DNA of 64,000 bases from Rubritalea squalenifaciens DSM 18772 (lineage in GTDB: Bacteria; Verrucomicrobiota; Verrucomicrobiia; Verrucomicrobiales; Akkermansiaceae): the NCBI RefSeq assembly GCF_900141815.1, contig NZ_FQYR01000005.1, positions 558,001 through 622,000 of the forward strand, in the 5' to 3' direction. A model generated the notes under the pieces. The model was not told the DNA's origin. It saw only the letters and a program-made list of their open reading frames with translations, and made no database searches. The translations under genes were made by a program, and so were the position numbers. Below are positions 1 to 64,000 of this stretch, piece after piece. How positions within the stretch are numbered: the stretch's first letter is position 1; the number at the start of each line of letters is the position of its first letter.

Positions 1-433
1 TGCCGTCGTGGTAGTTGGCTTTCAGCATTTCGGCGTGTTCTTCGGGTAGCTTGCCAATGCAGTGGTTGAGCTTGCGCAACTGGCGCTCGGTCTCCTCGTA
101 TTGCTCACACACCTCCTCCGTGATTAAGTCGATGGCTTGCTCGGACAAATTGATCATGGGCCGGCGTTTTTGGTCCCGGAAGTACTGGAGACAGCGGTAG
201 CGGACCACCTTGGAGGCCCAAGCCCGGAAATTGGTGCCTAGTTCAAACTGGGAGGCGTTGTTGATCAGGTAAATGTTGGCCTCCTGGAGGACATCATTAG
301 CATCAGATGGGCTTACCCCGATGGTACGGATGAGCAGCCTCAGGAATTCTTGTTCCTGGGCGAGCAATTGGTCAAAGGTTTCAGGTACAGGGTTAGTACT
401 TGAATCCTCAGGTGTTGGCTGGGGTTGATTCAT
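1..433 (-). CDS. ECF sigma-70 factor, Rhodopirellula/Verrucomicrobium type (C-terminus cut by window edge)
   Basis: The reverse strand reads 144 codons from the ATG at 433 without a stop to the window edge. Residues about 25-95 look like sigma region 2, with the conserved DANDVLQE stretch and the FRAWASKVVRYRCLQYFRD core-binding/-10 recognition helix. Region 4 begins near residue 118 (ETERQLRKLNHCIGKLPEEH), and its helix-turn-helix lies outside the window. Such sigma factors in Verrucomicrobia and Planctomycetes are often followed by FecR/LamG-type surface protein genes, which cannot be seen here. The gene follows the DUF1501 gene on the same strand after 75 bp, so co-transcription is possible but unproven. 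Confidence 0.88.
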   Translation of the reverse strand, partial: MNQPQPTPEDSSTNPVPETFDQLLAQEQEFLRLLIRTIGVSPSDANDVLQEANIYLINNASQFELGTNFRAWASKVVRYRCLQYFRDQKRRPMINLSEQAIDLITEEVCEQYEETERQLRKLNHCIGKLPEEHAEMLKANYHDG

Positions 434-508
434 CCGGATGCGGAATCCAACTTGGATCTACTAAGCTTTAGCTTATGGATGCCCCGCTTGGCAAGTGATA
501 GGAACGAT

Positions 509-1996
509 TTATGCCAGGATTGGCTTCACCACATGGCCGTGGACATCGGTCAGACGGAACCTGCGCCCCTGATACTTGTATGTTAGATGTTCGTGGTTAA
601 TCCCCATCAGGTGAAGTATGGTGGCCTGCAGGTCATGGACGTGGACCGCATCCGGGTGGTAGTGGTGTTTGGTCGGGTTAATCGGATTCCCAGCAGCATC
701 GACGATGTTATAACCATAGTCATCGGTTCGTCCGAAGGTGATACCAGGTTTGATACCTCCGCCAGCCAGCCACATGGTGAAACAGCGCGGGTGGTGGTCG
801 CGACCGTAGTCGTTTTTGGTAAGCTTACCCTGGGAGTATGCTGTCCGTCCAAATTCACCACCCCAGATAACCAGAGTCTCATCGAGCATGCCTCGTTGTT
901 TGAGGTCCTTGATCAGTGCTGCTGAGGCTTGGTCAGTTTCTTTACACTGGTTGCGTATTGCCGCGGGAAGGTTGCCGTGTTGGTCCCAGCCCTGGTGATA
1001 GAGTTGAATAAAGCGTACTCCTCTCTCGGCCAGGCGTCGCGCTTGCAGGCAGTTTGCGGCATAGGTGCCCGGCTTTTTGGAATCTTCACCGTAGAGTTCG
1101 AATATAGATTCAGGCTCATCGGAGAGGTCGGTCACCTCGGGCACGCTGGTTTGCATGCGGTAGGCCATTTCATACTGAGCAATGCGGGACTCTATCTCAG
1201 GATCCAGCTCCTTCTCAAATTGCAGTTTGTTAAGGGCATTGAGTTTGTCGAGCATACCTCGCCGGCTCACAGGGGAGACTCCCTCGGGATTGGTCAGGTA
1301 GAGGACGGGCTCCTTACCGGCTCGGAAGCGCACACCTTGATAGCGGGAGTCGAGGAATCCTGAACCCCAGAGGCGTGAATAGAGTGGCTGGCCTCCCTGA
1401 CCTGCGGAGACGAGGACGATAAAGGAGGGCAGGTTTTCATTGAGTGAACCAAGGCCGTAGGAAATCCAGGAGCCTAGGGATGGACGGCCTGAAATCTGAG
1501 AACCAGTCTGCAAAAAGGTGATGGCAGGATCGTGATTGATCGCCTCCGTGTACATCGAGCGAATGATGCAGAGATCATCTGCTACACTTGCCGTGTGTGG
1601 TAGTAGGGAGGAAAAGGCATTCCCACTTTGCCCGTATTGCTTGAAGTCGAAATGAGAGCCAGCGAGCGGAATGGACGACTGGTTGGCTGACATGCCTGTG
1701 AGCCGCTGACCGGAGCGAACACTGTCCGGAAGCTGTTCGCCGTTTTTCTCTCGAAGCAGCGGTTTGTCATCAAAGAGGTCAATGTGAGACGGCCCGCCGG
1801 ACTGGCAGAGATAGATGATGCGCTTGGCCTTGGGAGCGTAATGGGCGATTGAAGACAAGTCGACTGGGAGTTCATCTTTACCGAAGGAGGGAAGGAGGGA
1901 TGAGAGTGCCATGCCGCCGATACCTGCGGCCGCTTTCTTGAAGAAGTGACGCCGTGTCAGTCCCATGAGATCATCCATATTGGTGTGTTCGTTCAT
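509..1996 (-). CDS. DUF1501 family protein, Tat-exported
   Basis: A 495-residue protein. The N-terminus has a twin-arginine signal (LTRRHFFKKAAAGIGGMAL), so export in folded form is expected. The rest matches the DUF1501 family, which has an alkaline phosphatase/sulfatase-like fold: GQGGQPLYSR, a QLYHQGWDQHG block, GGEFGR, and GRDHHPRCFTMWLAGGG near the C-terminus. These proteins are nearly always paired with PSC1/DUF1549/DUF1553 proteins in PVC bacteria, as here: its ATG overlaps the stop of the upstream gene by 4 bp, implying translational coupling. The biochemical role of the pair is not established; polysaccharide breakdown is the usual guess. Confidence 0.93.
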   Translation of the reverse strand: MNEHTNMDDLMGLTRRHFFKKAAAGIGGMALSSLLPSFGKDELPVDLSSIAHYAPKAKRIIYLCQSGGPSHIDLFDDKPLLREKNGEQLPDSVRSGQRLTGMSANQSSIPLAGSHFDFKQYGQSGNAFSSLLPHTASVADDLCIIRSMYTEAINHDPAITFLQTGSQISGRPSLGSWISYGLGSLNENLPSFIVLVSAGQGGQPLYSRLWGSGFLDSRYQGVRFRAGKEPVLYLTNPEGVSPVSRRGMLDKLNALNKLQFEKELDPEIESRIAQYEMAYRMQTSVPEVTDLSDEPESIFELYGEDSKKPGTYAANCLQARRLAERGVRFIQLYHQGWDQHGNLPAAIRNQCKETDQASAALIKDLKQRGMLDETLVIWGGEFGRTAYSQGKLTKNDYGRDHHPRCFTMWLAGGGIKPGITFGRTDDYGYNIVDAAGNPINPTKHHYHPDAVHVHDLQATILHLMGINHEHLTYKYQGRRFRLTDVHGHVVKPILA

Positions 1997-4900
1997 CGTT
2001 TCCAGATTGTTGCGTCGAGGTTGAAAATGGTTTGCACCACGATCGTGGCGGCTGCGAGATTGGCTGCTGGGTGGCTTGTGCTGGCTTTGCTTTCTCCTGT
2101 GCTGATCAGTTTTTCGGCTGCGGTAGTTTCGCTTGTGAAATGCTCTAACTGTTCAGTATAGAGATCCTTAAGAATTTTGGTTTCTTTAGTGCTGGGATGG
2201 CGCCCAGTCAGGCTGATAAAAGCACTCTCGATATTGAGGCCGGAACTTGTGAGGTGTTTCTCCGCGAGAGCACGGCAAGCCTCCACAAACTGGGTGTCAT
2301 TGAGAAGAACCAGAGCTTGCAAAGGCGTATTGGTACGGGCCCTCTTTACCGTACAGACTTCTCTACTCGTGGCATCAAAGGCCAGCATGTTCGGGAAGGG
2401 AGCAGTGCGTTTCCATACTGAGTAGATACTGCGCCGATAAAGAGCTTCACCCTTGCCTTGGCGGAAAGCCGGGCTCATGCCATTGGATTCACGCCACAGG
2501 TCGCCTCCTGGTTGGTAGGGGGAGACAGGAGGTCCTCCTTGCTTGTCTATCAGTAATCCTGAGGCCGAGAGTGCGGTGTCCCGGATGAGCTCCGCATCCA
2601 GTCGATACGCAGGTCCTCTGGCTAACAGAATATTTTCCGGATCTTGCTCGAGGAGTTCTTTGCTGGCCCGGCTCGATTGCCGGTAGGTGGAGGAGAGGAC
2701 GATTTGCTTACATAGGCGTTTGATATCCCAGTTGTGGTTGACGAAGTCTCGAGCCAGCCAGTCTAGCAGTTCCGGATGTGAAGGCAGGTCGCCTTGGACC
2801 CCGAAGTTCTCAGTGCTTTTGACAATGCCTCGGCCAAAGAACTGCTGCCAGATGCGATTGACGAAGACCCGTGAGGTAAGTGGGTGGTCTGGGGTGGTCA
2901 TCCACATCGCCAAGCCTAGGCGGTTCACCGGATAATCTGAGGAGATGGGGGGAAGGAAATGAGGAGTGGCGCGTGGTACCGGTGTTGTCTTTGGCGCATC
3001 ATACTCACCGCGTTCCAGCAGGTAAGCGGTGGTGGGAATCTTGGTGTCCTTCATGATGGCCACTTCCGTGCAGACATCTTGATTTTTTACTAAGGAGTGT
3101 CGAGCTTGTTGAAGGGCCTGTGTATGTTGACGCGTGGCAGAATTGAGAGCGGAAAAGTAGTATGGGGCGAGGAGATCTTTATCACCACGATGGATAGCTT
3201 CCTGAAGTGCTGAACCGCTGTATAGCTGCTGTACTTCCACTGGGCTGAGATCTCTGGAATAGATGCGAAACTCATCGACAAGACCTCCAGCGAAGCCTCT
3301 GTCCCGGAAACGTTGGCCCAGAGTATAATCGCCAGATCCGTAGGTGTTTTGGCCAATGTTTTTGATCATCGGGCCGTCAGCCAGAACCTCAGTTGCCACT
3401 TCTGCTCCATCCAGGAAAATGCGAATTCCCGCGGCGCTGCTGGATCCGTCATAGGTCCAGGTGACTTGATGCCATTGAGATTTTTCTATGGGTTCCTTAG
3501 TGCGCACTCCGATTGCGTTTCCAGGCCATACCCGATACCAACGGGCTTCAAGAAAGCCGTTCTGCAGCATGAGGTCGTAGCCATTGTAACCCACATCCGT
3601 ACCGTACGTGCGCTGCATGACGACCACGGGGAGTTCGTCCCTTTTGGTGTCCATGAGCCAAAGGGAGTGGGTGATGGCTTGCCAGCGATCAGCTCGATGG
3701 AATTTGGGGATCGTGATTCCTGTATCGCCATTGAGTTCAATGGCTCCCCCTATTTTCCCGGATACCGCTTTGAGGCCGTTCTGCTTGGCATCTTTATCGG
3801 CTCCAGGTGTCATGTTTCTTAGCGTGCCGGAATTGTCCGAATCCAAGGGGAAATAGCCCACTAAGTCCGGAATCTCCGGCGTCTTGTCAGGGCTGCTTAG
3901 CCAGCCTTCGAAGGCACTTTGTTGAGATTCTTCGATTGCCTTTGTCTGCTTTTCTAAGGTTATGAGCTCTTTCCGGGCAGCTTGAAGTTGCGCTTCTTGC
4001 TGCTTAGTAGGAAGCAGCATGGATGGAGAAGGGATCTTTGAGGCATGGTCGTAAAGGCCGTTTTCTCCGATGGAATTGAAGTAGGCTGTTAGGGAAAAAT
4101 AATCCCGCTGGGTAATGGGGTCGTACTTATGATCATGACAGCGCGCACATTCCATGGTGAGTCCTAGCATGGCAGTGCCCATGGTGTGGACACGGTCAGC
4201 AGCATGTTCCGCAAGAAATTCTTCCCGGATAGATCCTCCTTCATTGGTCATGCGGTGCAACCTGTTGTAGGCCGTAGCTAGCTTCTGGTCTCTTGTGGGA
4301 TTCTCCAGGAGATCACCTGCGAGGTTGTAGGTGATAAACTTGTCGTAGGGTAGGTTGTCATTAAAAGCTCTGATGACCCAGTCACGATAAGGCCAGGTGA
4401 CGCTGAGTTGGTCGGATTGGTAGCCATAGGAATCCGCGTAGCGGGCTGCGTCTAGCCAGGGAGTGGCCATGTGTTCTCCGTAGGCTGGCGAACTGAGTAG
4501 ACGGTCGACCTCGGCTTCATAGGCTCCGGGTTGATCTGCTACCTTCAGGAAGCTTTCGATTTCTTGTTCCGTGGGAGGCAGCCCGGTGAGATCTAGGCTT
4601 GCCCTTCTGAGCCACTGCCAATGTGGGCTGTCAGGAGAGGGGGGGAGTTGATGCTCCGAGAGTGTCTCAAGGATGAAGTGGTCTATGTCTTGGCGCGCCC
4701 ATGAACTCTCGGATTTAGGGACGGGGATTTCTTTGGCGAGTGGAGTGAATGCCCAGTGTGGTTCGTAGTTGGCGCCTTGTTCGATCCATTGACTGAGGAT
4801 GGAAATCTCCTCCTCAGTGAGGGCGAGTTTGGATTCGGGGGGAGGCATGACTTCCTCAGGGTCGGAGGAATTGATGCGGTGAAGAATCATGCTATTCTTC

Positions 4901-5193
4901 GGGTCTCCCGGTATGATCCCAAAACCTTTGGATTCTTTTAGCGCGGCATAGGCGTGCGCGGGAGTATCCAGTCGGAGGCCGGCTTTGTTGTTCTTTTCGT
5001 CTGGTCCATGGCAGAAAAAGCACTTATCCGAGAGGATGGGGCGAACATGGAAATTATAGGATATCAGCTCACTGCTCTGGCTTGGGTTTACCGAGCAGGC
5101 TGCTTCAAGCGGAGCGGATTTTGACGCAGGCTCGCTATCGCATCCGCTGAGCAAGGGGATGATGAGTAGGCTGTAGAGTGAACGTGAGAGCAT
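1993..5193 (-). CDS. Planctomycete-type cytochrome C / DUF1549 / LamG-like / DUF1553 lipoprotein (PSD1-like)
   Basis: A 1066-residue secreted protein starting with a lipoprotein signal (LLIIPLLSGC). In order: a PSC1 cytochrome domain with one CFFCHG haem motif near residue 58; DUF1549 (about 165-375), which includes a second CxxCH-like site, ECARCHDHKYDP; a LamG/concanavalin-like insert (about 440-660, DLVGYFPLDSDN to AGGLVDEFRIYSRD); and DUF1553 (about 755-1010, NRLGLAMWMTTPDHPLTSRVFVN is its hallmark block). It forms a two-gene unit with the downstream DUF1501 gene (4-bp overlap). The family is known from genomes rather than from enzymology. The LamG-like insert suggests glycan binding; this is inference. 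Confidence 0.93.
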   Translation of the reverse strand: MLSRSLYSLLIIPLLSGCDSEPASKSAPLEAACSVNPSQSSELISYNFHVRPILSDKCFFCHGPDEKNNKAGLRLDTPAHAYAALKESKGFGIIPGDPKNSMILHRINSSDPEEVMPPPESKLALTEEEISILSQWIEQGANYEPHWAFTPLAKEIPVPKSESSWARQDIDHFILETLSEHQLPPSPDSPHWQWLRRASLDLTGLPPTEQEIESFLKVADQPGAYEAEVDRLLSSPAYGEHMATPWLDAARYADSYGYQSDQLSVTWPYRDWVIRAFNDNLPYDKFITYNLAGDLLENPTRDQKLATAYNRLHRMTNEGGSIREEFLAEHAADRVHTMGTAMLGLTMECARCHDHKYDPITQRDYFSLTAYFNSIGENGLYDHASKIPSPSMLLPTKQQEAQLQAARKELITLEKQTKAIEESQQSAFEGWLSSPDKTPEIPDLVGYFPLDSDNSGTLRNMTPGADKDAKQNGLKAVSGKIGGAIELNGDTGITIPKFHRADRWQAITHSLWLMDTKRDELPVVVMQRTYGTDVGYNGYDLMLQNGFLEARWYRVWPGNAIGVRTKEPIEKSQWHQVTWTYDGSSSAAGIRIFLDGAEVATEVLADGPMIKNIGQNTYGSGDYTLGQRFRDRGFAGGLVDEFRIYSRDLSPVEVQQLYSGSALQEAIHRGDKDLLAPYYFSALNSATRQHTQALQQARHSLVKNQDVCTEVAIMKDTKIPTTAYLLERGEYDAPKTTPVPRATPHFLPPISSDYPVNRLGLAMWMTTPDHPLTSRVFVNRIWQQFFGRGIVKSTENFGVQGDLPSHPELLDWLARDFVNHNWDIKRLCKQIVLSSTYRQSSRASKELLEQDPENILLARGPAYRLDAELIRDTALSASGLLIDKQGGPPVSPYQPGGDLWRESNGMSPAFRQGKGEALYRRSIYSVWKRTAPFPNMLAFDATSREVCTVKRARTNTPLQALVLLNDTQFVEACRALAEKHLTSSGLNIESAFISLTGRHPSTKETKILKDLYTEQLEHFTSETTAAEKLISTGESKASTSHPAANLAAATIVVQTIFNLDATIWKR

Positions 5194-5330
5194 TCTTGAT
5201 AAAAACGTGGCAAAACTGAATGTTTTTCATCAAATTGGATATTCATGACTCGAATGTGTATTATGCTAGGGATTTTGCGTCTTTCCCGGGTGAAAGCAGA
5301 AAGCCGGCACTCTATGACTCACGATGAGAA

Positions 5331-5356
5331 AAGGCAGCCTGTTGCCAGGCTGCCTT
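5331..5356 (-). terminator. Rho-independent terminator of the porin gene
   Basis: Perfect inverted repeat AAGGCAGCCT / AGGCTGCCTT with a 6-nt loop. Read on the reverse strand it is followed by TTTTCTC, and it lies 28 bp past the porin stop codon. Confidence 0.85.
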
Positions 5357-5383
5357 TGGTATATTAACTACTACGACTGAAAA

Positions 5384-6676
5384 TTAAAAGATGACGCGGC
5401 TTCGGAGGCCAAGAAACACGGCGGTGTCATTGTCAGCAAAGACTGGGTTGACGACCTGAACGTCAGCTCCCAGTCGGAACCAAGGCGTGATGGCTGCGTC
5501 ATAGAAGAGTTCGGCACCGTATTCGTCATCGACATCGACCACCGCATCTAGGCTTTTCTTAAGATCGTCGCTGACGCCGTTCCAGAAGAGACCGAAGCCG
5601 AAGTTGTCATTTGGGCGGGCCGGGGAAACCCCATTGGCTGCAATTCCCAACACTGCGCTATACTCAAATGGGTTCGGGTTACCGTCCGAAAAGGCAAACA
5701 TACCGAACACTCCCCAGCCTTTCTTGGTATCACTGGCGTCTTGGCAAATGAACTGCTCAAAGGTGTAGCTTATCTGCCAGGAGTCATCCTTGAAAGATGG
5801 GGTGATGCCGGGATTTGAGGGGGGACGCAGGTAATCACTGGCATCCAGTGAGAAGGCATCAATCGTAGAATAGGTTCCACTGATCGTGTGTGTGCCATCT
5901 TTACCGCCGATTTTCGTATAGAAGGTGTAGTCGGCCAGGAAAGTCATCTCGTCACTAGAGAGCCCGTCGAAGCCGCTGCTGGTCTCAGGTGAGTCTGAAT
6001 CGATAATACCAATGTTGAACTTAGGTTTCCCGCCATCGAGGACGGAGACGATAGCTCCCAGAGTCGAGATCGGGACGGTACGGCCTGCGATAGGTGGAGC
6101 CACAAAACTGGTATTCATGAAGCCTTCGTAGCCGAAGCCGCCGAGGAAGGTTTTGTCCGCCAGATCGATGGTGTTGAATTTTCCTAAAGAGAGAAGGACG
6201 CTCTCACTAAAGGCCTGAGTGATGACCACATTGGTAAACGCAAAGGCATCGCTATTGTCACTGGGGGAGAGCATGCCAGCATTCACTGGGGTGAGGGCCC
6301 CTGCTTGACGCGTGCTGTCTCCATAGCGGTATTCGCCGTGAATACTGATAAAGAGTCCCTGCCAGAGGCCTGCTTTGTGGCCGTCCACATTCAGGTGCAA
6401 ATCCACTTTGCCGCCAAAGGCCACATCGTCACCATCTTTGCCACCTATAAAATCTGCCGACCCGTCTACGACTCCGTAGTAGAAATTCGTGGCTGTGAGA
6501 TCCAGTTTGATCCCATGTTTAGCGAGGCAGGGTCGGAGTCCAAACATATCTCCAGCGAGATGACCTTCCCAGAGATCTTGAGTGGCGTCTGGTGTTGGTG
6601 TTTCCTGGCTTCCCGCGTACAAGAATAGGGGGAGACCTAGGCTGATGATTCCTGAGGTAACTATAGTTTTAGTCAT
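5384..6676 (-). CDS. OprB-like carbohydrate porin
   Basis: A 430-residue outer-membrane protein with a Sec signal (about residues 1-22, ending LFLYAGS). The body has the alternating aromatic/Gly/Asp pattern of a 16-strand porin and OprB-family landmarks: WEGHLAGDMFGLRPCLAKHGI at the start, LGKFNTIDLADKTFLGGFGYEGFMN in the middle, and a C-terminal strand ending in Phe (LGLRSRVIF), as expected for BAM recognition. OprB-type porins pass sugars across the outer membrane. It is transcribed divergently from the sulfatase island across a 470-bp spacer, which suggests it takes up sugars released there; that link is inference. Confidence 0.88.
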   Translation of the reverse strand: MTKTIVTSGIISLGLPLFLYAGSQETPTPDATQDLWEGHLAGDMFGLRPCLAKHGIKLDLTATNFYYGVVDGSADFIGGKDGDDVAFGGKVDLHLNVDGHKAGLWQGLFISIHGEYRYGDSTRQAGALTPVNAGMLSPSDNSDAFAFTNVVITQAFSESVLLSLGKFNTIDLADKTFLGGFGYEGFMNTSFVAPPIAGRTVPISTLGAIVSVLDGGKPKFNIGIIDSDSPETSSGFDGLSSDEMTFLADYTFYTKIGGKDGTHTISGTYSTIDAFSLDASDYLRPPSNPGITPSFKDDSWQISYTFEQFICQDASDTKKGWGVFGMFAFSDGNPNPFEYSAVLGIAANGVSPARPNDNFGFGLFWNGVSDDLKKSLDAVVDVDDEYGAELFYDAAITPWFRLGADVQVVNPVFADNDTAVFLGLRSRVIF

Positions 6677-7147
6677 GACTTGTTAGGTTAGGGGTGGTTT
6701 GGTGAAGTCTAGATTAAATGTTAGCAAAACAATAAATTAGCCTGATAGTTAGACTTGTTTGAGTGATTTTGCAAGATCTAAAATACAGTGACTTATGTGG
6801 AGTTGTTTGTTCACGAAATTGTCACGTGGTTTGTTAGTTCTAGCGGGGGAGTACAGAGTTGTTGGAGAGTGAGGTTTTATGGGGTTTGGGAAGGGTTTAG
6901 TTAAGTTGTGTTGATCGTGTATATTGTGTAATTGTAACAAATAGAGCGATATAAGTTGAACGATTTTGAGTGTTGTGTTAGTTCTACCGTGTGTGTGATA
7001 TCCCGAATAGGGGTATCTAGATGGTGATGAAATTACTCTAACATGATAGCTGTTCTGATCACTTGTAGTGTGTGAGTCGATCTCTGGTCAGCCTTCTTAA
7101 GGGGGTAATGATGTCACCGAATTTACCGAAACCATCAAAGTGAACGT
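6677..7147. promoter_or_regulatory. Divergent intergenic region between porin and sulfatase island
   Basis: About 470 bp with no supportable gene. It must hold the promoters of the porin (-) and of the outer-membrane protein gene (+). The + strand is strikingly G/T-rich and C-poor. An exact 11-bp direct repeat, TGTTAGTTCTA, occurs at 6832-6842 and 6976-6986, 144 bp apart start to start. I could not assign -35/-10 boxes with confidence. Confidence 0.5.
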
Positions 7148-7981
7148 ATGAGATATAGTAAATTTTATGGAGTTCAATTAGGAGCTCTAGCATCTTGTGT
7201 TGCCCTGCAGAGTGCAGGGCTTGTGTCAGCGGAGGAAGCGGCTCCTTCAGCTGGCGGGACGTCAGCCGATGAATTGGCCAAGCAATTGTCGAACCCAGTG
7301 TCATCATTGATCAGTTTGCCTTTCCAGAATAACTTCGACTTTGGTGCTGGTGATGATGGCTGGCAGTACAAACTCAATGTCCAGCCAGTCATTCCTTTCT
7401 CTCTCAATGATGACTGGAATCTGGTAGCGCGGGCCATCGTGCCTTTTGTTCACCAGGAAGACGTGATTCCAGATACGGAACAAACTGGTATCAGCGATAC
7501 GGTGGCCAGTTTCTTTTTATCCCCGGCAGAGCCTACAGACTCAGGTCTCATCTGGGGTGTCGGTCCAGTATTTCTCCTGCCGACGGCCACAGATGACCTG
7601 TTAGGCACGGAGAAATGGGGAGCAGGACCAACAGCCGTTGTCCTGAAACAGGATGGAAAATACACCTATGGTGCCCTAGCAAATCATATCTGGTCATTTG
7701 CTGGTGATGATGATCGCTCGGAAGTCAGCGCTACCTTTCTACAGCCCTTTTTTGTGACCGCTCTGGGAGAGGGCGCCAATGTCGCTCTGAATAGCGAACT
7801 CACCTACGACTGGAATTCCGAGCGGTGGACCATTCCTGTCAACCTTCAGTACAACAAGGTCTTCCAGGTCGGTGACCAGATGATGCAATGGCAAGTGGGC
7901 GGGCGCTATTACCTGGAAACTCCCGAAGGCGGCCCCGAGTGGGGCATTCGGGTCGGTCTAACACTTTTATTTCCCAAGTAA
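7148..7981 (+). CDS. Outer-membrane beta-barrel 'transporter' family protein (often mislabelled neuromedin U)
   Basis: A 277-residue protein with a Sec signal (cleavage near VSAEEA, residue 28) and a beta-barrel-like body: NPVSSLISLPFQNNFDFG, then repeated amphipathic strands such as WGVGPVFLLPTAT and WQVGGRYYLETPEGGPEWG, and a last strand GIRVGLTLLFPK. This matches a family of about 270 residues annotated as 'transporter' or, misleadingly, 'neuromedin U' in planctomycetes and marine bacteria, often beside arylsulfatases. It is first in the + strand series and ends 54 bp before the arylsulfatase, probably as one operon. Substrate unknown. Confidence 0.82.
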   Translation: MRYSKFYGVQLGALASCVALQSAGLVSAEEAAPSAGGTSADELAKQLSNPVSSLISLPFQNNFDFGAGDDGWQYKLNVQPVIPFSLNDDWNLVARAIVPFVHQEDVIPDTEQTGISDTVASFFLSPAEPTDSGLIWGVGPVFLLPTATDDLLGTEKWGAGPTAVVLKQDGKYTYGALANHIWSFAGDDDRSEVSATFLQPFFVTALGEGANVALNSELTYDWNSERWTIPVNLQYNKVFQVGDQMMQWQVGGRYYLETPEGGPEWGIRVGLTLLFPK

Positions 7982-8022
7982 CAAGTCGACAATGATGTTG
8001 GCGATTAAAATTTAAAAAACAA

Positions 8023-8052
8023 GAAAACCCCAACGATGAAAACCCCAACGAT
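8023..8052 (+). repeat. Perfect 15-bp tandem duplication covering the start codon of the first arylsulfatase
   Basis: The unit GAAAACCCCAACGAT occurs twice back to back (8023-8037 and 8038-8052). Each copy supplies an AACCCC leader and the first two bases of an ATG, so two in-frame start codons at 8036 and 8051 have identical upstream context. The product gains or lacks five residues (MKTPT). Confidence 0.95.
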
Positions 8053-10384
8053 GAAAACTCTCTGTGGCGTACTAGTCTTCTGTGGCTTTACCTCTGCAGG
8101 ACATGCAGAAGAGCCGGACCGCACGAAGATTCCTCTGGAACTTCCAGAGTTTAAAGGAAAGATCGGCAAGACTTATAAGGAGTCTGAGGCTGCTTGGCAG
8201 AATCCGGTGCCAGCTCCCGAGGGCGCGCCGAATGTGATCATCATTCTGTTGGATGACGTGGGCTTTGGACAGGTGTCAACTTTCGGTGGTCTTATCCCGA
8301 CACCGAATCTGGACAAGCTGGCCTCCGAGGGGTTGCGCTATAATCGCTTTCACACCACCGCCATTTGTGGCCCATCCCGTGCAGCCCTTCTCACGGGAAG
8401 GAATCACCATAGCTGTGGCAATGGCTTCCTGATGGAGTGGGCCACTGGGTTTCCAAGCTACTCTACCATGCTGCCCAAGAGCACAGCTACAGCAGGCGAA
8501 ATCCTGAAGTGCAACGGCTACACTACCTGGTGGTACGGTAAGAACCATAACACCCCTGACTGGGAAACGACGGTGGCAGGTCCATTTGACCGATGGCCGA
8601 CGGGCATGGGCTTTGACTATTTCTACGGTTTTAATGCTGGAGAAACTCACCAGTTCTATCCGGTTATTTTTGAAAACACCGTAGCGGTAGAGCCTGATAA
8701 GTCGCCAGAAGAGGGCTATCACTTCATGACGGACATGACTGACCGTGCAATCGCTCGCATGAAATTTTCAAAGTCAGTGGCTCCTAACAAACCCTTCTTC
8801 ATGTATTTTGCCCCGGGTGCGATGCACGCACCTCACCATGTGACCAAAGAGTGGAGGGATAAGTTCAAGGGGAAGTTCGATATGGGCTGGGACAAGTACC
8901 GTGAGATCGTTTTTGAAAATCAGAAGAAGATGGGAATCATCCCTGCGGATACGAAGCTCACTGTGCGTCCGGAATGGGTGCCAGCATGGGATAGTCTGAA
9001 TGCCGATCAGAAGAAGCTTTATGCGGCACTCTTTGAGAACTTCGCGGGCTATTTTGCCTTTACTGATTATGAGGTAGGAAGGTTGTTAGATGCGGTGAAA
9101 GAGTTGCCAGATGCTGACAATACGATGATCATTTATATTGCCGGGGACAACGGCGCTTCATCGGAAGGGGGGCCTGACGGTACGTTGAATGAGATCAAAA
9201 ACCTGAATGGTATTAATACGCCGATTGAGGAGATACTGCCTCATCTGGATAAGCTGGGAGGTCCCGAGTCTGAACCCCATTATCCCGTAGGCTGGGCGTG
9301 GGCTGGAAATACACCCTTCCAGTGGGTAAAACAGGTGGCGTCTCATCTCGGAGGTACCCGCAACCCGATGGTCATTAGCTGGCCGGCCAAGATCAAGCAT
9401 GATGACAAACCGCGCGATGCCTTCCTCCACCTGGTGGATGTTCTGCCGACCGTGCTTGAGGCAGCTAATATTCCGATGCCTGATACTGTTAATGGTATCA
9501 AGCAGAAGCCTCTGGAAGGGAAGTCCTTCCTGGCTAGCTTTGAAAATTCATCATTCAAAGGGCGGAGTGAGCAGTACTTCGAGGTCTTTAGTAACCGTTC
9601 TATATATGAGGGCGGTTGGAAGGCGAATGCACAGCATACCTTCCCATGGCGTCAGGACTATGCCCCAGGAAATTGGGACAAGGACAAGTGGGAACTCTAC
9701 AATTTGAACGAGGATTTCTCCGAGGCTAACGATCTAGCAGCTAAGAATCCCGAGAAGCTTGAAGAGCTTAAGCGAAAGTTTGAGGAAGCTGCTGAGAGAT
9801 ACGCCATCTACCCACTGGATGATCGAGGGGCAGCGCGTCTTGCCATTCCTAAACCTCCGGTGCCTGGTGCTGTAGAGGGAGGGGATACCTACGTGTATTA
9901 TGCGGGAGCCACAAGGATAGCAGAGCCTGCTGCACCTCCTATGAAGAACAACTCATGGACGTTGACAGCAAAGATAAAAACTACAGGTGAGAAGACCGAG
10001 GGTGTCATCATGGGCTTCGGTGGTGTCGCTGCCGGCATTGCACTCTATGTTGAGGATGGAATCCCAATCTTTGATTACAACTATTTCGAGGAGCACACCA
10101 TTGTGAAAGGGAAGGAGGCATTGCCTGAAGGAGAAGTGACCGTGGAGGTGAACTTCGAGTACTTGGGCAAGAAAGACGAAGCTGGTAAGGGGGCTAATAT
10201 AGCCCTGAGTGTGAACGGTGAGAAGGTAGCAGAAGGAAAAATGGAAGCCACAGTCGGAGGCCGATTCGGGATTGATACCTTCGGTATTGGCGAAGATAGC
10301 GGTCAGCCTGTGAATCTTAAGTACAAGCCCCCTTTCAAGTTCAACGGTGAGATCGAAAAAGTCGTCATCAAGATCAAAAAATAA
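8036..10384 (+). CDS. Arylsulfatase, AtsA-like long form (S1 family)
   Basis: A 782-residue secreted sulfatase (signal peptide to about residue 24). The metal-binding start of the fold is [13 protein letters not shown] (66-78). The catalytic Cys is C111 in [13 protein letters not shown], a canonical C-x-P-S-R site for conversion to formylglycine. [13 protein letters not shown] holds the second metal-site Asp-Asn pair. Residues about 600-782 form a C-terminal beta-sandwich. Length and the STFGG.IPTPNLD...NRFHTTA blocks resemble the AtsA/AtsD long arylsulfatases. It hydrolyses sulfate esters in the periplasm or outside. The ATG is duplicated in frame (8036 or 8051). It needs a formylglycine-generating enzyme not encoded here. 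Confidence 0.95.
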
Positions 10385-10413
10385 AACCAAGTTTACCGAA
10401 CAAAACCCCAACT

Positions 10414-12030
10414 ATGAAACTAAAACAGACACTAAACATCAGTGCGAGAAGCCTGTGGAGCGTAGCTCTCTGCAGCGGGCTCGCGATGAGCGCTATCGCT
10501 CAGGAGGACTCAGGCAATTCGAAGAAACCCAATATCCTGGTGATATGGGGGGATGACATTGGCTGGCAGAACGTGAGTGCCTATGGCATGGGTTCCATGG
10601 GCTACACCACCCCGAACATCGATAGTATCGGGATGCAGGGTATCCGCTTCACCGATCACTATGCTCAACCATCCTGTACGGCGGGGCGTGCGGCCTTTAT
10701 CACAGGACAGTACCCGATCCGTTCCGGTATGACCACCGTAGGTCAACCTGGTGATGCACTCGGGTTACAGGCGGCATCACCCTGTTTGGCTGAGGTGCTG
10801 AAGAAGCAAGGCTATGCTACTGGGCATTTTGGTAAAAACCACCTTGGTGACCGCAATGAGCACCTTCCCACGGCTCATGGCTTTGATGAGTTCTTTGGCA
10901 ATCTCTACCACTTGAATACTCAGGAGGAGGCCGAACAGCGCGACTACCAGAATTTTGGTAAGGCGTACTCGGGCAGTCTGGAGGAGTACGAGAAGAAGTT
11001 TGGTACCCGCGGAGTGATCCATTCCTTCGCAACCGATACTGAGGATGCCACGGAGCATCCGCGCTTCGGCAAGGTAGGAAAACAGAAGATCGAGGATACG
11101 GGGCCACTGACTCAGGAAAGAATGAAAAACTTCGATGCTGGTGAAGTGATTCCTAAGGCCCAAGACTTCATCAAGAGAGCGAAGGAGGAGGACAAACCCT
11201 TCTTTGTCTGGCTAAACACCAGCCGGATGCACCTCTATACGCGTCTTGATGACAAGTGGAGATATGCTGCGGAGAGCTATACCTCTGAAGCCGATGTGCA
11301 TGGATCTGGCATGCTTCAGCATGACCATGACATCGGACTGGTTCTCAAGTTCCTCAAGGATAACGGACTCGATGAGAATACCATCATCTGGTACTCCACT
11401 GACAATGGTCCAGAGCATTCTTCTTGGCCGCATGGGGCGACAACTCCTTTTCGTGGTGAGAAAATGACAACCTATGAGGGTGGTGTACGCGTACTCTCCA
11501 TGCTCAGATGGCCAGGGGTGATCAAGCCTGGTCAAAAACTGAATGGCATCCAAGGCCACCAGGATATGTTCACCAGCCTTGCAGCAGCAGCTGGGGTGGA
11601 GGATGTGGCCAAGCAGGTGATGGAGGAGAAGAAGCAGTACATCGATGGGGTAAATAATCTACCTTACTGGAAAGGTGAGATCGATCATTCTAACAGGGAT
11701 CATATTTTTCACTACTACGAGAGTAAGCTCACTGCCGTGCGGATGGGACCTTGGAAGTTTCACTTCTCGACCAAGGAAGACTATTACGCCAACGTAGTGC
11801 CTCGGACCGTGCCGCTGGTCTTTAACATCCGGATGGATCCTTTCGAGTCCTACAGTGACAAGGAGTCCTATGGGCATTTGATGCAGAAAGTCTCTTGGCT
11901 GATCCAGCCAATGGGTGAGCTGATGGCTGCCCACTTGAAGTCCCTGAAAGACTATCCTCCAGTACAAGGGGGCAAGAGCTTTGACATGTCCAATGTGGTG
12001 GACGAGTTCATCAAGAAATCCAAACAATAG
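10414..12030 (+). CDS. Arylsulfatase with C-T-A-G-R active site
   Basis: A 538-residue secreted sulfatase (signal peptide to about residue 30, AMSAIAQ). The metal-binding [12 protein letters not shown] lies at 40-51 and the formylglycine site is C88 in [13 protein letters not shown]. This is the C-x-A-x-R variant, accepted by formylglycine-generating enzymes alongside C-x-P-x-[30 protein letters not shown] and [13 protein letters not shown] supply further conserved active-site blocks. It starts 29 bp after the long sulfatase and ends at a strong terminator. It is a paralogue of the next sulfatase, sharing even the signal peptide pattern (LWS.AL..GLAMS). Confidence 0.95.
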
Positions 12031-12041
12031 ACAGATTGTGC

Positions 12042-12073
12042 AAGAGCCGGGGGAACTCCCCCCCGGCTTTTTT
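12042..12073 (+). terminator. Rho-independent terminator after second sulfatase
   Basis: GC-rich stem AGCCGGGGG / CCCCCGGCT followed by a run of six T (12068-12073), 11 bp after the stop codon. It should end most transcripts from the first part of the island, so the third sulfatase may have its own promoter or depend on read-through. Confidence 0.9.
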
Positions 12074-12123
12074 GTCCTCATACACCTCACGCAGATTTTT
12101 CTCCCTAAGCAAACCCCTACATT

Positions 12124-13746
12124 ATGAAAATACAGCGAAGAATAAGAAAAAATGCGAAGTGTCTGTGGAGCCTAGCTCTCTGGACAGGTCTCGCTATGAG
12201 CCTTGGCGCTCAAAACGACAATGATGCTAATGCGTCTAACAACGGAAAGAAACCAAACATCCTAGTCATCTGGGGTGATGATATAGGTACCTGGAACGTC
12301 AGTCACAACAACCGGGGCATGATGGGCTACAAGACTCCGAATATCGACCGGATTGCCAAGGAGGGGGTGGCCTTTACTGATTATTATGGCCAGCAGTCAT
12401 GTACAGCAGGACGAGCCGCCTTTGTCGGGGGCACGGTTCCCGTGCGTTCTGGCATGACGAAGGTGGGTCTACCTGGTGCCAAGGAAGGTTGGCAGGAGAA
12501 GGATATTACCGTAGCTGGTGTGATGAAGTCGCTAGGATACTCGACAGGTCAGTTCGGTAAGAACCACTTCGGTGACCGGGACGAGCATTTGCCTACCAAT
12601 CATGGCTTTGACGAGTTTTTCGGTAATCTCTATCACTTGAATGCCGAGGAAGAGCCTGAGCACCGTGATTATCCAAAGGATATGAAGCTACCGAATGGGA
12701 AGACCTTCATGGAGCAGTTTGGGCCTCGTGGTGTCCTCAAGTGCAAGGTGAAAGCCGACGGAACTCAAGAGATCGAGAATACGGGGCAGTTGACCAAGAA
12801 ACGCATGGAAACTGTGGATGAGGAAACGCTTGCTGCCGCAAAAGACTTCATCAAGAGGCAGCATGAGGCCGGGAAGCCATTCTTTTGCTGGTGGAACGGT
12901 ACCCGGATGCACTTCCGCACTCATGTGAAGGAAGAGCATAAGGGGCTATCTGGTAAGAGTGGTGATGAATATCACGATGGAATGGTAGAGCACGACATGC
13001 ACGTGGGACAGCTACTGGATCTCTTGGATGAGCTGGGCATTGCAGACAATACGCTTGTCTACTATTCCACGGATAACGGCCCGCACTACAATACCTGGCC
13101 AGATGCAGGTACGACCCCATTTCGTAGTGAGAAGAACTCCAACTGGGAAGGTGCCTACCGTGTGCCTGCCTTTGTGCGCTGGCCAGGCAAGTTCCCAGCA
13201 GGGACGACACTCAATGGCATTGTAGCCCATGAAGACTGGATGCCGACCTTCGCTGCCGCAGCTGGTAAGACTGACTTGAAAGAAGACCTTTTAGATGGCT
13301 ATAAGGCGATCAATCGTGACTACAAGCAGCATCTAGATGGCTATAACATGATAGACTATCTATCAGGGAAAGCTGACAAGTCTCCGCGCCGTGAGTTCTG
13401 GTATTTCAATGATGATGGAAAGCTTGTTGCGATCCGCATGGATGACTGGAAAGCGGTGTTCTATGAAAACCGAGGCAAGGCCTTTGGTGTCTGGATGGAA
13501 CCGTTTACTGAGATGCGTGTGCCGTTGATTTTCAACTTGAGACGAGATCCGTTTGAGAAGGCGCAGCATAATGCCAACGTCTATTACGACTGGGTGCTGG
13601 ATCATGCCTTTATTCTGGTGCCGATGCAGGCAGCAGCTCAGCAGTTTGCGAAATCCTTCGTGGATTATCCACCAAGCCAGAAACCTGGTTCTTTCAATCT
13701 CGATGGTGTGGTCGAGAAGCTGAAAGAAGGTTCAGGTGCTCGATGA
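12124..13746 (+). CDS. Arylsulfatase with C-T-A-G-R active site, paralogue of the preceding one
   Basis: A 540-residue secreted sulfatase. Signal peptide to about residue 30 (AMSLGAQ), metal-binding [11 protein letters not shown] at 45-55, formylglycine Cys C93 in [13 protein letters not shown], and [29 protein letters not shown] and YSTDNGPHYNTWP blocks almost identical to the upstream sulfatase, so a tandem duplication is likely. The two have diverged mainly in the N-terminal substrate loop and the C-terminal third, suggesting different sulfated substrates. Terminators precede (12042-12073) and follow (13773-13797) it. Confidence 0.95.
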   Translation: MKIQRRIRKNAKCLWSLALWTGLAMSLGAQNDNDANASNNGKKPNILVIWGDDIGTWNVSHNNRGMMGYKTPNIDRIAKEGVAFTDYYGQQSCTAGRAAFVGGTVPVRSGMTKVGLPGAKEGWQEKDITVAGVMKSLGYSTGQFGKNHFGDRDEHLPTNHGFDEFFGNLYHLNAEEEPEHRDYPKDMKLPNGKTFMEQFGPRGVLKCKVKADGTQEIENTGQLTKKRMETVDEETLAAAKDFIKRQHEAGKPFFCWWNGTRMHFRTHVKEEHKGLSGKSGDEYHDGMVEHDMHVGQLLDLLDELGIADNTLVYYSTDNGPHYNTWPDAGTTPFRSEKNSNWEGAYRVPAFVRWPGKFPAGTTLNGIVAHEDWMPTFAAAAGKTDLKEDLLDGYKAINRDYKQHLDGYNMIDYLSGKADKSPRREFWYFNDDGKLVAIRMDDWKAVFYENRGKAFGVWMEPFTEMRVPLIFNLRRDPFEKAQHNANVYYDWVLDHAFILVPMQAAAQQFAKSFVDYPPSQKPGSFNLDGVVEKLKEGSGAR

Positions 13747-13772
13747 GGAGTTCCGCGAAATGGCTATAACTG

Positions 13773-13797
13773 AGAGCCGGGGCTGTCCCCGGCTCTT
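13773..13797 (+). terminator. Terminator-like hairpin after third sulfatase
   Basis: Perfect 10-bp stem AGAGCCGGGG / CCCCGGCTCT with loop CTGT, 26 bp after the stop. Only a short T run follows (TCTTACC), so termination may be incomplete. Confidence 0.75.
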
Positions 13798-13827
13798 ACC
13801 ATCTCAGATCGAACATGGAGACAGATT

Positions 13828-14790
13828 ATGAAACTGCTATTAATGTATACTTTGCTTGTCGGTATTCTTTTTGGAGCCGACCCCTTGCCCTCCTGGAATG
13901 ATGGCCCATCGAAGAAGGCCATCACCGACTTTGTAGAGAAGGTCACGAAAGACGGGAGTGCCGACTTTGTAAAAGCCGAAGACCGTGTGGCGGTCTTTGA
14001 TAATGATGGAACCCTGTGGTCTGAGCAGCCGCTTTATTTTCAGGCGTTCTTTGCGATGGATCGGCTGAAAGCGATGGCGCCCGACCACCCCGAGTGGAAG
14101 GAGACCGAGCCTTATGCCTCACTGATGAAAGGTGATGTGAAAGCGGCTGCAGAAGTAGGCAAGGAGAAGGTGCTAAAAGCTTTGATGGATTCTCACGGTG
14201 GTGCCACCCAAGAGGAGTTTGATCGTATAGCCAGAGAATGGTTGAAGACCGCTAAGCATCCGAAAACAGGGAAGCTCTTCACTGAGATGGTTTTTCAACC
14301 GATGTTAGAGTTGCTAGAGTATCTGAGAGCGAATGGCTTCAAGACCTACATCGTATCCGGTGGAGGTATCGAATTTATCCGCGCCTTTGCACAGGAGGTG
14401 TACGGTATCCCTCCAGAGCAAGTGGTAGGTACTGTGGGCGATCTGAAATATGAAGTGAAGGATGGTAAGCCCATGCTCGTACGCAGTGGTAAGGCCGTCT
14501 TTATTGATGATGGACCGGGTAAGCCAGTCGGTATACAGCGATTCATCGGCAAGCGTCCTATTATGGCTTTTGGAAATTCTGATGGGGATTTCCAGATGCT
14601 GGAGTGGACTACCTCAGGTGAGGGGCCGCGCTTTGCCGGTATCGTTCATCACACCGATGAGGAACGTGAGTGGAAGTATGATCGTGATTCTCATATTGGA
14701 AAATTAGATCGAGGACTCACTGAAGGGCCCCAGCGGAAATGGACGATCATCGACATGAAAACGGAGTGGAGTCGTATCTATCCTGAATAG
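13828..14790 (+). CDS. Periplasmic HAD-superfamily phosphatase
   Basis: A 320-residue protein with a short Sec signal (residues 1-17). HAD motif I is VAVFDNDGTLW with nucleophile D58 and acid D60. Motif II is YIVSGGG near residue 173. Motif IV is AFGNSDGDFQML near 250. The family includes secreted acid phosphatases and phosphoserine phosphatase-like enzymes. A GGAGA sequence 7 bp before the ATG is one of the few Shine-Dalgarno-like sites in this region. HAD proteins of this kind often sit beside arylsulfatases in planctomycetes, but why is unknown; a role in removing phosphate from sulfated glycans or lipids is a guess. Confidence 0.88.
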   Translation: MKLLLMYTLLVGILFGADPLPSWNDGPSKKAITDFVEKVTKDGSADFVKAEDRVAVFDNDGTLWSEQPLYFQAFFAMDRLKAMAPDHPEWKETEPYASLMKGDVKAAAEVGKEKVLKALMDSHGGATQEEFDRIAREWLKTAKHPKTGKLFTEMVFQPMLELLEYLRANGFKTYIVSGGGIEFIRAFAQEVYGIPPEQVVGTVGDLKYEVKDGKPMLVRSGKAVFIDDGPGKPVGIQRFIGKRPIMAFGNSDGDFQMLEWTTSGEGPRFAGIVHHTDEEREWKYDRDSHIGKLDRGLTEGPQRKWTIIDMKTEWSRIYPE

Positions 14791-14881
14791 TGATTCGTTT
14801 GAATTTAGATCAGACTGTAGTAGAGTTATGGGCTGCATTTTTTGTAGCCGTGTCGTTTTAAACCAAACCCCAAATCAGTTT

Positions 14882-15832
14882 ATGAAGAACTCTCTTTTAG
14901 GTAGCTGTTGTGCTTCGGTGCTAAGCTGTGGTCGTCACTTGCTATTGGTATCCTTGTTTGCGCTGACAAGCAGTTTGAGTCCCGCCCAGCAAGATTCGGC
15001 TGCGGAGCTAGCTGCCAAATGTATACAAAAATATACGGACGTTTGGCACAAGCATGATCCTGCGGTCATCGCTGCCATGTACACAGAGGACGCCCGTTTT
15101 GAAAATGAGCATGGTGAGGTCATACAGGGGCGGGAGGCCATTCAGAAGGTGATTGCTGATTCAGTCGCTGGAGACCAAGGAGCTGAGTTAGTGGTGCACA
15201 TTGAATCTGCGCGTTCCTTAGGAAAGGATGTCTTATTGGTTCGCGGAACGACAAGCGTGACGAAGGATGAGAGTGTCAGCGAGAGTGAATTTTCGGCAAC
15301 GATGCTGAAGACGGGGGAGCAGTGGTTGATTGCTGACGTCATAGAGCGAGCGCTGGTAGAAGTTACAGAGGCTGAATCTCAGCTGGCCAATCTAGCGGCC
15401 TTAGTGGGAACTTGGAGGCCAGTGAGTGATAGCTCCCAATTTGAGACCCAAGTCACCATGTCTCTGAACGGTAGGTTTCTCACGCGTAAAACGAAAAGCC
15501 TGGATGAAGCGAATCCGTTCACGAGTGTGGAAATCATCGGCTATGATCCCGTGAATAATCATCTGAAGTCTTGGTTCTTTGATTCCGAGGGAGGATTTGG
15601 AGAAGGTTTTTGGAGAGAGGACGAAGACAAGTGGGTGGTGCACCGGGATGTGACCATGCCTGATGGTGGCAAGTTCTCGAGTGAGTATCGTTTGTCTTGG
15701 GAGGATATGGATCACTTGATCGTGGAGACTGTGAGTAAATCTCTCAATGGTCAGGTGCTGCCTAATACCAAGGCTTTCAAAATGATGAGAGCAGGAAGCG
15801 AAAATGACGATTTGAAACTAAGCGAGGAGTAA
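14882..15832 (+). CDS. Secreted NTF2-like (SnoaL/SgcJ, DUF4440-type) protein
   Basis: The start at 14882 is preferred over an upstream ATG at 14828 because it gives a clean Sec signal (MKNSLLGSCCASVL to LSPAQQ) and has the AAACCCCAA leader seen at neighbouring genes. Mature residues about 45-160 form an NTF2-like cone: TDVWHKHDPAVIAAMYTEDA, HGEVIQGREAIQK. The C-terminal half (LAALVGTWRP... SEYRLSWEDMD) resembles a DUF1579-like lipocalin/beta-barrel. The family binds small ligands or has uncharacterised enzyme activity. The stop is 2 bp before the next ATG, so the two genes are co-transcribed. Confidence 0.8.
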   Translation: MKNSLLGSCCASVLSCGRHLLLVSLFALTSSLSPAQQDSAAELAAKCIQKYTDVWHKHDPAVIAAMYTEDARFENEHGEVIQGREAIQKVIADSVAGDQGAELVVHIESARSLGKDVLLVRGTTSVTKDESVSESEFSATMLKTGEQWLIADVIERALVEVTEAESQLANLAALVGTWRPVSDSSQFETQVTMSLNGRFLTRKTKSLDEANPFTSVEIIGYDPVNNHLKSWFFDSEGGFGEGFWREDEDKWVVHRDVTMPDGGKFSSEYRLSWEDMDHLIVETVSKSLNGQVLPNTKAFKMMRAGSENDDLKLSEE

Positions 15833-15834
15833 TC

Positions 15835-17400
15835 ATGAAAACGCGAATTTTACTAACAGTACTTCTGATGTTCAGCTTTGTGGTGCCGTTGGAAGCCGTC
15901 GGAATAAACCGTGGCGGCAAGGGCAGTAAGGGGGGGCATGCTTCCCGTCAGGCATCCAAGCCGAAGCCTTCAAACAAGGGACACTACAGGCCGCAGACTA
16001 GACCTGCTTCCAAGCCTGCATCACGTCCATCTAAGCCAGCTGCGAGACCTGCGCCAAAACCCTCTAAGCCAAGTGCGCGTCCTGCAACCAGACCCTCAGC
16101 GAAACCAGCAACGAGGCCAAGTGCCAAACCATCACCTAAGCCCAGCACAAGACCGGCTGGAAAACCTGCTACCAAGCCAAGTACGCGTCCTGACAAGAAG
16201 CCAGACAAACCTGATATCGGGAATCGTCCGGACAAACCCACGACTCGTCCGGGGAAAGTTCCTGATAAAAAACCGGGTAAGCCAGACCGCCCAGATATTG
16301 GCGACCGTCCTGGCCGTCCCGATGTAGGTGACCGCCCAAGCCGTCCAGGTTTTGGAGGTGGAAACAAAGTGCCAGAGCCTCCGGGCAAGAAGCCCAGACC
16401 TCCAAGGCCGGAGTGGGATAAGCCGCACAAAGACAAAGACCACAAGTATACCAAGGATACGGTGAACTGGATGTCGAACAACCGGGATACGGTGAACAAA
16501 TTTGATCGAGATCGTGATCGTCGCTGGAAGGACATTGATGATCACTGGAGGGATCGCGATTGGCATAAGCACTGGGGTGACCGTGATTACCGCGATTGGC
16601 GCAGAGACATGTGGCATTATCGCGGAGATCGATGTCGTGAGGTTTGGTATCACAACAGGCATCACCATTATCATGACCACTTCTTTAACGTTCACTGGTG
16701 GGGGAGCTGCTATTGGTATCCCAGACCTATTGTCTACCATCATTGCTCGCCGTGGTGGTGGTGGAGACCCGTAGTATGGGGTACAATGGGCTATTTCTTC
16801 GGACAAGCCTTGAGCCCGGATCCGATCATCTATGACCCCGGAACGACGGTAGTCTACGAAGGCGATACGATATACATCAATGGTGAGTCGGCCGGGAATG
16901 CAGATGAATACAGGCGGGAGACGATTGCGCTCGCTAACCCTGAGCTGGAGGAGACCCCGATGCCCGGGCCACCTGAATTGGCGGAAGACGCCAGTGAAGA
17001 AGAAATTGCGGCTGCCAATGATTCAGAAAAACCAACAGGTGACTGGTTGCCTGTCGGGGTCTGGGCTCTCACTCAGCAAGAGCAGGGGGACGCCACGATG
17101 TTCTTGCAACTCTCCATCGACAAAGAAGGTGTCGTCGCCGGTGCTTACAAGAATGTGATGACGGGGGACGAACAACCTGTTGCTGGTCAGGTCGACTTCA
17201 AATCCCAGCGTGTGGCCTGGCATGTCGGTGAGGCTACCCAGACGGTGTATGAAACAGGCCTGTCCAATCTTGAGAATGATGTGGCCAGTGTTTTCGTGCA
17301 TTTCGGGGAAAGCCAGACTCAAACCTGGCTACTGGTGCGTATGCCTTCCCCTGAGATGCCAGGAGAGACGGTAAAACTACCTGAGGTTACCGATAAATAG
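15835..17400 (+). CDS. Repeat-rich basic surface protein (mu-protocadherin-like label in planctomycetes)
   Basis: A 521-residue exported protein of three parts. After a signal peptide (to about residue 22) comes a tract to about residue 185 of degenerate KPS.RP / KPATRP / DRPGRP repeats rich in Lys, Pro and Arg. Residues about 200-310 are an unusual Asp/Arg/Trp/His-rich segment (DRDRRWKDIDDHWRDRDW, then clustered HHHYHDHF and WWWWRP). Residues about 325-520 are more globular (VYEGDTIYINGE; WLPVGVWALTQQEQGDATMFLQLSIDKEG). Similar proteins sit in planctomycete sulfatase clusters. Charge-rich repeats suggest binding to the cell wall or to acidic sulfated polysaccharide; this is inference. Confidence 0.8.
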   Translation: MKTRILLTVLLMFSFVVPLEAVGINRGGKGSKGGHASRQASKPKPSNKGHYRPQTRPASKPASRPSKPAARPAPKPSKPSARPATRPSAKPATRPSAKPSPKPSTRPAGKPATKPSTRPDKKPDKPDIGNRPDKPTTRPGKVPDKKPGKPDRPDIGDRPGRPDVGDRPSRPGFGGGNKVPEPPGKKPRPPRPEWDKPHKDKDHKYTKDTVNWMSNNRDTVNKFDRDRDRRWKDIDDHWRDRDWHKHWGDRDYRDWRRDMWHYRGDRCREVWYHNRHHHYHDHFFNVHWWGSCYWYPRPIVYHHCSPWWWWRPVVWGTMGYFFGQALSPDPIIYDPGTTVVYEGDTIYINGESAGNADEYRRETIALANPELEETPMPGPPELAEDASEEEIAAANDSEKPTGDWLPVGVWALTQQEQGDATMFLQLSIDKEGVVAGAYKNVMTGDEQPVAGQVDFKSQRVAWHVGEATQTVYETGLSNLENDVASVFVHFGESQTQTWLLVRMPSPEMPGETVKLPEVTDK

Positions 17401-17427
17401 AGTGGAATACACCCTTGTTTTGAGACG

Positions 17428-17450
17428 GGCACCTCGACTCATGAGGTGCC
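17428..17450 (+). terminator. Hairpin after the sulfatase island, no T run
   Basis: Perfect 8-bp stem GGCACCTC / GAGGTGCC with a 7-nt loop, 28 bp past the stop of the repeat-rich protein. No T tract follows, so it may be a weak or factor-dependent terminator or an mRNA 3' stabiliser. Confidence 0.5.
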
Positions 17451-17649
17451 TAAATCGTATGAATGGCTTCGTAGGTCCTCTAAATGGTCGGGAGTTTCGA
17501 TACCTTATTGAATCAGTACGATAGCCCAAGTGCTTGATAATAGAATGCATAAGGGAAACTATGCATATCCTGAATTCAGGGTGATTTTGCGCTTTCGTTT
17601 CTGAAAATCCGTGATTACGTTCCGCCCCATGAGTTGCGCAGGCCCAAGA

Positions 17650-18657
17650 ATGAAGATGGATCCCACCTTGCACACGGACAAAAAGCCGTCCTGGATCAAG
17701 GTACGTTTGCCCAATAACCCTGTGTTCTGGGACACCAAATCGATGGTGAAGGATCTCAATCTCGTGACCGTCTGTGAAGAAGCTCAATGCCCGAACCGCT
17801 GGGAATGCTGGGGACACGGTACCGCGACATTCATGATCGCTGGTGACAAGTGCACCCGTGCATGCGGCTTCTGTGCTGTGAAGACAGCCAGACCTGATCC
17901 ACTAGAGGATGACGAGCCTCAGCGTGTTGCCGAGGCAACCAAGCGAATGGGCCTGAAGCACGTGGTGATTACCGCAGTGGCCCGTGATGATCTCAAGGAT
18001 GGCGGTGCCGAGCACTTCCAGCGCGTTATTCAAGAAGTGCGCTCTGTCAATCCAGGCATCATCATCGAGGTGCTGGTACCTGACTTCAATGACCGTGACT
18101 GGGCTCTGGAGAAGGTGATGGTGGCTCGCCCACACATCTTCAACCACAACCTCGAGACGGTCGAGCGTCTTACTCCGCTGGTACGTAGCCGAGCGAAGTA
18201 CTGGAGATCTCTCGCCGTTCTCAAGAAGGCTCACGAGATGGTCGAGGGCAAGGTAGCCGTAAAGAGCGGTCTGATGCTTGGTCTTGGGGAAACCCAGGAA
18301 GAGGTAGAGAAAGCCATGGATGATCTACTCGATCACAATGTTACCGTACTCACCCTCGGTCAGTATCTCAGACCAACACCTAGACACCTTCCGGTGGTGG
18401 AGTACATCAAGCCTGAGCAGTTCGACAAATACAAGGAGATCGCCCTAGCGAAAGGATTCCGCCATGTAGCGAGTGGTCCACTCGTTCGTAGTTCCTACCA
18501 CGCGGCTGATTTCCGCCCAGAACTTGATGTGGTGGATGACATTGAAGCGGCACTTCGCGGAACTTCTGATTTGGAGCTCAAGCCCAGTGATCTGCCGATC
18601 CCAGGTGCCAGAGCGGACGTCTTCCAGTCCACTCTCAACCAAGAAAAAGGCGAGTAG
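17650..18657 (+). CDS. lipA: Lipoyl synthase
   Basis: Radical-SAM enzyme that inserts two sulfurs into octanoyl groups on lipoyl domains. The auxiliary cluster motif C-x4-C-x5-C is CEEAQCPNRWEC. The radical-SAM motif C-x3-C-x2-C is CTRACGFC. The C-terminal RSSYHA, whose Ser ligates the auxiliary cluster, is present. HGTATFMIAGDKCTRACGFC is nearly invariant in LipA. Upstream in-frame starts (GTG 17611, ATG 17629) are possible; 17650 is chosen because the conserved part begins soon after. No lipB is adjacent. It is convergent with the cytochrome/AraC end of the cbb3 operon. Confidence 0.95.
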   Translation: MKMDPTLHTDKKPSWIKVRLPNNPVFWDTKSMVKDLNLVTVCEEAQCPNRWECWGHGTATFMIAGDKCTRACGFCAVKTARPDPLEDDEPQRVAEATKRMGLKHVVITAVARDDLKDGGAEHFQRVIQEVRSVNPGIIIEVLVPDFNDRDWALEKVMVARPHIFNHNLETVERLTPLVRSRAKYWRSLAVLKKAHEMVEGKVAVKSGLMLGLGETQEEVEKAMDDLLDHNVTVLTLGQYLRPTPRHLPVVEYIKPEQFDKYKEIALAKGFRHVASGPLVRSSYHAADFRPELDVVDDIEAALRGTSDLELKPSDLPIPGARADVFQSTLNQEKGE

Positions 18658-18691
18658 TCCTTACCCGCCTTCCTAAAATTTTAATGTTGGT

Positions 18692-18717
18692 AATGAGCGC
18701 GAGAGATCGCGCTCATT
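18692..18717. terminator. Bidirectional hairpin between lipA and the cbb3 operon
   Basis: Perfect 11-bp stem AATGAGCGCGA / TCGCGCTCATT with tetraloop GAGA. It sits between convergent genes, and its right arm covers the TGA stop (18713-18715) of the small cytochrome. T-rich flanks on both sides are short, so efficiency is uncertain. Confidence 0.75.
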
Positions 18718-19027
18718 CTACTTTACTGGCTGCGGCTAGGTACTTGTTGACGAGATCTTCTTCGCGCTTGGAAAGACCCGCATTCCACGCCATGCCGGGT
18801 ACGACAACATGCCACTCTTCAGAGGAAATGTAGTTCGGAACGCGTTGCTCATGGCATTGAGAGCAATGCTTGAGGAAGATCGCGTGACCTTCACCCAATT
18901 CGTTAATCGGGGTGCCTGATTTTTCTGCCATGCTGGCTGATGGCGCGAATTGATCAGCAGGTTTATTCACGGTACATGCCGTCAGCAAAGCAATACCCGC
19001 GAGCGCAGAGATGATGAGTTTCTTCAT
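18713..19027 (-). CDS. Small monohaem c-type cytochrome lipoprotein
   Basis: A 104-residue protein with a lipoprotein signal (MKKLIISALAGIALLTAC, Cys18) and one haem motif, CSQCH, near residue 56. EEWHVVVPGMAWNAGLSKRE may supply the distal Met ligand. A minimal class-I-like haem domain anchored to a membrane is expected to carry electrons. It is last in the cbb3 oxidase series, 17 bp after the AraC-type regulator, so it could feed the oxidase; this is inferred from position. Confidence 0.85.
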   Translation of the reverse strand: MKKLIISALAGIALLTACTVNKPADQFAPSASMAEKSGTPINELGEGHAIFLKHCSQCHEQRVPNYISSEEWHVVVPGMAWNAGLSKREEDLVNKYLAAASKVE

Positions 19028-19044
19028 TCGATTGGGTTTTGGGA

Positions 19045-19992
19045 TTAAGCCTCCGTGAGGGCGGCTTGTTGTTGTTTGAATTCTGAAGGGGAGAGGCCGA
19101 CATACCTCTGGAAAGAGCGGTTGAACTGTGAGAGGGACTGGAATCCGGTCGCATAGGCGATCTCGATGATCTTGGTGTCCTCATTCTTTGTCAGCAGTTT
19201 CTTTGCACGTTCTACCCGGTGGCGGTTGACGTATTCGATGATAGTCAGGCCAGTGGATTTCTTGAACTGCTTACAGAGGTAGCTGGAGGTGATATTGACT
19301 CTCTCGGCAAGCGTATCCAGACAGATTTTCTCCGCCAAATGCTCTTGGATGTAGGCTTTGGTGGAGTCGATGATGTCATGCTGGTGGTTGCACTTGCTGT
19401 GCAAGTGGGCAGCGAGATCGGAGAGCTGAAGAGCAAAGGCACCCAGCAGGGTAATTTGTGAATTGTAGTCCTTTCTCGTGAAGACCTTGGACTCCTGATA
19501 GAGGTTGTCTATTTTCTTGCCGCTAGAGGGTGGCAGTTGCTTCTTCACTTCGGCGAGAAATGAGGCTTCTGTCTCGCGGTCATCCACGCGAACCAGCCCG
19601 GATCGAAGGTAAGCCACGATTTTACCCTTCACATTCACCGGTATCAGTGTGGTGGTGATGTTCGCATCGCAGGAAGAAGTCAGGGCCTGGTGGTTGATGC
19701 GCTTGGAAAGCTGCAGTACGAAATCGTAGCAACGGTTTTCACAGACCTTTTGTTCCAATAGGTAGGAGCAGAACTTATTCTGGCACCGGCTCATCTCGTT
19801 CTCCGGGGTGCATCCTGTATCTGCGTGAATCAGTGAGAGGGTCTGGTTGGTGACTTGTTCGAATGCCTTTCGGTACACGGCAAACAGATCAGACTTCAGC
19901 AAAGCGAAGTAGATACTATCACGATCTATGTGCTCTTGAACATTATTCACAGACACTCCTTTAAGTTCTATTTGGAAATTACAAGCTACCAT
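19045..19992 (-). CDS. PocR-domain AraC-family transcriptional regulator
   Basis: About 315 residues. The C-terminal 100 residues are an AraC-type double helix-turn-helix (AYIQEHLAEKICLDTLAERVN; FKKSTGLTIIEYVNRHRVERAKKLL; IAYATGFQSLSQFNRSFQRYVGLSPSEF). The N-terminal half matches the PocR sensory domain and is Cys-rich: CTPENEMSRCQNKFCSYLLEQKVCENRC, then SSCDANITTTLIPVNVKGKIVAYL. PocR domains bind small ligands. An alternative ATG at 20019 overlaps the ccoI stop; 19992 lies 8 bp past it. Lying inside the cbb3 operon, it may control oxidase genes in response to redox state or a metabolite (inference). Confidence 0.87.
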   Translation of the reverse strand: MVACNFQIELKGVSVNNVQEHIDRDSIYFALLKSDLFAVYRKAFEQVTNQTLSLIHADTGCTPENEMSRCQNKFCSYLLEQKVCENRCYDFVLQLSKRINHQALTSSCDANITTTLIPVNVKGKIVAYLRSGLVRVDDRETEASFLAEVKKQLPPSSGKKIDNLYQESKVFTRKDYNSQITLLGAFALQLSDLAAHLHSKCNHQHDIIDSTKAYIQEHLAEKICLDTLAERVNITSSYLCKQFKKSTGLTIIEYVNRHRVERAKKLLTKNEDTKIIEIAYATGFQSLSQFNRSFQRYVGLSPSEFKQQQAALTEA

Positions 19993-19999
19993 GGTCGGG

Positions 20000-22351
20000 T
20001 TAATTCGCAATGCAAGCAAAGCTTTGTTTGTTCGGATTATTTCTAGTGACGATTAGGATACTTAGGATAGAGCTCAGAGGCATGATGATTGCAGCGATCA
20101 GGGGAGACATGAGTCCTGAAATGCAAAATCCCAGTACGACGGCGTTGTAGAGCAGGGTGTAAGCGATGAGTTGTTTTTTGAGTCTGTTCCTCCAGCGGGA
20201 CAAAAGAATGAGTTTGGGGAGAAAGCTCATGGTTTCATCGGTAAAAAGGAAATCCACGTTAGCCGTGAGCATGTTGATATTGGCAAAGGGGGCACCACTC
20301 AGGGTGGCTATGCGCATGGCGGGCAAATCATTGATGCCGTCACCCAGGTAAAGGGAGTGGTCGGTCCTCTCTATGGCTGCCACAGCGGCTTCTTTCTCAT
20401 GGGGAAGAAGGCTGCCGTAGTATTCTTCGATATTTAGCTCTTGGGCGAGCTTGGCGACCCGTGACTCACTGTCACCAGAGAGAATCACGGGTTTATGCGG
20501 AAGCATCTGGTCGATCTTTCCAATGGAAGTTGGGGCTGACGCTCTGGCAGATTCCTCAAAGGTAAAGATTGCGATGTCCTCTCCGTTTTTGGTGAGACTG
20601 CAGCTGAGGTCATTCTTGGAAACCTGTTCTTCTGAAGGCCTGCCCAGAGAATACAAGTCTCCTGAGGCCGCATGGAGCGTGATGCACTTGCCAGGGATTT
20701 CTTCCAGTCTACCTGGCATATCTGGATGAATCATGCCCTCGGTGATCATGGAAGAGAACAGGGAACGGCTGAGTGGGTGGAGCGAGGCTCTGCTGAGCGT
20801 ATAGACGGCTTGTTGGTCTTCCTGACTTAAGGCTTCCAGAGCGTAGGTACTTTTCAGTGTGGGTTTGTCCGGAGTGAGGGTGCCGGTTTTATCAAAGATG
20901 ACTTTGCTGACTTTGCCGACGGCCTCCCAGAAGTCATCGGCAATCGGGAAGATGCCTTGGTCATGAGCCACACGGCTGCTTCGGTTATTGAGTAAGGGCA
21001 AGGCCAGACCGATGCCGCAGGGGCAGGAGACAACATAGATGGAGATCAAAACCTGAAGGGATTTGATCCAGTCTCCGGTAAAAACCATCCAGGAACCCGA
21101 GGCGAGGATGCCGATAAAGAGAATGGCCAGTAGATAGGTCTGAATGGCCTTTTGCTGGAACTTCCTGTCCTCGCTGCTTTGGTCGTCCGGGGTGAGCTGA
21201 CAGAGCTTGGAAATACCTGAATCTGCCGATGTGGCTTTGGTGGTTTCTACCGTAATCGCTGTAGATGTCTGGTTGATGGCACCAGCAGGAATGGCATCAG
21301 TATGGTGATAGATCTTAGAGGTAGGCTCTCCCGTAATCCAAGCAAGTGAGAGGTCTGCTGATTTGGCGATCAGGCGTGAGTCTGCTGGTACAACCACTCC
21401 GGGTGGAATGATCAGGCGTGTGTGCTTGGGGATGTTTTCGGTAGGGATCAGTTCATTGTCTGTATCCGTGTAGTGCTCAGGGATGGTATTGTCCGTCTGG
21501 AAACGGTTCTTGGCGCGATTCAGGGAGGTAATCTGGATTTGCTTTCCCAGCAGCATGAGGAAGGTGAAGATGGCAACAAAGTCGAAGTAGAAGAGCTGCT
21601 CATGACTGGCCGCCCAGCCGATCAGTGAACCGATGTAGGCGAGGATGAGCCCCAGGGAAATGGGCAAGTCCATGTGTACGCCACCGGTTTTCAGCGCCTG
21701 CCAGGAACGTTTGAAGAAATAGGAGCCGCCAATCAGCAGAGCCAAGGTACTCGAGGCAATGGCGATTAGAGTGAGTAGCCCGGAGAGATCATCGCTGGTT
21801 TCCATGCCCGTGTAGCGAGGCAGAGTAAAAGCCATGGTGTTCATGGCCAGAGCTCCGCAGATTCCCAAGCGAATTACTAAACCGGATGAAGTTCCCTGAG
21901 TGCCGAGTTTGTTAGGCAAGATGTCGTAGCCTAGTTTATGTAGTTCGTCGGCGAAATCGCAGAGATTGGCCTTTGCCGGGATCAGAGTTACTTCAAGAGA
22001 GCCATGTGTATTGTCCGCGATGGTCTCGATGATGCCTTCCTGCTTTTTGGCAACGGTCTCGACGAGCCACACGCAGGCCATGCAGGACATGCCAGAGAGT
22101 CCCAGTTTGATATCGAGCGGCTTGTCTGGGTCACCATCGCCCAATGCTCGGTCAACGGTGTCTTGGAGCCATTTCCAGTCCCTTTGCTGGAAGGGTCTTT
22201 CACGTAGGGGTGAGAGGGAATCCTTCCCTTTGAGCTCATAGAAAACCCCGAGTCCTCCTTGATGGATGAGTTCGTAGACGGATTCACAACCACGACAGCA
22301 AAAGTCATGGTTGGATGGAGCGGGAGATGAGCAATGGAGACAGTTGGACAC
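20000..22351 (-). CDS. ccoI: Cu(+)-exporting P1B-type ATPase for cbb3 oxidase assembly
   Basis: A 783-residue heavy-metal P-type ATPase. The N-terminus carries a Cys-rich segment (CLHCSSPAPSNHDFCCRGC) typical of CcoI/FixI, then a heavy-metal domain with GMSCMACVW near residue 92. It has the membrane CPC motif (VSCPCGIGLALPL), phosphorylation site FDKTGTLTPDKPTL, and hinge GDGINDLPAM. The actuator motif reads TGEPTSK, an accepted TGE variant. CcoI supplies copper for the binuclear centre of CcoN. It sits 17 bp after the TauE/SafE gene and before the regulator. Confidence 0.95.
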   Translation of the reverse strand: MSNCLHCSSPAPSNHDFCCRGCESVYELIHQGGLGVFYELKGKDSLSPLRERPFQQRDWKWLQDTVDRALGDGDPDKPLDIKLGLSGMSCMACVWLVETVAKKQEGIIETIADNTHGSLEVTLIPAKANLCDFADELHKLGYDILPNKLGTQGTSSGLVIRLGICGALAMNTMAFTLPRYTGMETSDDLSGLLTLIAIASSTLALLIGGSYFFKRSWQALKTGGVHMDLPISLGLILAYIGSLIGWAASHEQLFYFDFVAIFTFLMLLGKQIQITSLNRAKNRFQTDNTIPEHYTDTDNELIPTENIPKHTRLIIPPGVVVPADSRLIAKSADLSLAWITGEPTSKIYHHTDAIPAGAINQTSTAITVETTKATSADSGISKLCQLTPDDQSSEDRKFQQKAIQTYLLAILFIGILASGSWMVFTGDWIKSLQVLISIYVVSCPCGIGLALPLLNNRSSRVAHDQGIFPIADDFWEAVGKVSKVIFDKTGTLTPDKPTLKSTYALEALSQEDQQAVYTLSRASLHPLSRSLFSSMITEGMIHPDMPGRLEEIPGKCITLHAASGDLYSLGRPSEEQVSKNDLSCSLTKNGEDIAIFTFEESARASAPTSIGKIDQMLPHKPVILSGDSESRVAKLAQELNIEEYYGSLLPHEKEAAVAAIERTDHSLYLGDGINDLPAMRIATLSGAPFANINMLTANVDFLFTDETMSFLPKLILLSRWRNRLKKQLIAYTLLYNAVVLGFCISGLMSPLIAAIIMPLSSILSILIVTRNNPNKQSFACIAN

Positions 22352-22368
22352 CGTGATGTGAGAGTGAG

Positions 22369-23109
22369 TTATTGACCGTTGCAGCAGCCGGGGAGCTCTT
22401 CGATGGTTTTTTCCGGGGTGGCTTCTGAGGCGGGCTGATCCTTGGCTTGCGTCGTCTCAACAAAGGGAAGCGTCCCTTGTAGCCTGACTAAGAGGATGAT
22501 GGTGACCGCCACGAGGAAGGTGGATCTCAGTGGATTACGCCAAGGAGCAGGGATGATCTTGGTGATGAGCCTGGTAGAAGACTGGGCTGCCCAGAGCAGG
22601 GGAATTGTCCCCAGTGCGAAACAGAAAGCTAACAGGGCACCCGTGATGGGAGATCCACTCAGCAAGCATACTCCAAAAATCAGGTAGAGAGGGGTGCAGG
22701 GTAGGCAAGGAGAGATGAGCCCCAGCAAACCTCCAGCTATTCCGGCTGGTTTGTTCTGTGCCCAGAACTTGGCTTTGTAATAGGGGCGAGCCAGGAAGTT
22801 TAAGCGAGGCAGCTGGAATAATTTGGGAAAGGCGGTGACGATGAGAAAAGGAATCATCATCCACGGCAAGATTGCTGCCGGTGAGTGGAAGAAATAAGCC
22901 AAGGGTTGCTTGCCAATCAAACCCGCTAAAGAACCAATGAGAGTGTAGGAAACCAATCTGCCGAAGTGGTAGGAGAAGGTTTCGAGTAGAGCGTGCTCTC
23001 GGTTCTTTGCTTTGCTGGTGACCGCGCAGGCCAGAGGGCCGCACATGCCGACGCAGTGTAAGCTGGTGGCTAAGCCGGCGCTGAGCGCCGCTATGGAGGT
23101 CATTTCCAT
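22369..23109 (-). CDS. TauE/SafE-type membrane protein of cbb3 assembly clusters
   Basis: A 246-residue membrane protein with about six hydrophobic segments. It begins ALSAGLATSLHCVGMCGPLACAV; the HCVGMCG metal-like motif is the hallmark of the TauE/SafE branch linked to cytochrome oxidase maturation. A proline-rich LISPCLPCTPLYLIFG segment holds another paired Cys motif. In several genomes this protein lies between ccoG and ccoI and is proposed to help copper delivery, not sulfite export. It starts 3 bp after the 30-residue ORF and ends 17 bp before ccoI, supporting one operon. Confidence 0.88.
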   Translation of the reverse strand: MEMTSIAALSAGLATSLHCVGMCGPLACAVTSKAKNREHALLETFSYHFGRLVSYTLIGSLAGLIGKQPLAYFFHSPAAILPWMMIPFLIVTAFPKLFQLPRLNFLARPYYKAKFWAQNKPAGIAGGLLGLISPCLPCTPLYLIFGVCLLSGSPITGALLAFCFALGTIPLLWAAQSSTRLITKIIPAPWRNPLRSTFLVAVTIILLVRLQGTLPFVETTQAKDQPASEATPEKTIEELPGCCNGQ

Positions 23110-23112
23110 GGA

Positions 23113-23205
23113 TTATAAGGGCATCTGTAGTAGGGCGACTACCATGAGGGCTATGCCTACTGCCATGATGGCAAACTGTGTGAAGAGGATGGTGTTTGTT
23201 CTCAT
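23113..23205 (-). CDS. 30-residue single-span membrane micro-protein in cbb3 operon
   Basis: Starts MRTNTILFTQFAIMAVGIAL and ends VVALLQMPL, almost entirely one transmembrane helix. It begins 2 bp after the stop of the 35-residue ORF and ends 3 bp before the TauE/SafE start, the spacing expected of a translated cistron. No family recognised; it occupies the place where ccoH/fixH is often found but is far too short for it. Translation is inferred from spacing, hydrophobicity and operon position. Confidence 0.6.
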   Translation of the reverse strand: MRTNTILFTQFAIMAVGIALMVVALLQMPL

Positions 23206-23207
23206 TG

Positions 23208-23315
23208 TTAGACTGATTTGGATAACATGATGATGAACACCCAAGCGGCGATCAGAATCAGGTGCATGAGGATGACCCAGAACCAGAGGGATTTGTAAAA
23301 GTGCTTGATGCTCAT
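23208..23315 (-). CDS. 35-residue single-span membrane micro-protein in cbb3 operon
   Basis: Starts MSIKHFYKSLWFWVILMHLI and ends LIAAWVFIIMLSKSV: a short basic/aromatic head, then one hydrophobic helix with a Trp-rich interface. Its ATG overlaps the ccoG stop by one base (TGATG), a classic translational coupling signal. The layout suggests a small subunit or assembly factor of the oxidase. I do not recognise a named family. Confidence 0.65.
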   Translation of the reverse strand: MSIKHFYKSLWFWVILMHLILIAAWVFIIMLSKSV

Positions 23316-24745
23316 CATTCAGGATTGGTTGTTTCTTGTTTTTCGTTGAGGCTGTCTTTGTAAAGGGTGGCAGCTGGTCCTAAGAATCGGGCAGTCAGTT
23401 CAGATTGGGTGCCGTCTTCAGAGGTGACTTCGATAAAGATATCAGCGGAACCTTTGTATTGGTCGACTGGTGAAAACACGGTGAAGGTCACGGTGTCTTT
23501 CTGCAGAGGTCCCAAGGTAATGGTGTTGGTTCCAGCGGAGAGTTCGAATCCAGGGCTGTTGATCAACTTGTAGGTATAGGTGATGTCCTGGTTTCTCTTG
23601 TTGGTGAGTTTGATCTGGTACTGGTTTCTCACCCCTTGCTCATTTGCGGTATACGTGGTGCCCATGACTCTGGTGATTCCGGCGTGGAAGGGCTTTGCTT
23701 TAGAGACAAAGACTGCGCCCAAGACACCTAGGCCAATTGCGGTGAAGATCATGTAAAGGAAGAGGCGGGGACGCAGGATCTTGCGCTTACCGGTAGAGAT
23801 GCCAGCCGACGAATCATAGCGGACCAGGCCTTTCGGGCGATTGACCTTGGTCATGATCTCGTTACAGGCGTCCACACAGGCGGAGCAAGCCACACATTCG
23901 AGCTGGAGGCCGTTGCGGATGTCGATTCCTGTGGGACAGACATTGACGCAACGTCGGCAGTCGATGCAGTCACCGAGTTTCTTGTCCGCATCCTTGGTCA
24001 TCTTGCCGCGTGGTTCACCACGGTTGTAGTCGTAAAATACGGTGACTGTTTGGTCGTCTGTCAGCGCGGACTGGAAGCGGCCATAAGGGCAGAGAATGAT
24101 GCAGAATTGTTCCCTGAACCAGCCGAAGCAGAAGGTGAAAATACCGGTGAAGGCGAGGATGAATAAAAACTCAGTGATGTGCTCAGCCGGTCCGTCGGTG
24201 ATGTTACTCCAGACTCCGGGTATGGAGATGAAGTAGGAAAGGAAGACGTGTGCCAGGATGAAGGAGACGAGTACGTAGAAGGACCATTTAATAGCGCGCT
24301 TGATGAACTTGGTCTTGTTCATGGGGGCCTCGTCTAGACGACGGCGCTTGGGGGCGTCACCGTCGACGAAACGTTCGATGCGGCGATAGAGATGCTCTAG
24401 GAAAACGGTGTAGGGACAGAACCAGCCACACCAGACTCGGCCTACGATGGAACTCAGCACAAAGAGCGTAAAGGCGAGTCCTGAGATGATGAAAAAGAGT
24501 ACCCAGAAGTCCTGGGTGAAGAGAGTCAGCCCCATGAAGTGGAACTGACGCTTGTCGAGATCGAGAAATACAGCCGGGTACCCATTGATCTTTATCCACG
24601 GCAAGAGGATGTAGATGAGGATGAGTACCCAGGCTGTTAGCCTACGTCTCAGCGTGAAGGAACCTTTTACATCCGCAGGGTGGATGTTGTACTTTGACCC
24701 GTCTTGGTTGATAGTGGTGACGGTATCTAGATTTGGCTTCTTCAC
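23315..24745 (-). CDS. ccoG: cbb3 oxidase accessory ferredoxin protein CcoG
   Basis: A 476-residue membrane iron-sulfur protein. About five transmembrane helices lie in the first half (LTAWVLILIYILLPW; FWVLFFIISGLAFTLFVL). Cys motifs are CGWFCPYTVFLEHLYRR and CIILCPYGRFQ, followed by a 2[4Fe-4S] ferredoxin module CIDCRRCVNVCP and CVACSACVDAC. The last 110 residues form the Ig-like FixG C-terminal domain (NQYQIKLTNKRNQDITY). CcoG is reported to act in copper reduction during cbb3 assembly. It lies between two micro-ORFs in the operon. Confidence 0.95.
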   Translation of the reverse strand: MKKPNLDTVTTINQDGSKYNIHPADVKGSFTLRRRLTAWVLILIYILLPWIKINGYPAVFLDLDKRQFHFMGLTLFTQDFWVLFFIISGLAFTLFVLSSIVGRVWCGWFCPYTVFLEHLYRRIERFVDGDAPKRRRLDEAPMNKTKFIKRAIKWSFYVLVSFILAHVFLSYFISIPGVWSNITDGPAEHITEFLFILAFTGIFTFCFGWFREQFCIILCPYGRFQSALTDDQTVTVFYDYNRGEPRGKMTKDADKKLGDCIDCRRCVNVCPTGIDIRNGLQLECVACSACVDACNEIMTKVNRPKGLVRYDSSAGISTGKRKILRPRLFLYMIFTAIGLGVLGAVFVSKAKPFHAGITRVMGTTYTANEQGVRNQYQIKLTNKRNQDITYTYKLINSPGFELSAGTNTITLGPLQKDTVTFTVFSPVDQYKGSADIFIEVTSEDGTQSELTARFLGPAATLYKDSLNEKQETTNPE

Positions 24746-24753
24746 GATTGAGT

Positions 24754-24888
24754 CTATTTGGGTGGTTCAGGGGCTGATTCTTTTTCTGGGGAGGTTTTCT
24801 TGAGCTTGGCGCGTTCAGCGCAGTGCTTGCAGGCGGTGCATTTGTCTTTGCAGGGCTCTTTCTTTCGGTTCGGATCTGGATGGTCCAT
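24754..24888 (-). CDS. 44-residue Cys-rich soluble micro-protein in cbb3 operon
   Basis: Starts MDHPDPNRKKEPCKDKCTAC and continues KHCAERAKLKKTSPEKESAPEPPK. Four Cys in a C-x3-C-x2-C-x2-C arrangement (residues 13-23) are flanked by Lys-rich and Pro/Glu-rich arms. No signal peptide or membrane span. It starts 8 bp after the ccoP stop and ends 8 bp before ccoG, so it is very likely a cistron of the operon. A small metal (Cu or Fe-S) binding peptide is a reasonable guess; no family recognised. Confidence 0.65.
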   Translation of the reverse strand: MDHPDPNRKKEPCKDKCTACKHCAERAKLKKTSPEKESAPEPPK

Positions 24889-24896
24889 GGGTAGGG

Positions 24897-25535
24897 TTAT
24901 TTCTTGTAGGACTTGAAGTCGTTTGGATTTGAGTCAATCAGGAAGGCAGTGATCTGGGCGACCTGTTCAGGGCTGAGCTGTGCGCCGCCCATCGGCGCCA
25001 TACGCATGCCTTGTTTGTAGCCTTTGGAGTCGGCTGGCGTACCATGAAGGATCATTTTAAAAATATTCATGGGTTCACTGCCATAGGCCCATTCGCCGTC
25101 ATTGAGTGGGCGTCCGGTCATGCCGCCATTCGCACCCAAATCAGCTGCATGGCAAGCCGCACAGCTCTGGATGTAGGCCTCCTTGCCCTTGGCCACAAAA
25201 TCAGGATTGGTGCTGAATGTATTCACCAAGGTGTCATCATTCATGGACTCAAGTAGTTTCTGGAGTTCGGCTTGCTTGAGTTCTTCAATCTCTGTCACAC
25301 GCTGGTCCATGCTTTCCTTGGAGGAAGGCAAGAGATCCAGGGTGTAGTAGACGAGATAGTAGGTCAGGAAGACTGCGATCGCTGCCCAGAGGGTGAACAG
25401 CCACCAGTTAGGGAGCTTCTGGTCAAACTCCTGAATGCCATCGTATTCGTGTTCACGAAGGACGACTTCACCTTTCTCGCGTGCATAGTCAGCGCGCTTG
25501 ATAGCCTCGTTGGATGTAATGGGATCCTCGTTCAT
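24897..25535 (-). CDS. ccoP: cbb3 oxidase subunit III, monohaem form
   Basis: A 212-residue subunit. The N-terminal CcoP domain ends in IQEFDQKLPNWWLFTLWAAIAVFLTYYLVYY, the typical N-terminal helix. One cytochrome c domain follows with SCAACHAADLGANGGMTGRPL and a later Met (GMRMAPMGG). Classic CcoP has two CxxCH motifs in about 300 residues; this one has a single motif and is correspondingly short. It takes electrons from soluble cytochromes. It lies 33 bp after ccoQ. Confidence 0.93.
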   Translation of the reverse strand: MNEDPITSNEAIKRADYAREKGEVVLREHEYDGIQEFDQKLPNWWLFTLWAAIAVFLTYYLVYYTLDLLPSSKESMDQRVTEIEELKQAELQKLLESMNDDTLVNTFSTNPDFVAKGKEAYIQSCAACHAADLGANGGMTGRPLNDGEWAYGSEPMNIFKMILHGTPADSKGYKQGMRMAPMGGAQLSPEQVAQITAFLIDSNPNDFKSYKK

Positions 25536-25568
25536 GGTCCGGTGATAATTGGTATTAGAAATGGTGGT

Positions 25569-25730
25569 TTATTCGTCGTGATCGATCACGGTTTTGGCGA
25601 TGGCCTCGGCATGGTCCTTCTTCATTCTGACAGCATAGATGATGTTGAAGATGAAGATGCCCAGGGTCAGGAAGAAGAAGACAATGGCTGCTAGATCCTG
25701 CGGATTTTGAAGAACATAGTTTTTGATCAT
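25569..25730 (-). CDS. ccoQ: cbb3 oxidase small subunit CcoQ-like
   Basis: A 53-residue protein: MIKNYVLQNPQDLAAIVFFF starts it, one transmembrane helix follows (LTLGIFIFNIIYAV), then a charged tail (RMKKDHAEAIAKTVIDHDE). Size, topology and place between ccoNO and ccoP fit CcoQ, which stabilises CcoP in the complex. The ATG is 3 bp past the ccoNO stop. Confidence 0.82.
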   Translation of the reverse strand: MIKNYVLQNPQDLAAIVFFFLTLGIFIFNIIYAVRMKKDHAEAIAKTVIDHDE

Positions 25731-25733
25731 GTC

Positions 25734-28235
25734 TTATTCGTTGGTTGGGGTTTCTTTGCTGGCTTCGTCTGGGGTGAGCCATGACTTCTCTACAGGTGGC
25801 AGAGGATTGCCGTCTTCATCGACACGCTCAGGGATATTGTAGGTTCCCAGCTTCTGCATGTAGGCGATGAGTGCGATGATTTCCTTCTGGGCCAGAGTGG
25901 CTTCGATTTCCTGTCTGGGCATTTCGCCCTTCACCCATGGGATGCTTGGATTGTTATCCACAATGTTCTTGGCGATCTCGAGAGCCTGGTCTTGAGCGTG
26001 CTGCTCGATTTCAGAAGGGGTCATTTGGGGCCAAGGTACTCCGATGAGTGCCTGTACGCGGATCTTGTTAGGCAGGGCCTTGAAGTCGGTGTCCTTGCTC
26101 GCGAGGTGTGAGTAGGATGGCATGTTTGACTTGGTGTCCATGTCGCGAGGGTTCATGAAGTGGCGGTAGTGCCAGTTATTGTCTCGCTTACCGGAACGCA
26201 TGACTTCGCTGCCTGTGGTGATATTGCCACCCTCACGAGCAAGGTCTGGACCTGTACGCTTGGAGCCCCACTGGAATGGATAGTCATAGATGGACTCGCC
26301 AAGGCGTGAGTAGTCACCGTAACGCACGTAGTCGGTTTCCAGCATACGGATCATCTGGGAGTGGCAGTTATAGCAGCCCTCGGCGATGTAGATGTCACGT
26401 CCAGCAAGCTCAAGCGGGGTGTAGAGTTCCTGAAGGTGGTCATCCACAGCCTCAGCTTTGGTAGTGATCGCGTTCGGGATGATCTGAACAGCACCACCGA
26501 TGGCAGCAGCGAAGAAGGTGACTACTGTGAAGGGCAGGTAGTTCTTGGTGATGGTCTCATGCCATTGGCTCCAGCCAGGAACGTTCTTCTTGAAGCGATA
26601 AGCTGCAAGAGTAGCGAAGAAGACCATGCCTGCGAGGGCGAACCAGTTACCTGGATTGGTAACCCAGGCTGCGAGGGCAATGATGAAGCCCAGGAAAGCT
26701 GCGAACGGGTCCTGCTTGACGATGGTTCCGATGGTGGTGCGGTCTACTTCTGAACGGTCACGCATGACAACCTCCGCAGTCGCGTCTGTAGCCTTGCCTC
26801 TGCGACAGGTCATGAAGAGGTTGAAGGTCAGGATGAAGAATCCGAGGAGGTAGAGACCACCGCCGATTGAGCGGAAGAACAGTGGGTACTGGATATCTTC
26901 CAGAGTCTGGACGAACTGGTTCACGACAGTGCCGTTGTTAGCCTCGTTAAGAGCGAGTGACTGACCGATACCAGCAACCCAGAGAGCGGAGATGTAGAGA
27001 AGGATACCTACGAAGCCGATCCAGAAGTGGAAGTTGGCGAGAGCCTTTGAGTAGAGCTCTGTTTTCCAGAGTCTTGGGACGAGCCAGTAGAACATACCGG
27101 CGGCCATGAAGCCATTCCAACCGAGTGTTCCTGAGTGCACGTGACCAATGGTCCAGTCAGTGTAGTGGGAGAGGGCGTTGACTGACTTGATGGAGAGCAG
27201 TGGTCCCTCGAAGGTAGCCATGCCGTAGAAAGTGACACCTGCTGCGAAGAACTTGATCACGGGATCAGTCTGGAGCTTGCTCCAGGCACCGCGCAGGGTG
27301 AGGAGACCGTTGAGCATACCACCCCATGATGGAGCCCAGAGCATGACTGAGAAGAGCATGCCGAGGATCTGCAGCCACTCAGGAAGAGCTGTATTCAACA
27401 GGTGGTGTGGGCCTGCCCAGATGTAGATGAATACCAGTGACCAGAAGTGAATGATGGACAGACGGTAGGAGTACACCGGACGGTTCGCTGCCTTAGGCAG
27501 GTAGTAGTACATGATACCCAAGATCGGCGTCGTGAGGAAGAAGGCCACGGCGTTGTGCCCGTACCACCATTGGACCAATGCATCCTGCACGCCGCCGAAA
27601 ATTGGGTAAGAGTGTGTGAGTGAGGTGGGGATCTGGAGGTTGTTGACCACGTAGAGCATCGTGATGGTGATGATCGTCGCGATGTAGAACCAGAGTGAGA
27701 CGTAGAGGGATTGCTCGTTTCGCTTAATCAGCGTCCAGAAGAAGTTATAGCCAAAGATCAGCCAAGAGACAGCCACCAAGAGATCGATCGGCCAAATGAG
27801 CTCAGCGTATTCCTTACCTTGTGTAAGACCCAGTGGCAGGGTGACAGCTGCAAGGACGATGACGAGCTGCCAGCTCCAGAAATGAAGCCAGGTAAGCTTG
27901 TCTGATGCTACTCGGCAGCGGCAGAGGCGCTGAGTAGAGTAGTAGATACCGGCAAACATCATATTGCCCACAAAGGCAAAGATAGCTGCATTGGTGTGCA
28001 GTGGGCGGAGGCGACCGAAGGTGATGTATGGAATCCCTTCAGTTTCCAAAGTGCCGCCGGAGAGGAACTCCACAATGGGTCTAAGCCATGGGGTATCTCT
28101 AACGAAATCGATAGAGATGTTCATCTGGAGGGCGGCGAGTAAGCCTGCGCCCATTCCTACGAGACCCCAAATGATGGAGGCCCAAAGGAAATAGCGAACG
28201 CACTTGTCGTTGTAGGTTATGGTGGTCTGATTCAT
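25734..28235 (-). CDS. ccoNO: Fused cbb3 oxidase subunits I and II (CcoN-CcoO)
   Basis: An 833-residue fusion. Residues 1 to about 480 are CcoN: LRPLHTNAAIFAFVGN (haem b ligand His), WYGHNAVAFFLTTPILGIMYYYLP (Cu(B) ligand His and cross-linked Tyr region), WAGPHHLLNTALPEW, and WTIGHVHSGTLGWNGF (haem ligands). About 500-600 holds linking helices. The rest is CcoO with haem motif AEGCYNCHSQMIR and RYGDYSRLGESIYDYPFQWGSKRTGPDLAREG. The complex reduces O2 at low concentration and pumps protons. I/II fusions are known in PVC and Bacteroidota lineages. The start overlaps the ccoS stop by 4 bp. Confidence 0.96.
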   Translation of the reverse strand: MNQTTITYNDKCVRYFLWASIIWGLVGMGAGLLAALQMNISIDFVRDTPWLRPIVEFLSGGTLETEGIPYITFGRLRPLHTNAAIFAFVGNMMFAGIYYSTQRLCRCRVASDKLTWLHFWSWQLVIVLAAVTLPLGLTQGKEYAELIWPIDLLVAVSWLIFGYNFFWTLIKRNEQSLYVSLWFYIATIITITMLYVVNNLQIPTSLTHSYPIFGGVQDALVQWWYGHNAVAFFLTTPILGIMYYYLPKAANRPVYSYRLSIIHFWSLVFIYIWAGPHHLLNTALPEWLQILGMLFSVMLWAPSWGGMLNGLLTLRGAWSKLQTDPVIKFFAAGVTFYGMATFEGPLLSIKSVNALSHYTDWTIGHVHSGTLGWNGFMAAGMFYWLVPRLWKTELYSKALANFHFWIGFVGILLYISALWVAGIGQSLALNEANNGTVVNQFVQTLEDIQYPLFFRSIGGGLYLLGFFILTFNLFMTCRRGKATDATAEVVMRDRSEVDRTTIGTIVKQDPFAAFLGFIIALAAWVTNPGNWFALAGMVFFATLAAYRFKKNVPGWSQWHETITKNYLPFTVVTFFAAAIGGAVQIIPNAITTKAEAVDDHLQELYTPLELAGRDIYIAEGCYNCHSQMIRMLETDYVRYGDYSRLGESIYDYPFQWGSKRTGPDLAREGGNITTGSEVMRSGKRDNNWHYRHFMNPRDMDTKSNMPSYSHLASKDTDFKALPNKIRVQALIGVPWPQMTPSEIEQHAQDQALEIAKNIVDNNPSIPWVKGEMPRQEIEATLAQKEIIALIAYMQKLGTYNIPERVDEDGNPLPPVEKSWLTPDEASKETPTNE

Positions 28236-28417
28236 TTGGAATCGTTGGCTTTGGTTTGGTTGTGAGATTCTTCGTGATCGTCGTCTTCAAGGAGCGGCAA
28301 CAGCGCAGATCGATCGCTTCCACGGCCTTTGTTTCGCCAAATCTCCAGTGTGAAGCACACGATGAAGACGGCGGCCAGGATAAGAGAAATAAAGATTGTT
28401 AGATGAAGGACGGGCAC
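28232..28417 (-). CDS. ccoS: cbb3 oxidase maturation protein CcoS-like
   Basis: A 61-residue protein with a GTG start at 28417 and no ATG alternative. One N-terminal helix (VLHLTIFISLILAAVFIVCFTLEIW) is followed by a polar tail with an acidic LLEDDDHEE patch. CcoS proteins are about 50-60 residues with an N-terminal helix and a similar acidic segment, and are needed to insert cofactors into CcoN. Here it leads the operon, whereas ccoS usually comes last after ccoI. Overlap with ccoNO is ATGA-type. Confidence 0.75.
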   Translation of the reverse strand: MPVLHLTIFISLILAAVFIVCFTLEIWRNKGRGSDRSALLPLLEDDDHEESHNQTKANDSK

Positions 28418-28587
28418 AGAAAGAAGAAGTTGATTACGGGCGAAACGAGCTTCGCTTTCTTGATGGTTAGACTGTCAGACTAGTGGGGGGATGGCTTCGC
28501 ACATCTTGCACCGAAATAAGCAAATTTTGCACACTCTACAGAGTTTCTGATAGAAATACTAGATTAAATATCAAAGGGTTGTGCGTA

Positions 28588-28599
28588 TTTTGCGCAAAA
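28588..28599. promoter_or_regulatory. 12-bp palindrome upstream of the cbb3 operon
   Basis: TTTTGCGCAAAA is a perfect palindrome 171 bp upstream of ccoS. Related TTTTGCACA (28525-28533) and CTTGCACC (28506-28513) sequences follow toward the gene. It overlaps the foot of the terminator of the neighbouring lipoprotein gene. It could be an operator for the PocR/AraC protein or another regulator; no clear FNR consensus was found. Confidence 0.35.
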
Positions 28600-28624
28600 A
28601 GCCGCTTCGAGATGAAGCGGCTTT
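28598..28624 (-). terminator. Rho-independent terminator of the 226-residue lipoprotein gene
   Basis: Perfect 11-bp stem AAAGCCGCTTC / GAAGCGGCTTT with a 5-nt loop. On the reverse strand it is followed by five T. It also insulates the cbb3 operon promoter. Confidence 0.9.
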
Positions 28625-28655
28625 CGAAATCTAGTGAGGATAAAATGAGAGGATT

Positions 28656-29336
28656 TTAGCTTTTTTTGAGAATGCTGTTCCAGAATCTCGGGAGGTTCTC
28701 GATCAGCTGGTCATAGGCCTTCTGTTGGGCTCTTTGTTTGGCAGATTCCTTAGAGTCACCATTTCCCCAGCTTGTGGAGAGGGACTTGGTGCGGGCTGTT
28801 TCCTCAGACACGCCGTAGATGTAGCCAGTGGAGGCATCAATCAGGGTGAGGCTCACCGTGGCATTGGTGGTGTGGCTGTTGGTGGGAGCGGCGCCGAGAG
28901 TGGCTACAGAGAGTAAGGTCGAAGCATTTTTGCTCTGGTGGCTGGAGTGGAAGCGGTACACGGCAAGCATGTTGCAGCCTAGGCGACGTGCGGCTTTGCG
29001 GAGCTCAGGGTAGGACGTATCGGTGCTTTCGAGTTGCCCGGGGTCGACATTGACCATGCCTCTGATTTGAGGAAGTGAGGAGATGACTTGTTGGTGTTCC
29101 TCCCTTTCAAAATCCCGGTCCTCGATAAGGCGTATTTGGGAGCCACGGGTTTGAACGCGTGCTACGGCGATTCGCACAGGGAACTTGGCTTGAGGTCGCA
29201 GTGTTTTTTCGCTGTAGCCATGAGCTTTGCTCCCTGGGATAGGCTTAGTGGGGGCGACGTAGGAGTCAGCAGTATCGTAAACACAGCTTGTCATAAGGCT
29301 GGATGCGAGAACTGGTAGAAGGATGATTGGTTTCAT
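28656..29336 (-). CDS. Hypothetical lipoprotein
   Basis: A 226-residue protein with a lipoprotein signal (LLPVLASSLMTSC, Cys18). The body has alternating beta/alpha segments: FPVRIAVARVQTRG, a Ser/Glu-rich stretch, LRKAARRLGCNMLAVYRF, then NATVSLTLIDASTGYIYG and a helical tail AKQRAQQKAYDQLIENLPRFWN. This resembles the CsgG/GNA1162-like fold of small periplasm-facing lipoproteins, but I cannot assign a named family. It is a single-gene unit between gatA and the cbb3 operon with its own terminator. Confidence 0.78.
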   Translation of the reverse strand: MKPIILLPVLASSLMTSCVYDTADSYVAPTKPIPGSKAHGYSEKTLRPQAKFPVRIAVARVQTRGSQIRLIEDRDFEREEHQQVISSLPQIRGMVNVDPGQLESTDTSYPELRKAARRLGCNMLAVYRFHSSHQSKNASTLLSVATLGAAPTNSHTTNATVSLTLIDASTGYIYGVSEETARTKSLSTSWGNGDSKESAKQRAQQKAYDQLIENLPRFWNSILKKS

Positions 29337-29422
29337 AACGCTGACGTTTTAGCATCTGCAGAAGATTCGAGGTAATCGATTATCCTTTGCGATTCATCGA
29401 CTGGATTGATGTTGTGAGTCAT

Positions 29423-29452
29423 AAAAAAACCCAAGGTAAGAACCTTGGGTTT
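29423..29452 (-). terminator. Rho-independent terminator of gatA
   Basis: Perfect 11-bp stem AAACCCAAGGT / ACCTTGGGTTT with loop AAGA. The reverse strand continues with a long T run. Confidence 0.9.
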
Positions 29453-29483
29453 AGAAAGCTGGGGAGTATTGAGAAAGAAGTGC

Positions 29484-30905
29484 TTAGGCAGTTTCCAACG
29501 TTTTGCCGATCTTCAACAGAGTGTGTTCACCGAGGTCAGGGCCGAGAATCTGCAGACCTACCGGAAGCTTAGTGCCGGAGTCGCTCTCTACAGTGCCAGC
29601 TGGTACGGAGATGCCTGGAATTCCTGCCAAGTTGGCCGCGAGCGTGCAGATGTCTGCAAGATACTCCTGCAATGGATCGTCAGCATTTTCACCGTGCTTG
29701 GGAGCCGCTGTTGGAGCCGTTGGTGAGAGAATGGCGTCTACTTTCTCAAAGGCGTCCGTGAAATCCTTGCGGATCAGGGTGCGGACCTTCTGAGCGCGGG
29801 TGTAGTAGGCATCATAGTACCCGGAAGAAAGCACATAGGTGCCGAGGATGATGCGGCGCTTCACTTCAGGACCGAAGCCTTGTGCGCGGGACTTGCGGTA
29901 AAGGTCGATCAGGTTCTCTGGATTCTCTGCACGGTTGCCGTAGCGGATGCCGTCGAATCGGGAAAGGTTGGAGGATGCCTCAGCCGGAGCAATGATGTAG
30001 TAGGTGGCTACCACGTACTTGGTGTGAGGCAGAGAGATCGGAACCAGCTCAGCACCTGCTGCTTCCAGTTTGGCAGCCGCAGCATCAAAGAGAGCTTTGA
30101 CCTGTGGATCGGTCGCCTCTGAGAAATACTCAGCTGGGATACCAAGCTTCAGGCCTTTGACTCCTGCATCCAGATCAGCCGTAAAATCAGTAGATTCGAC
30201 ATCCAGTGAGGTTGAGTCTGCCTTGTCATAGCCAGTGATCGCATTGAGGAGAAGAGCGGCGTCCTCGACTGTCTTGGTCATCGGGCCGATCTGGTCGAGT
30301 GAGGAAGCGAATGCTACCAGACCATAACGGGAGACAAGTCCATAGGACGGCTTGAGGCCCACGATTCCGCAGTGGGAGGCTGGCTGGCGGATAGATCCAC
30401 CTGTGTCAGAGCCCAGGGCTGCGATGGCTGTATCGGCTGCGACTACTGCGGCTGAACCACCAGAAGAACCGCCTGGGGTGCGCTCAAGGTCCACCGGGTT
30501 GTTGGTGCGCTTGATCGCAGAGTTATCGCAGGTAGATCCCATCGCGAATTCGTCCAGGTTGGTGCGGCCCAGCGGGATAGCGCCAGCGGCACGGAGTTTT
30601 TGGATGACCGTAGCATCGTAGGGAGAGGTGAAGGCGCCTTCGAGGAACTTGGAAGCACAGGTCAGAGGCTGGCCTTTGACGTTGATGTTGTCCTTGATGG
30701 CAATCGGAATACCTCCGAGTGGCAGGGAAAGGTCAGCGTTTTTGGCTTCTTCACGGGCGGTCTCGAAATCGCAGGAGAGGTAGCCGCCGATGTCGCCGTC
30801 TTTGTCTTTCACGGCGGTTTCGATGGAATCGATGATATCGAGAGGGGTGATTTCTCCGGCGGTGAGTTTGGCACGGAGGGAAGAAATGGATTCTGTAGCT
30901 AGCAT
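29484..30905 (-). CDS. gatA: Asp-tRNA(Asn)/Glu-tRNA(Gln) amidotransferase subunit A
   Basis: A 473-residue amidase-signature enzyme. The Ser-cisSer-Lys triad is visible: K71 in IAIKDNINVKG, S147 in PGGSSGGS, and S171 in SDTGGSIRQP. Length and the C-terminal LPVGLQILGP block are typical for GatA. It liberates ammonia from glutamine for tRNA-bound Asp/Glu amidation. gatC lies 39 bp upstream; gatB is not in the window. Since a GlnRS gene is also present, the complex probably serves Asn-tRNA synthesis (inference). Confidence 0.96.
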   Translation of the reverse strand: MLATESISSLRAKLTAGEITPLDIIDSIETAVKDKDGDIGGYLSCDFETAREEAKNADLSLPLGGIPIAIKDNINVKGQPLTCASKFLEGAFTSPYDATVIQKLRAAGAIPLGRTNLDEFAMGSTCDNSAIKRTNNPVDLERTPGGSSGGSAAVVAADTAIAALGSDTGGSIRQPASHCGIVGLKPSYGLVSRYGLVAFASSLDQIGPMTKTVEDAALLLNAITGYDKADSTSLDVESTDFTADLDAGVKGLKLGIPAEYFSEATDPQVKALFDAAAAKLEAAGAELVPISLPHTKYVVATYYIIAPAEASSNLSRFDGIRYGNRAENPENLIDLYRKSRAQGFGPEVKRRIILGTYVLSSGYYDAYYTRAQKVRTLIRKDFTDAFEKVDAILSPTAPTAAPKHGENADDPLQEYLADICTLAANLAGIPGISVPAGTVESDSGTKLPVGLQILGPDLGEHTLLKIGKTLETA

Positions 30906-30944
30906 GGTGACTGGTGTCTGTTAGCGGTAATAGGTGAAAAATGA

Positions 30945-31232
30945 TTATTCGATGACCTTCGGGACGCGAAGTTGGTCGTTGGCGGTATCTGGGGCGTTGT
31001 CCAGGAAGGCATCGCGGTCGAGGCCTGGGCGGGCAACGTCCTCACGAATACGGTCGAATACCGGAGAAGCATGGGCTGTAGGTTCGATGCCCTCGACATC
31101 GAGCTCTGAGAGCTGATCGATGTAGCCGAGAATGTCGTCGAGTTGCTTCTGGAAAGTGGTCGCTTCCTCTGGGGTAAGTTCGAGTCGGGCGAGATCCGCC
31201 ACGTAGTTGACGTCGATGTGTTCCGTTGCCAT
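30945..31232 (-). CDS. gatC: Asp-tRNA(Asn)/Glu-tRNA(Gln) amidotransferase subunit C
   Basis: A 95-residue protein matching GatC: VNYVADLARLELTPEEATTF at the N-terminus, LGYIDQLSELDVEGIEPTAH in the middle, and the tail VPKVIE. GatC stabilises GatA and bridges to GatB. It forms a two-gene unit with gatA. Confidence 0.95.
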   Translation of the reverse strand: MATEHIDVNYVADLARLELTPEEATTFQKQLDDILGYIDQLSELDVEGIEPTAHASPVFDRIREDVARPGLDRDAFLDNAPDTANDQLRVPKVIE

Positions 31233-31324
31233 GCGGGGACTGTGTATGGTTCCGCCTGCCGTGTTAAGTTTTAAGTTTGGGAAAATGTGTCTTTGCTCGG
31301 ACTTCGGCAGAGAACTTGTACCCG

Positions 31325-31792
31325 CTAGTGAAGAACGCCCGGTTTTTGCTGTTCTTCACGGATCGTTCCACCAAGCACGAGGGCGGCTCCGAATAGGAGG
31401 AAGTCCTTGATGAGGTATTGGCCTTCAATGCTGGGCACCCACGGGAACTCCACAAAGCAGACATCCACTTTAAGAATGAGGGCTAGCAGGGTACCGGGAA
31501 GACGAAGAGCCAAGAGTAGCAGCGCGACTCTCAGCATGGGGTAAAATGCCAGACAGAGACCGATCGCGATTTCCCACCAGCCCAGAATAGGCACGACCTT
31601 TTCAGGGGTAGAGAAGTAGACGGTGTGGGCAATCAGAGAGGTAGCGGACTTGTAGCCAGCGACTTTGAGGGTGCCGAACCACAAAAAGACCAGCGCTAGG
31701 GTGAGGCGGTGGATACGGTGGCCCCATCGCTCCATCCAGTCTGAGAGCTTGCGGTCAAATGCCTGAAAGCGAGAGTCGTCGAGCTTATTCAT
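31325..31792 (-). CDS. DoxX-like small membrane protein
   Basis: A 155-residue protein with four hydrophobic segments: LTLALVFLWFGTLKVAGY, VVPILGWWEIAIGLCLAFY, LRVALLLLALRLPGTLLALIL and YLIKDFLLFGAALVLGG. The FLWFG.LK start and GWWEI..GL block are typical of the DoxX/DoxD-like superfamily. Function of this subgroup is not established. It is about 90 bp downstream of the alpha-toroid gene's terminator and upstream of gatC on the same strand, with no sign of coupling. Confidence 0.8.
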   Translation of the reverse strand: MNKLDDSRFQAFDRKLSDWMERWGHRIHRLTLALVFLWFGTLKVAGYKSATSLIAHTVYFSTPEKVVPILGWWEIAIGLCLAFYPMLRVALLLLALRLPGTLLALILKVDVCFVEFPWVPSIEGQYLIKDFLLFGAALVLGGTIREEQQKPGVLH

Positions 31793-31833
31793 GGTTTTAG
31801 GAGGTAAGCTAGCTTAGCATCATTTCTTGAAAT

Positions 31834-31865
31834 AAAAAACTCCGGACTCTGCTAGAGACCGGAGT
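31834..31865 (-). terminator. Rho-independent terminator of the alpha-toroid gene
   Basis: Stem ACTCCGG / CCGGAGT enclosing a second stem CTCT / AGAG. The reverse strand continues with a T run (TTTTTTATT). Confidence 0.88.
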
Positions 31866-31890
31866 GAGAGAAATCTGTTACCTGGGAAGA

Positions 31891-33045
31891 CTAGTTTTGC
31901 TTCTTCTGAGGCTCAGGGATGGAGTAGTAGATTTGCTCCAAAGTAAGAACCGCGTAGGCTGTAACGAGTTCCGGCTCGTTTTCCCACCAGCGGGCGTTTT
32001 CATTGATCCAAGAACCGTCTTCACGCTGAGCGTTGAGGATTTTGGTGGCCAATTCCTTGCGCCAGTCGTGCTCTACACCGTCTTTGGTCTTGAGGGTATC
32101 GATCTCCGCAGCGGTGAGCGCTTTGGCCATGGCCTGGTAGTAGTAGTAGAGGCCTTGCTCACCGAGTCCCGGATTTTCCTCCAAGGTGTAATTGTCGTTG
32201 AGCCATTTCTTCACCGCGACAACGCGTGGATCCTTATGGTCCAAGTCGGCATAGATGAGTGAAAGGAGGCCGGCGTATGACATGGAGCCGTAACCACGCA
32301 GGGTTTCTCGGCCATCGGCCTGCTTTTCAGTGCCAGCCTTGGAATTGCCTGGGAAGTAAACGAAGGAACCATCGTTGCCGATGCCTGGCTGATCGTTGGT
32401 TTCCTCAAGGTTCTGGATTCTTGAAACGAACTTGATGGCGGCATCCCAGTCGAGCTCGGGCTCAGGCTTGCCTGTGTCGTTTTTCGCATCCAGTGCATAC
32501 TGCTTGGAGAGTTCCAGCGCTTCGATGGAGAGATAGGTATTGGAAAGGTCAGAGTGGGTGTATGAGCCACCGTAGCCGATGCCGCCGTCGTACTTGTTGT
32601 CGAGTTCGCCTTTGTTGTCCCAATCCTGCTGGAGATTGATGATGAAGCGGCGGGCGCGGAGGATCTCATCCTTGTAATCAGGATTGCCTGAGGCGGTGAG
32701 AGCCATGATGGAGGTGGAGGTGTTGTAGTTGGCCAAGCCTCTGCCAAAGATGGCGCCGGTATCTTTCTGTTTGGAAAGAAGCCAGGTGTAGCCTTTTTGA
32801 ATGTGCTCAGGCGTTTTACCTTCTTCCAGACTTGGAGCGCGCATCGCTGCGGTGATGGCAAGTGCGGTATAAGCCGGAATGTCCTCGTTTTTCCAGTGAC
32901 CGTTTTCCTTCTGAACGGACTTGAGGTAAGCATTGCCTTTGTCAATGGCATGCTTCATCTCCAGTTGTAGGGAGAGGTAGTTTTTCTCTTGGGCTGTGGC
33001 ATTGAGTGTCAATGCCAGCGCTGAGAGTGCGGCGAGTGTTTTCAT
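31891..33045 (-). CDS. Secreted prenyltransferase/squalene-oxidase-repeat (alpha-toroid) protein
   Basis: A 384-residue protein with a Sec signal (LSALALTLNATAQ). It contains the repeated helical hairpins of the terpene cyclase/prenyltransferase alpha-toroid: MKHAIDKGNAYLKSVQKENGHW, IQKGYTWLLSKQKDTGAIFG, and LATKILNAQREDGSWINENARWW, with GSW-type QW-like motifs. Because it is exported and lacks a DxDD cyclase motif, it is unlikely to make hopanoids. Such proteins are common in PVC genomes with unknown role. It follows the YdjY-domain gene after 12 bp, so the pair forms an operon. Confidence 0.85.
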   Translation of the reverse strand: MKTLAALSALALTLNATAQEKNYLSLQLEMKHAIDKGNAYLKSVQKENGHWKNEDIPAYTALAITAAMRAPSLEEGKTPEHIQKGYTWLLSKQKDTGAIFGRGLANYNTSTSIMALTASGNPDYKDEILRARRFIINLQQDWDNKGELDNKYDGGIGYGGSYTHSDLSNTYLSIEALELSKQYALDAKNDTGKPEPELDWDAAIKFVSRIQNLEETNDQPGIGNDGSFVYFPGNSKAGTEKQADGRETLRGYGSMSYAGLLSLIYADLDHKDPRVVAVKKWLNDNYTLEENPGLGEQGLYYYYQAMAKALTAAEIDTLKTKDGVEHDWRKELATKILNAQREDGSWINENARWWENEPELVTAYAVLTLEQIYYSIPEPQKKQN

Positions 33046-33057
33046 GATGCAGTGTTA

Positions 33058-33813
33058 CTAGAGTTGATTCTTATCTTGTTTGCCCGGTGCTACAGGGCCG
33101 TCATAAGGTTTGAAAGTGATCGTTACCTTGGTGCCAGTCTCGGGCAGGCGCTTGGTGAATGGTTTCCAGATAGTGTCATCCTCACGTCCAGTCCCTGAAT
33201 AGTTGGCAATCGATGAGCGGTCGGTGAAAATGGCTATGATGTCACCACTGGCATCTGGCTTGAACTGGCCATTGAGAACGTAAGATCCCCCATAGACCCA
33301 GGCAGCCGGAGTCATGGCCTTACCAGTCATTTCATTCTGGATGAGTTCATTGATACGAGCCGACTTCTGCTTACCGTCTTGTTCCCAAGCCACATGAATG
33401 GTGAAGCGGGCGGCGGCCTTTGTCTTGGCGTCTACTTCGTGATACTTCTCGGTAGGGCGGTTGTGTTTATCTAGGGTACGAAACAGCTCTAGTGACTCCT
33501 TGTAGCCGATCAGCTTGAGCGCGATATTAATGTGCGACGGTACTGCATCCGTAACGAATAGGGTCTCGTGGATCTTGCCGTTAGGATTGGTTAGGAGATA
33601 CTCAAGCAGGACATCACGATGCTCCAGTTTGGCCTCCAGAGAGACTTCACGGGTCTTTTTGTTCAGTTTGACCAGCCCCACCTGATACTCATCTTCATTG
33701 ATCTTTACGACCGCTGGATTCTCTTTTTCTTGGGCTGTGCTATCAGGCTTTTCCTCCACCTGAGCGAGCAGGGGAGATGCCATAACAGCCAGTGTAAGAG
33801 CGATCTTTAACAT
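33058..33813 (-). CDS. YdjY-domain secreted protein
   Basis: About 251 residues from the ATG at 33813, chosen because it opens a proper signal peptide (MLKIALTLAVMASPLLAQ). An upstream ATG at 33876 would add a 21-residue non-signal extension. The body fits the YdjY domain: KLNKKTREVSLEAKLEHRDVLLEYLLTNPNGKIHETLFVTDAVPSHINIALKLIG. The domain is common in planctomycetes and verrucomicrobia; its function is unknown. It is the first gene of the operon with the alpha-toroid protein. Confidence 0.85.
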   Translation of the reverse strand: MLKIALTLAVMASPLLAQVEEKPDSTAQEKENPAVVKINEDEYQVGLVKLNKKTREVSLEAKLEHRDVLLEYLLTNPNGKIHETLFVTDAVPSHINIALKLIGYKESLELFRTLDKHNRPTEKYHEVDAKTKAAARFTIHVAWEQDGKQKSARINELIQNEMTGKAMTPAAWVYGGSYVLNGQFKPDASGDIIAIFTDRSSIANYSGTGREDDTIWKPFTKRLPETGTKVTITFKPYDGPVAPGKQDKNQL

Positions 33814-33886
33814 ACTAGAAAGCTTGGATTTGGCGGGGGGGATTGCAAGCGGGAAGGTGGCAGTTTTTAGTCTCATGTCCTTAAGG

Positions 33887-33903
33887 TGGATAACTTTTAT
33901 CCA
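33887..33903. promoter_or_regulatory. 17-bp dyad in the divergent YdjY / ABC exporter spacer
   Basis: TGGATAA / TTATCCA separated by CTT, a perfect 7-bp inverted repeat in the 190-bp spacer between divergent starts. Each arm resembles part of a DnaA box. Operator function is only suggested by position and symmetry. Confidence 0.35.
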
Positions 33904-34003
33904 TGCTGTTTTCTTAGATGGATAGCTTAAAATAGTGCTAAGGCAAATGCGAGCTGTCTTTGTTTAGTTGCCAGCCAGCAGAATGCTCCTTAGGTTGCGT
34001 CAC

Positions 34004-34753
34004 ATGATAGTCGTCGAAGATGTGCACAAAACTTACCGTGGAGGAGGCAATGGAGAGGTTGCTGCGGTGCAAGGTGTGAGTTTTCGTTGCGAGCCGGGCA
34101 GAGTATTTGCTCTGCTGGGACCGAATGGTTCGGGCAAGACGACTTTGCTGCGAATTATATCTACCCTGATGAAGGCTGACTCTGGTACGGTGGAGGTAGC
34201 CGGGCAAAATGTGCGAGAGCAAGGTGCCGAGGTGCGCAAGCATCTGGGCTTCCTAACAGGCACGGCAGGTCTGCATGAAAAACTGTCACCACTCGAGAGT
34301 CTGGAGTTTTTCGGGCGGCTACAGGGCATCAAGGGCAAGCTGTTGAGCGACAGAATCAGAGCGTTGACGGAGCAGTTCGAGCTCGGGGAATTTTTAAAGA
34401 GGCCATCAGGCCGCCTGTCCATGGGGCAGAAGCAGCGGGTGATGATTGCACGTACGTTGATTCATGATCCGGGGGTAGTGGTCTTTGACGAGGCGACGAC
34501 TGGGCTGGATGTGCTGGCTGCGAAAGCACTCACGGATTTGATCCGCCACTGCCGGGAAGAGGGGAAGACAGTGCTCTTTTCCACTCACATCATGGGAGAG
34601 GTTTCTATGCTGGCAGACGATGTGACGATTTTTCATCACGGCAAACAGGTCTATCTGGGAACTTTTGAGGATCTGAAAAGCCAACAGGTGGAGAGTACGC
34701 TTGAAGATGAATTTGTAAGACTACTCACCAGTGAGGAGGTGGCCGATGCTTGA
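34004..34753 (+). CDS. ABC transporter ATP-binding protein (NatA-like)
   Basis: About 249 residues from the ATG at 34004 (MIVVEDVHKTY); an earlier ATG at 33968 is less likely. Walker A is LLGPNGSGKT, Q-loop region GFLTGTAGL, signature RLSMGQKQR, Walker B VVVFDEATTGLD, and switch His in FSTHIMGE. The sequence resembles NatA/DrrA-type exporters. The partner permease gene overlaps its end by 8 bp, so they form one exporter. Substrate (Na+ or drug-like) cannot be fixed from sequence. Confidence 0.93.
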   Translation: MIVVEDVHKTYRGGGNGEVAAVQGVSFRCEPGRVFALLGPNGSGKTTLLRIISTLMKADSGTVEVAGQNVREQGAEVRKHLGFLTGTAGLHEKLSPLESLEFFGRLQGIKGKLLSDRIRALTEQFELGEFLKRPSGRLSMGQKQRVMIARTLIHDPGVVVFDEATTGLDVLAAKALTDLIRHCREEGKTVLFSTHIMGEVSMLADDVTIFHHGKQVYLGTFEDLKSQQVESTLEDEFVRLLTSEEVADA

Positions 34754-35906
34754 TGTCTTGCTGGCAACATTGAAAAAAGAAGTCCGGGAAGCATTACGGG
34801 ATAAGCGTACGCTTTTTCTGACGATTTTGATGCCTCTGGTGTTTTATCCGGCGATGATTGCACTGACTGGGTGGATGACGGTGCAGCAGCAGGCTTCTGA
34901 AAAGACCCGGGTGATCACGGTTGGTTTTAGTGGAATCACTTCGCTCACTCCTGTGGACCAGACGGAGAATGTCCTGTGGATCAATGTGAGTAAAGAGGCT
35001 GATCCCAGTGTCCTACTGAGTAAGGAAGGCTATGATGTCATCGCGAATTTTTTACCTGAGGCAGACGATGGGAGAAGTACCGTAAAGTTGCATTACTTGG
35101 GCACGGCTGCGGGTGAAGCTACTCTCTCGAGGGTACGTATTCTCATCAGAGATCTGGAGGATCACATCGTGGAGCAGAGGCTGGAAAAGAAAGGTCTGGA
35201 TAAGAGCTATATTGATCCCTTCGAGCTTGAGGTGACGGATCACGCGACCACGCGGATCAGTGCCGGTAGCAAGTTTGGCGGGATCGGAGCCTATTTCCTG
35301 GTGTTCCTTGCCTTTACCGGATGCATGGCGGTGGCCGTGGATACGGCTGCGGGTGAAAAAGAAAGAGGGACCTTGGAAGCTATCTTGGCTACCCCGGCTA
35401 GATTTCTTTCTGTGGCCGGTGGGAAGCTGATTTATGTCTCCTGCATGGGAATGCTCTCCGTGTTGGCAACTATTGGCGGTATTGGCTTGCTGATTGTCTT
35501 GGGTTCCTACGTGGCTACAGGAGAAGTAGGGGGCTTGACCTGGCCGAGTGTCTTTGCGGCGATGTTCCTGATGGTTTTGGTGGTTCTGCTCTTCGCGTCC
35601 TTGCTCTATGGCAGTTCGATTCTTTCGCGCTCCACCAAAGAAGCCCATTTGAAGGCTGCGCTGATGATGCTGGTGACAGCCATGGTGCTGATCTACTGCA
35701 CACTGCCCGGTGTGCCGACAGAGGGAACCATGATGTACGTCCCGGTGCTCAATGTGGCACTGGCTCTCAGAGCAATTTGGGAAGGCCTGCTAACACCCAC
35801 TCAGTACCTCGGTGTAGCGGGAATGACTCTCGGCTTGGCGGTGATGATTCTGCTGAGCGTGAGCTGGCTAGTTCGCCGGAACCCTGAGAAGGCTTTGCTC
35901 AAGTAG
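34746..35906 (+). CDS. ABC transporter permease (NatB/ABC-2 type)
   Basis: About 386 residues from the ATG at 34746 (MLDVLLATLKKEVREALRDKRTLF). One N-terminal helix is followed by an extracytoplasmic domain of about 150 residues, then about five helices; AGEKERGTLEAILATPA is the conserved coupling segment of NatB/ABC-2 permeases. It overlaps the ATPase gene by 8 bp. It forms the membrane channel of the exporter. Confidence 0.92.
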   Translation: MLDVLLATLKKEVREALRDKRTLFLTILMPLVFYPAMIALTGWMTVQQQASEKTRVITVGFSGITSLTPVDQTENVLWINVSKEADPSVLLSKEGYDVIANFLPEADDGRSTVKLHYLGTAAGEATLSRVRILIRDLEDHIVEQRLEKKGLDKSYIDPFELEVTDHATTRISAGSKFGGIGAYFLVFLAFTGCMAVAVDTAAGEKERGTLEAILATPARFLSVAGGKLIYVSCMGMLSVLATIGGIGLLIVLGSYVATGEVGGLTWPSVFAAMFLMVLVVLLFASLLYGSSILSRSTKEAHLKAALMMLVTAMVLIYCTLPGVPTEGTMMYVPVLNVALALRAIWEGLLTPTQYLGVAGMTLGLAVMILLSVSWLVRRNPEKALLK

Positions 35907-35987
35907 TGGCTGTCATACTTTGAATGAATGGAGGACATAGCCGTCGCTTGACCCGGTGAGGGGATTCCCTCATAAGCATCTGACCCC

Positions 35988-36986
35988 ATGAAAATCCTCG
36001 CGACATGCACAAACCTCTTTTGGCTCTGGACCATAATCGGAGTCGTGTGGGCTTGGTTTCAACCAAGCGCCTTCACCTGGTTTCTCACCGGGGTCGTGCC
36101 GGGTACTGAGATCAAGCTGCTGACCGCAGGTCTGGGAGTGATCATGCTGGGAATGGGGATCACACTGAGTTGGGCAGACTTCAAGGCTGTCCTGAAGACT
36201 CCGAGGCAGGTATTTCTCGGTGTTGCTGCCCAGTTTTTGATCATGCCCTTGTTGGGCTGGTCGGTTGCGAGCTTGTTCGATCTAGAGCCGATGCTGAAGT
36301 TGGGGATGATTCTGGTGAGCTGCTGCCCGGGGGGCACGGCGAGCAATGTGATCTGTTATCTGGCTCGTGCGAATGTGGCGCTCAGTGTACTGATGACGAT
36401 GTGCTCGACCTTCTTGGCCGTAGTACTGACACCCTATCTCACCAAATTCTATGCAAGCGCCATCCTGCAAGTGGATGCGGGAGCGATGATCTGGTCTATG
36501 GTGACCATCGTATTGTTACCAGTGGTGGGCGGTGTTCTCATCAATCATTTCTTCAAGGGGAAACTGGATAAGGTGAAGGCCGTTTCTCCGGTGATTTCTG
36601 TATTGGTGATCGTTCTCATCGTGGGTGGTGTGATTGGTTTACAGAAGAATTCCATCGTGGAGTATGCCGCCACCTTGTTGCCCGCAGTCTTTATCCTGCA
36701 TGCGCTTGGCTTTGCTCTCGGCTACCTGACAGCCAAGCTCTTGAAGCTCGAAGAGCGCAGCTGCCGTACCGTGAGTGTGGAAGTCGGCATGCAGAACTCC
36801 GGCCTGGGCTCCAAACTAGCGAAAGACCATTTCTCGGCACTGGCGATGACCCCCTGTGCCATCTCCGCCCTCTATCACTGCATGATCGGTAGCCTGCTTG
36901 CTGCCTACTGGAGACAACGTGAGGTGGTGGAGGATGAAGCTAGTGAGGAAAGTTCTCTGCTCGCCACTGTTGAGGTGGCCGAGTAG
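35988..36986 (+). CDS. Bile acid:sodium symporter (BASS) family transporter
   Basis: A 332-residue membrane protein with about nine to ten helices. The family hallmarks are GITLSWADFKAVLKTPRQVFLGVAAQFLIMPLLGW, SCCPGGTASNVICYLARANVALSV (the crossover motif binding Na+), and SVEVGMQNSGLGSKLAKDHF. Members import bile acids, pantoate, pyruvate or related anions with Na+; the substrate here is unknown. It stands as a separate transcription unit about 80 bp after the ABC permease. Confidence 0.92.
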   Translation: MKILATCTNLFWLWTIIGVVWAWFQPSAFTWFLTGVVPGTEIKLLTAGLGVIMLGMGITLSWADFKAVLKTPRQVFLGVAAQFLIMPLLGWSVASLFDLEPMLKLGMILVSCCPGGTASNVICYLARANVALSVLMTMCSTFLAVVLTPYLTKFYASAILQVDAGAMIWSMVTIVLLPVVGGVLINHFFKGKLDKVKAVSPVISVLVIVLIVGGVIGLQKNSIVEYAATLLPAVFILHALGFALGYLTAKLLKLEERSCRTVSVEVGMQNSGLGSKLAKDHFSALAMTPCAISALYHCMIGSLLAAYWRQREVVEDEASEESSLLATVEVAE

Positions 36987-37048
36987 CTGACGTCTCTGCG
37001 ACTTTGTTGTCGCGCTGATGTTCTTATGGCGCTAATCTACAAGGTGCT

Positions 37049-37936
37049 ATGAGTGCGTTGTTTTTAAGGTGGCTATTGTTGGGATGTTTCCCGGTCTTGC
37101 TGGGTGTGGTACATGCCGGAGAGTTTGAGGATTCCTTCCGCAAGGAGGTCGGGGCCTTTCTGGATACTTTGAGTGAGGAGCAGCAGGAGAATTGTATGCT
37201 CAAGGTAGAGGACAAGGAACGCTGGAAGATGGTATACCCTGGAGGGAAACGTCCTGGTGTTAGAATCGGGGATTTGAATGATACTCAACGTGCTGCCTTT
37301 GAGAAGGCGATGCGTCTGGTGCTTTCGGATTACGGCTGGCAGATGGCGAACAAGGTGGCTCTGCAGGACGGCAAGCAGGGACTGGGCAAGTACTGGCTGA
37401 CCTGTTTTGGGGACCCTAGGAAGGAAGATGACTTTGCGTTTCGCGTGGCGGAGCATCATCTTACCATCGTACATCTCGAAGTAGTCGAGGGGGAGACCAA
37501 GGAGTTTGGACCAATCTTGTTAGGTTCTGATCCGCCTGAGCTGTGGAAAGAGTGTGAGATGGATTTGATCGAACTCTGGAAGACACTCGATAACCCCAAG
37601 GCCTTGATCAAAGATCGTAAGGGAGTCGCCAGTGCGGCGATGTCTGAGGGGGATGGGATCGCTTATGCTGAACTCAATGACGAAGCAAAGAAGAAGCTCA
37701 AAGCCGTTTGGGAGAGAAGGCTGAGTATCTTTACTCCATCTATCAAAGAGAGAATTAAAAAGCTCCATCAAGCCAAAGGTGGCTGGGAGCAATGCCGGGT
37801 GGCCTACTACAATGAGGAACCCGAGAAGCGATGCATCGACGGTGGCCGATGGGACTTCAAGTGCGGTATGCCAGGATTCCTTTGGGACTTGGAAACCAGC
37901 CGCACCCATATCCACATGAGCTTGTGGACGAAGTAA
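37049..37936 (+). CDS. Secreted DUF3500 family protein
   Basis: A 295-residue protein with a Sec signal (to about residue 24, VVHAGE). The blocks RPGVRIGDLNDTQRAAFEKAMRLVLSDYGW, YWLTCFGDP, and FRVAEHHLTIVHLEV are the pattern of DUF3500, whose function is unknown. The ending TSRTHIHMSLWTK holds the family's conserved His region. It converges on the phosphatase gene with only 3 bp between stops. Confidence 0.85.
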   Translation: MSALFLRWLLLGCFPVLLGVVHAGEFEDSFRKEVGAFLDTLSEEQQENCMLKVEDKERWKMVYPGGKRPGVRIGDLNDTQRAAFEKAMRLVLSDYGWQMANKVALQDGKQGLGKYWLTCFGDPRKEDDFAFRVAEHHLTIVHLEVVEGETKEFGPILLGSDPPELWKECEMDLIELWKTLDNPKALIKDRKGVASAAMSEGDGIAYAELNDEAKKKLKAVWERRLSIFTPSIKERIKKLHQAKGGWEQCRVAYYNEEPEKRCIDGGRWDFKCGMPGFLWDLETSRTHIHMSLWTK

Positions 37937-37939
37937 GGG

Positions 37940-38404
37940 TTAGTACTCCAACAAAATATTTTCCGCCGCGTCGAGGATGAGGTCAGCGACGAGTTCGAAG
38001 CCGTCTTGGCCGCCGTAGTAGGGATCGGGGACTTCGCTTAGGTCGCGCTCGGTGCAGAAGCTAGTGAGCTTTCTGACTTTACCATGGTATTGGCCGGAGC
38101 GGTCGAGCTTGAGAACGTTGGTGTAATTCTCATCGTCCATGGTGATGATGAGATCGAACTCGATTAAATCTTCCAGTTGGATCTGGCGGGCGCGGCCTGC
38201 GACGGGAATGTCCCGGGAGCGCAGCGTGGCGGACATGCGGGAGTCTGGCTTTTTCCCCGTGTGCCATCCCGCAGTTCCTGCGGAATCGATGACGAAGTCG
38301 TCCTCACGGTCTGCTTGTTTCACCGCATGACGGAAGATGTTTTCTCCCGCAGGTGAGCGGCAGATGTTTCCTAGGCATACGAAGAGGACGCGGGTAGGTT
38401 CCAT
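37940..38404 (-). CDS. Low-molecular-weight protein tyrosine phosphatase
   Basis: 154 residues from the ATG at 38404 (MEPTRVLFVCLGNICRSPAG), which places the P-loop C-x5-R (C10 to R16) at the usual distance from the N-terminus; a longer start at 38443 would overlap the upstream gene. The general-acid DP loop is VPDPYYGGQDGF. These cytosolic enzymes dephosphorylate tyrosine or act on arsenate; some pair with tyrosine kinases of polysaccharide export, but no kinase is nearby. It follows the RNA methyltransferase gene by 11 bp, so co-transcription is likely. Confidence 0.93.
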   Translation of the reverse strand: MEPTRVLFVCLGNICRSPAGENIFRHAVKQADREDDFVIDSAGTAGWHTGKKPDSRMSATLRSRDIPVAGRARQIQLEDLIEFDLIITMDDENYTNVLKLDRSGQYHGKVRKLTSFCTERDLSEVPDPYYGGQDGFELVADLILDAAENILLEY

Positions 38405-38415
38405 GATTTGATCGG

Positions 38416-39669
38416 TTATCCTTTGGAGAGAATGGCCACACATTCGAGGTGGCGAGTCTGCGGGAAGAGATCGAAGGGCTGGACTTCCTCCAGCTTGTAG
38501 CCAGCGCCGATGAATTCCTTGAGGTCGCGCATCTGGGTAGCCGGATTGCAGGAGACATAGACGCAGCGTGATGGGCCGAAGGCGAAGAGCTGGTCGAGGA
38601 ACTCCTGGTTACAGCCTTTACGTGGAGGGTCGATCACTACGGCTGTTTCTTCTGCCGGGAACTCGATATCCTTGAAGATGGCTTCTGCGCTGGATGCGAG
38701 GAAGGTGGTGTTGGTGATGTCATTCAGGCGCGCGTTCTGCGCAGCCCAGTCGGCAGCCGTCTCGGAGACCTCGACACCGGCGACCTTCTCGAAGGAGGAG
38801 GCTAGGGTGAGGGCGAAGAGACCGGAGCCGCAGTAGGCATCCACCAGATACTTGGCGCCATGCATGGAAGCGTGCTGAGCCACATAGCCGGTGAAGGACG
38901 GAAGAATGAAGGGGTTGTTCTGGAAGAAGTCGCCAGCGAGGAAGTGGAAGGAAAGATCGCCGACATGCTCGGTAGCCACGGCGCGGTTGTTGGTTTCTAC
39001 TCTGCCTTCTGTGGCGCGGAGTAGGAGGGTTGCTCCTTTCTTGTAGGAATGGGCGTTGGCGTGAGCGGATTTGCGGATCTCCGGCAGGGCCTCGTTAAGT
39101 TCCTCCATGGCGATCGGGCACTGAGGTACGTCGATGATGGACTGGCGGCGGCCCTGGCGAAGGAAGCCGATGGCGTCGATCTTGCCCTTGCGTGGTTTCT
39201 GGAAGTGAGGAGTGATCTTGGAACGGTAGTTCCACTCACGTGGTGAGGCGATGGCCGGCTTGACCGGGTGGTCTATGCCCGCCATGTGCTGGAGGAGCTC
39301 GGCCACCTGGCGGGTTTTCCACTCAAGTTGAGTTTCGTAGTCGACATGCTGGTACTGGCAGCCACCGCACTCGCCAAAGAGCGGGCACTTGGGCTCACGA
39401 CGGTGTGGGGATGGTTCCAGAATTTCTACAAGGTCGCCATGGGAACAGTTCTTGTCGTTACGGAAAATGCGCACCTTCACCTTTTCGCCGGGTAGGGCGA
39501 AGGGAATGAATACCACCCAGTTCTGAGGAGCATCCTCTGGCATATCTTCGGATTCCGGCAGGGAAACACGAGCGATACCGTGGCCAAGATTGGAGAGAGA
39601 CTCGATGGTGAGTTCAAGCTCCTGGTGGTACTCGAAAGGAAATGCTTTGAATTTCTTGTGTGGTCGCAT
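38416..39669 (-). CDS. RlmD-like 23S rRNA (uracil-C5) methyltransferase
   Basis: A 417-residue class I methyltransferase of the TrmA/RlmD family. The N-terminal TRAM domain reads LTIESLSNLGHGIARV, and an Fe-S cluster region has CPLFGECGGCQYQH. The SAM-binding motif is YLVDAYCGSGLFALTLA. VIDPPRKG and the catalytic Cys in YVSCNPATQMRDL complete the active site. It methylates uracil C5 in rRNA, position unknown (RlmC and RlmD are close relatives). Confidence 0.92.
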   Translation of the reverse strand: MRPHKKFKAFPFEYHQELELTIESLSNLGHGIARVSLPESEDMPEDAPQNWVVFIPFALPGEKVKVRIFRNDKNCSHGDLVEILEPSPHRREPKCPLFGECGGCQYQHVDYETQLEWKTRQVAELLQHMAGIDHPVKPAIASPREWNYRSKITPHFQKPRKGKIDAIGFLRQGRRQSIIDVPQCPIAMEELNEALPEIRKSAHANAHSYKKGATLLLRATEGRVETNNRAVATEHVGDLSFHFLAGDFFQNNPFILPSFTGYVAQHASMHGAKYLVDAYCGSGLFALTLASSFEKVAGVEVSETAADWAAQNARLNDITNTTFLASSAEAIFKDIEFPAEETAVVIDPPRKGCNQEFLDQLFAFGPSRCVYVSCNPATQMRDLKEFIGAGYKLEEVQPFDLFPQTRHLECVAILSKG

Positions 39670-39763
39670 CGGCGTGGTGTCGGTTTCAGGTGATAGTTCT
39701 CGTGGCCGTGGATTAGGGCCTAATGAGTTTGAAGGGAAGCTGAAAGCGGTTTAGTATGTTACT

Positions 39764-40135
39764 ATGAAGTGGTTGGCGATCATTTTTGTACTCAGTTTCT
39801 CCTCAGCGTTGGCTGAGCAGGAGGTCTGGTACAATGCGGACGGCGAACCCGTGAGGGTCACCGAGCAAAAAGAAAAGCCTGAGGAGGTCTATGTGCCACC
39901 ATGGGTGCGGCGCGAGGCTGAGAAAAGCCAGTCAGCCACAGATGGTGGAAAGGTGCGTTGGAGTAAATCCCGGACCAGTGGCCGTTATTCCGGTAATTAC
40001 TACCTTTACCCGGGATTTTACCGCTGGGGGTATCCACGCTATGACTATCACTGCAGACGACCACACTATCACTATGGTGGGCGCTGGGGATTTTACTACC
40101 GTGGTAGTGGCGTAAGCATCCACTACCGCAGGTAA
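39764..40135 (+). CDS. Small secreted basic aromatic-rich protein
   Basis: A 123-residue protein with a Sec signal (MKWLAIIFVLSFSSALA). The first part is Glu/Lys-rich (EQKEKPEEVYVPPWVRREAEK). The second half is rich in Tyr, Arg, Gly and His (YSGNYYLYPGFYRWGYPRY, HCRRPHYHYGG), a composition similar to the Trp/His/Arg segment of the island's repeat protein (15835-17400). No family recognised. It converges with the next lipoprotein gene with 8 bp between stops. Confidence 0.68.
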   Translation: MKWLAIIFVLSFSSALAEQEVWYNADGEPVRVTEQKEKPEEVYVPPWVRREAEKSQSATDGGKVRWSKSRTSGRYSGNYYLYPGFYRWGYPRYDYHCRRPHYHYGGRWGFYYRGSGVSIHYRR

Positions 40136-40143
40136 ATGGACAT

Positions 40144-40581
40144 TTAGCGCTTCGGAGCAGTAACACCGGAAGCATTGCCGCCATCGCTGGTGGAAGTCTC
40201 TGTCTCCTTGAGATCATCCTTGGATGGGAGGCGGGTCACGTCTGGAGTCGCGAATGGGCCAGCATTTCTCATCACAGCCTTGCGCTGCGTGTTCTGTGGT
40301 CTGGTTTGAACCGTCGGCTGAGGTGATGGCAGTGTAGGGCGGACTTGTACCTGAGGCTGCATGGCAGCAGTAGGCTGAACAACGGGTGGGACTGCTGCCA
40401 TAGTAGGTGCAGGAGTCTGACCATCCTCTACCGCATAAGCTGGGGTGACTTTGGTGCCATCCGGCATGACCTGACCAGTCATCGGATCATACTGCGGGTT
40501 ACGCATGTTCTCATAGCTCTGGCAGCTGGAGAGACCAGCGAGCACAGAAGCAGCGATGAGGAGGCGGGTGGTGGTGTTCAT
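40144..40581 (-). CDS. Hypothetical Pro/Gln-rich lipoprotein
   Basis: 145 residues from the ATG at 40581, which opens a lipoprotein signal (MNTTTRLLIAASVLAGLSSC, Cys20). The rest is a low-complexity Pro/Thr/Gln-rich sequence (PTMAAVPPVVQPTAAMQPQVQVRP) without obvious domains. An N-terminal motif, MRNPQYDPMTGQVMPDG, resembles short repeats in small verrucomicrobial lipoproteins. Function unknown. It lies 32 bp downstream of the alpha/beta hydrolase gene. Confidence 0.72.
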   Translation of the reverse strand: MNTTTRLLIAASVLAGLSSCQSYENMRNPQYDPMTGQVMPDGTKVTPAYAVEDGQTPAPTMAAVPPVVQPTAAMQPQVQVRPTLPSPQPTVQTRPQNTQRKAVMRNAGPFATPDVTRLPSKDDLKETETSTSDGGNASGVTAPKR

Positions 40582-40613
40582 GTCGGGAAGTCTCCAATCT
40601 TGAATACAAAGTT

Positions 40614-41495
40614 TCAAGAGATTTGATCCGCTTGGCCATATTTGTCCCCAATCCACTGAGAAATGGCCGCGAAAACCTCATTTCTGGCATCATCGTACAT
40701 CAGAAGATGGTAAGCATCAGGGAAATAGCGGTGTCTTGTGTCGGTGGAGGAGGGGATGTTCCTGACAAATTCCTCGGTGAAAGCGGCGGGAGTAAAGTAG
40801 TCTTGGCCGCCATTGAGAATGAGTACGGGGTGGGTGATGTGCGTGGCCTGCTGCATCATGCCCCTGATGTGGGCTCCCAAAATGGACAATAGCCGCAATG
40901 TATAGCTTTCGATATGCCACTCATTGGTGCTGGATTGAGCTGAGTGGGAGTCACTTCCTTGAGTGACTTTGACGGTTTCATCGTCATGGAGCTGATCCAG
41001 TTTGACTCGGAAGCGGGGAAACATCCACGAGACCAGTCTAGCCAGATTGAGTTTCCAACTGGGAATTTGGTTTCCGATCTTAACTACGGGAGCGAGTAGA
41101 ATGAGTCCGTCACAGTGGCTTGGCTTATCCAAGCGCGCTGCGTAGGCGTGTAAGGTGATGAGCGAGCCCATGGATTCGCCGCACCAGATGATACGAGCTT
41201 TGGGGTGGAGGTCCCTGACTAGCCGAGTGAAGGCGTAAAGATCCTGATACCACTCTTCCGGGCGATGGATGTCTCCAATGCGGGATTGGTTAGGGTCGAG
41301 ACCTTGCCCTCTCACTTCGTAGGCATACAGAGCGCAACCAGGGTGATGCTTTTCCAGGTGTTCGCCCAAACCGATGTAATCATAGGAGGCTCCTGAGATG
41401 CCATGGACGCCTATGATGATGGACGCCGCTTCATCCGTCGAGCCAAAGCTACGGTAAGAGAATCTGTCGCCATCAAATGAAGTAAACTCCTGCAT
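40614..41495 (-). CDS. Alpha/beta hydrolase, monoacylglycerol lipase-like (serine aminopeptidase S33)
   Basis: About 293 residues from ATG 41495 (MQEFTSFDGDRFSYRSFGS), where family homology begins; a start at 41594 would add a basic 33-residue tail. Oxyanion motif IIIGVHGISG, nucleophile elbow IIWCGESMGSLI, catalytic Asp region LILNGGQDYFTP, and His in PDAYHLLMYDD are present. Substrates could be monoglycerides or other esters. There is no signal peptide, so it probably acts in the cytoplasm. Confidence 0.87.
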   Translation of the reverse strand: MQEFTSFDGDRFSYRSFGSTDEAASIIIGVHGISGASYDYIGLGEHLEKHHPGCALYAYEVRGQGLDPNQSRIGDIHRPEEWYQDLYAFTRLVRDLHPKARIIWCGESMGSLITLHAYAARLDKPSHCDGLILLAPVVKIGNQIPSWKLNLARLVSWMFPRFRVKLDQLHDDETVKVTQGSDSHSAQSSTNEWHIESYTLRLLSILGAHIRGMMQQATHITHPVLILNGGQDYFTPAAFTEEFVRNIPSSTDTRHRYFPDAYHLLMYDDARNEVFAAISQWIGDKYGQADQIS

Positions 41496-41676
41496 CTTGT
41501 GGGGGCAGTCTAGCATAGGACTGGGCTGACGAGTCGGCCTTTTTTCAGGAACTGAAGTTCTTTTTGCATTTTCTTTGAACGAATCTCTCACCATGGAGTC
41601 CTAAAGTATAATTCCAGAATGCAAATACGATGATGTGTGTATCTATCTAGTTAGATATGTGTCGTGATGTATTTTT

Positions 41677-42258
41677 ATGCAAAATTTCCTTATGATTCGT
41701 ATCTTTTTACTTCTGTTAGTCCTTCTCTTTAGTGGCATTCCTGCGCCTCTGTTTTCGCAGATCAAGACTGGAGATACCCTGCACATCTCGATCAAGGGTG
41801 TACCTGCTGAGGATAAGGGGCAAATTGATGGAAAGTACCAGGTTGGTGAATCAGGAAAGATCAAACTGCCGATCACGGGCTCGATGATTTCTGTCAGGGG
41901 GCTGAGCAACGAGCAGGTCTGCCGCAAAATCGAGAACAGCTACAAAGCCGAGCAAATCTATCAGGAACCGGTGATTGAGGTGATCAACATGGTGAAGGAT
42001 GATCCTCAAGTGCAGTCATTGACCGTAGGTGGTCAGGTGAGGCGGCCTGGTGCGGTAGTGTGGAAGAAAGGGCTGACCTTGCAGCAGGCGTTGCAGTTGG
42101 CTGGGGATAAGACTCAGTTCGGTAGCAAGTACGTTTATGTGACTCGCAAGGGGAAGATGTCCAAGTACAACACCAAGATCCTGGAGCATCAGAACGTCTT
42201 GGTGGAGCCGAATGATACGATCACAGTAAAGCACAAAGGACCCTTTGAGGTCAATTAG
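41677..42258 (+). CDS. Polysaccharide export/SLBB-domain protein
   Basis: A 193-residue exported protein (signal LLLLVLLFSGIPAPLFSQ). Residues about 30-110 form the Poly_export domain (IKTGDTLHISIKGV... GESGKIKLPITG), and 113-170 an SLBB beta-grasp domain (QSLTVGGQVRRPGAVVWKKGLTLQQALQLAGD). Related to Wza-type outer-membrane channels but short, with no C-terminal amphipathic helix and no kinase/polymerase genes nearby. It lies alone between divergent and unrelated genes. Confidence 0.87.
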   Translation: MQNFLMIRIFLLLLVLLFSGIPAPLFSQIKTGDTLHISIKGVPAEDKGQIDGKYQVGESGKIKLPITGSMISVRGLSNEQVCRKIENSYKAEQIYQEPVIEVINMVKDDPQVQSLTVGGQVRRPGAVVWKKGLTLQQALQLAGDKTQFGSKYVYVTRKGKMSKYNTKILEHQNVLVEPNDTITVKHKGPFEVN

Positions 42259-42347
42259 CGCACTGTTTGGATGTGTGTGCGGTGTCGTGATGCGGGATTG
42301 GAAGCTTTTGTCCTACCCCTGCCCCAATTGTTCACCGTGGTGGCTGG

Positions 42348-42373
42348 CTGCGATCTCTCTAAAGGGATCGCAG
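42348..42373 (+). terminator. Hairpin downstream of the SLBB gene
   Basis: Perfect 8-bp stem CTGCGATC / GATCGCAG with a 10-nt loop, 89 bp past the stop. Without a clear T tract its terminator role is doubtful; it could be part of the glnS leader. Confidence 0.45.
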
Positions 42374-42469
42374 TCATGCTGGTTTTGGCCTCAGTCTTAA
42401 GGTGAATGGGGTTGCATGTTGTGGGGGGATGGGGCATGAAGCGGGGAGACAATTTTTTCTTTAGAACTC

Positions 42470-44137
42470 ATGGGCAAAAAAGAAGGTAAAAAGGATTTCA
42501 TCAGACAGATCATCGCTGGCGATTTGGCGAAGGGTAAGCACGAGACCACGATCACGCGTTTCCCGCCCGAACCCAATGGCTTTCTGCATATCGGTCACGC
42601 ACGTGCTATCTGCTTGAACTTTGGCTTGGCTCAGGAGAATCCTGGTGCCCGCTGCCACCTTCGATTTGACGACACCAACCCGGTGAAAGAAGACACGAAG
42701 TACGTGGAAGCCATTCAAGAGGATATCAAGTGGCTCGGCTATGACTGGGGTGAGCACCTCTACTTTGCCAGCGACTACTTTGACTATTTTTACGATTGTG
42801 CAGTCCAGCTCATCAAAGACGGCAAAGCCTATGTGGACTTGCAGTCACCTGAGGAAATGAAGGCTGGTCGTGGCAACGTCAAGGAAGCGGGTACAAACTC
42901 GCCATACCGCGATACTTCCGTGGAAGAGAACCTAGAACTCTTCGAGAAGATGAAGAATGGCGAGATCGGTGAAGGGAAGGCAGTGCTGCGTGCTAAGATC
43001 GACATGGAGTCTCCTAACATGAACATGCGCGATCCTGCGCTGTACCGCATTCTTCATGCCCACCACCACCGTACAGGTGACAAGTGGAAGATCTACCCGA
43101 TGTACGACTTCGCGCATCCGCTGGAAGACGCCAAGGAGTGCATCACGCATTCCCTCTGCTCACTGGAGTTTGAAGACCACCGCCCTCTCTACGACTGGGT
43201 GGTACAGAACTGCCCGACCCCGTCCGAACCACGTCAGATCGAGTTTTCCCGTCTGAACCTTACTTACACTGTGATGAGCAAGCGCAAGCTGCTGGATCTG
43301 GTGAATGAAGGGATCGTGGCTGGTTGGGATGATCCGCGCATGCCGACTTTGAGCGGGATGCGCAGACGCGGTTATGCGCCTGAAAGTATCCGCACCTTTA
43401 TCGAGGGCCGAGGCATTACCAAGTTCAACAGCAATACTGATTTTGCTTTGTTAGAAGCTGATGTGCGTGCGCATCTAAATGCCAATGCTGATCGCCGTAT
43501 GGCTGTGCTGGAGCCACTCAAGCTAGTGATCGACAACTGGGAAGAAGGCCGAGTCGAAGAAATGGAGTGCATGAACAATCCGGAGAACCCGGAAGCAGGC
43601 ACTCGTAAGGTTCCACTCGGTAAGGAAGTCTACATCGAGCGAGATGACTTCATGGAGGAAGCTCCGAAGAAGTATTTCCGTCTGGCTCCCGGTCAGGCGA
43701 TCCGCCTCCGTGGCGGCTACATCCTGAACTACGTTTCACACGAGAAAGACCCTGAGACAGGGGAGGTGACCCAGGTTCATGTGGAGTACATCCCTGGAAC
43801 CATTGGCCAGAATGCACCAGAAGGTATCAAGTGTAAGGCTGCTGTTCACTGGGTGAGCGTGGACCATGCCGTGGATGCGGAAATCCGCCTCTACGACCGC
43901 CTCTTTACCGAGGAGAATCCAGACGGCTTTGAAGGCGGTTTCATGAAGTGCCTGAATCCTGAATCACTCAATGTGATCAAAGGTGCGAAAGTGGAGCCTA
44001 TCCTCGCGGAAGCAGGTAAGGAGTATTCCTGCCAGTTCGAGCGAGTAGGATACTTCTGCACGGATAAAGAAGATCACGAGCAGGGTGAGAAGATTGTCTT
44101 CAACCGTACCGTGGAGCTGAAAGCAGCCAAGTTCTAG
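42470..44137 (+). CDS. glnS: Glutaminyl-tRNA synthetase
   Basis: A 555-residue class I synthetase. The HIGH motif is at residues 40-43 (PPEPNGFLHIGHARAICLNFG) and the KMSKS variant is VMSKRKLL. AHHHRTGDKWKIYPMYDFAHPLEDA and ITHSLCSLEFEDHRPLYDW identify it as GlnRS rather than GluRS. The C-terminal anticodon-binding beta-barrels follow (VPLGKEVYIERDDF; GYFCTDKEDHEQGEKIVFNRTVELK). It charges tRNA(Gln) directly. Single-gene unit with a strong terminator. Confidence 0.97.
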   Translation: MGKKEGKKDFIRQIIAGDLAKGKHETTITRFPPEPNGFLHIGHARAICLNFGLAQENPGARCHLRFDDTNPVKEDTKYVEAIQEDIKWLGYDWGEHLYFASDYFDYFYDCAVQLIKDGKAYVDLQSPEEMKAGRGNVKEAGTNSPYRDTSVEENLELFEKMKNGEIGEGKAVLRAKIDMESPNMNMRDPALYRILHAHHHRTGDKWKIYPMYDFAHPLEDAKECITHSLCSLEFEDHRPLYDWVVQNCPTPSEPRQIEFSRLNLTYTVMSKRKLLDLVNEGIVAGWDDPRMPTLSGMRRRGYAPESIRTFIEGRGITKFNSNTDFALLEADVRAHLNANADRRMAVLEPLKLVIDNWEEGRVEEMECMNNPENPEAGTRKVPLGKEVYIERDDFMEEAPKKYFRLAPGQAIRLRGGYILNYVSHEKDPETGEVTQVHVEYIPGTIGQNAPEGIKCKAAVHWVSVDHAVDAEIRLYDRLFTEENPDGFEGGFMKCLNPESLNVIKGAKVEPILAEAGKEYSCQFERVGYFCTDKEDHEQGEKIVFNRTVELKAAKF

Positions 44138-44158
44138 TGGCTGACTAGCGATTTAACG

Positions 44159-44190
44159 AAAGGGTGCAGGTAAGGCCTGCGCCCTTTTTT
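44159..44190 (+). terminator. Rho-independent terminator of glnS
   Basis: Stem AAAGGGTGCAGG / CCTGCGCCCTTT (one mismatched pair) with six T (44185-44190), 22 bp past the stop. The T run touches the stop codon of the convergent esterase gene. Confidence 0.9.
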
Positions 44191-45907
44191 ATTGGGCTTT
44201 CAAGATGAACTTATGCAGAAGTTCCGGCCAAGCGATGGCGGGGTTCTGAGCTTCAGTTTGACCCGGGCGCCCCATGCCGTAGCCATGATCTTTGCCGGGG
44301 AAAATGTGAAGCTCGCAGGGAACCTGGGCCGCGGTGTATGCCTGAGCGAGAATGAAGGAAAGTTTGGCGTCTACGGGATCGAACTGATTTTGGGCGATGA
44401 ATACAGGTGGGAAATCCTTTTTGACGAGCAACTCGGGAGAGGCCGCCTTGAGGTCTTCGCTCTGTGGATCTTTGCCAAACAGCGCATGGCGAGAACCTTT
44501 GTGGGAACTAGGGGCGACCATACTCGCTACGGGATAGATGAGCGCCGCGAAGTTTGGTTTCACAGAAATATCTGTGTTGAGCTCTCCTTCAAAGCTGTCT
44601 CCGAATCTTGTGGCGCACATCGAGGCGAGGTGGCCGCCGGCTGAGAAACCTATGACCCCTACTTTTTCCGGATTGAAGCCATAATTCTCTGCAGAGGCTT
44701 TCGCGATACGAATACCCTGACGCGCGTCAAGAAGAGGACCCGGGAAGCGAAAGCCCTCATTGCTTCCTTTGGTGACACGGTATCTGACGACAAAAGAAGT
44801 GATGCCTCTGGCTGCATAGTAGGCAGCCACATTTTCACCTTCTTTCATATCAGCAAGAACCCGGTAGCCGCCCCCTGGAAAGATGACGAGAGCCTGTCCT
44901 GTCGGTTTGCCCATCGCCGGGTAAACGGTAATAGTTGGTTGTGAGGTTTCGGTGATATGACCGGGGTCGAGTTGCTTGTGGGCTTGTGGTTCGAAGTCTT
45001 CTGGAAAGCCGGGAACACGATCAGGCCACAGATTGGATTGTTTGCCCGACCCTTGCAGATGGTTCATGGCTTTGGCCATTTCAGACCCGAGCTTGAGCTG
45101 TCCATTAGCGTCGTAGTGCACGGTGTCCTTGAGCAGGGTAAAGCCGTCTGTAGAAATCATTTTTGCCAGGCGGATAGCTTCAGGTTTGCCAGATGCCATG
45201 TCAGCAGCAGCCATCTGGCTACGAATGTTTTCCCGGTGGGTGAAGCGTTCAAGCGCTGGTTCGTGAGGTAGTACTTGTCCATAGACCATGGGGAGGCGGC
45301 TTACTTTGACGTCTTCGGCTAGTCGGTCACGCAGGAGCTTCAAATGCTTGGCGTAGCTATTCGCTGAGACTTCGTTCTTGCTGTCTTGCTCTCCCTGCAT
45401 CCAGACAAAGCCTTTGATCACTGGCGTGTGGCCCTCAGCTTTGATGGCTTCGATGCCTTTTTGGAAGCGATCAAGCATGGCTCTGTAAAGGCGGCCTTTG
45501 TTAGGGTCTTCCGGAGTAAGGCCTGGATAGAAATTGGTGCGCTTAGGTCCAGGCTTTCCACCAAGCCATTTATTGCCGTTCCAGCCGGGGTTGAGAGGCA
45601 TACCGCTGGCGGCGTATTTGAGCAAGTAGACTGGCTTGTCTGACTGGATGTTCAGGGCAAAGCCGATCTCGGGACCCATTTCGCCTTTGCGGTGTGACGT
45701 TTGAGTCTGGCCGATGACGAGAGGAGCGATGTTTTGCCCCCTGTAGATGAAGGTGTTTTTAACGGCTTTGTGATACTCCTTGGGCAAGTTCTTCAGTTTG
45801 CCAATGCCTTGCATGTTCGACTGCCCACCGAGCAGGTAGACATCGACTTCGGCGGCTTTGGCCAAGAAGGGAAGGAAGGCGAGTGTGAGGTAGCAGAGTA
45901 ATTTCAT
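44189..45907 (-). CDS. Secreted two-domain esterase: CE6-like (SASA) plus BD-FAE-like alpha/beta hydrolase
   Basis: A 572-residue exported protein (signal to about residue 18, LPFLAKA). Residues 20-285 form an SGNH-type SASA/CE6 esterase: VYLLGGQSNMQG (nucleophile Ser), GFVWMQGEQDS, and a Gln/Asp-rich end (HYDANGQLKLG). Residues 320-572 form an alpha/beta hydrolase: LVIFPGGGYRVLADMKEGE (oxyanion), VGVIGFSAGGHLAS (Ser elbow), and GKDHGYGMG (His). Both modules suit removal of acetyl or feruloyl groups from polysaccharides such as xylan. It follows purU after 18 bp on the same strand. Confidence 0.9.
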   Translation of the reverse strand: MKLLCYLTLAFLPFLAKAAEVDVYLLGGQSNMQGIGKLKNLPKEYHKAVKNTFIYRGQNIAPLVIGQTQTSHRKGEMGPEIGFALNIQSDKPVYLLKYAASGMPLNPGWNGNKWLGGKPGPKRTNFYPGLTPEDPNKGRLYRAMLDRFQKGIEAIKAEGHTPVIKGFVWMQGEQDSKNEVSANSYAKHLKLLRDRLAEDVKVSRLPMVYGQVLPHEPALERFTHRENIRSQMAAADMASGKPEAIRLAKMISTDGFTLLKDTVHYDANGQLKLGSEMAKAMNHLQGSGKQSNLWPDRVPGFPEDFEPQAHKQLDPGHITETSQPTITVYPAMGKPTGQALVIFPGGGYRVLADMKEGENVAAYYAARGITSFVVRYRVTKGSNEGFRFPGPLLDARQGIRIAKASAENYGFNPEKVGVIGFSAGGHLASMCATRFGDSFEGELNTDISVKPNFAALIYPVASMVAPSSHKGSRHALFGKDPQSEDLKAASPELLVKKDFPPVFIAQNQFDPVDAKLSFILAQAYTAAQVPCELHIFPGKDHGYGMGRPGQTEAQNPAIAWPELLHKFILKAQ

Positions 45908-45925
45908 AGTAGAGTGATAAGTAAC

Positions 45926-46774
45926 TTAGTCCTCGAACACGATGGCGCGGTTTCCATCGATGATCGTGCGGTCGTACGCATGGTAACGAATACCGCGGGC
46001 GAGCGCGATTCTTTCACAATCGCGTCCCAAACGCATGAGGTCTTGCGGGGAATGAGAGTGCAGTACGCGCTTTACTTCCTGGTCAATGATCGGGCCTGCA
46101 TCCAGGTCACTGGTGACGTAGTGGCAAGTGGCGCCGATGAGTTTCACCCCACGGTCATAGGCCTGACGATAAGGGTTGGCACCAATGAAGGCGGGGAGGA
46201 ACGAGTGATGGATATTGATAAGCTTGCCCGCAAACTGGCTGCAGAACCAGTCTGGCAAGATCTGCATGAATCGCGCGAGTATGCCAAGCTCCACTTCTTC
46301 ATTAATCAGGATCTGGGCAATCTGTTTGAAGCCTTCGGCTTTCTGGTCGCCGTCCATTTCAATGTAATGGAAAGGGATTCCTTCCTTCTCCGCGATGGCC
46401 TTGCAGTCTTCACGGTTGCCAATGATGGAGGTGATTTCCAGAGGTAGGTCACCGTGAGCAGCACGCCAAAGAATCTCGTTGAGGCAGTGTGTGGTCTTAG
46501 TCACTAGGATAGCTGTCTTCACCTTGAATGGAGCAGGACGGAAGTGCCAGGTGGCATCGAGCGATTCTCCAAGCACCTCGAAGCCTTTGATAAAGGATTC
46601 CATGCTGACATCGATCTGGTCGATATCCATTTCTATTCTTGCAAAGAATTTGGCGTCCAGTGAGTTGGTGAATTGGTTGAACTCGAGCAGGTTGCCGCCA
46701 TGCGAAGCTATGTAACTCGAAATTTTGGCCACGATACCTGGCCTATCTGGACATGAGAGTTTGAGAATAAGCAT
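45926..46774 (-). CDS. purU: Formyltetrahydrofolate deformylase
   Basis: A 282-residue enzyme. Residues 1-80 form an ACT domain (ILKLSCPDRPGIVAKISSYIASHGGNLLEF). The rest is a formyltransferase-like domain: VTKTTHCLNEILWR, LARFMQILPDWF, NIHHSFLPAFIGANPYRQAYDRGVKLIGAT and SDLDAGPIIDQ with the catalytic Asn/His/Asp set. It cleaves 10-formyl-THF to formate and THF to balance one-carbon pools. Upstream lies a 160-bp spacer shared with ldhA on the other strand. Confidence 0.95.
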   Translation of the reverse strand: MLILKLSCPDRPGIVAKISSYIASHGGNLLEFNQFTNSLDAKFFARIEMDIDQIDVSMESFIKGFEVLGESLDATWHFRPAPFKVKTAILVTKTTHCLNEILWRAAHGDLPLEITSIIGNREDCKAIAEKEGIPFHYIEMDGDQKAEGFKQIAQILINEEVELGILARFMQILPDWFCSQFAGKLINIHHSFLPAFIGANPYRQAYDRGVKLIGATCHYVTSDLDAGPIIDQEVKRVLHSHSPQDLMRLGRDCERIALARGIRYHAYDRTIIDGNRAIVFED

Positions 46775-46944
46775 GGCTTCTTTTGGTTCTGGTTGATGTG
46801 ATTAGAGCGCTTTCTGAGCGGAACGGTCTCGAGATTAATCATACAGATCGAATCTTGTATCTCAATAGCCTGTCATCTTGCGTCATTTTATCACAAAATA
46901 GTACTTCCCTCATGGGGGAGGATGTAGTCTAGAACTTGTTAGTC

Positions 46945-47937
46945 ATGAAAGTAGCGCTTTTTTCAGCCAAGGATTACGAAAAGCCTCTCTTCAGGGAGGT
47001 GATGGGGCAGGAGCATGAACTCGCTTTTTACAAGAATCAGCTGCGGGCTGATACCGCTGTCCTGGCAGATGGGGCTGAGGTCGTTGTTTCCTTTGTGAAT
47101 GATTGTCTGGATCAGGCCTGTCTGGAGCAGCTCAGTGAACAGGGAGTCAAGCTGATCGCACTGCGCTGTGCGGGATACAATCATGTGGATTTGAAAGTGG
47201 CTGAGCAACTCGGGCTCAAGGTGGTCCGGGTCCCTGAATATTCACCTTATGCAGTGGCCGAGCATGCGCTGGCATTGCTGCTGGCTGTGAACCGTCACAT
47301 CCACAAGGCCTATGCACGTGTGCGTGAGAACAACTTTGCCCTGCATGGTCTGATGGGATTTGACCTGAAAGGGAAGACCATCGGAGTCGTAGGCACAGGT
47401 AAGATTGGCAGAGTCTTTTGCGATTTGCTGTCAGGCTTTGGTTGTGAGGTGCTCGCCTATGATCCCTATCCCAATGAGGAGCTGAGTTCCCGAGGGGTCG
47501 AGTATGTGGCATTACCTGAGTTGATGCAGCGCTCAAAGGTGATCAGTCTGCATTGCCCACTGACTCCGGAGACGCATCATCTGATCAATGACGAGTCATT
47601 GGGTCTCTGTTCGGACGGAGTGGTCTTGGTCAACACTTCCCGAGGTGCTCTCGTGGATAGCAAAGCTCTGATCCGGGCACTGAAATCAAAGAAGGTAGGT
47701 GCGGTGGCTCTGGATGTCTATGAAGAGGAGGCTGGGATCTTTTTCGAGGATCTTTCGGATCAGGTCATCGAGGATGATGTCCTGATGCGGTTGATGACAT
47801 TCCCGAACGTGCTGATGACCTCTCATCAGGCTTTTTTCACCCAGGAGGCCATGGTCAATATCGCGGAAACCACGGCAGTCAATATCAGGGCATTCATTGC
47901 GGGAGAGCCTCTGGTGAATGAGGTAAAATCGTCCTGA
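46945..47937 (+). CDS. ldhA: D-lactate dehydrogenase (2-hydroxyacid dehydrogenase family)
   Basis: 330 residues from the ATG at 46945 (MKVALFSAKDYEKPLF). The NAD-binding motif is GKTIGVVGTGKIGRVFCDLL. Substrate-binding RCAGYNHVDL, catalytic Arg in NTSRGALVDSKAL, and the His in MTSHQAFFTQEAM are present. DVYEEEAGIFFEDLSDQVIEDD matches bacterial fermentative LdhA. It reduces pyruvate to D-lactate, fitting oxygen-limited growth. The upstream 160-bp spacer separates it from purU. Confidence 0.92.
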   Translation: MKVALFSAKDYEKPLFREVMGQEHELAFYKNQLRADTAVLADGAEVVVSFVNDCLDQACLEQLSEQGVKLIALRCAGYNHVDLKVAEQLGLKVVRVPEYSPYAVAEHALALLLAVNRHIHKAYARVRENNFALHGLMGFDLKGKTIGVVGTGKIGRVFCDLLSGFGCEVLAYDPYPNEELSSRGVEYVALPELMQRSKVISLHCPLTPETHHLINDESLGLCSDGVVLVNTSRGALVDSKALIRALKSKKVGAVALDVYEEEAGIFFEDLSDQVIEDDVLMRLMTFPNVLMTSHQAFFTQEAMVNIAETTAVNIRAFIAGEPLVNEVKSS

Positions 47938-48063
47938 TTAAAATTTCTGAAATTTTTTCACGAGAGTGAAAGAAGAATCCACGCGAATCGTATTCAAAAG
48001 CAGGTACACTGTAGTAATTCTCACACAGGTTATTTCAGCAATTGGTTTTTTCGTGTGTAGGTA

Positions 48064-48099
48064 AAAAAGCCGTCTTTGATCACTCAAAGGCGGCTTTTT
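48064..48099. terminator. Bidirectional rho-independent terminator between ldhA and the orphan gene
   Basis: 16-bp stem AAAAAGCCGTCTTTGA / TCAAAGGCGGCTTTTT (one T-G pair), loop TCAC. T runs on both strands serve the two convergent genes. The segment 47938-48063 before it shows nothing recognisable. Confidence 0.9.
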
Positions 48100-48125
48100 G
48101 TTTTTCTCTGAAGTCAGCTAGAAGC

Positions 48126-49046
48126 CTAAAGCTGCAATAGGTGGAATTGACAGGCATCCTCCGTATTTTTCTTTGGCCGAGTCTTCCGTCTTTTCATGAG
48201 AAAGCTGGGGACTTCATCTGTTTTCTTGAAACAGAATCGCTCGGGAAGCTTGCTGTAAATGGAGCGTGGAGCTCCTGATGCACCGTCGCCTTTGTAGCGG
48301 CTGCCACTCTCCGGGGTATGGTAGAAGATATCCCGAATGCCAAGTTCCTCGCGAATGAAGAAAATGGCGGCACTGAGCATGGCTTCATCCCACATCTTGG
48401 AGTGGGCCTTCATGTGCCTCTCCCAGTATTGTTCGATAAACTGGGCGGGTAGCTTTTTCTGCCCACACCGTATGAATTTACGTTTCCCTTCACGGATATA
48501 ATTCAGCCACCACAGGGTTTCCCGGATGCGGTCGTTTTGAATTTCCTCGATGAGAGCTTCACCTTTAGCCAGATCTAGATCGATCCTTGCCCAAGCTAGG
48601 GTGCGGTTACGACCCTCATGAATGGGGTGGTAGCGTAGCTCGAAGGGGTCGACATCACGCTCGGGAAGATACTTTTCCAGATAGCAGGCGTCGGCATTGT
48701 TCAGGTTGAGCTGGAGCACGAGATTCCAGCTCTCCTTTCCCTTGCGACTAGTTTGGACCCAATCGAATCGGTCTAGAGTCAGGCGAAATGCTTCAGCCTT
48801 CTCCGGGTAGAGCATGGCCAGCTGCTCCCTGGAAAGGGTGGTGCTACCCAGACTACCCAACCACGACCTGAGCTGTGGCTTGTTGAGAAGTTTTCCAAAG
48901 TTGCTTTGTTTGATCCAGTGAACGGCTTGTGGCTGCTCCAGGGAGTATTTAAGTAGTTGGACTGCATACCAGTCCTTGGCATAGTTGAAGAGAGTGCGCT
49001 CCTTGGGCAGGCAGGCGACGATCTCTTCCAGTTCGTCTAGTTTCAT
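48126..49046 (-). CDS. Hypothetical protein, unrecognised family
   Basis: About 306 residues from ATG 49046 (MKLDELEEIVACLPKERTLF); an upstream ATG at 49106 is possible. No signal peptide or membrane span, rich in Trp, Lys, Arg and Tyr. Notable segments are FNYAKDWYAVQLLKYSLEQ, FELRYHPIHEGRNRTLAWAR, LWWLNYIREGKRKFIRCGQKK, and the tail YHTPESGSRYKGDG, SIYSKLPERFCF and MKRRKTRPKK. Predicted cytosolic alpha/beta protein with a basic C-terminus. I cannot name a family. It lies next to the iteron-like array; whether they are linked is unknown. Confidence 0.72.
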   Translation of the reverse strand: MKLDELEEIVACLPKERTLFNYAKDWYAVQLLKYSLEQPQAVHWIKQSNFGKLLNKPQLRSWLGSLGSTTLSREQLAMLYPEKAEAFRLTLDRFDWVQTSRKGKESWNLVLQLNLNNADACYLEKYLPERDVDPFELRYHPIHEGRNRTLAWARIDLDLAKGEALIEEIQNDRIRETLWWLNYIREGKRKFIRCGQKKLPAQFIEQYWERHMKAHSKMWDEAMLSAAIFFIREELGIRDIFYHTPESGSRYKGDGASGAPRSIYSKLPERFCFKKTDEVPSFLMKRRKTRPKKNTEDACQFHLLQL

Positions 49047-49155
49047 CTTGTCTGATGCGCGGAGGTGCCAAGACGTAGGCACAATGATTCCGCGGCTTTG
49101 TATCATTTAACATAGCTGCTTGTTCTCACGACACGGGTGGAGAACTTGAATAAGA

Positions 49156-49202
49156 ATGATGCTCGAAACTGCTCTAACGAAATGGTTAGAGCGGAGCATC
49201 AT
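49156..49202. other. Long two-part stem-loop
   Basis: Outer stem ATGATGCTC (49156-49164) / GAGCATCAT (49194-49202) and inner stem GCTCTAAC (49171-49178) / GTTAGAGC (49185-49192), loop GAAATG, joined by a 6-nt/1-nt internal bulge. There is no T run. Could be a structured RNA or a DNA cruciform next to the repeat array. Confidence 0.6.
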
Positions 49203-49308
49203 CAGCTATGGACAAGAGGGAAAAGCATGGGAGTGAACTTAGGTTCGGAAAGGGAGCATAGCTACCTGAAGCTCAATGTCAAGTTAGGGCGTCTGCTCGT
49301 GGGAATAG

Positions 49309-49388
49309 CTTGTGGGCAAGTTGTGAATGGATTGTGAACAAGTCCTTGTGAATAATTTGTGCGCAAGATGTGGATGAGTTGTGAATAA
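49309..49388 (+). repeat. Array of seven 11-bp iteron-like units resembling DnaA boxes
   Basis: Seven units of pattern N-TTGTG-NNNAA start at 49309, 49320, 49331, 49345, 49356, 49367 and 49378. The period is exactly 11 bp except for a 3-bp insert (GTC) after the third unit. The 9-mers are TGTGGGCAA, TGTGAATGG, TGTGAACAA, TGTGAATAA, TGTGCGCAA, TGTGGATGA and TGTGAATAA, one to three changes from the DnaA box TGTGGATAA. Nine-base boxes spaced by two bases match the geometry of cooperative DnaA sites. An A/T-rich stretch (AACCTATTTTTGC) follows immediately. The rest of 49107-49557 holds no gene I can support. Confidence 0.85.
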
Positions 49389-49522
49389 ACCTATTTTTGC
49401 AAGAGGGTACAAACATTCTTATTTCAGAGATTTCAACTCTGATGATGGTGACTAAGAAAAGCTACGATGCTTGGATAAAGGACCAGAGAAGCGTGAGTGG
49501 CAGCACTATAAATTCAGGTAAT

Positions 49523-49551
49523 AAAAAAGGCGCGGTGGGAACCGCGCCTTT
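49523..49551 (-). terminator. Rho-independent terminator of the 59-residue lipoprotein
   Basis: Perfect 11-bp stem AAAGGCGCGGT / ACCGCGCCTTT with loop GGGA. The reverse strand continues with a T run. It marks the end of the leuS-side transcript. Confidence 0.88.
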
Positions 49552-49557
49552 AATGTT

Positions 49558-49737
49558 TTAATCTTTGTCTTTCTCCTCCTCGTCGTCATCGGCGAACTGG
49601 TCGATGCCGGCGCCGATGGCCTTGCCAGTGACGGTGACGGCCGAGCTAGCCACGCTGCCTGCCACTTTGACCGGAGTCGTGATCAGGGCGCAGGAGCTGC
49701 AGAGCAGGGGAAGAAGCAGGAGTAGAAGGTAACGCAT
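49558..49737 (-). CDS. Small lipoprotein downstream of leuS
   Basis: A 59-residue protein: signal MRYLLLLLLPLLCSSC (lipobox Cys16) followed by LITTPVKVAGSVASSAVTVT and an acidic tail (DDDEEEKDKD). The pattern Cys-hydrophobic-TPVKVAG with a Val/Ala/Gly-rich stretch and acidic end resembles small bacterial lipoproteins of unknown role. Its ATG is 7 bp after the leuS stop, so it is likely co-transcribed. Confidence 0.72.
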   Translation of the reverse strand: MRYLLLLLLPLLCSSCALITTPVKVAGSVASSAVTVTGKAIGAGIDQFADDDEEEKDKD

Positions 49738-49744
49738 CGCTCTA

Positions 49745-52276
49745 TTAGTTCGCTACGATGTTAACCAGACGACCAGGCACCACGATCACTTTACGGATCG
49801 TGTTACCGTCTGTGTATTGCTTCACGTTCTCGTCGTTCTTGGCGAGTTCCTCGATCTCTTCTTTGGAAGCATCCTTGCCGACCATGAGTTTGGCGCGGAC
49901 CTTGCCATTCACCTGCACAACGATCTGAACCTCACTCTCGACGAGGTATTCCTCCTTGAAAGTTGGCCAGGTCTGCTCGCAGAGCTGAGTTTCGTTTCCA
50001 ATGATGGCGTTCAGTTCCTCAGTGAGGTGAGGAGCGAAGGGATTGAGGCACTTGAGGAAGTCGACGAAGAGTGCGGTCGGTACCTTGTCTGCCTTGGTGA
50101 AGGCATTGGTGCAGATCATCATCTGGGAAATGGCGGTGTTGAAGCTAAGTTTCTCGATATCTTCGGTGACCTTCTTGATGGTCTCATGAGTGACCTTGAG
50201 AAGTTCCTTGTTAGAGGTGGCTTCGTCATCGGTGAGCTTGCCGCTCAGTTTCCAGCTGTCGCCGTCCTGAGTCATGGCCACACGCCAGACTTTGGCAAGG
50301 AAGCGGGACACGCCCTCCACGCCTTTCATCTGCCATGGCTTCACCTGCTCAAGCGGTCCCATGAACATTTCGTAGAGACGCAGTGAGTCGGCACCGTAGC
50401 CATTGACTACGTCATCCGGGTTGACCACGTTGCCGAGAGACTTGGACATCTTCTGACCATCTTCCCCGAGAATAAGACCCTGGTTGACCAACTTCTGGAA
50501 TGGCTCGTTGGTGCTCAGGTGACCGAGGTCGAAGAGAACCTTGTGCCAGAATCGGGCGTAGAGCAGGTGGAGCACGGCGTGCTCGGTACCGCCAACGTAG
50601 AGATCTACGCCGCCCGGGTTGTTATTGGCACCCATCCAGTATTCCTCGGCTTCCTTGGAGATGAAGCGTTCGGTGTTGTTAGGATCACAGTAGCGCAGGT
50701 AGTACCAGCAGGAGCCAGCCCACTGAGGCATGGTGTTGGTCTCACGCTTGGAGGTCTCTGAGTAGTTGATCCACTCGGTAGCCTTGGCAAGCGGGCCTTC
50801 CGGAGAACCGGTCGGCTTGAAGTCTTCCATTTCTGGCTGCAACACTGGCAGCTCGGATTCGGAGACAGTCTTGTGCTTGCCATCTTCCCAAAGGATTGGG
50901 AAAGGCTCGCCCCAGTATCGCTGACGTGAGAAGAGCCAGTCACGCAGTTTGAAGTTAGTCTTGAAGGTACCCTTCTTGTTCTCCACCAGCCAAGTGATGA
51001 TGGCTTTCTTGGCATCCTTGGTCTTCATGCCGTCCAGGAAGCCAGAGTTTACGGAAGTCCCATTGCCGGTGAAGCCCTGCCAGTCACTGTCGTCGTTAGG
51101 CTGGACCACCTGAATGATTGGCAGCTCGAACTTCTGGGCGAACTCGAAGTCACGCTCATCGTGAGCTGGTACGGCCATGATCGCGCCTGTGCCGTAGCCC
51201 ATCATCACGTAGTCGGCGATCCACACAGGGATTTTCTCGCCGTTGACCGGGTTGGTGGCATAGGCACCAGTCGGTACGCCGGACTTGTGCTTGTTCAGAT
51301 CGCCACGCTCGAGGTCGGACTTGAGTGCACAGGCTTTGACATATTCTTCGACAGCATCCTTCTGCTCCGCAGTGGTGATTTGACTTACCAGCGGGTGCTC
51401 AGGTGCCAGCACCATGTAGGTGGCGCCGAAAAGTGTATCAGGGCGGGTGGTGAAGACGGTGACTTCATTGCCTTCGATATCGAAATGAACTTCGGCACCA
51501 GTGGACTTGCCGATCCAGTTGCGCTGCAGCAGTTTGATAGACTCCGGCCAGTCGAGTGGCTCCAGGTCATCGATCAGGCGCTGAGCGTATTTGGTGATAC
51601 GCAGCATCCACTGCTTGAGCGGACGGCGCTCCACGATGTGGCCTTTGTTCTTCCATTCTTCGACTTCCTCGTTTGCCAGTACGGTGCCCAGGTCAGGGGA
51701 CCAGTTCACGGGAGCTTCGGAAACGAAGGCCAAGCGCTCGGCATTAATTTGCTCACGGCTGTAGCCTTTGGCCTCCAGCTCGCTGATTGGGCGGGCGGTC
51801 TTGGTATCCTCACAGAAGTAGGAATTGTACAGTTGGATGAAGATCCACTGGGTCCACTTCACGTAGCCAGGATCGGTGGTATTGACCTCACGGTCCCAGT
51901 CGTAGCCGAAGCCGAGAGACTTGAGCTGCTTGCGGAAGTTGTTGACGTTCTGCTCGGTGGTGATGCGCGGGTGCTGTCCAGTCTTGATAGCGTATTGCTC
52001 GGCAGGCAGGCCGAAGGCGTCCCAACCCATCGGGTGCAGCACGTTGTGGCCGTTCATCTTCTTGAATCGGCCGAGAATGTCTGTAGCGGTGTATCCCTCA
52101 GGGTGGCCTACGTGGAGGCCGGCACCGGACGGATAAGGGAACATGTCGAGAATGAAGTACTTCGGCTTGGAGGCATCGAAGTCCGCATCGCCCGGGTTCG
52201 GGGTGCGGAAGGTCTTATTCTCGTCCCAGATGGCTTGCCACTTAGGCTCGAAGGTATCGAATGGGAAAGGGTTCAT
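49745..52276 (-). CDS. leuS: Leucyl-tRNA synthetase
   Basis: An 843-residue class I synthetase. The HIGH motif is [21 protein letters not shown] (HVGH near residue 55). The large CP1 editing domain holds [24 protein letters not shown] and the Asp of [22 protein letters not shown] is [16 protein letters not shown] near residue 630. The C-terminal region is [14 protein letters not shown]. It charges tRNA(Leu). Sequence and length are typical. Confidence 0.97.
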
Positions 52277-52375
52277 CGCTGTCAGGTCTATTTGTCTGTT
52301 AAAGGATTAGCTGGTCCGGCTAGGCGGAACCAATGATTTGCTGCGAGGGGTTTAGCGGATTGGAGGGGATTGAAA

Positions 52376-52411
52376 AGAAAAACCCTCTAGGCAATGAAGC
52401 ATAGAGGGTTT
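52376..52411 (-). terminator. Rho-independent terminator of the GYF-domain gene
   Basis: Perfect 10-bp stem AAACCCTCTA / TAGAGGGTTT with a 12-nt loop. The reverse strand continues TTTCTTTTC. It separates this gene from leuS. Confidence 0.85.
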
Positions 52412-52436
52412 GGCTCTCAGCGCGGTGGCGGAGAGC

Positions 52437-53402
52437 TTACTTGAATTTTAGGTTGCTGGAGGCGCCTTTGATCGTGGTCGGGCCGAAGTTGAGGCCGCTG
52501 CCGCCAGTGGTGTCTCCGGTGGCTCCTTTGCTGCTCAAATTAGCCATGAAGGAGATACCTTTGCAGATTTGTGGCCATACAATGAACCAGGTCACAATCT
52601 GGAGAAAAGGAAGTAAGAAGCCGATGGCGTGGGTCAGGAAGCCACCCTCGCTCAGGCGGGGAGCATACTTCGTGTTCTCGTAATGAGAGACGACAGTGTT
52701 CCACTCCTTGGCCAGCTGACCATAAGCGACGAATACCCAGTACAAGTTAAAGAGAGGGATGAATAGGAAGCCGACTGCTTTCCCTGGAGTGACCGTGGCT
52801 CCTCCGGGCTGCAGGCAGTCCCAGGCTCGGTAGAGATAGATAAGTTGAAGAATATTGGCAAAAACCAGCAGGCCCCATCCCACGAATAAGCCAATCATCA
52901 TGCCGAGACCTGCACCTGTAGTTACTGCGTCGTTTTCCAAGTTGTTGCTGGCAGCCATTGCGCCCGTAATCATCATAGGAATGAGTATACTGGCAATTCC
53001 CACAATATAGAGCATGATGAGGGTGCCGAAATTCCCTCCTTTAGCGATAGTGTGTGGGTAGATGCTTGTGGCCGCTGCCGGCTCTTCCCAAGCTTCTGCG
53101 TGTTGAGGAGTCTCTGTAGCAGAGACAGGTGAACCCTGGACTGGTGCAGTAGTCGGAGTGGAGGGGATCATCGGGTCCGTCGGGGTGATCACGGGCTGCG
53201 CTGCCGGCTCGATGGCCTCGGGCTGGGCGGGAAGGAGGTTTTCCACTGCGCTGGCTGCTACCCACTCTTCCAGACCTTCGGTCCAGACTTGGGTCTCAGT
53301 GGTAATGGCTCCAGCTTGTGCCAGTGCTTGCAGGTTTTCAGCGCTTACAGGTCCCTGTTGTTGTCCCTGTTGATCGATGTAATGCCAATTGGGTTCACTC
53401 AT
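52437..53402 (-). CDS. GYF_2-domain membrane protein
   Basis: A 321-residue protein. Residues 1-60 are a GYF_2 domain (NWHYIDQQGQQQGPVSAENLQ, then TQVWTEGLEEWVAASAV). A Pro/Thr-rich linker follows to about 125, then four hydrophobic segments (TLIMLYIVGIASILIPMM; MIGLFVGWGLLVFANILQ; VGFLFIPLFNLYWVFVAYG; LPFLQIVTWFIVWPQICKG). GYF domains bind proline-rich peptides; this membrane form is common in PVC and Bacteroidota genomes and has no assigned function. Confidence 0.87.
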   Translation of the reverse strand: MSEPNWHYIDQQGQQQGPVSAENLQALAQAGAITTETQVWTEGLEEWVAASAVENLLPAQPEAIEPAAQPVITPTDPMIPSTPTTAPVQGSPVSATETPQHAEAWEEPAAATSIYPHTIAKGGNFGTLIMLYIVGIASILIPMMITGAMAASNNLENDAVTTGAGLGMMIGLFVGWGLLVFANILQLIYLYRAWDCLQPGGATVTPGKAVGFLFIPLFNLYWVFVAYGQLAKEWNTVVSHYENTKYAPRLSEGGFLTHAIGFLLPFLQIVTWFIVWPQICKGISFMANLSSKGATGDTTGGSGLNFGPTTIKGASSNLKFK

Positions 53403-53496
53403 TTTATATATAGAGTTAGTTGTCTAGTGATTATGCGATAATGATAGAGGTAGGTATATTACTAGTCTGTGGTTAGGATTCTTCCAGTCAGAAATA

Positions 53497-53526
53497 AAAA
53501 AACCGTGTCTAAACGACACGGTTTTT
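53497..53526 (-). terminator. Rho-independent terminator of argH
   Basis: Stem AAAACCGTGTC / GACACGGTTTT with a 5-nt loop, followed by a T run on the reverse strand, 30 bp past the argH stop. Confidence 0.9.
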
Positions 53527-53555
53527 GGGGCTAGATAGTTGATTGAGCTGCGCTG

Positions 53556-54911
53556 TTATCCGAGAATACTATTCCAGCGAGCGATTTCGCTTCTTACGTT
53601 CTCGATGGACGGTGCACCTGGATTGGTACGGGCCTTGAGGGCAGTTTCAAGATTGAACACATCCTTGGCTGTTGCGCCGTAGTGCTCGGAAACTTTGGTG
53701 AGGTCGAGCTGATCGAGAGGGGTCTTCGTCTCTACGCTAACAGCGACGGCCTGACCCACGAGTTCGTGAGCAGAGCGGAATGGAACGCCTTCTTTGACCA
53801 GATAGTCGGCGAGGTCGGTAGCCAGTAGAAGTGGGTCGGATGCGGCCGCACGGCAATGGTCTACATTGACGACCATGTCTGTGATCATCTCTGCATTCAC
53901 TGCGAGGGCGATCTTAAGGGTGTCGATGGAGTCAAACAGAGGCTCCTTGTCTTCCTGGAGGTCGCGGTTGTAGGTGAGTGGGAGACCCTTGGCTGCGGTG
54001 AGCAGGGAAACGAGGTTGCCATAGAGGCGGCCTGTCTTGCCACGAGTGATTTCACAAACATCCGGGTTCTTCTTCTGAGGCATCAGTGAAGAGCCAGTGG
54101 TATGGGCATCCGAGAGAGTGGCAAAGCCGAATTCGCTGGAGCACCAGAGAATGAGATCCTCAGAGAGGCGGGAGAGGTGGGTGCCAACCAAAGCAAACGC
54201 AGACAGTAGCTCGATGATGTAGTCGCGGTCAGAGATTGCATCCATGGAGTTGGTGGTGACACGGTCAAAGCCCAGCTCGTCGGCGATCTGCTGGCGGTCG
54301 AGATTGATGGTGGAACCTGCGAGCGCGCCGGAACCGAGTGGTGAGACGTTGACACGCTTGCGGGCATCGGCGAGGCGGCCAGTATCTCGTGAAAGCATTT
54401 CTACGTAAGCGAGCAGGTGGTGGCCTACTGTCACAGGCTGGCCACGCTGGAGGTGGGTGTAGCCGGGAATGACGGAGTCCGCATATTCCTCAGCTTTGCC
54501 TAGGAGAGCCTTCTGCAGGTCTTCAATGAGCTTGGAAATGGTGTCGATTTCCTCACGGCAGTAGAGGCGGGTATCGGTAGCGACCTGATCATTACGGGAG
54601 CGAGCTGTGTGTAGCTTGCCGCCAGCAGCACCAATGCGCTTGGTGAGTTCAGCCTCGATATTCATGTGGATGTCTTCGAGCTCGATGGAGAACTCGAACT
54701 TGCCGGCATCGATGTCTTTCTCGATCTCACGGAGACCGGATTCGATACTGGAGAATTCCTCATCGGTGAGTAGGCCTGCCTTCAGCTGGGCGCGCGCGTG
54801 GGCGATGGAGCCAGCGATGTCATGCTTGTAGAGTCTCCAGTCATAGGAGACGGATTCACCGTACTGTTGTACGAGGTCGGCGGTAGCTTGGGAGAAACGT
54901 CCTTTCCACAT
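53556..54911 (-). CDS. argH: Argininosuccinate lyase
   Basis: A 451-residue lyase of the fumarase/aspartase superfamily. The flexible signature loop is TGSSLMPQKKNPDVCEITRG with its catalytic Ser. TARSRNDQVATDTRLYCREE and PGYTHLQRGQPVTVGHHLLAY are the other two conserved regions. It cleaves argininosuccinate to arginine and fumarate. No other arg genes are near. Its own terminator lies downstream. Confidence 0.97.
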   Translation of the reverse strand: MWKGRFSQATADLVQQYGESVSYDWRLYKHDIAGSIAHARAQLKAGLLTDEEFSSIESGLREIEKDIDAGKFEFSIELEDIHMNIEAELTKRIGAAGGKLHTARSRNDQVATDTRLYCREEIDTISKLIEDLQKALLGKAEEYADSVIPGYTHLQRGQPVTVGHHLLAYVEMLSRDTGRLADARKRVNVSPLGSGALAGSTINLDRQQIADELGFDRVTTNSMDAISDRDYIIELLSAFALVGTHLSRLSEDLILWCSSEFGFATLSDAHTTGSSLMPQKKNPDVCEITRGKTGRLYGNLVSLLTAAKGLPLTYNRDLQEDKEPLFDSIDTLKIALAVNAEMITDMVVNVDHCRAAASDPLLLATDLADYLVKEGVPFRSAHELVGQAVAVSVETKTPLDQLDLTKVSEHYGATAKDVFNLETALKARTNPGAPSIENVRSEIARWNSILG

Positions 54912-54980
54912 GCGCTTTGTTTAATCACAGATCAGCCAGATTAACACCGGTTTTTTTGTCAGGAGTGAATTAGGGTAAAG

Positions 54981-55009
54981 AAAAACGCCCCGCGAAGTGC
55001 GAGGCGTTT
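54981..55009 (-). terminator. Rho-independent terminator of the first PVC-type haem protein
   Basis: Stem AAACGCCCCGC / GCGAGGCGTTT (one C-A mismatch) with a 5-nt loop. The reverse strand continues with T-rich sequence. Confidence 0.85.
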
Positions 55010-55038
55010 GTTTTGAGTGGTCGTTTATCCTAAAAATC

Positions 55039-58000
55039 CTACTTCTTGTGAGGATGCTCCTTGAGGAGTTCGTCAGCCATGTAGAGCTGCTTACGGTCCT
55101 TGGTCTCCTCCCTCACTTTCTTCACCATCTCTGGTGTGATGACGGAGGCGTTGTTGCCGAAGCTCTTACGAACGTAGGTCAGAACCGCAGCGACTTCTTT
55201 GTCGTCTTCGAGCATGCCGCCGAATGGAGTCATCGCTCCGTTCCACTGCTTGCCCTTCACGTTGATGGGGCCCATCAGACCTTTGAGGGTGAGTTTGATG
55301 AGGCGCTCTGGATCCTCGTTAACCCACTTGGTGCCATTGAGGGGAGGGAAGCCGGCTTGCGGGAGTCCCTTGCCATCATCCTGGTGGCAGGTCGCGCAGT
55401 GGGCGTCACGGTGGTAGACTTCTTTACCGAGCTTCATGATCTTGAGCATCTCTCCCTTGTAAGCGGCTAGCTCTTTGTCTTCTTTTTCAGCAATCACTTG
55501 ATTCGTCAGATCGGCATAGACTCTATCGAGCGGTGTCTTCAGCCAGTTGTCGACTGGCTGTTGCTTGGCGATGTCGATGATTTCAAGAGCAGTGTCTTTA
55601 TCCAACAGAGAGGCGATGGTGATGGCTTCCATCCGGACTTGGCCATGCTTGTCTTGTGCTGCGGCGAGAAGGAGTTCTTTGGTGTTCTTGAATCTGTCCA
55701 AGTTGTAGCGCAGTGCATGGTAGGCTGCGGCTCTTACCCGGTAATCCGATGACTGCGTCAGCTCCTGAAGCAGAGAGGTGTCAATCTGGTCTAATCCCCA
55801 GCTTACCCAGAGAGCTTCCAGACGATGGCGCTCGTAGTCCGGGTCCTGCTTATTCAGACTGGTTACCCATTTCTGAAGAGCTGGAAGAACTTCGCTAGCA
55901 TCGTGCCCGCGAAGCTCGCGACGAGTGCGGTAGCGGGTTCGGTACTCTGGAAGCTTGAGGTTCTCGAAGAGCTCCTCAAGTGTAGCGCCAGCCACCTTGG
56001 ATGGTTTCACGAGTGGGCGTGACGGATAGGTGATGCGGTACACGCGGCCGTGTGCGTGGTCGCGGTATGGGTCACGAGCATTGTGCTGCATGTGGCCAAT
56101 GAGGGTGTTAGACCAATCGATCAGATAGAGCGAACCATCTGGGGCAAATTCCAGATCGACCGGGCGGAAGTTTCCTTCGGAGGATTTGAGTAAGTCCTGT
56201 CGATGGGTGAGCTTGAAGCCTGTGCCGTCTGCTTCCACTTGGTGCTGTTTGGTGCCGAGGAAGCCGATGGTGTTGTTCAGCAAGATGTCGCCTTGTACCT
56301 CATCGGGGAAATGTCTGCTGGAAATGATTTCCAGACCAGAGGTAGGACGCACCTTCTGGGCATTCGGAATAAGGTTTGGCGGTGCTTGGTCGCTGCGGTT
56401 GTAGTGTGGCTTGGTCGTGGCTGGGATTAGCCAGTTCAAACTTGGGTCAGAAGTGTGCAGGAAGAAGCACTGACCGTAATCATCGAAGGCGGTTCCCCAG
56501 GGGTTCGGGATGTTGATCTGAGCGGTGCGCTCAAGTTGCCTTTTCGCAGGGTTGTAGCGCATGAATCCACCGTTGGTGCCGCGGACGGTACCGTAGGCTG
56601 TTTCTACATTGGAGCGCAGGAAGACGCCTTCACCCATGTAGATGGCACCAGAGGGATCTGCACAGAAGGCCGATATGGCGTGGTGGGTATCATGATCATC
56701 AAAACCACTGAGGATGAATTCCTTCTTGTCGTATTTGTCGTCACCATCAGTGTCCGTTAGTAGAACGAGGGAGTCGGACTGGGATACGTAGACCCCCTCT
56801 GGCGCTAGCTCGAAACCAATCGGAATGTGCAGGTCGTTCGCGAAGACAGTCTTTTTGTCTGCCTTGCCGTCATTATCTGTATCTTCAAAGATGAGCAGCG
56901 TGTCTGCAGGCTTTGGATCACCAATTTTGTAGTGAGGGTAGGAGGGCATGCATGCCACCCAGAGGCGACCTTTGTTGTCAAAGGAGATCTGAACAGGGTT
57001 CGCCAGTTCGGGGAACATTTTTTCATCGGCGAAGAGTTCGATCTTGTAGCCCTCCGGCAGGGTCAGGTGCTTGATGGTCTCCTCACCGGACTTGTACTCG
57101 ATGTTACCGTTCTTGCCGCTGGGGCGGAAGTTACTTTTGATCTTTGGAAGTTGGTAGGTTTGGGCGTCTGCCGCAGCGACGTCGAATGACTCACCCTGAG
57201 CGGTCGCCCAGATGGCTTGGTCTCTGATCGCAGCCATCTCGCGGTTCTTTTTGATCTCGTGAGGATAGTTGTCCGGGCCGAATGGCTTGTAGCGCTGGCC
57301 GTAGACGTGAACTCCGTTAGGGATCTTGTAATCCTGGTGCCAGACCCAGTTCTTTTCTTGCACGGCAGCGTGAAGGGCCTTCATGTCAGGTTGTTTGACC
57401 TGACTTTTTCCGAACAGTGTACTAGTCAGGTGGTCTGCGAGCTTCTGGTAGCCGGCGTCATTGAGTTGGCGTCCATCGATAGTGAGAGCGTCTTTGCTAT
57501 CCTTGTACCATTGCTTTGAGGCGGAGAAGAGGTCGACAAAAGGAATCTCCTGTTCCTTGGCTATGCGAGCCATGTATTTGGTGTAGAGGGCAAGGTTGGT
57601 ATTTTGTACTTTGCCAGAAGGTACATTGATCTCTCCTGACAGATCTTCGACAGCAGTTGGAGAGATGAGAATCACACGGAGAGGCGAATCCTTGCCGTAG
57701 TTTTTGGTTTTGAGGTGTTGCAGGTACGCTGTGAGCTCTTTCTCGAATCGGTCGAGATCAGCCTCACCTTGTTCAGCGGAGACAGAGCCAAAGAAGCAGA
57801 GCGCCAGGTCAGGTTTGAGTAGATCCTGCCAGGCGTCAGGTGTCGGGTAAAAGCCAACCGGGCCTTTGCTCCAACGGGAATTGGTGGGGGAGGAATAAGC
57901 AGGGGAGACCAGGTCTTTGGCTCCAGGGAAGGAGAATTGATCCTTACGCCCGGCATTAGGGCGGAAGCCGGGGGTATTCCCCTCATCGGCTAGATTGCGG

Positions 58001-58248
58001 ATGAAGAGATTGGCCTCTGGAAAGCGGGCATGGAGGGCGGTTTCCAAGTGCCCGAACTTCATCATGCGGGAGGCGACGCCATTGCCTTCGATGACGATAC
58101 GGGTATTTTTATCCAGTGAAATAGATGGTTGTATCGCGGGAGAGGCTGGAGTGGTTGAGGAGGCTGGTGCTTCGCCCTCTTTTGAGCAGGAGGTAAAGAA
58201 CCCAGCAGATAAGACCGTGGTTAGAGAGAGCAGATGGTGAATTCTCAT
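55039..58248 (-). CDS. PVC-type haem-binding CxxCH lipoprotein: SGNH-like, beta-propeller, HEAT and cytochrome domains
   Basis: About 1069 residues from ATG 58248, which gives a lipoprotein signal (LSAGFFTSC); an ATG 54 bp upstream lacks one. In order: an SGNH-like domain (about 30-310), linker, a six-bladed glucose/sorbosone-dehydrogenase-like propeller (about 390-750, LPEGYKIELFADE, with EF-hand-like DTDNDGKADKK and DTDGDDKYDKK), HEAT-type repeats (about 760-940), and cytochrome c (HCATCHQDDGKGLP). The SGNH domain has GNG in place of GDS and DGRQLNDAG in place of the D..H block, so it is probably inactive. Likely an envelope dehydrogenase of sugars, by family analogy only. Confidence 0.92.
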   Translation of the reverse strand: MRIHHLLSLTTVLSAGFFTSCSKEGEAPASSTTPASPAIQPSISLDKNTRIVIEGNGVASRMMKFGHLETALHARFPEANLFIRNLADEGNTPGFRPNAGRKDQFSFPGAKDLVSPAYSSPTNSRWSKGPVGFYPTPDAWQDLLKPDLALCFFGSVSAEQGEADLDRFEKELTAYLQHLKTKNYGKDSPLRVILISPTAVEDLSGEINVPSGKVQNTNLALYTKYMARIAKEQEIPFVDLFSASKQWYKDSKDALTIDGRQLNDAGYQKLADHLTSTLFGKSQVKQPDMKALHAAVQEKNWVWHQDYKIPNGVHVYGQRYKPFGPDNYPHEIKKNREMAAIRDQAIWATAQGESFDVAAADAQTYQLPKIKSNFRPSGKNGNIEYKSGEETIKHLTLPEGYKIELFADEKMFPELANPVQISFDNKGRLWVACMPSYPHYKIGDPKPADTLLIFEDTDNDGKADKKTVFANDLHIPIGFELAPEGVYVSQSDSLVLLTDTDGDDKYDKKEFILSGFDDHDTHHAISAFCADPSGAIYMGEGVFLRSNVETAYGTVRGTNGGFMRYNPAKRQLERTAQINIPNPWGTAFDDYGQCFFLHTSDPSLNWLIPATTKPHYNRSDQAPPNLIPNAQKVRPTSGLEIISSRHFPDEVQGDILLNNTIGFLGTKQHQVEADGTGFKLTHRQDLLKSSEGNFRPVDLEFAPDGSLYLIDWSNTLIGHMQHNARDPYRDHAHGRVYRITYPSRPLVKPSKVAGATLEELFENLKLPEYRTRYRTRRELRGHDASEVLPALQKWVTSLNKQDPDYERHRLEALWVSWGLDQIDTSLLQELTQSSDYRVRAAAYHALRYNLDRFKNTKELLLAAAQDKHGQVRMEAITIASLLDKDTALEIIDIAKQQPVDNWLKTPLDRVYADLTNQVIAEKEDKELAAYKGEMLKIMKLGKEVYHRDAHCATCHQDDGKGLPQAGFPPLNGTKWVNEDPERLIKLTLKGLMGPINVKGKQWNGAMTPFGGMLEDDKEVAAVLTYVRKSFGNNASVITPEMVKKVREETKDRKQLYMADELLKEHPHKK

Positions 58249-58290
58249 GTTAGGATCGAGGTGTGTTATGTGTATGGATGTAGTGAGGAT

Positions 58291-58324
58291 CGAAAAAGGC
58301 ACTACATGAAGTTGTAGTGCCTTT
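58291..58324 (-). terminator. Rho-independent terminator between the two PVC-type paralogues
   Basis: Perfect 12-bp stem AAAGGCACTACA / TGTAGTGCCTTT with a 6-nt loop. The reverse strand continues TTTTCG. It separates the two paralogues into distinct transcripts or causes attenuation. Confidence 0.9.
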
Positions 58325-58354
58325 GTGGTTAGTCAGCTGTTCTGGCTACAAGAA

Positions 58355-61300
58355 TTAGTTCTTGTGAGGGTGCTGCTTAAGCAGGTCAGGAGCGTTAAAG
58401 AGCAACTTCTGAGCTTTGATCTCAGAGCGAATCTTCTTCACCTGATCAGGGCTGATGTCTGATCCGTTGTTGCCGAAGCTATTACGGACATAGGTCAGCA
58501 CCGCAGCCATTTCCTTGTCATTGAGGAGGCCTTCGAACGGAGTCATGGAGCCGTTGTACTCTTTACCTTGAACGGTGATCGGTCCCATCAGACCTTTCAG
58601 GGTGAGCTTGATCAAGCGATCAGGGTCTTCATTAACCCACTTGGTCTTGGTGATAGGTGGGAAGTTAGCAGCTGGAAGACCTTTGCCGTCTGCCTGGTGG
58701 CAGGTGACACAGTGGGCTTCACGGTGATAGACTTCGTGACCCAAGAGCATGGTCTTGAGTTTAGCACCTTTATACTGCTTCTTGAGCTTGGCAACTTCTG
58801 GGTCAACTTCTTCCGTTGTCTGGCCAGAGAGGTCACCGTGGGCTCTGTTGAAAGAACCTTTCATCCAGTTGTCGACTGGCTTCTTCATGGCTGCATCCAC
58901 TACTGGAAGACCTTCGGACTTGCTCAGCCAGGAAGCAGTGACAACTGCCTCAAGGCGAACTTGACCGTGTTCATCCTGTGCTGCTGCAAGGAGGAGTGCC
59001 TCTGCATCGTCAACCTTGTCCAGATTGTAGCGCAGGGTGCGGACTGCTGCGGCACGCACACGGTAGTCAGAAGAACCGAGGAGCTCTTTAAGCAGAGTCG
59101 CATCGACTTCGTTCAGGCCCCAAGTAACCCAGAGGGCTTCGAGTCGGTTATGATCGTAGTTAGGATCATTCTTGTCGAGACCGGCTACCCACTGCTTGAG
59201 GGCAGGAAGGACGTCTCCAGCTTTGCGTCCACGAAGCTCACGGCGAGTGCGGTAACGGGTACGGTACTCAGGAAGCTTGAGGTTCTCAAGCAGCTCTTTG
59301 ATAGGAGCTCCTGCTACATTAGCTGGCTTCACGAGTGGGCGTGATGGGTAGGTGATGCGATACACACGGCCGTGTACGTGGTCACGGTATGGGTCACGAG
59401 CATTGTGCTGCATGTGGCCGATCAGGGTGTTAGACCAGTCGATGAGGTAGAGAGAACCGTCTGGAGCGAACTCAAGGTCCACAGGGCGGAAGTTACCGTC
59501 GTTGGACTTAAGTAGGTCCTGGCGATAAGTCAGTTTGTAACCAGTGCCGTCTGCTTCAACCTTGTGCTGCTTGATACCAAGGAAGCCAATGTTGTTGTTG
59601 ATCAGGATGTCTCCCTGCATTTCCTCTGGGAAATGACGACTGGATACGAACTCAAGACCTGAAGTAGGGCGCACGTTGTGCTGAGCAACCAAGTTTCTGG
59701 AGGCGTTAAAACCATGACCATACTTGGGCTTGATCGTGCCAGGCATCATCCAGTTCAGGGCTGTGCCTGAGGTGTGGAGGAAGAAGTTCTGACCGTATTC
59801 GTCAAATGCGATACCCCATGGGTTAGGGATATTCAGCTGAGCGGTACGCTCAAAGTGTCTCTTGGCTGGGTTGTAGCGCATGAAACCACCGTTGGTGCCG
59901 CGAACAGGACCGTATGGAGTTTCGATGTTGGAGTGGAGGAAGACACCTTCACCCATGTAGATAGCGCCGGACGGGTCTACGCAGAATGCGGAGATCGCGT
60001 GGTGAGTATCGTGGTCATCAAAACCACTGGCGATGATTTCTTTCTCGTCGTACTTGTCGTCACCGTCTGTGTCCTTGAGGAGGACAAGGGAATCAGACTG
60101 GGAAACGTAAACACCTTCTGGAGCGATCTCGAATCCGATTGGGATGTGAAGGTCGCCAGCAAAGACGGTCTTCTTGTCAGCCTTGCCGTCATTGTCGGTG
60201 TCCTCAAGAATGAGCAAGGTATCAGTTGGCTTTGGATCACCTACTTTGTAGTGTGGGTAGGAAGGCATACATGCCACCCAGAGACGGCCTTTGTTATCAA
60301 AGGAAATCTGAACCGGGTTAGCCAATTCCTTGAACATGCGCTCGTCTGCGAAAAGTTCGATCTTGAAGCCTTCTGGAACGTTGAGTTCCTTGAGAGCTGC
60401 ATCACCGTACTTATACTCTTCAGTGCCGTTCTTGTTGCTTGGCTTGTAGTTTGTAGGAACCTCTGGAAGCTGGTAGGTTTCTTTGTCCAGCTTGGCGAGA
60501 GACGCCATAAGATCGAAGTCGTTACCTTTTGCCAGTGACCAGATAGCTTTGTCTCTAAGTACTGTCATTTCGCGAGTCTTCTTCAGCTCGTGAGGATAGT
60601 TCTGAGGGCCAAAGGGGTTGTAACGGCGGCCATAAACGTGAACTCCGTTAGGGATCTTGTAGTCCTGATGCCACATCCAGTTCTTTTCCTGAACCGCAGC
60701 AAGAACCTTCGCTCTTCTGTCATCGGCTTTGGCACCAGTTTTGCCAAAGATCTTGTCAGCAAGGTAGGGAGCAAGCTTGGCATAGCCAGCGTCAGTAAGC
60801 TGCAGGCCGTCGATAGTGAGCTTGTCTTTGCTGGATTTGTACCATTCAAGAGAAGGAGTGAATACATCTACGAATAGAGCACCGTGCTCAGCACAAACTT
60901 CCTTCATCGCTTCAGTGTAAAGCTTCAGGTTATCATTACGCTCATCTGGTGACGGTACGTCATAGAGGTCGGATACATCTTCAATCGCTGTTGGTGATAC
61001 AATAGCGAGTTGAGGAGCACTCTTACCATTGTATTTCTGGCTGAGAGTGTGGTCGATGTAGGCAGCGAGTTCTTTCTTGAAACGCTCTACATCACTCGGG
61101 CCACCGAAAGAGGAGTTAAAACCGAAGAAGGAGATGATGGTATCAGCCTGCAGGCGAGTGGTCCACTGGTCAGGTGTCTCAAAGTGACCGGTCGCGCCAG
61201 TGCCCTTCTTGAATTCATCGCGGACAAGATCCTTGGCGCCAGGGAAGGCATATTGGTCCTTGCGACCTGGATGCGGACGGAAACCTGGAGTGTTACCCTC

Positions 61301-62488
61301 GTCAGCCTTGTTACGGATAGTAAGGTCAGCTTCTGGATAGCGCACGTAGAGCTCTGTCTCGAACTGGCCAAACTTCGCCATGCGGGATGCGAGACCTGCA
61401 CCTTCGATCACGATGTTGTTGCCTTTGCCCACGTTCAGCTTCTCGGGAGCAGTGACTTCAGCAGTCGGGACGATATCAAGCTTGGATGTGGAGGCTTTGA
61501 TCAGGAAGTCTTCTGGCTTCTTGTTCTTTTGATAGGCCTTGAAGGAGTACGGGGAAGGATTCCATGCACCAGGAAGGGTGACGTCCGCCTTGGCTGGAAC
61601 ATCCATCTTGAGACCCCAGTAGACACCGTTGACAACAAGACGACGAAGGTCTTCATCTACGAGGTCGGTAGCTGCACCCATCGTGGTGGTGAGGATGCGA
61701 TTGACTGTGCCGTCCTCGTGCTTGAACTCACGGGTCCAGGCGATCGGCTGCATCGGGTCATTCTTCTTGCCTTCAAGGGCAGGAGATTTTGGATCGAGAG
61801 TCTTGGTGACCTGTCCACGGAGAAGAATCGTGGACGGCTTCAAGGGATTAGCGCCATAGACGTCTGTTGTGCCGAAGATTTCGCCCACGCCGTTCAGGAC
61901 AGGGTGATTCTTGTTTTCAGCTTCTACTACAGAACGGGTACCTTGAACCTTGTGCTTACCGTGGTGGCTCACCCAAGTCTCTCCAAGTACCTGGCGGCCG
62001 AAACCTCTGTGCCAGCCTGTTTCTTTGGAGGCGTTAAAGGAATATTTGAACCACTTGCTGTCTTTAGGGAATTTGAACGCATGTGTGGATGTGCGAAGCG
62101 CCACGATTGGAGTGCCACGCTCCAAGGCGTTTTCGAAACGCTGCATGGAGGTGTCATCCCAGTTGCGGAATCGCAGGCCGATGACGATGGCATCTGCGGA
62201 ATCCAAGGAAATGGAGTTAGACAGAGACTTCTGGTTGTCTGGATTGACAATGCCGTTTTCATCAACAGAGAAGAGGACAGTGCATTTGAAGCCTTGGCTG
62301 GAGAGAATCTGTGCCAGCATGGGCATAGACTCCTCGGAACGGTATTCTTCGTCGCCTGAGAGCAGGACAACGTGTTTTCCATTGGCTTTGCCAGCAGGCT
62401 CCAGAACGAGATGATCTGCTGGCTGTGCGGCTTGCAGAGCACCGATCGTCAGAGTCGCTGTAAAGGCGATTGTTATCGATGGTTTCAT
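58355..62488 (-). CDS. PVC-type haem-binding CxxCH protein with ThuA, SGNH-like, beta-propeller, HEAT and cytochrome domains
   Basis: A 1377-residue exported protein (signal to about residue 21, ALQAAQP). Order: ThuA-like domain (35-290: HVVLLSGDEEYRSEESMPML, IVIGLRFRNWDD, PIVALRTSTHAF), SGNH-like domain (350-620), propeller (690-1040), HEAT (1060-1230) and cytochrome (HCVTCHQADGKGLP). From the SGNH domain onward it is very close to the downstream paralogue; the propeller stretch looks well over 80 percent identical by eye. The SGNH part also lacks the Ser (GAGLASRM) and His (DGLQLTDAG). ThuA domains occur in glycan-related proteins. It carries a clear terminator. Confidence 0.93.
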   Translation of the reverse strand: MKPSITIAFTATLTIGALQAAQPADHLVLEPAGKANGKHVVLLSGDEEYRSEESMPMLAQILSSQGFKCTVLFSVDENGIVNPDNQKSLSNSISLDSADAIVIGLRFRNWDDTSMQRFENALERGTPIVALRTSTHAFKFPKDSKWFKYSFNASKETGWHRGFGRQVLGETWVSHHGKHKVQGTRSVVEAENKNHPVLNGVGEIFGTTDVYGANPLKPSTILLRGQVTKTLDPKSPALEGKKNDPMQPIAWTREFKHEDGTVNRILTTTMGAATDLVDEDLRRLVVNGVYWGLKMDVPAKADVTLPGAWNPSPYSFKAYQKNKKPEDFLIKASTSKLDIVPTAEVTAPEKLNVGKGNNIVIEGAGLASRMAKFGQFETELYVRYPEADLTIRNKADEGNTPGFRPHPGRKDQYAFPGAKDLVRDEFKKGTGATGHFETPDQWTTRLQADTIISFFGFNSSFGGPSDVERFKKELAAYIDHTLSQKYNGKSAPQLAIVSPTAIEDVSDLYDVPSPDERNDNLKLYTEAMKEVCAEHGALFVDVFTPSLEWYKSSKDKLTIDGLQLTDAGYAKLAPYLADKIFGKTGAKADDRRAKVLAAVQEKNWMWHQDYKIPNGVHVYGRRYNPFGPQNYPHELKKTREMTVLRDKAIWSLAKGNDFDLMASLAKLDKETYQLPEVPTNYKPSNKNGTEEYKYGDAALKELNVPEGFKIELFADERMFKELANPVQISFDNKGRLWVACMPSYPHYKVGDPKPTDTLLILEDTDNDGKADKKTVFAGDLHIPIGFEIAPEGVYVSQSDSLVLLKDTDGDDKYDEKEIIASGFDDHDTHHAISAFCVDPSGAIYMGEGVFLHSNIETPYGPVRGTNGGFMRYNPAKRHFERTAQLNIPNPWGIAFDEYGQNFFLHTSGTALNWMMPGTIKPKYGHGFNASRNLVAQHNVRPTSGLEFVSSRHFPEEMQGDILINNNIGFLGIKQHKVEADGTGYKLTYRQDLLKSNDGNFRPVDLEFAPDGSLYLIDWSNTLIGHMQHNARDPYRDHVHGRVYRITYPSRPLVKPANVAGAPIKELLENLKLPEYRTRYRTRRELRGRKAGDVLPALKQWVAGLDKNDPNYDHNRLEALWVTWGLNEVDATLLKELLGSSDYRVRAAAVRTLRYNLDKVDDAEALLLAAAQDEHGQVRLEAVVTASWLSKSEGLPVVDAAMKKPVDNWMKGSFNRAHGDLSGQTTEEVDPEVAKLKKQYKGAKLKTMLLGHEVYHREAHCVTCHQADGKGLPAANFPPITKTKWVNEDPDRLIKLTLKGLMGPITVQGKEYNGSMTPFEGLLNDKEMAAVLTYVRNSFGNNGSDISPDQVKKIRSEIKAQKLLFNAPDLLKQHPHKN

Positions 62489-62605
62489 AGATTTTGTGTG
62501 GTTTTCAGTGAGTGAATTTGAAGTGTAGTTCTGTTTACATATGAGGCGCTATCGGCCTTACATATGTTATCTGGGTAAGAGGTTGTGCAGTTGCTTATTA
62601 TAGGC

Positions 62606-64000
62606 TTATTTAGTGATGGGTGAGAGACCTAATTTATTGAGAGTGGGTTCAATGGCCTCAGCCCAGAGTTGATATCCTTGCTGTCTAGGGTGCAGGGCAT
62701 CTGGCATGATTTCTTTGGGGAGAGTTCCTTTATCGTCCAAGAAGACTTGAGAGATGTCTTGATAGAAGATGTGCTTGTCATCTGCGTAGTCATCAATGAG
62801 TTCATTGATTTCCTCATTGCGTTTACGCATTTTGCCCTCAGGGCTTGCGTCACGGGGGAAGACCCCGAGTAGGAGAATTTTGGTGTCAGGGGATTTGCTG
62901 CGGATCTGGTCAAGGATCGCACGGATGCCTTGTGCTGTCTCGAGAGCCGGTTGCATCTTATGCCCTGTATTGTTAGTGCCGATCATAACCACGGCCACCT
63001 TCGGCGTAAGGCCTGTGAAGTTGCCATTCTGGAGGCGCCACATGACGTGCTCTGTGCGGTCGCCGGAGATGCCCAGATTGACCGCATTGCGAGGAGCATA
63101 ATACTTCTGCCAGGTGTCTTTGCCGTGCGTCTCCCAAGCTTGGGTGATGGAGTCTCCAATGAAGACTATCTCAGCTTTCCCAGAGCCATTCTTAGTTCTT
63201 TTGTTGAGCAGCTTATGGCGTTGCTTCCACCATGGTTGCGGGCGACTGCTCGGAATGGTGGCGCTGCTGACGTGGTACTCTTTTTTGAGTTCGTCGTATT
63301 TGCTTTGTAGTTCTTTAAGCAGCTTGGGATCCTTGCCGTGGATACTAACGAGTTCATTAGGGTCATTCTTCAGGTCGAAGAGGTTCCATTCTTTGGAACG
63401 GGGGAAGTGGATGAGCTTGTAGCGCTCTGTGCGTATACCGTCATGCTGAGGGACTTGGTGCTCCCCGCCATGATCGTAGTAGGCGTAATAGATGGCATCT
63501 CTCCATTCTTTGGAGCTACTCTCGACGAGTGGGAGAAGCGACTTGCCTTGCATCTCACGCGGTACTTCTGCTCCTGCGGCGCTGAGAAGGGTGGGGGCGT
63601 AGTCAATATTCTGAATGAGCTCTTTATGCTTTTGACCAGGCTTGATGTGCTCAGGCCATCTGATCAAGAATGGCATGCTGAGTGACTCCTCAAACATCCA
63701 GCGTTTATCAAACCAGCCGTGCTCACCCACATAGAAACCTTGGTCGGATGAGTAGATGACGATGGTGTTCTCGGTGAGGTTGCTCTCGTCCAAATAGTCC
63801 AAGACTCGTCCAATGTTCTCATCGACTGACTTCACGGTACGCAGGTAGTTTTTTGCGTATCGCTGGTAGCGCCAGAGGGCAAGGTCCTTTTCAGTGAGTT
63901 TGCCAGCCTTCCATTGTTCCAGAAGCTCACGGTTACGTGGTTCAAAGAATTTGTCCCAAGCTTTCTTTTGCTCGGGGCTCATGCGTGGGTATTCCACGTC
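62606..64000 (-). CDS. Sulfatase-SGNH esterase fusion (N-terminus cut by window edge)
   Basis: 465 visible residues; the reading frame continues off the right edge. Residues to about 235 are the C-terminal half of a sulfatase (TIVIYSSDQGFYVGEHGWFDKRWMFEESL, PFLIRWPEHIKPG, and the C-terminal subdomain DGIRTERYKLIHFPRSKEWNLFDLKNDPNEL). A linker leads to an SGNH/GDSL esterase (about 275-460): IVFIGDSITQAW, GISGDRTEHVMWRL, VVMIGTNNTGH and PDALHPRQQGYQ, so the Ser-Asp-His set is intact. The fusion could remove both sulfate and acetyl groups from one glycan. The formylglycine site lies outside the window. Confidence 0.92.
   Translation of the reverse strand, partial: DVEYPRMSPEQKKAWDKFFEPRNRELLEQWKAGKLTEKDLALWRYQRYAKNYLRTVKSVDENIGRVLDYLDESNLTENTIVIYSSDQGFYVGEHGWFDKRWMFEESLSMPFLIRWPEHIKPGQKHKELIQNIDYAPTLLSAAGAEVPREMQGKSLLPLVESSSKEWRDAIYYAYYDHGGEHQVPQHDGIRTERYKLIHFPRSKEWNLFDLKNDPNELVSIHGKDPKLLKELQSKYDELKKEYHVSSATIPSSRPQPWWKQRHKLLNKRTKNGSGKAEIVFIGDSITQAWETHGKDTWQKYYAPRNAVNLGISGDRTEHVMWRLQNGNFTGLTPKVAVVMIGTNNTGHKMQPALETAQGIRAILDQIRSKSPDTKILLLGVFPRDASPEGKMRKRNEEINELIDDYADDKHIFYQDISQVFLDDKGTLPKEIMPDALHPRQQGYQLWAEAIEPTLNKLGLSPITK

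Follow-up and report, generated by a model that had tools for sequence, protein, structure and literature searches.

A regularly spaced array of DnaA-box-like sites outside the likely replication origin of Rubritalea squalenifaciens DSM 18772

Rows of DnaA-box-like 9-mers may mark an origin of replication, a site that draws DnaA away from the origin, or the operator of a neighboring gene, and the question is which of these applies to such a row in R. squalenifaciens DSM 18772 (genome G000; 4.32 Mb, 17 contigs). The array lies in a window of 64,000 nucleotides (G000:C5:558001-622000), which is the whole stretch of DNA that was analyzed; positions given without a contig refer to this window. Seven 9-mers follow each other head-to-tail, with steps of 11, 11, 14, 11, 11, and 11 bp between their TGTG starts (Table 1). 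This agrees with the strict 11-bp spacing interrupted by one 3-bp slip that an earlier note, made from the letters alone, had described, as does the count of one to three changes that separate each 9-mer from TGTGGATAA. The array is built from two halves of 42 nt with four units each (a direct repeat, 79% identical, 47 bp apart), because of which a degenerate eighth unit could be recognized upstream of the seven; all eight units are on one strand. The unit formula proposed earlier, N-TTGTG-NNNAA, holds for the seven TGTG 9-mers in outline but not in every letter, as one unit starts with ATGTG, two are without the final AA, and the eighth unit has to be added. The sequence TGTGRAYAA is matched exactly by three of the eight units, within 56 bp, and two units are at least two changes away from any usual consensus.

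Table 1. Features of the array and its surroundings (window positions; the first coordinate of each of the seven main units is its TGTG start)
Feature	Position	Strand	Remark
ORF of 326 aa, start facing the array	48126..49106	-	No match in Pfam, NCBIfam, or PADLOC
Strong hairpin, presumed leader of the 326-aa gene	49155..49202	-	-23.1 kcal/mol, z -4.28; 9-nt outer arms
Promoter-like site (TTGACA, 16, TATGCT), directed away from the array toward the 326-aa gene	49255..49282	-	Single match, against 0.7 in shuffles
First 42-nt half of the array	49300..49341	+	79% identity to 49347-49388
Degenerate eighth unit TGGGAATAG, opening the first half	49300..49308	+	Aligned to the second half via the 42-nt repeat
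DnaA-box-like unit TGTGGGCAA	49311..49319	+	
DnaA-box-like unit TGTGAATGG	49322..49330	+	Weak
DnaA-box-like unit TGTGAACAA	49333..49341	+	Near consensus; letters recur at the likely oriC
Second 42-nt half of the array	49347..49388	+	Repeat alignment
DnaA-box-like unit TGTGAATAA	49347..49355	+	Letters recur at the likely oriC
DnaA-box-like unit TGTGCGCAA	49358..49366	+	
DnaA-box-like unit TGTGGATGA	49369..49377	+	
DnaA-box-like unit TGTGAATAA	49380..49388	+	
Terminator-like hairpin, setting the array apart from the lipoprotein-like ORF and from leuS	49526..49551		

The array is real and non-random, and its DnaA-box-like sites are clustered beyond chance, as is expected of a DnaA-box cluster outside oriC. 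With a fixed box score, it contains six strong boxes within 110 bp, and the best cluster in each of 60 dinucleotide shuffles of the window contained two (38 shuffles), three (21 shuffles), or four (one shuffle). Similarly, TGTG recurs at exact 11-bp steps up to four times in a row in the array, and the longest such run was one (41 cases), two (255 cases), or three (four cases) in 300 mononucleotide shuffles.

The array is not the main chromosomal origin. The origin was sought via the GC skew, sampled at points along the contigs, and the minus-to-plus turn that characterizes an oriC was absent at the array. Indeed, the skew is positive in all 32 two-kb bins of the window, so that the absence of a skew flip reported earlier was borne out, and at 14 of the 15 points sampled on C5 (the exception being -0.112 at 350 kb). 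It is positive at 12 of 12 points on C4 as well. On C3, positive values extend to 750 kb and the points at 900 and 1050 kb are negative, representing a terminus-like turn. On C2, all four points as far as 240 kb are negative, and all 12 points from 320 kb onward are positive; the smaller contigs gave a mixed picture, with five tiny contigs masked. When the region C2:220-320 kb was followed in 2.5-kb steps, the skew was weak and of mixed sign until about 262 kb, and positive values predominated from 265 kb onward. The cumulative skew displayed two lows of nearly the same depth, one at about 245 kb and one at about 262 kb; two stretches of the region read N. Beside this turn, upstream of ribD (C2:263603-263873; L110 3603-3873), seven strong boxes occur within 300 bp, adjoining a 60-bp stretch of 80% A+T. 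The best boxes of this cluster, TGTGAATAA and TGTGAACAA, have the same letters as the best array units. The cluster at C2:263.6-263.9 kb is the likely oriC of this genome, far from dnaA and on another contig than the array.

The A+T content points in the same direction, since it amounts to 60-65% at the array (60-bp steps starting at 49300-49420) and the most A/T-rich 60 bp between the flanking ORFs reach 70%, compared with 80% beside the ribD-upstream cluster; this shortfall in an A/T-rich unwinding element is a matter of degree. The A/T-rich stretch said to follow the array was therefore recovered, albeit as a modest one. A strict test for the DnaA-trio gave a run of 0-1 at the array and of 1 at the likely oriC and does not separate the two. 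An origin at the array, one of the roles first considered, was rejected in view of the positive skew, the lower A+T content, and the better candidate at C2:263.6 kb. The earlier note had itself stated that a skew minimum elsewhere, together with lack of conservation of the array in close relatives, would refute its proposal; both were found, which tells against an origin and has no bearing on a role in DnaA binding.

Other places for the origin were considered too. The genome contains a single DnaA match (C3:513.5 kb), which confirms that no dnaA gene is located in the window; the skew is positive on both sides of it, and at most two strong boxes occur within 110 bp, so that an origin beside dnaA was rejected. 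The same applied to the surroundings of parB (C4:565.5 kb), where the skew is positive on both sides despite three strong boxes in the upstream region (L001 1501-1592; C4:565527 onward). In a near-complete genome of the same genus (G005), the skew is negative at seven of seven points before 1.70 Mb, mixed between 1.70 and 1.74 Mb, and positive at seven of seven points between 1.85 and 3.5 Mb, one of them reaching only 0.002. The local cumulative low at 1722-1724 kb coincides with the ribD-upstream cluster of this genome, the leuS gene of which is about 0.66 Mb away from its ribD locus. At least four strong boxes within 300 bp were present at seven of 30 ribD loci, that of R. squalenifaciens included. 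The cluster was missing at the ribD locus of six out of nine members of the genus, indicating that the ribD arrangement is not universal.

The letters of the array units strongly suggest that DnaA binds them. Their resemblance to DnaA boxes is based on two observations: the likely oriC is composed of the same letters, and a similar tandem pair, TGTGAATAATTTGTGGATAC, is found upstream of nrdB (C4:106160-106179; L320 2661-2680), the same or nearly identical in four further genomes (G023, G024, G033, and G035). The DnaA protein is a full, standard-type DnaA according to NCBIfam and carries FGGRDHGTVIHA near its end in an alignment to a solved DnaA structure. Furthermore, the genome contains 127 exact copies of TGTGRAYAA versus 57 of the reversed pattern. 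Among the first 100 of these 127 matches, which do not extend to the array, the densest groups are a field at C4:304.8-305.4 kb (eight copies) and the ribD-upstream cluster (four copies).

The 11-bp step is encountered elsewhere in the order. Within the order, 34 of 58 genomes contain pairs of TGTGRAYAA exactly 11 bp apart (one mismatch allowed), with 69 matches overall, and the reversed pattern gave none; in R. squalenifaciens, five such pairs are located at C2:185.8 kb, at C4:106.2 kb, at C4:305 kb (two pairs), and in the array. A pattern with an 11-bp period was found at 35 places in 26 of 195 genomes, compared with 15 matches in 10 genomes for the reversed control. On visual inspection, 19 of these 35 resemble DnaA boxes, three of them in the array, and the rest resemble simple repeats or chance matches. 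A rough control with a 10-bp period gave matches, mostly simple repeats, in seven of the 195 genomes and none in the genome under study. Five of the loci matched with the 11-bp period (L228, L229, L230, L232, and L233) were set aside as probable coding coincidences, each being situated inside one long reading frame, which is that of DNA polymerase III alpha in the case of L230. In 1.5 Mb of loci, a set that is too small for firm conclusions and includes regions picked around likely origins, same-strand boxes formed three pairs at 10 bp, three at 11 bp, three at 21 bp, two at 18 bp, and two at 22 bp.

Several other box-rich places were observed. The field on C4 (C4:304805-305354; L319 2806-3355) is larger than the array, with 14 strong DnaA-like boxes, 11 of which are on the minus strand; eight of the 14 are exact copies of TGTGRAYAA. 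The field is located between ORFs that have no match in Pfam. It is probably not an origin, because the skew of C4 is positive at 300 kb. DnaA-like boxes also occur near dnaB in four genomes, namely G066 (L255), G165 (L214), G022 (L322), and G038 (L328). In G024, TGTGAATAAGTGGTGAATAA or a close variant of it is found 244-688 bp from the start of contigs C20, C37, C42, C46, and C47, so that this recurrent pair may belong to a repeat element located at the ends of contigs. Genome G007, which possesses a ribD box cluster too, contains a second set of boxes with an 11-bp step beside a TrkA-type gene (C6; L330 3134-3264).

The surroundings of the array are gene-free, as previously described, since no ORF longer than 66 aa lies between the 326-aa ORF, which starts at 49106, and a lipoprotein-like ORF of 59 aa (49558-49737). 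Beyond the latter lies leuS, the product of which has its nearest relatives among proteins labeled Verrucomicrobiales, Akkermansiaceae, Rubritalea, and Persicirhabdus. The 326-aa protein had no Pfam, NCBIfam, or PADLOC match and no good sequence match in the PDB; homologues of its gene were found in 14 of 97 genomes of the family, that of R. squalenifaciens included. The promoter-like site, at 18 bp from the edge of the array, reads from the array side through the strong hairpin to this gene; it is a weak candidate, because the single match compares with 0.7 matches expected in shuffles, which is chance level. No second copy of this hairpin was found in the genome among the scored candidates.

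In the relatives, the array was not recovered. A DNA search with positions 49109-49745 against 57 other genomes left the array unmatched; three of these genomes matched, solely inside 49580-49632, within the lipoprotein-like ORF. A comparison of 80 leuS loci gave no cluster larger than three strong boxes in 110 bp. After exclusion of three loci with leuS cut by a contig end, 72 of the remaining 77 had at least 700 bp downstream, and the first kb downstream of leuS in these 72 contained zero to four strong boxes, none of them grouped as in the array. Of the 12 genomes of the genus, 11 had a recognizable leuS, and among these 11 the array was seen solely in that of R. squalenifaciens. A position kept among relatives, as for a datA-type locus, is hence not what the examined leuS loci display. 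Because of this lack of conservation, the array may be recent or dispensable. Similarly, none of the 13 other loci at which a homologue of the 326-aa gene occurs had a box cluster, and a conserved operator of this gene was rejected for that reason.

With moderate confidence, the array is considered to be a species-restricted DnaA-box cluster outside oriC that would carry a head-to-tail DnaA filament and act as a sink for DnaA, as a regulatory site of the 326-aa gene, or as both. DnaA would first occupy the near-consensus boxes at 49333, 49347, and 49380, after which the weaker same-strand boxes between these anchors, 2 bp apart, would be filled, resulting in a filament of about six to eight protomers on 90 bp. 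Such a head-to-tail filament is expected because all boxes face one way. Opening of the DNA is not expected, because no strong unwinding element adjoins the array. The filament would drain the free DnaA pool in step with the copy number of the locus, an effect that has been proposed for datA and for the DnaA-box clusters of Bacillus. It could also affect the putative promoter of the 326-aa gene, which is close by on the minus strand. Both roles are plausible, the sink in view of the 127 copies of TGTGRAYAA in the genome and the control site in view of the promoter-like match, and both would follow from DnaA binding.

This proposal finds partial parallels in known systems. In the oriC of Escherichia coli, weak arrayed sites of the same-strand type, separated by 2-bp gaps, fill cooperatively from strong sites (PMC6070618), in line with the earlier suggestion that the 2-bp gaps of the array suit cooperative DnaA assembly; the array differs in that it is not at the origin and some of its units are near consensus. 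The datA locus of E. coli, which titrates DnaA and promotes ATP hydrolysis, is described in PMC5742627 as an intergenic-type box cluster away from oriC with a minimal region of 183 bp, spaced boxes, an essential IHF site, and essential boxes in one direction. The eight array units share this single direction, whereas they lie 2 bp apart, with one 5-bp gap. Clusters of DnaA boxes outside oriC have been described for E. coli, Bacillus, and Streptomyces (PMC5742627, PMC5295017). In Bacillus subtilis, deletion of six such clusters leads to early initiation, although the same source elsewhere calls the regulatory role of the Bacillus clusters not significant (PMC5295017). The resemblance of the array to the B. 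subtilis and Streptomyces clusters resides in its location outside the origin; a difference is that several clusters act jointly in those bacteria.

A narrower role, in which the array would set the expression of the 326-aa gene as a DnaA-controlled promoter without any global effect on DnaA supply, is rather unlikely. DnaA is known to regulate nrdAB of E. coli from boxes upstream of the promoter (PMC8203912), and the nrdB pair is an example, from this lineage, of DnaA-like sites placed at a promoter; moreover, the array ends close to the promoter-like site. However, that site does not exceed chance, and 13 loci with homologues of the gene are devoid of a box cluster. Compared with the nrdAB arrangement, the array is longer and adjoins a functionally uncharacterized gene. 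The uncharacterized regulation of this gene, as well as the varying letters of the units and the restriction of the array to one species in the data, would also suit an operator array of another transcription factor with a TTGTG-type site that resembles a DnaA box. Such a factor is nevertheless improbable, as the units equal boxes of the likely oriC of the same genome and boxes of these letters with an 11-bp step are widespread in the order.

A secondary, dormant, or decayed replication origin is a very improbable explanation. In its favor, boxes with an 11-bp step are located between dnaB and the gene for D-Tyr-tRNA deacylase in the one-contig genome G066, which belongs to another genus, no more than about 2 kb away from a local turn of the skew (the whole-genome skew being weak and noisy), and such arrays can therefore occur at origins in the family. 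In R. squalenifaciens, the positive skew throughout the window and at nearly all sampled points of C5, the lower A+T content than beside the ribD-upstream cluster, and the relatives that have no array at leuS argue against it. Least probable of all is a DARS-like site promoting the release of ADP from DnaA, i.e. the reactivation locus mentioned in the earlier note. The array does resemble DARS1 and DARS2 of E. coli in that it groups DnaA-box-like sites in an intergenic region apart from the likely oriC, but DARS contains a head-to-head pair (PMC5742627), whereas every array box points the same way, so that a filament is expected and reactivation is not.

The array is best read as a further DnaA-box cluster outside oriC, distinguished by its unusually regular geometry; the kind itself is already known from datA and the Bacillus clusters. 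A wider view, in which the array would be a node of a DnaA-control network of the Verrucomicrobiales, is quite unlikely. In such a network, uninterrupted, helically phased head-to-tail arrays, rather than IHF-bent sites, would store or inactivate ATP-DnaA, and the array would form an independently arisen datA-like system together with the field at C4:304.8-305.4 kb, the nrdB pair, and the parB boxes, with the likely oriC by ribD, away from dnaA. A literature search, judged by title, found no paper on oriC or DnaA boxes in Verrucomicrobiota or Akkermansia. The likely oriC beside ribD and the pair at the nrdB promoter are directly testable predictions. If DnaA binds the array, the latter would be a simple natural template for the assembly of a head-to-tail DnaA filament outside the origin and would give a handle on replication timing in Verrucomicrobiota.
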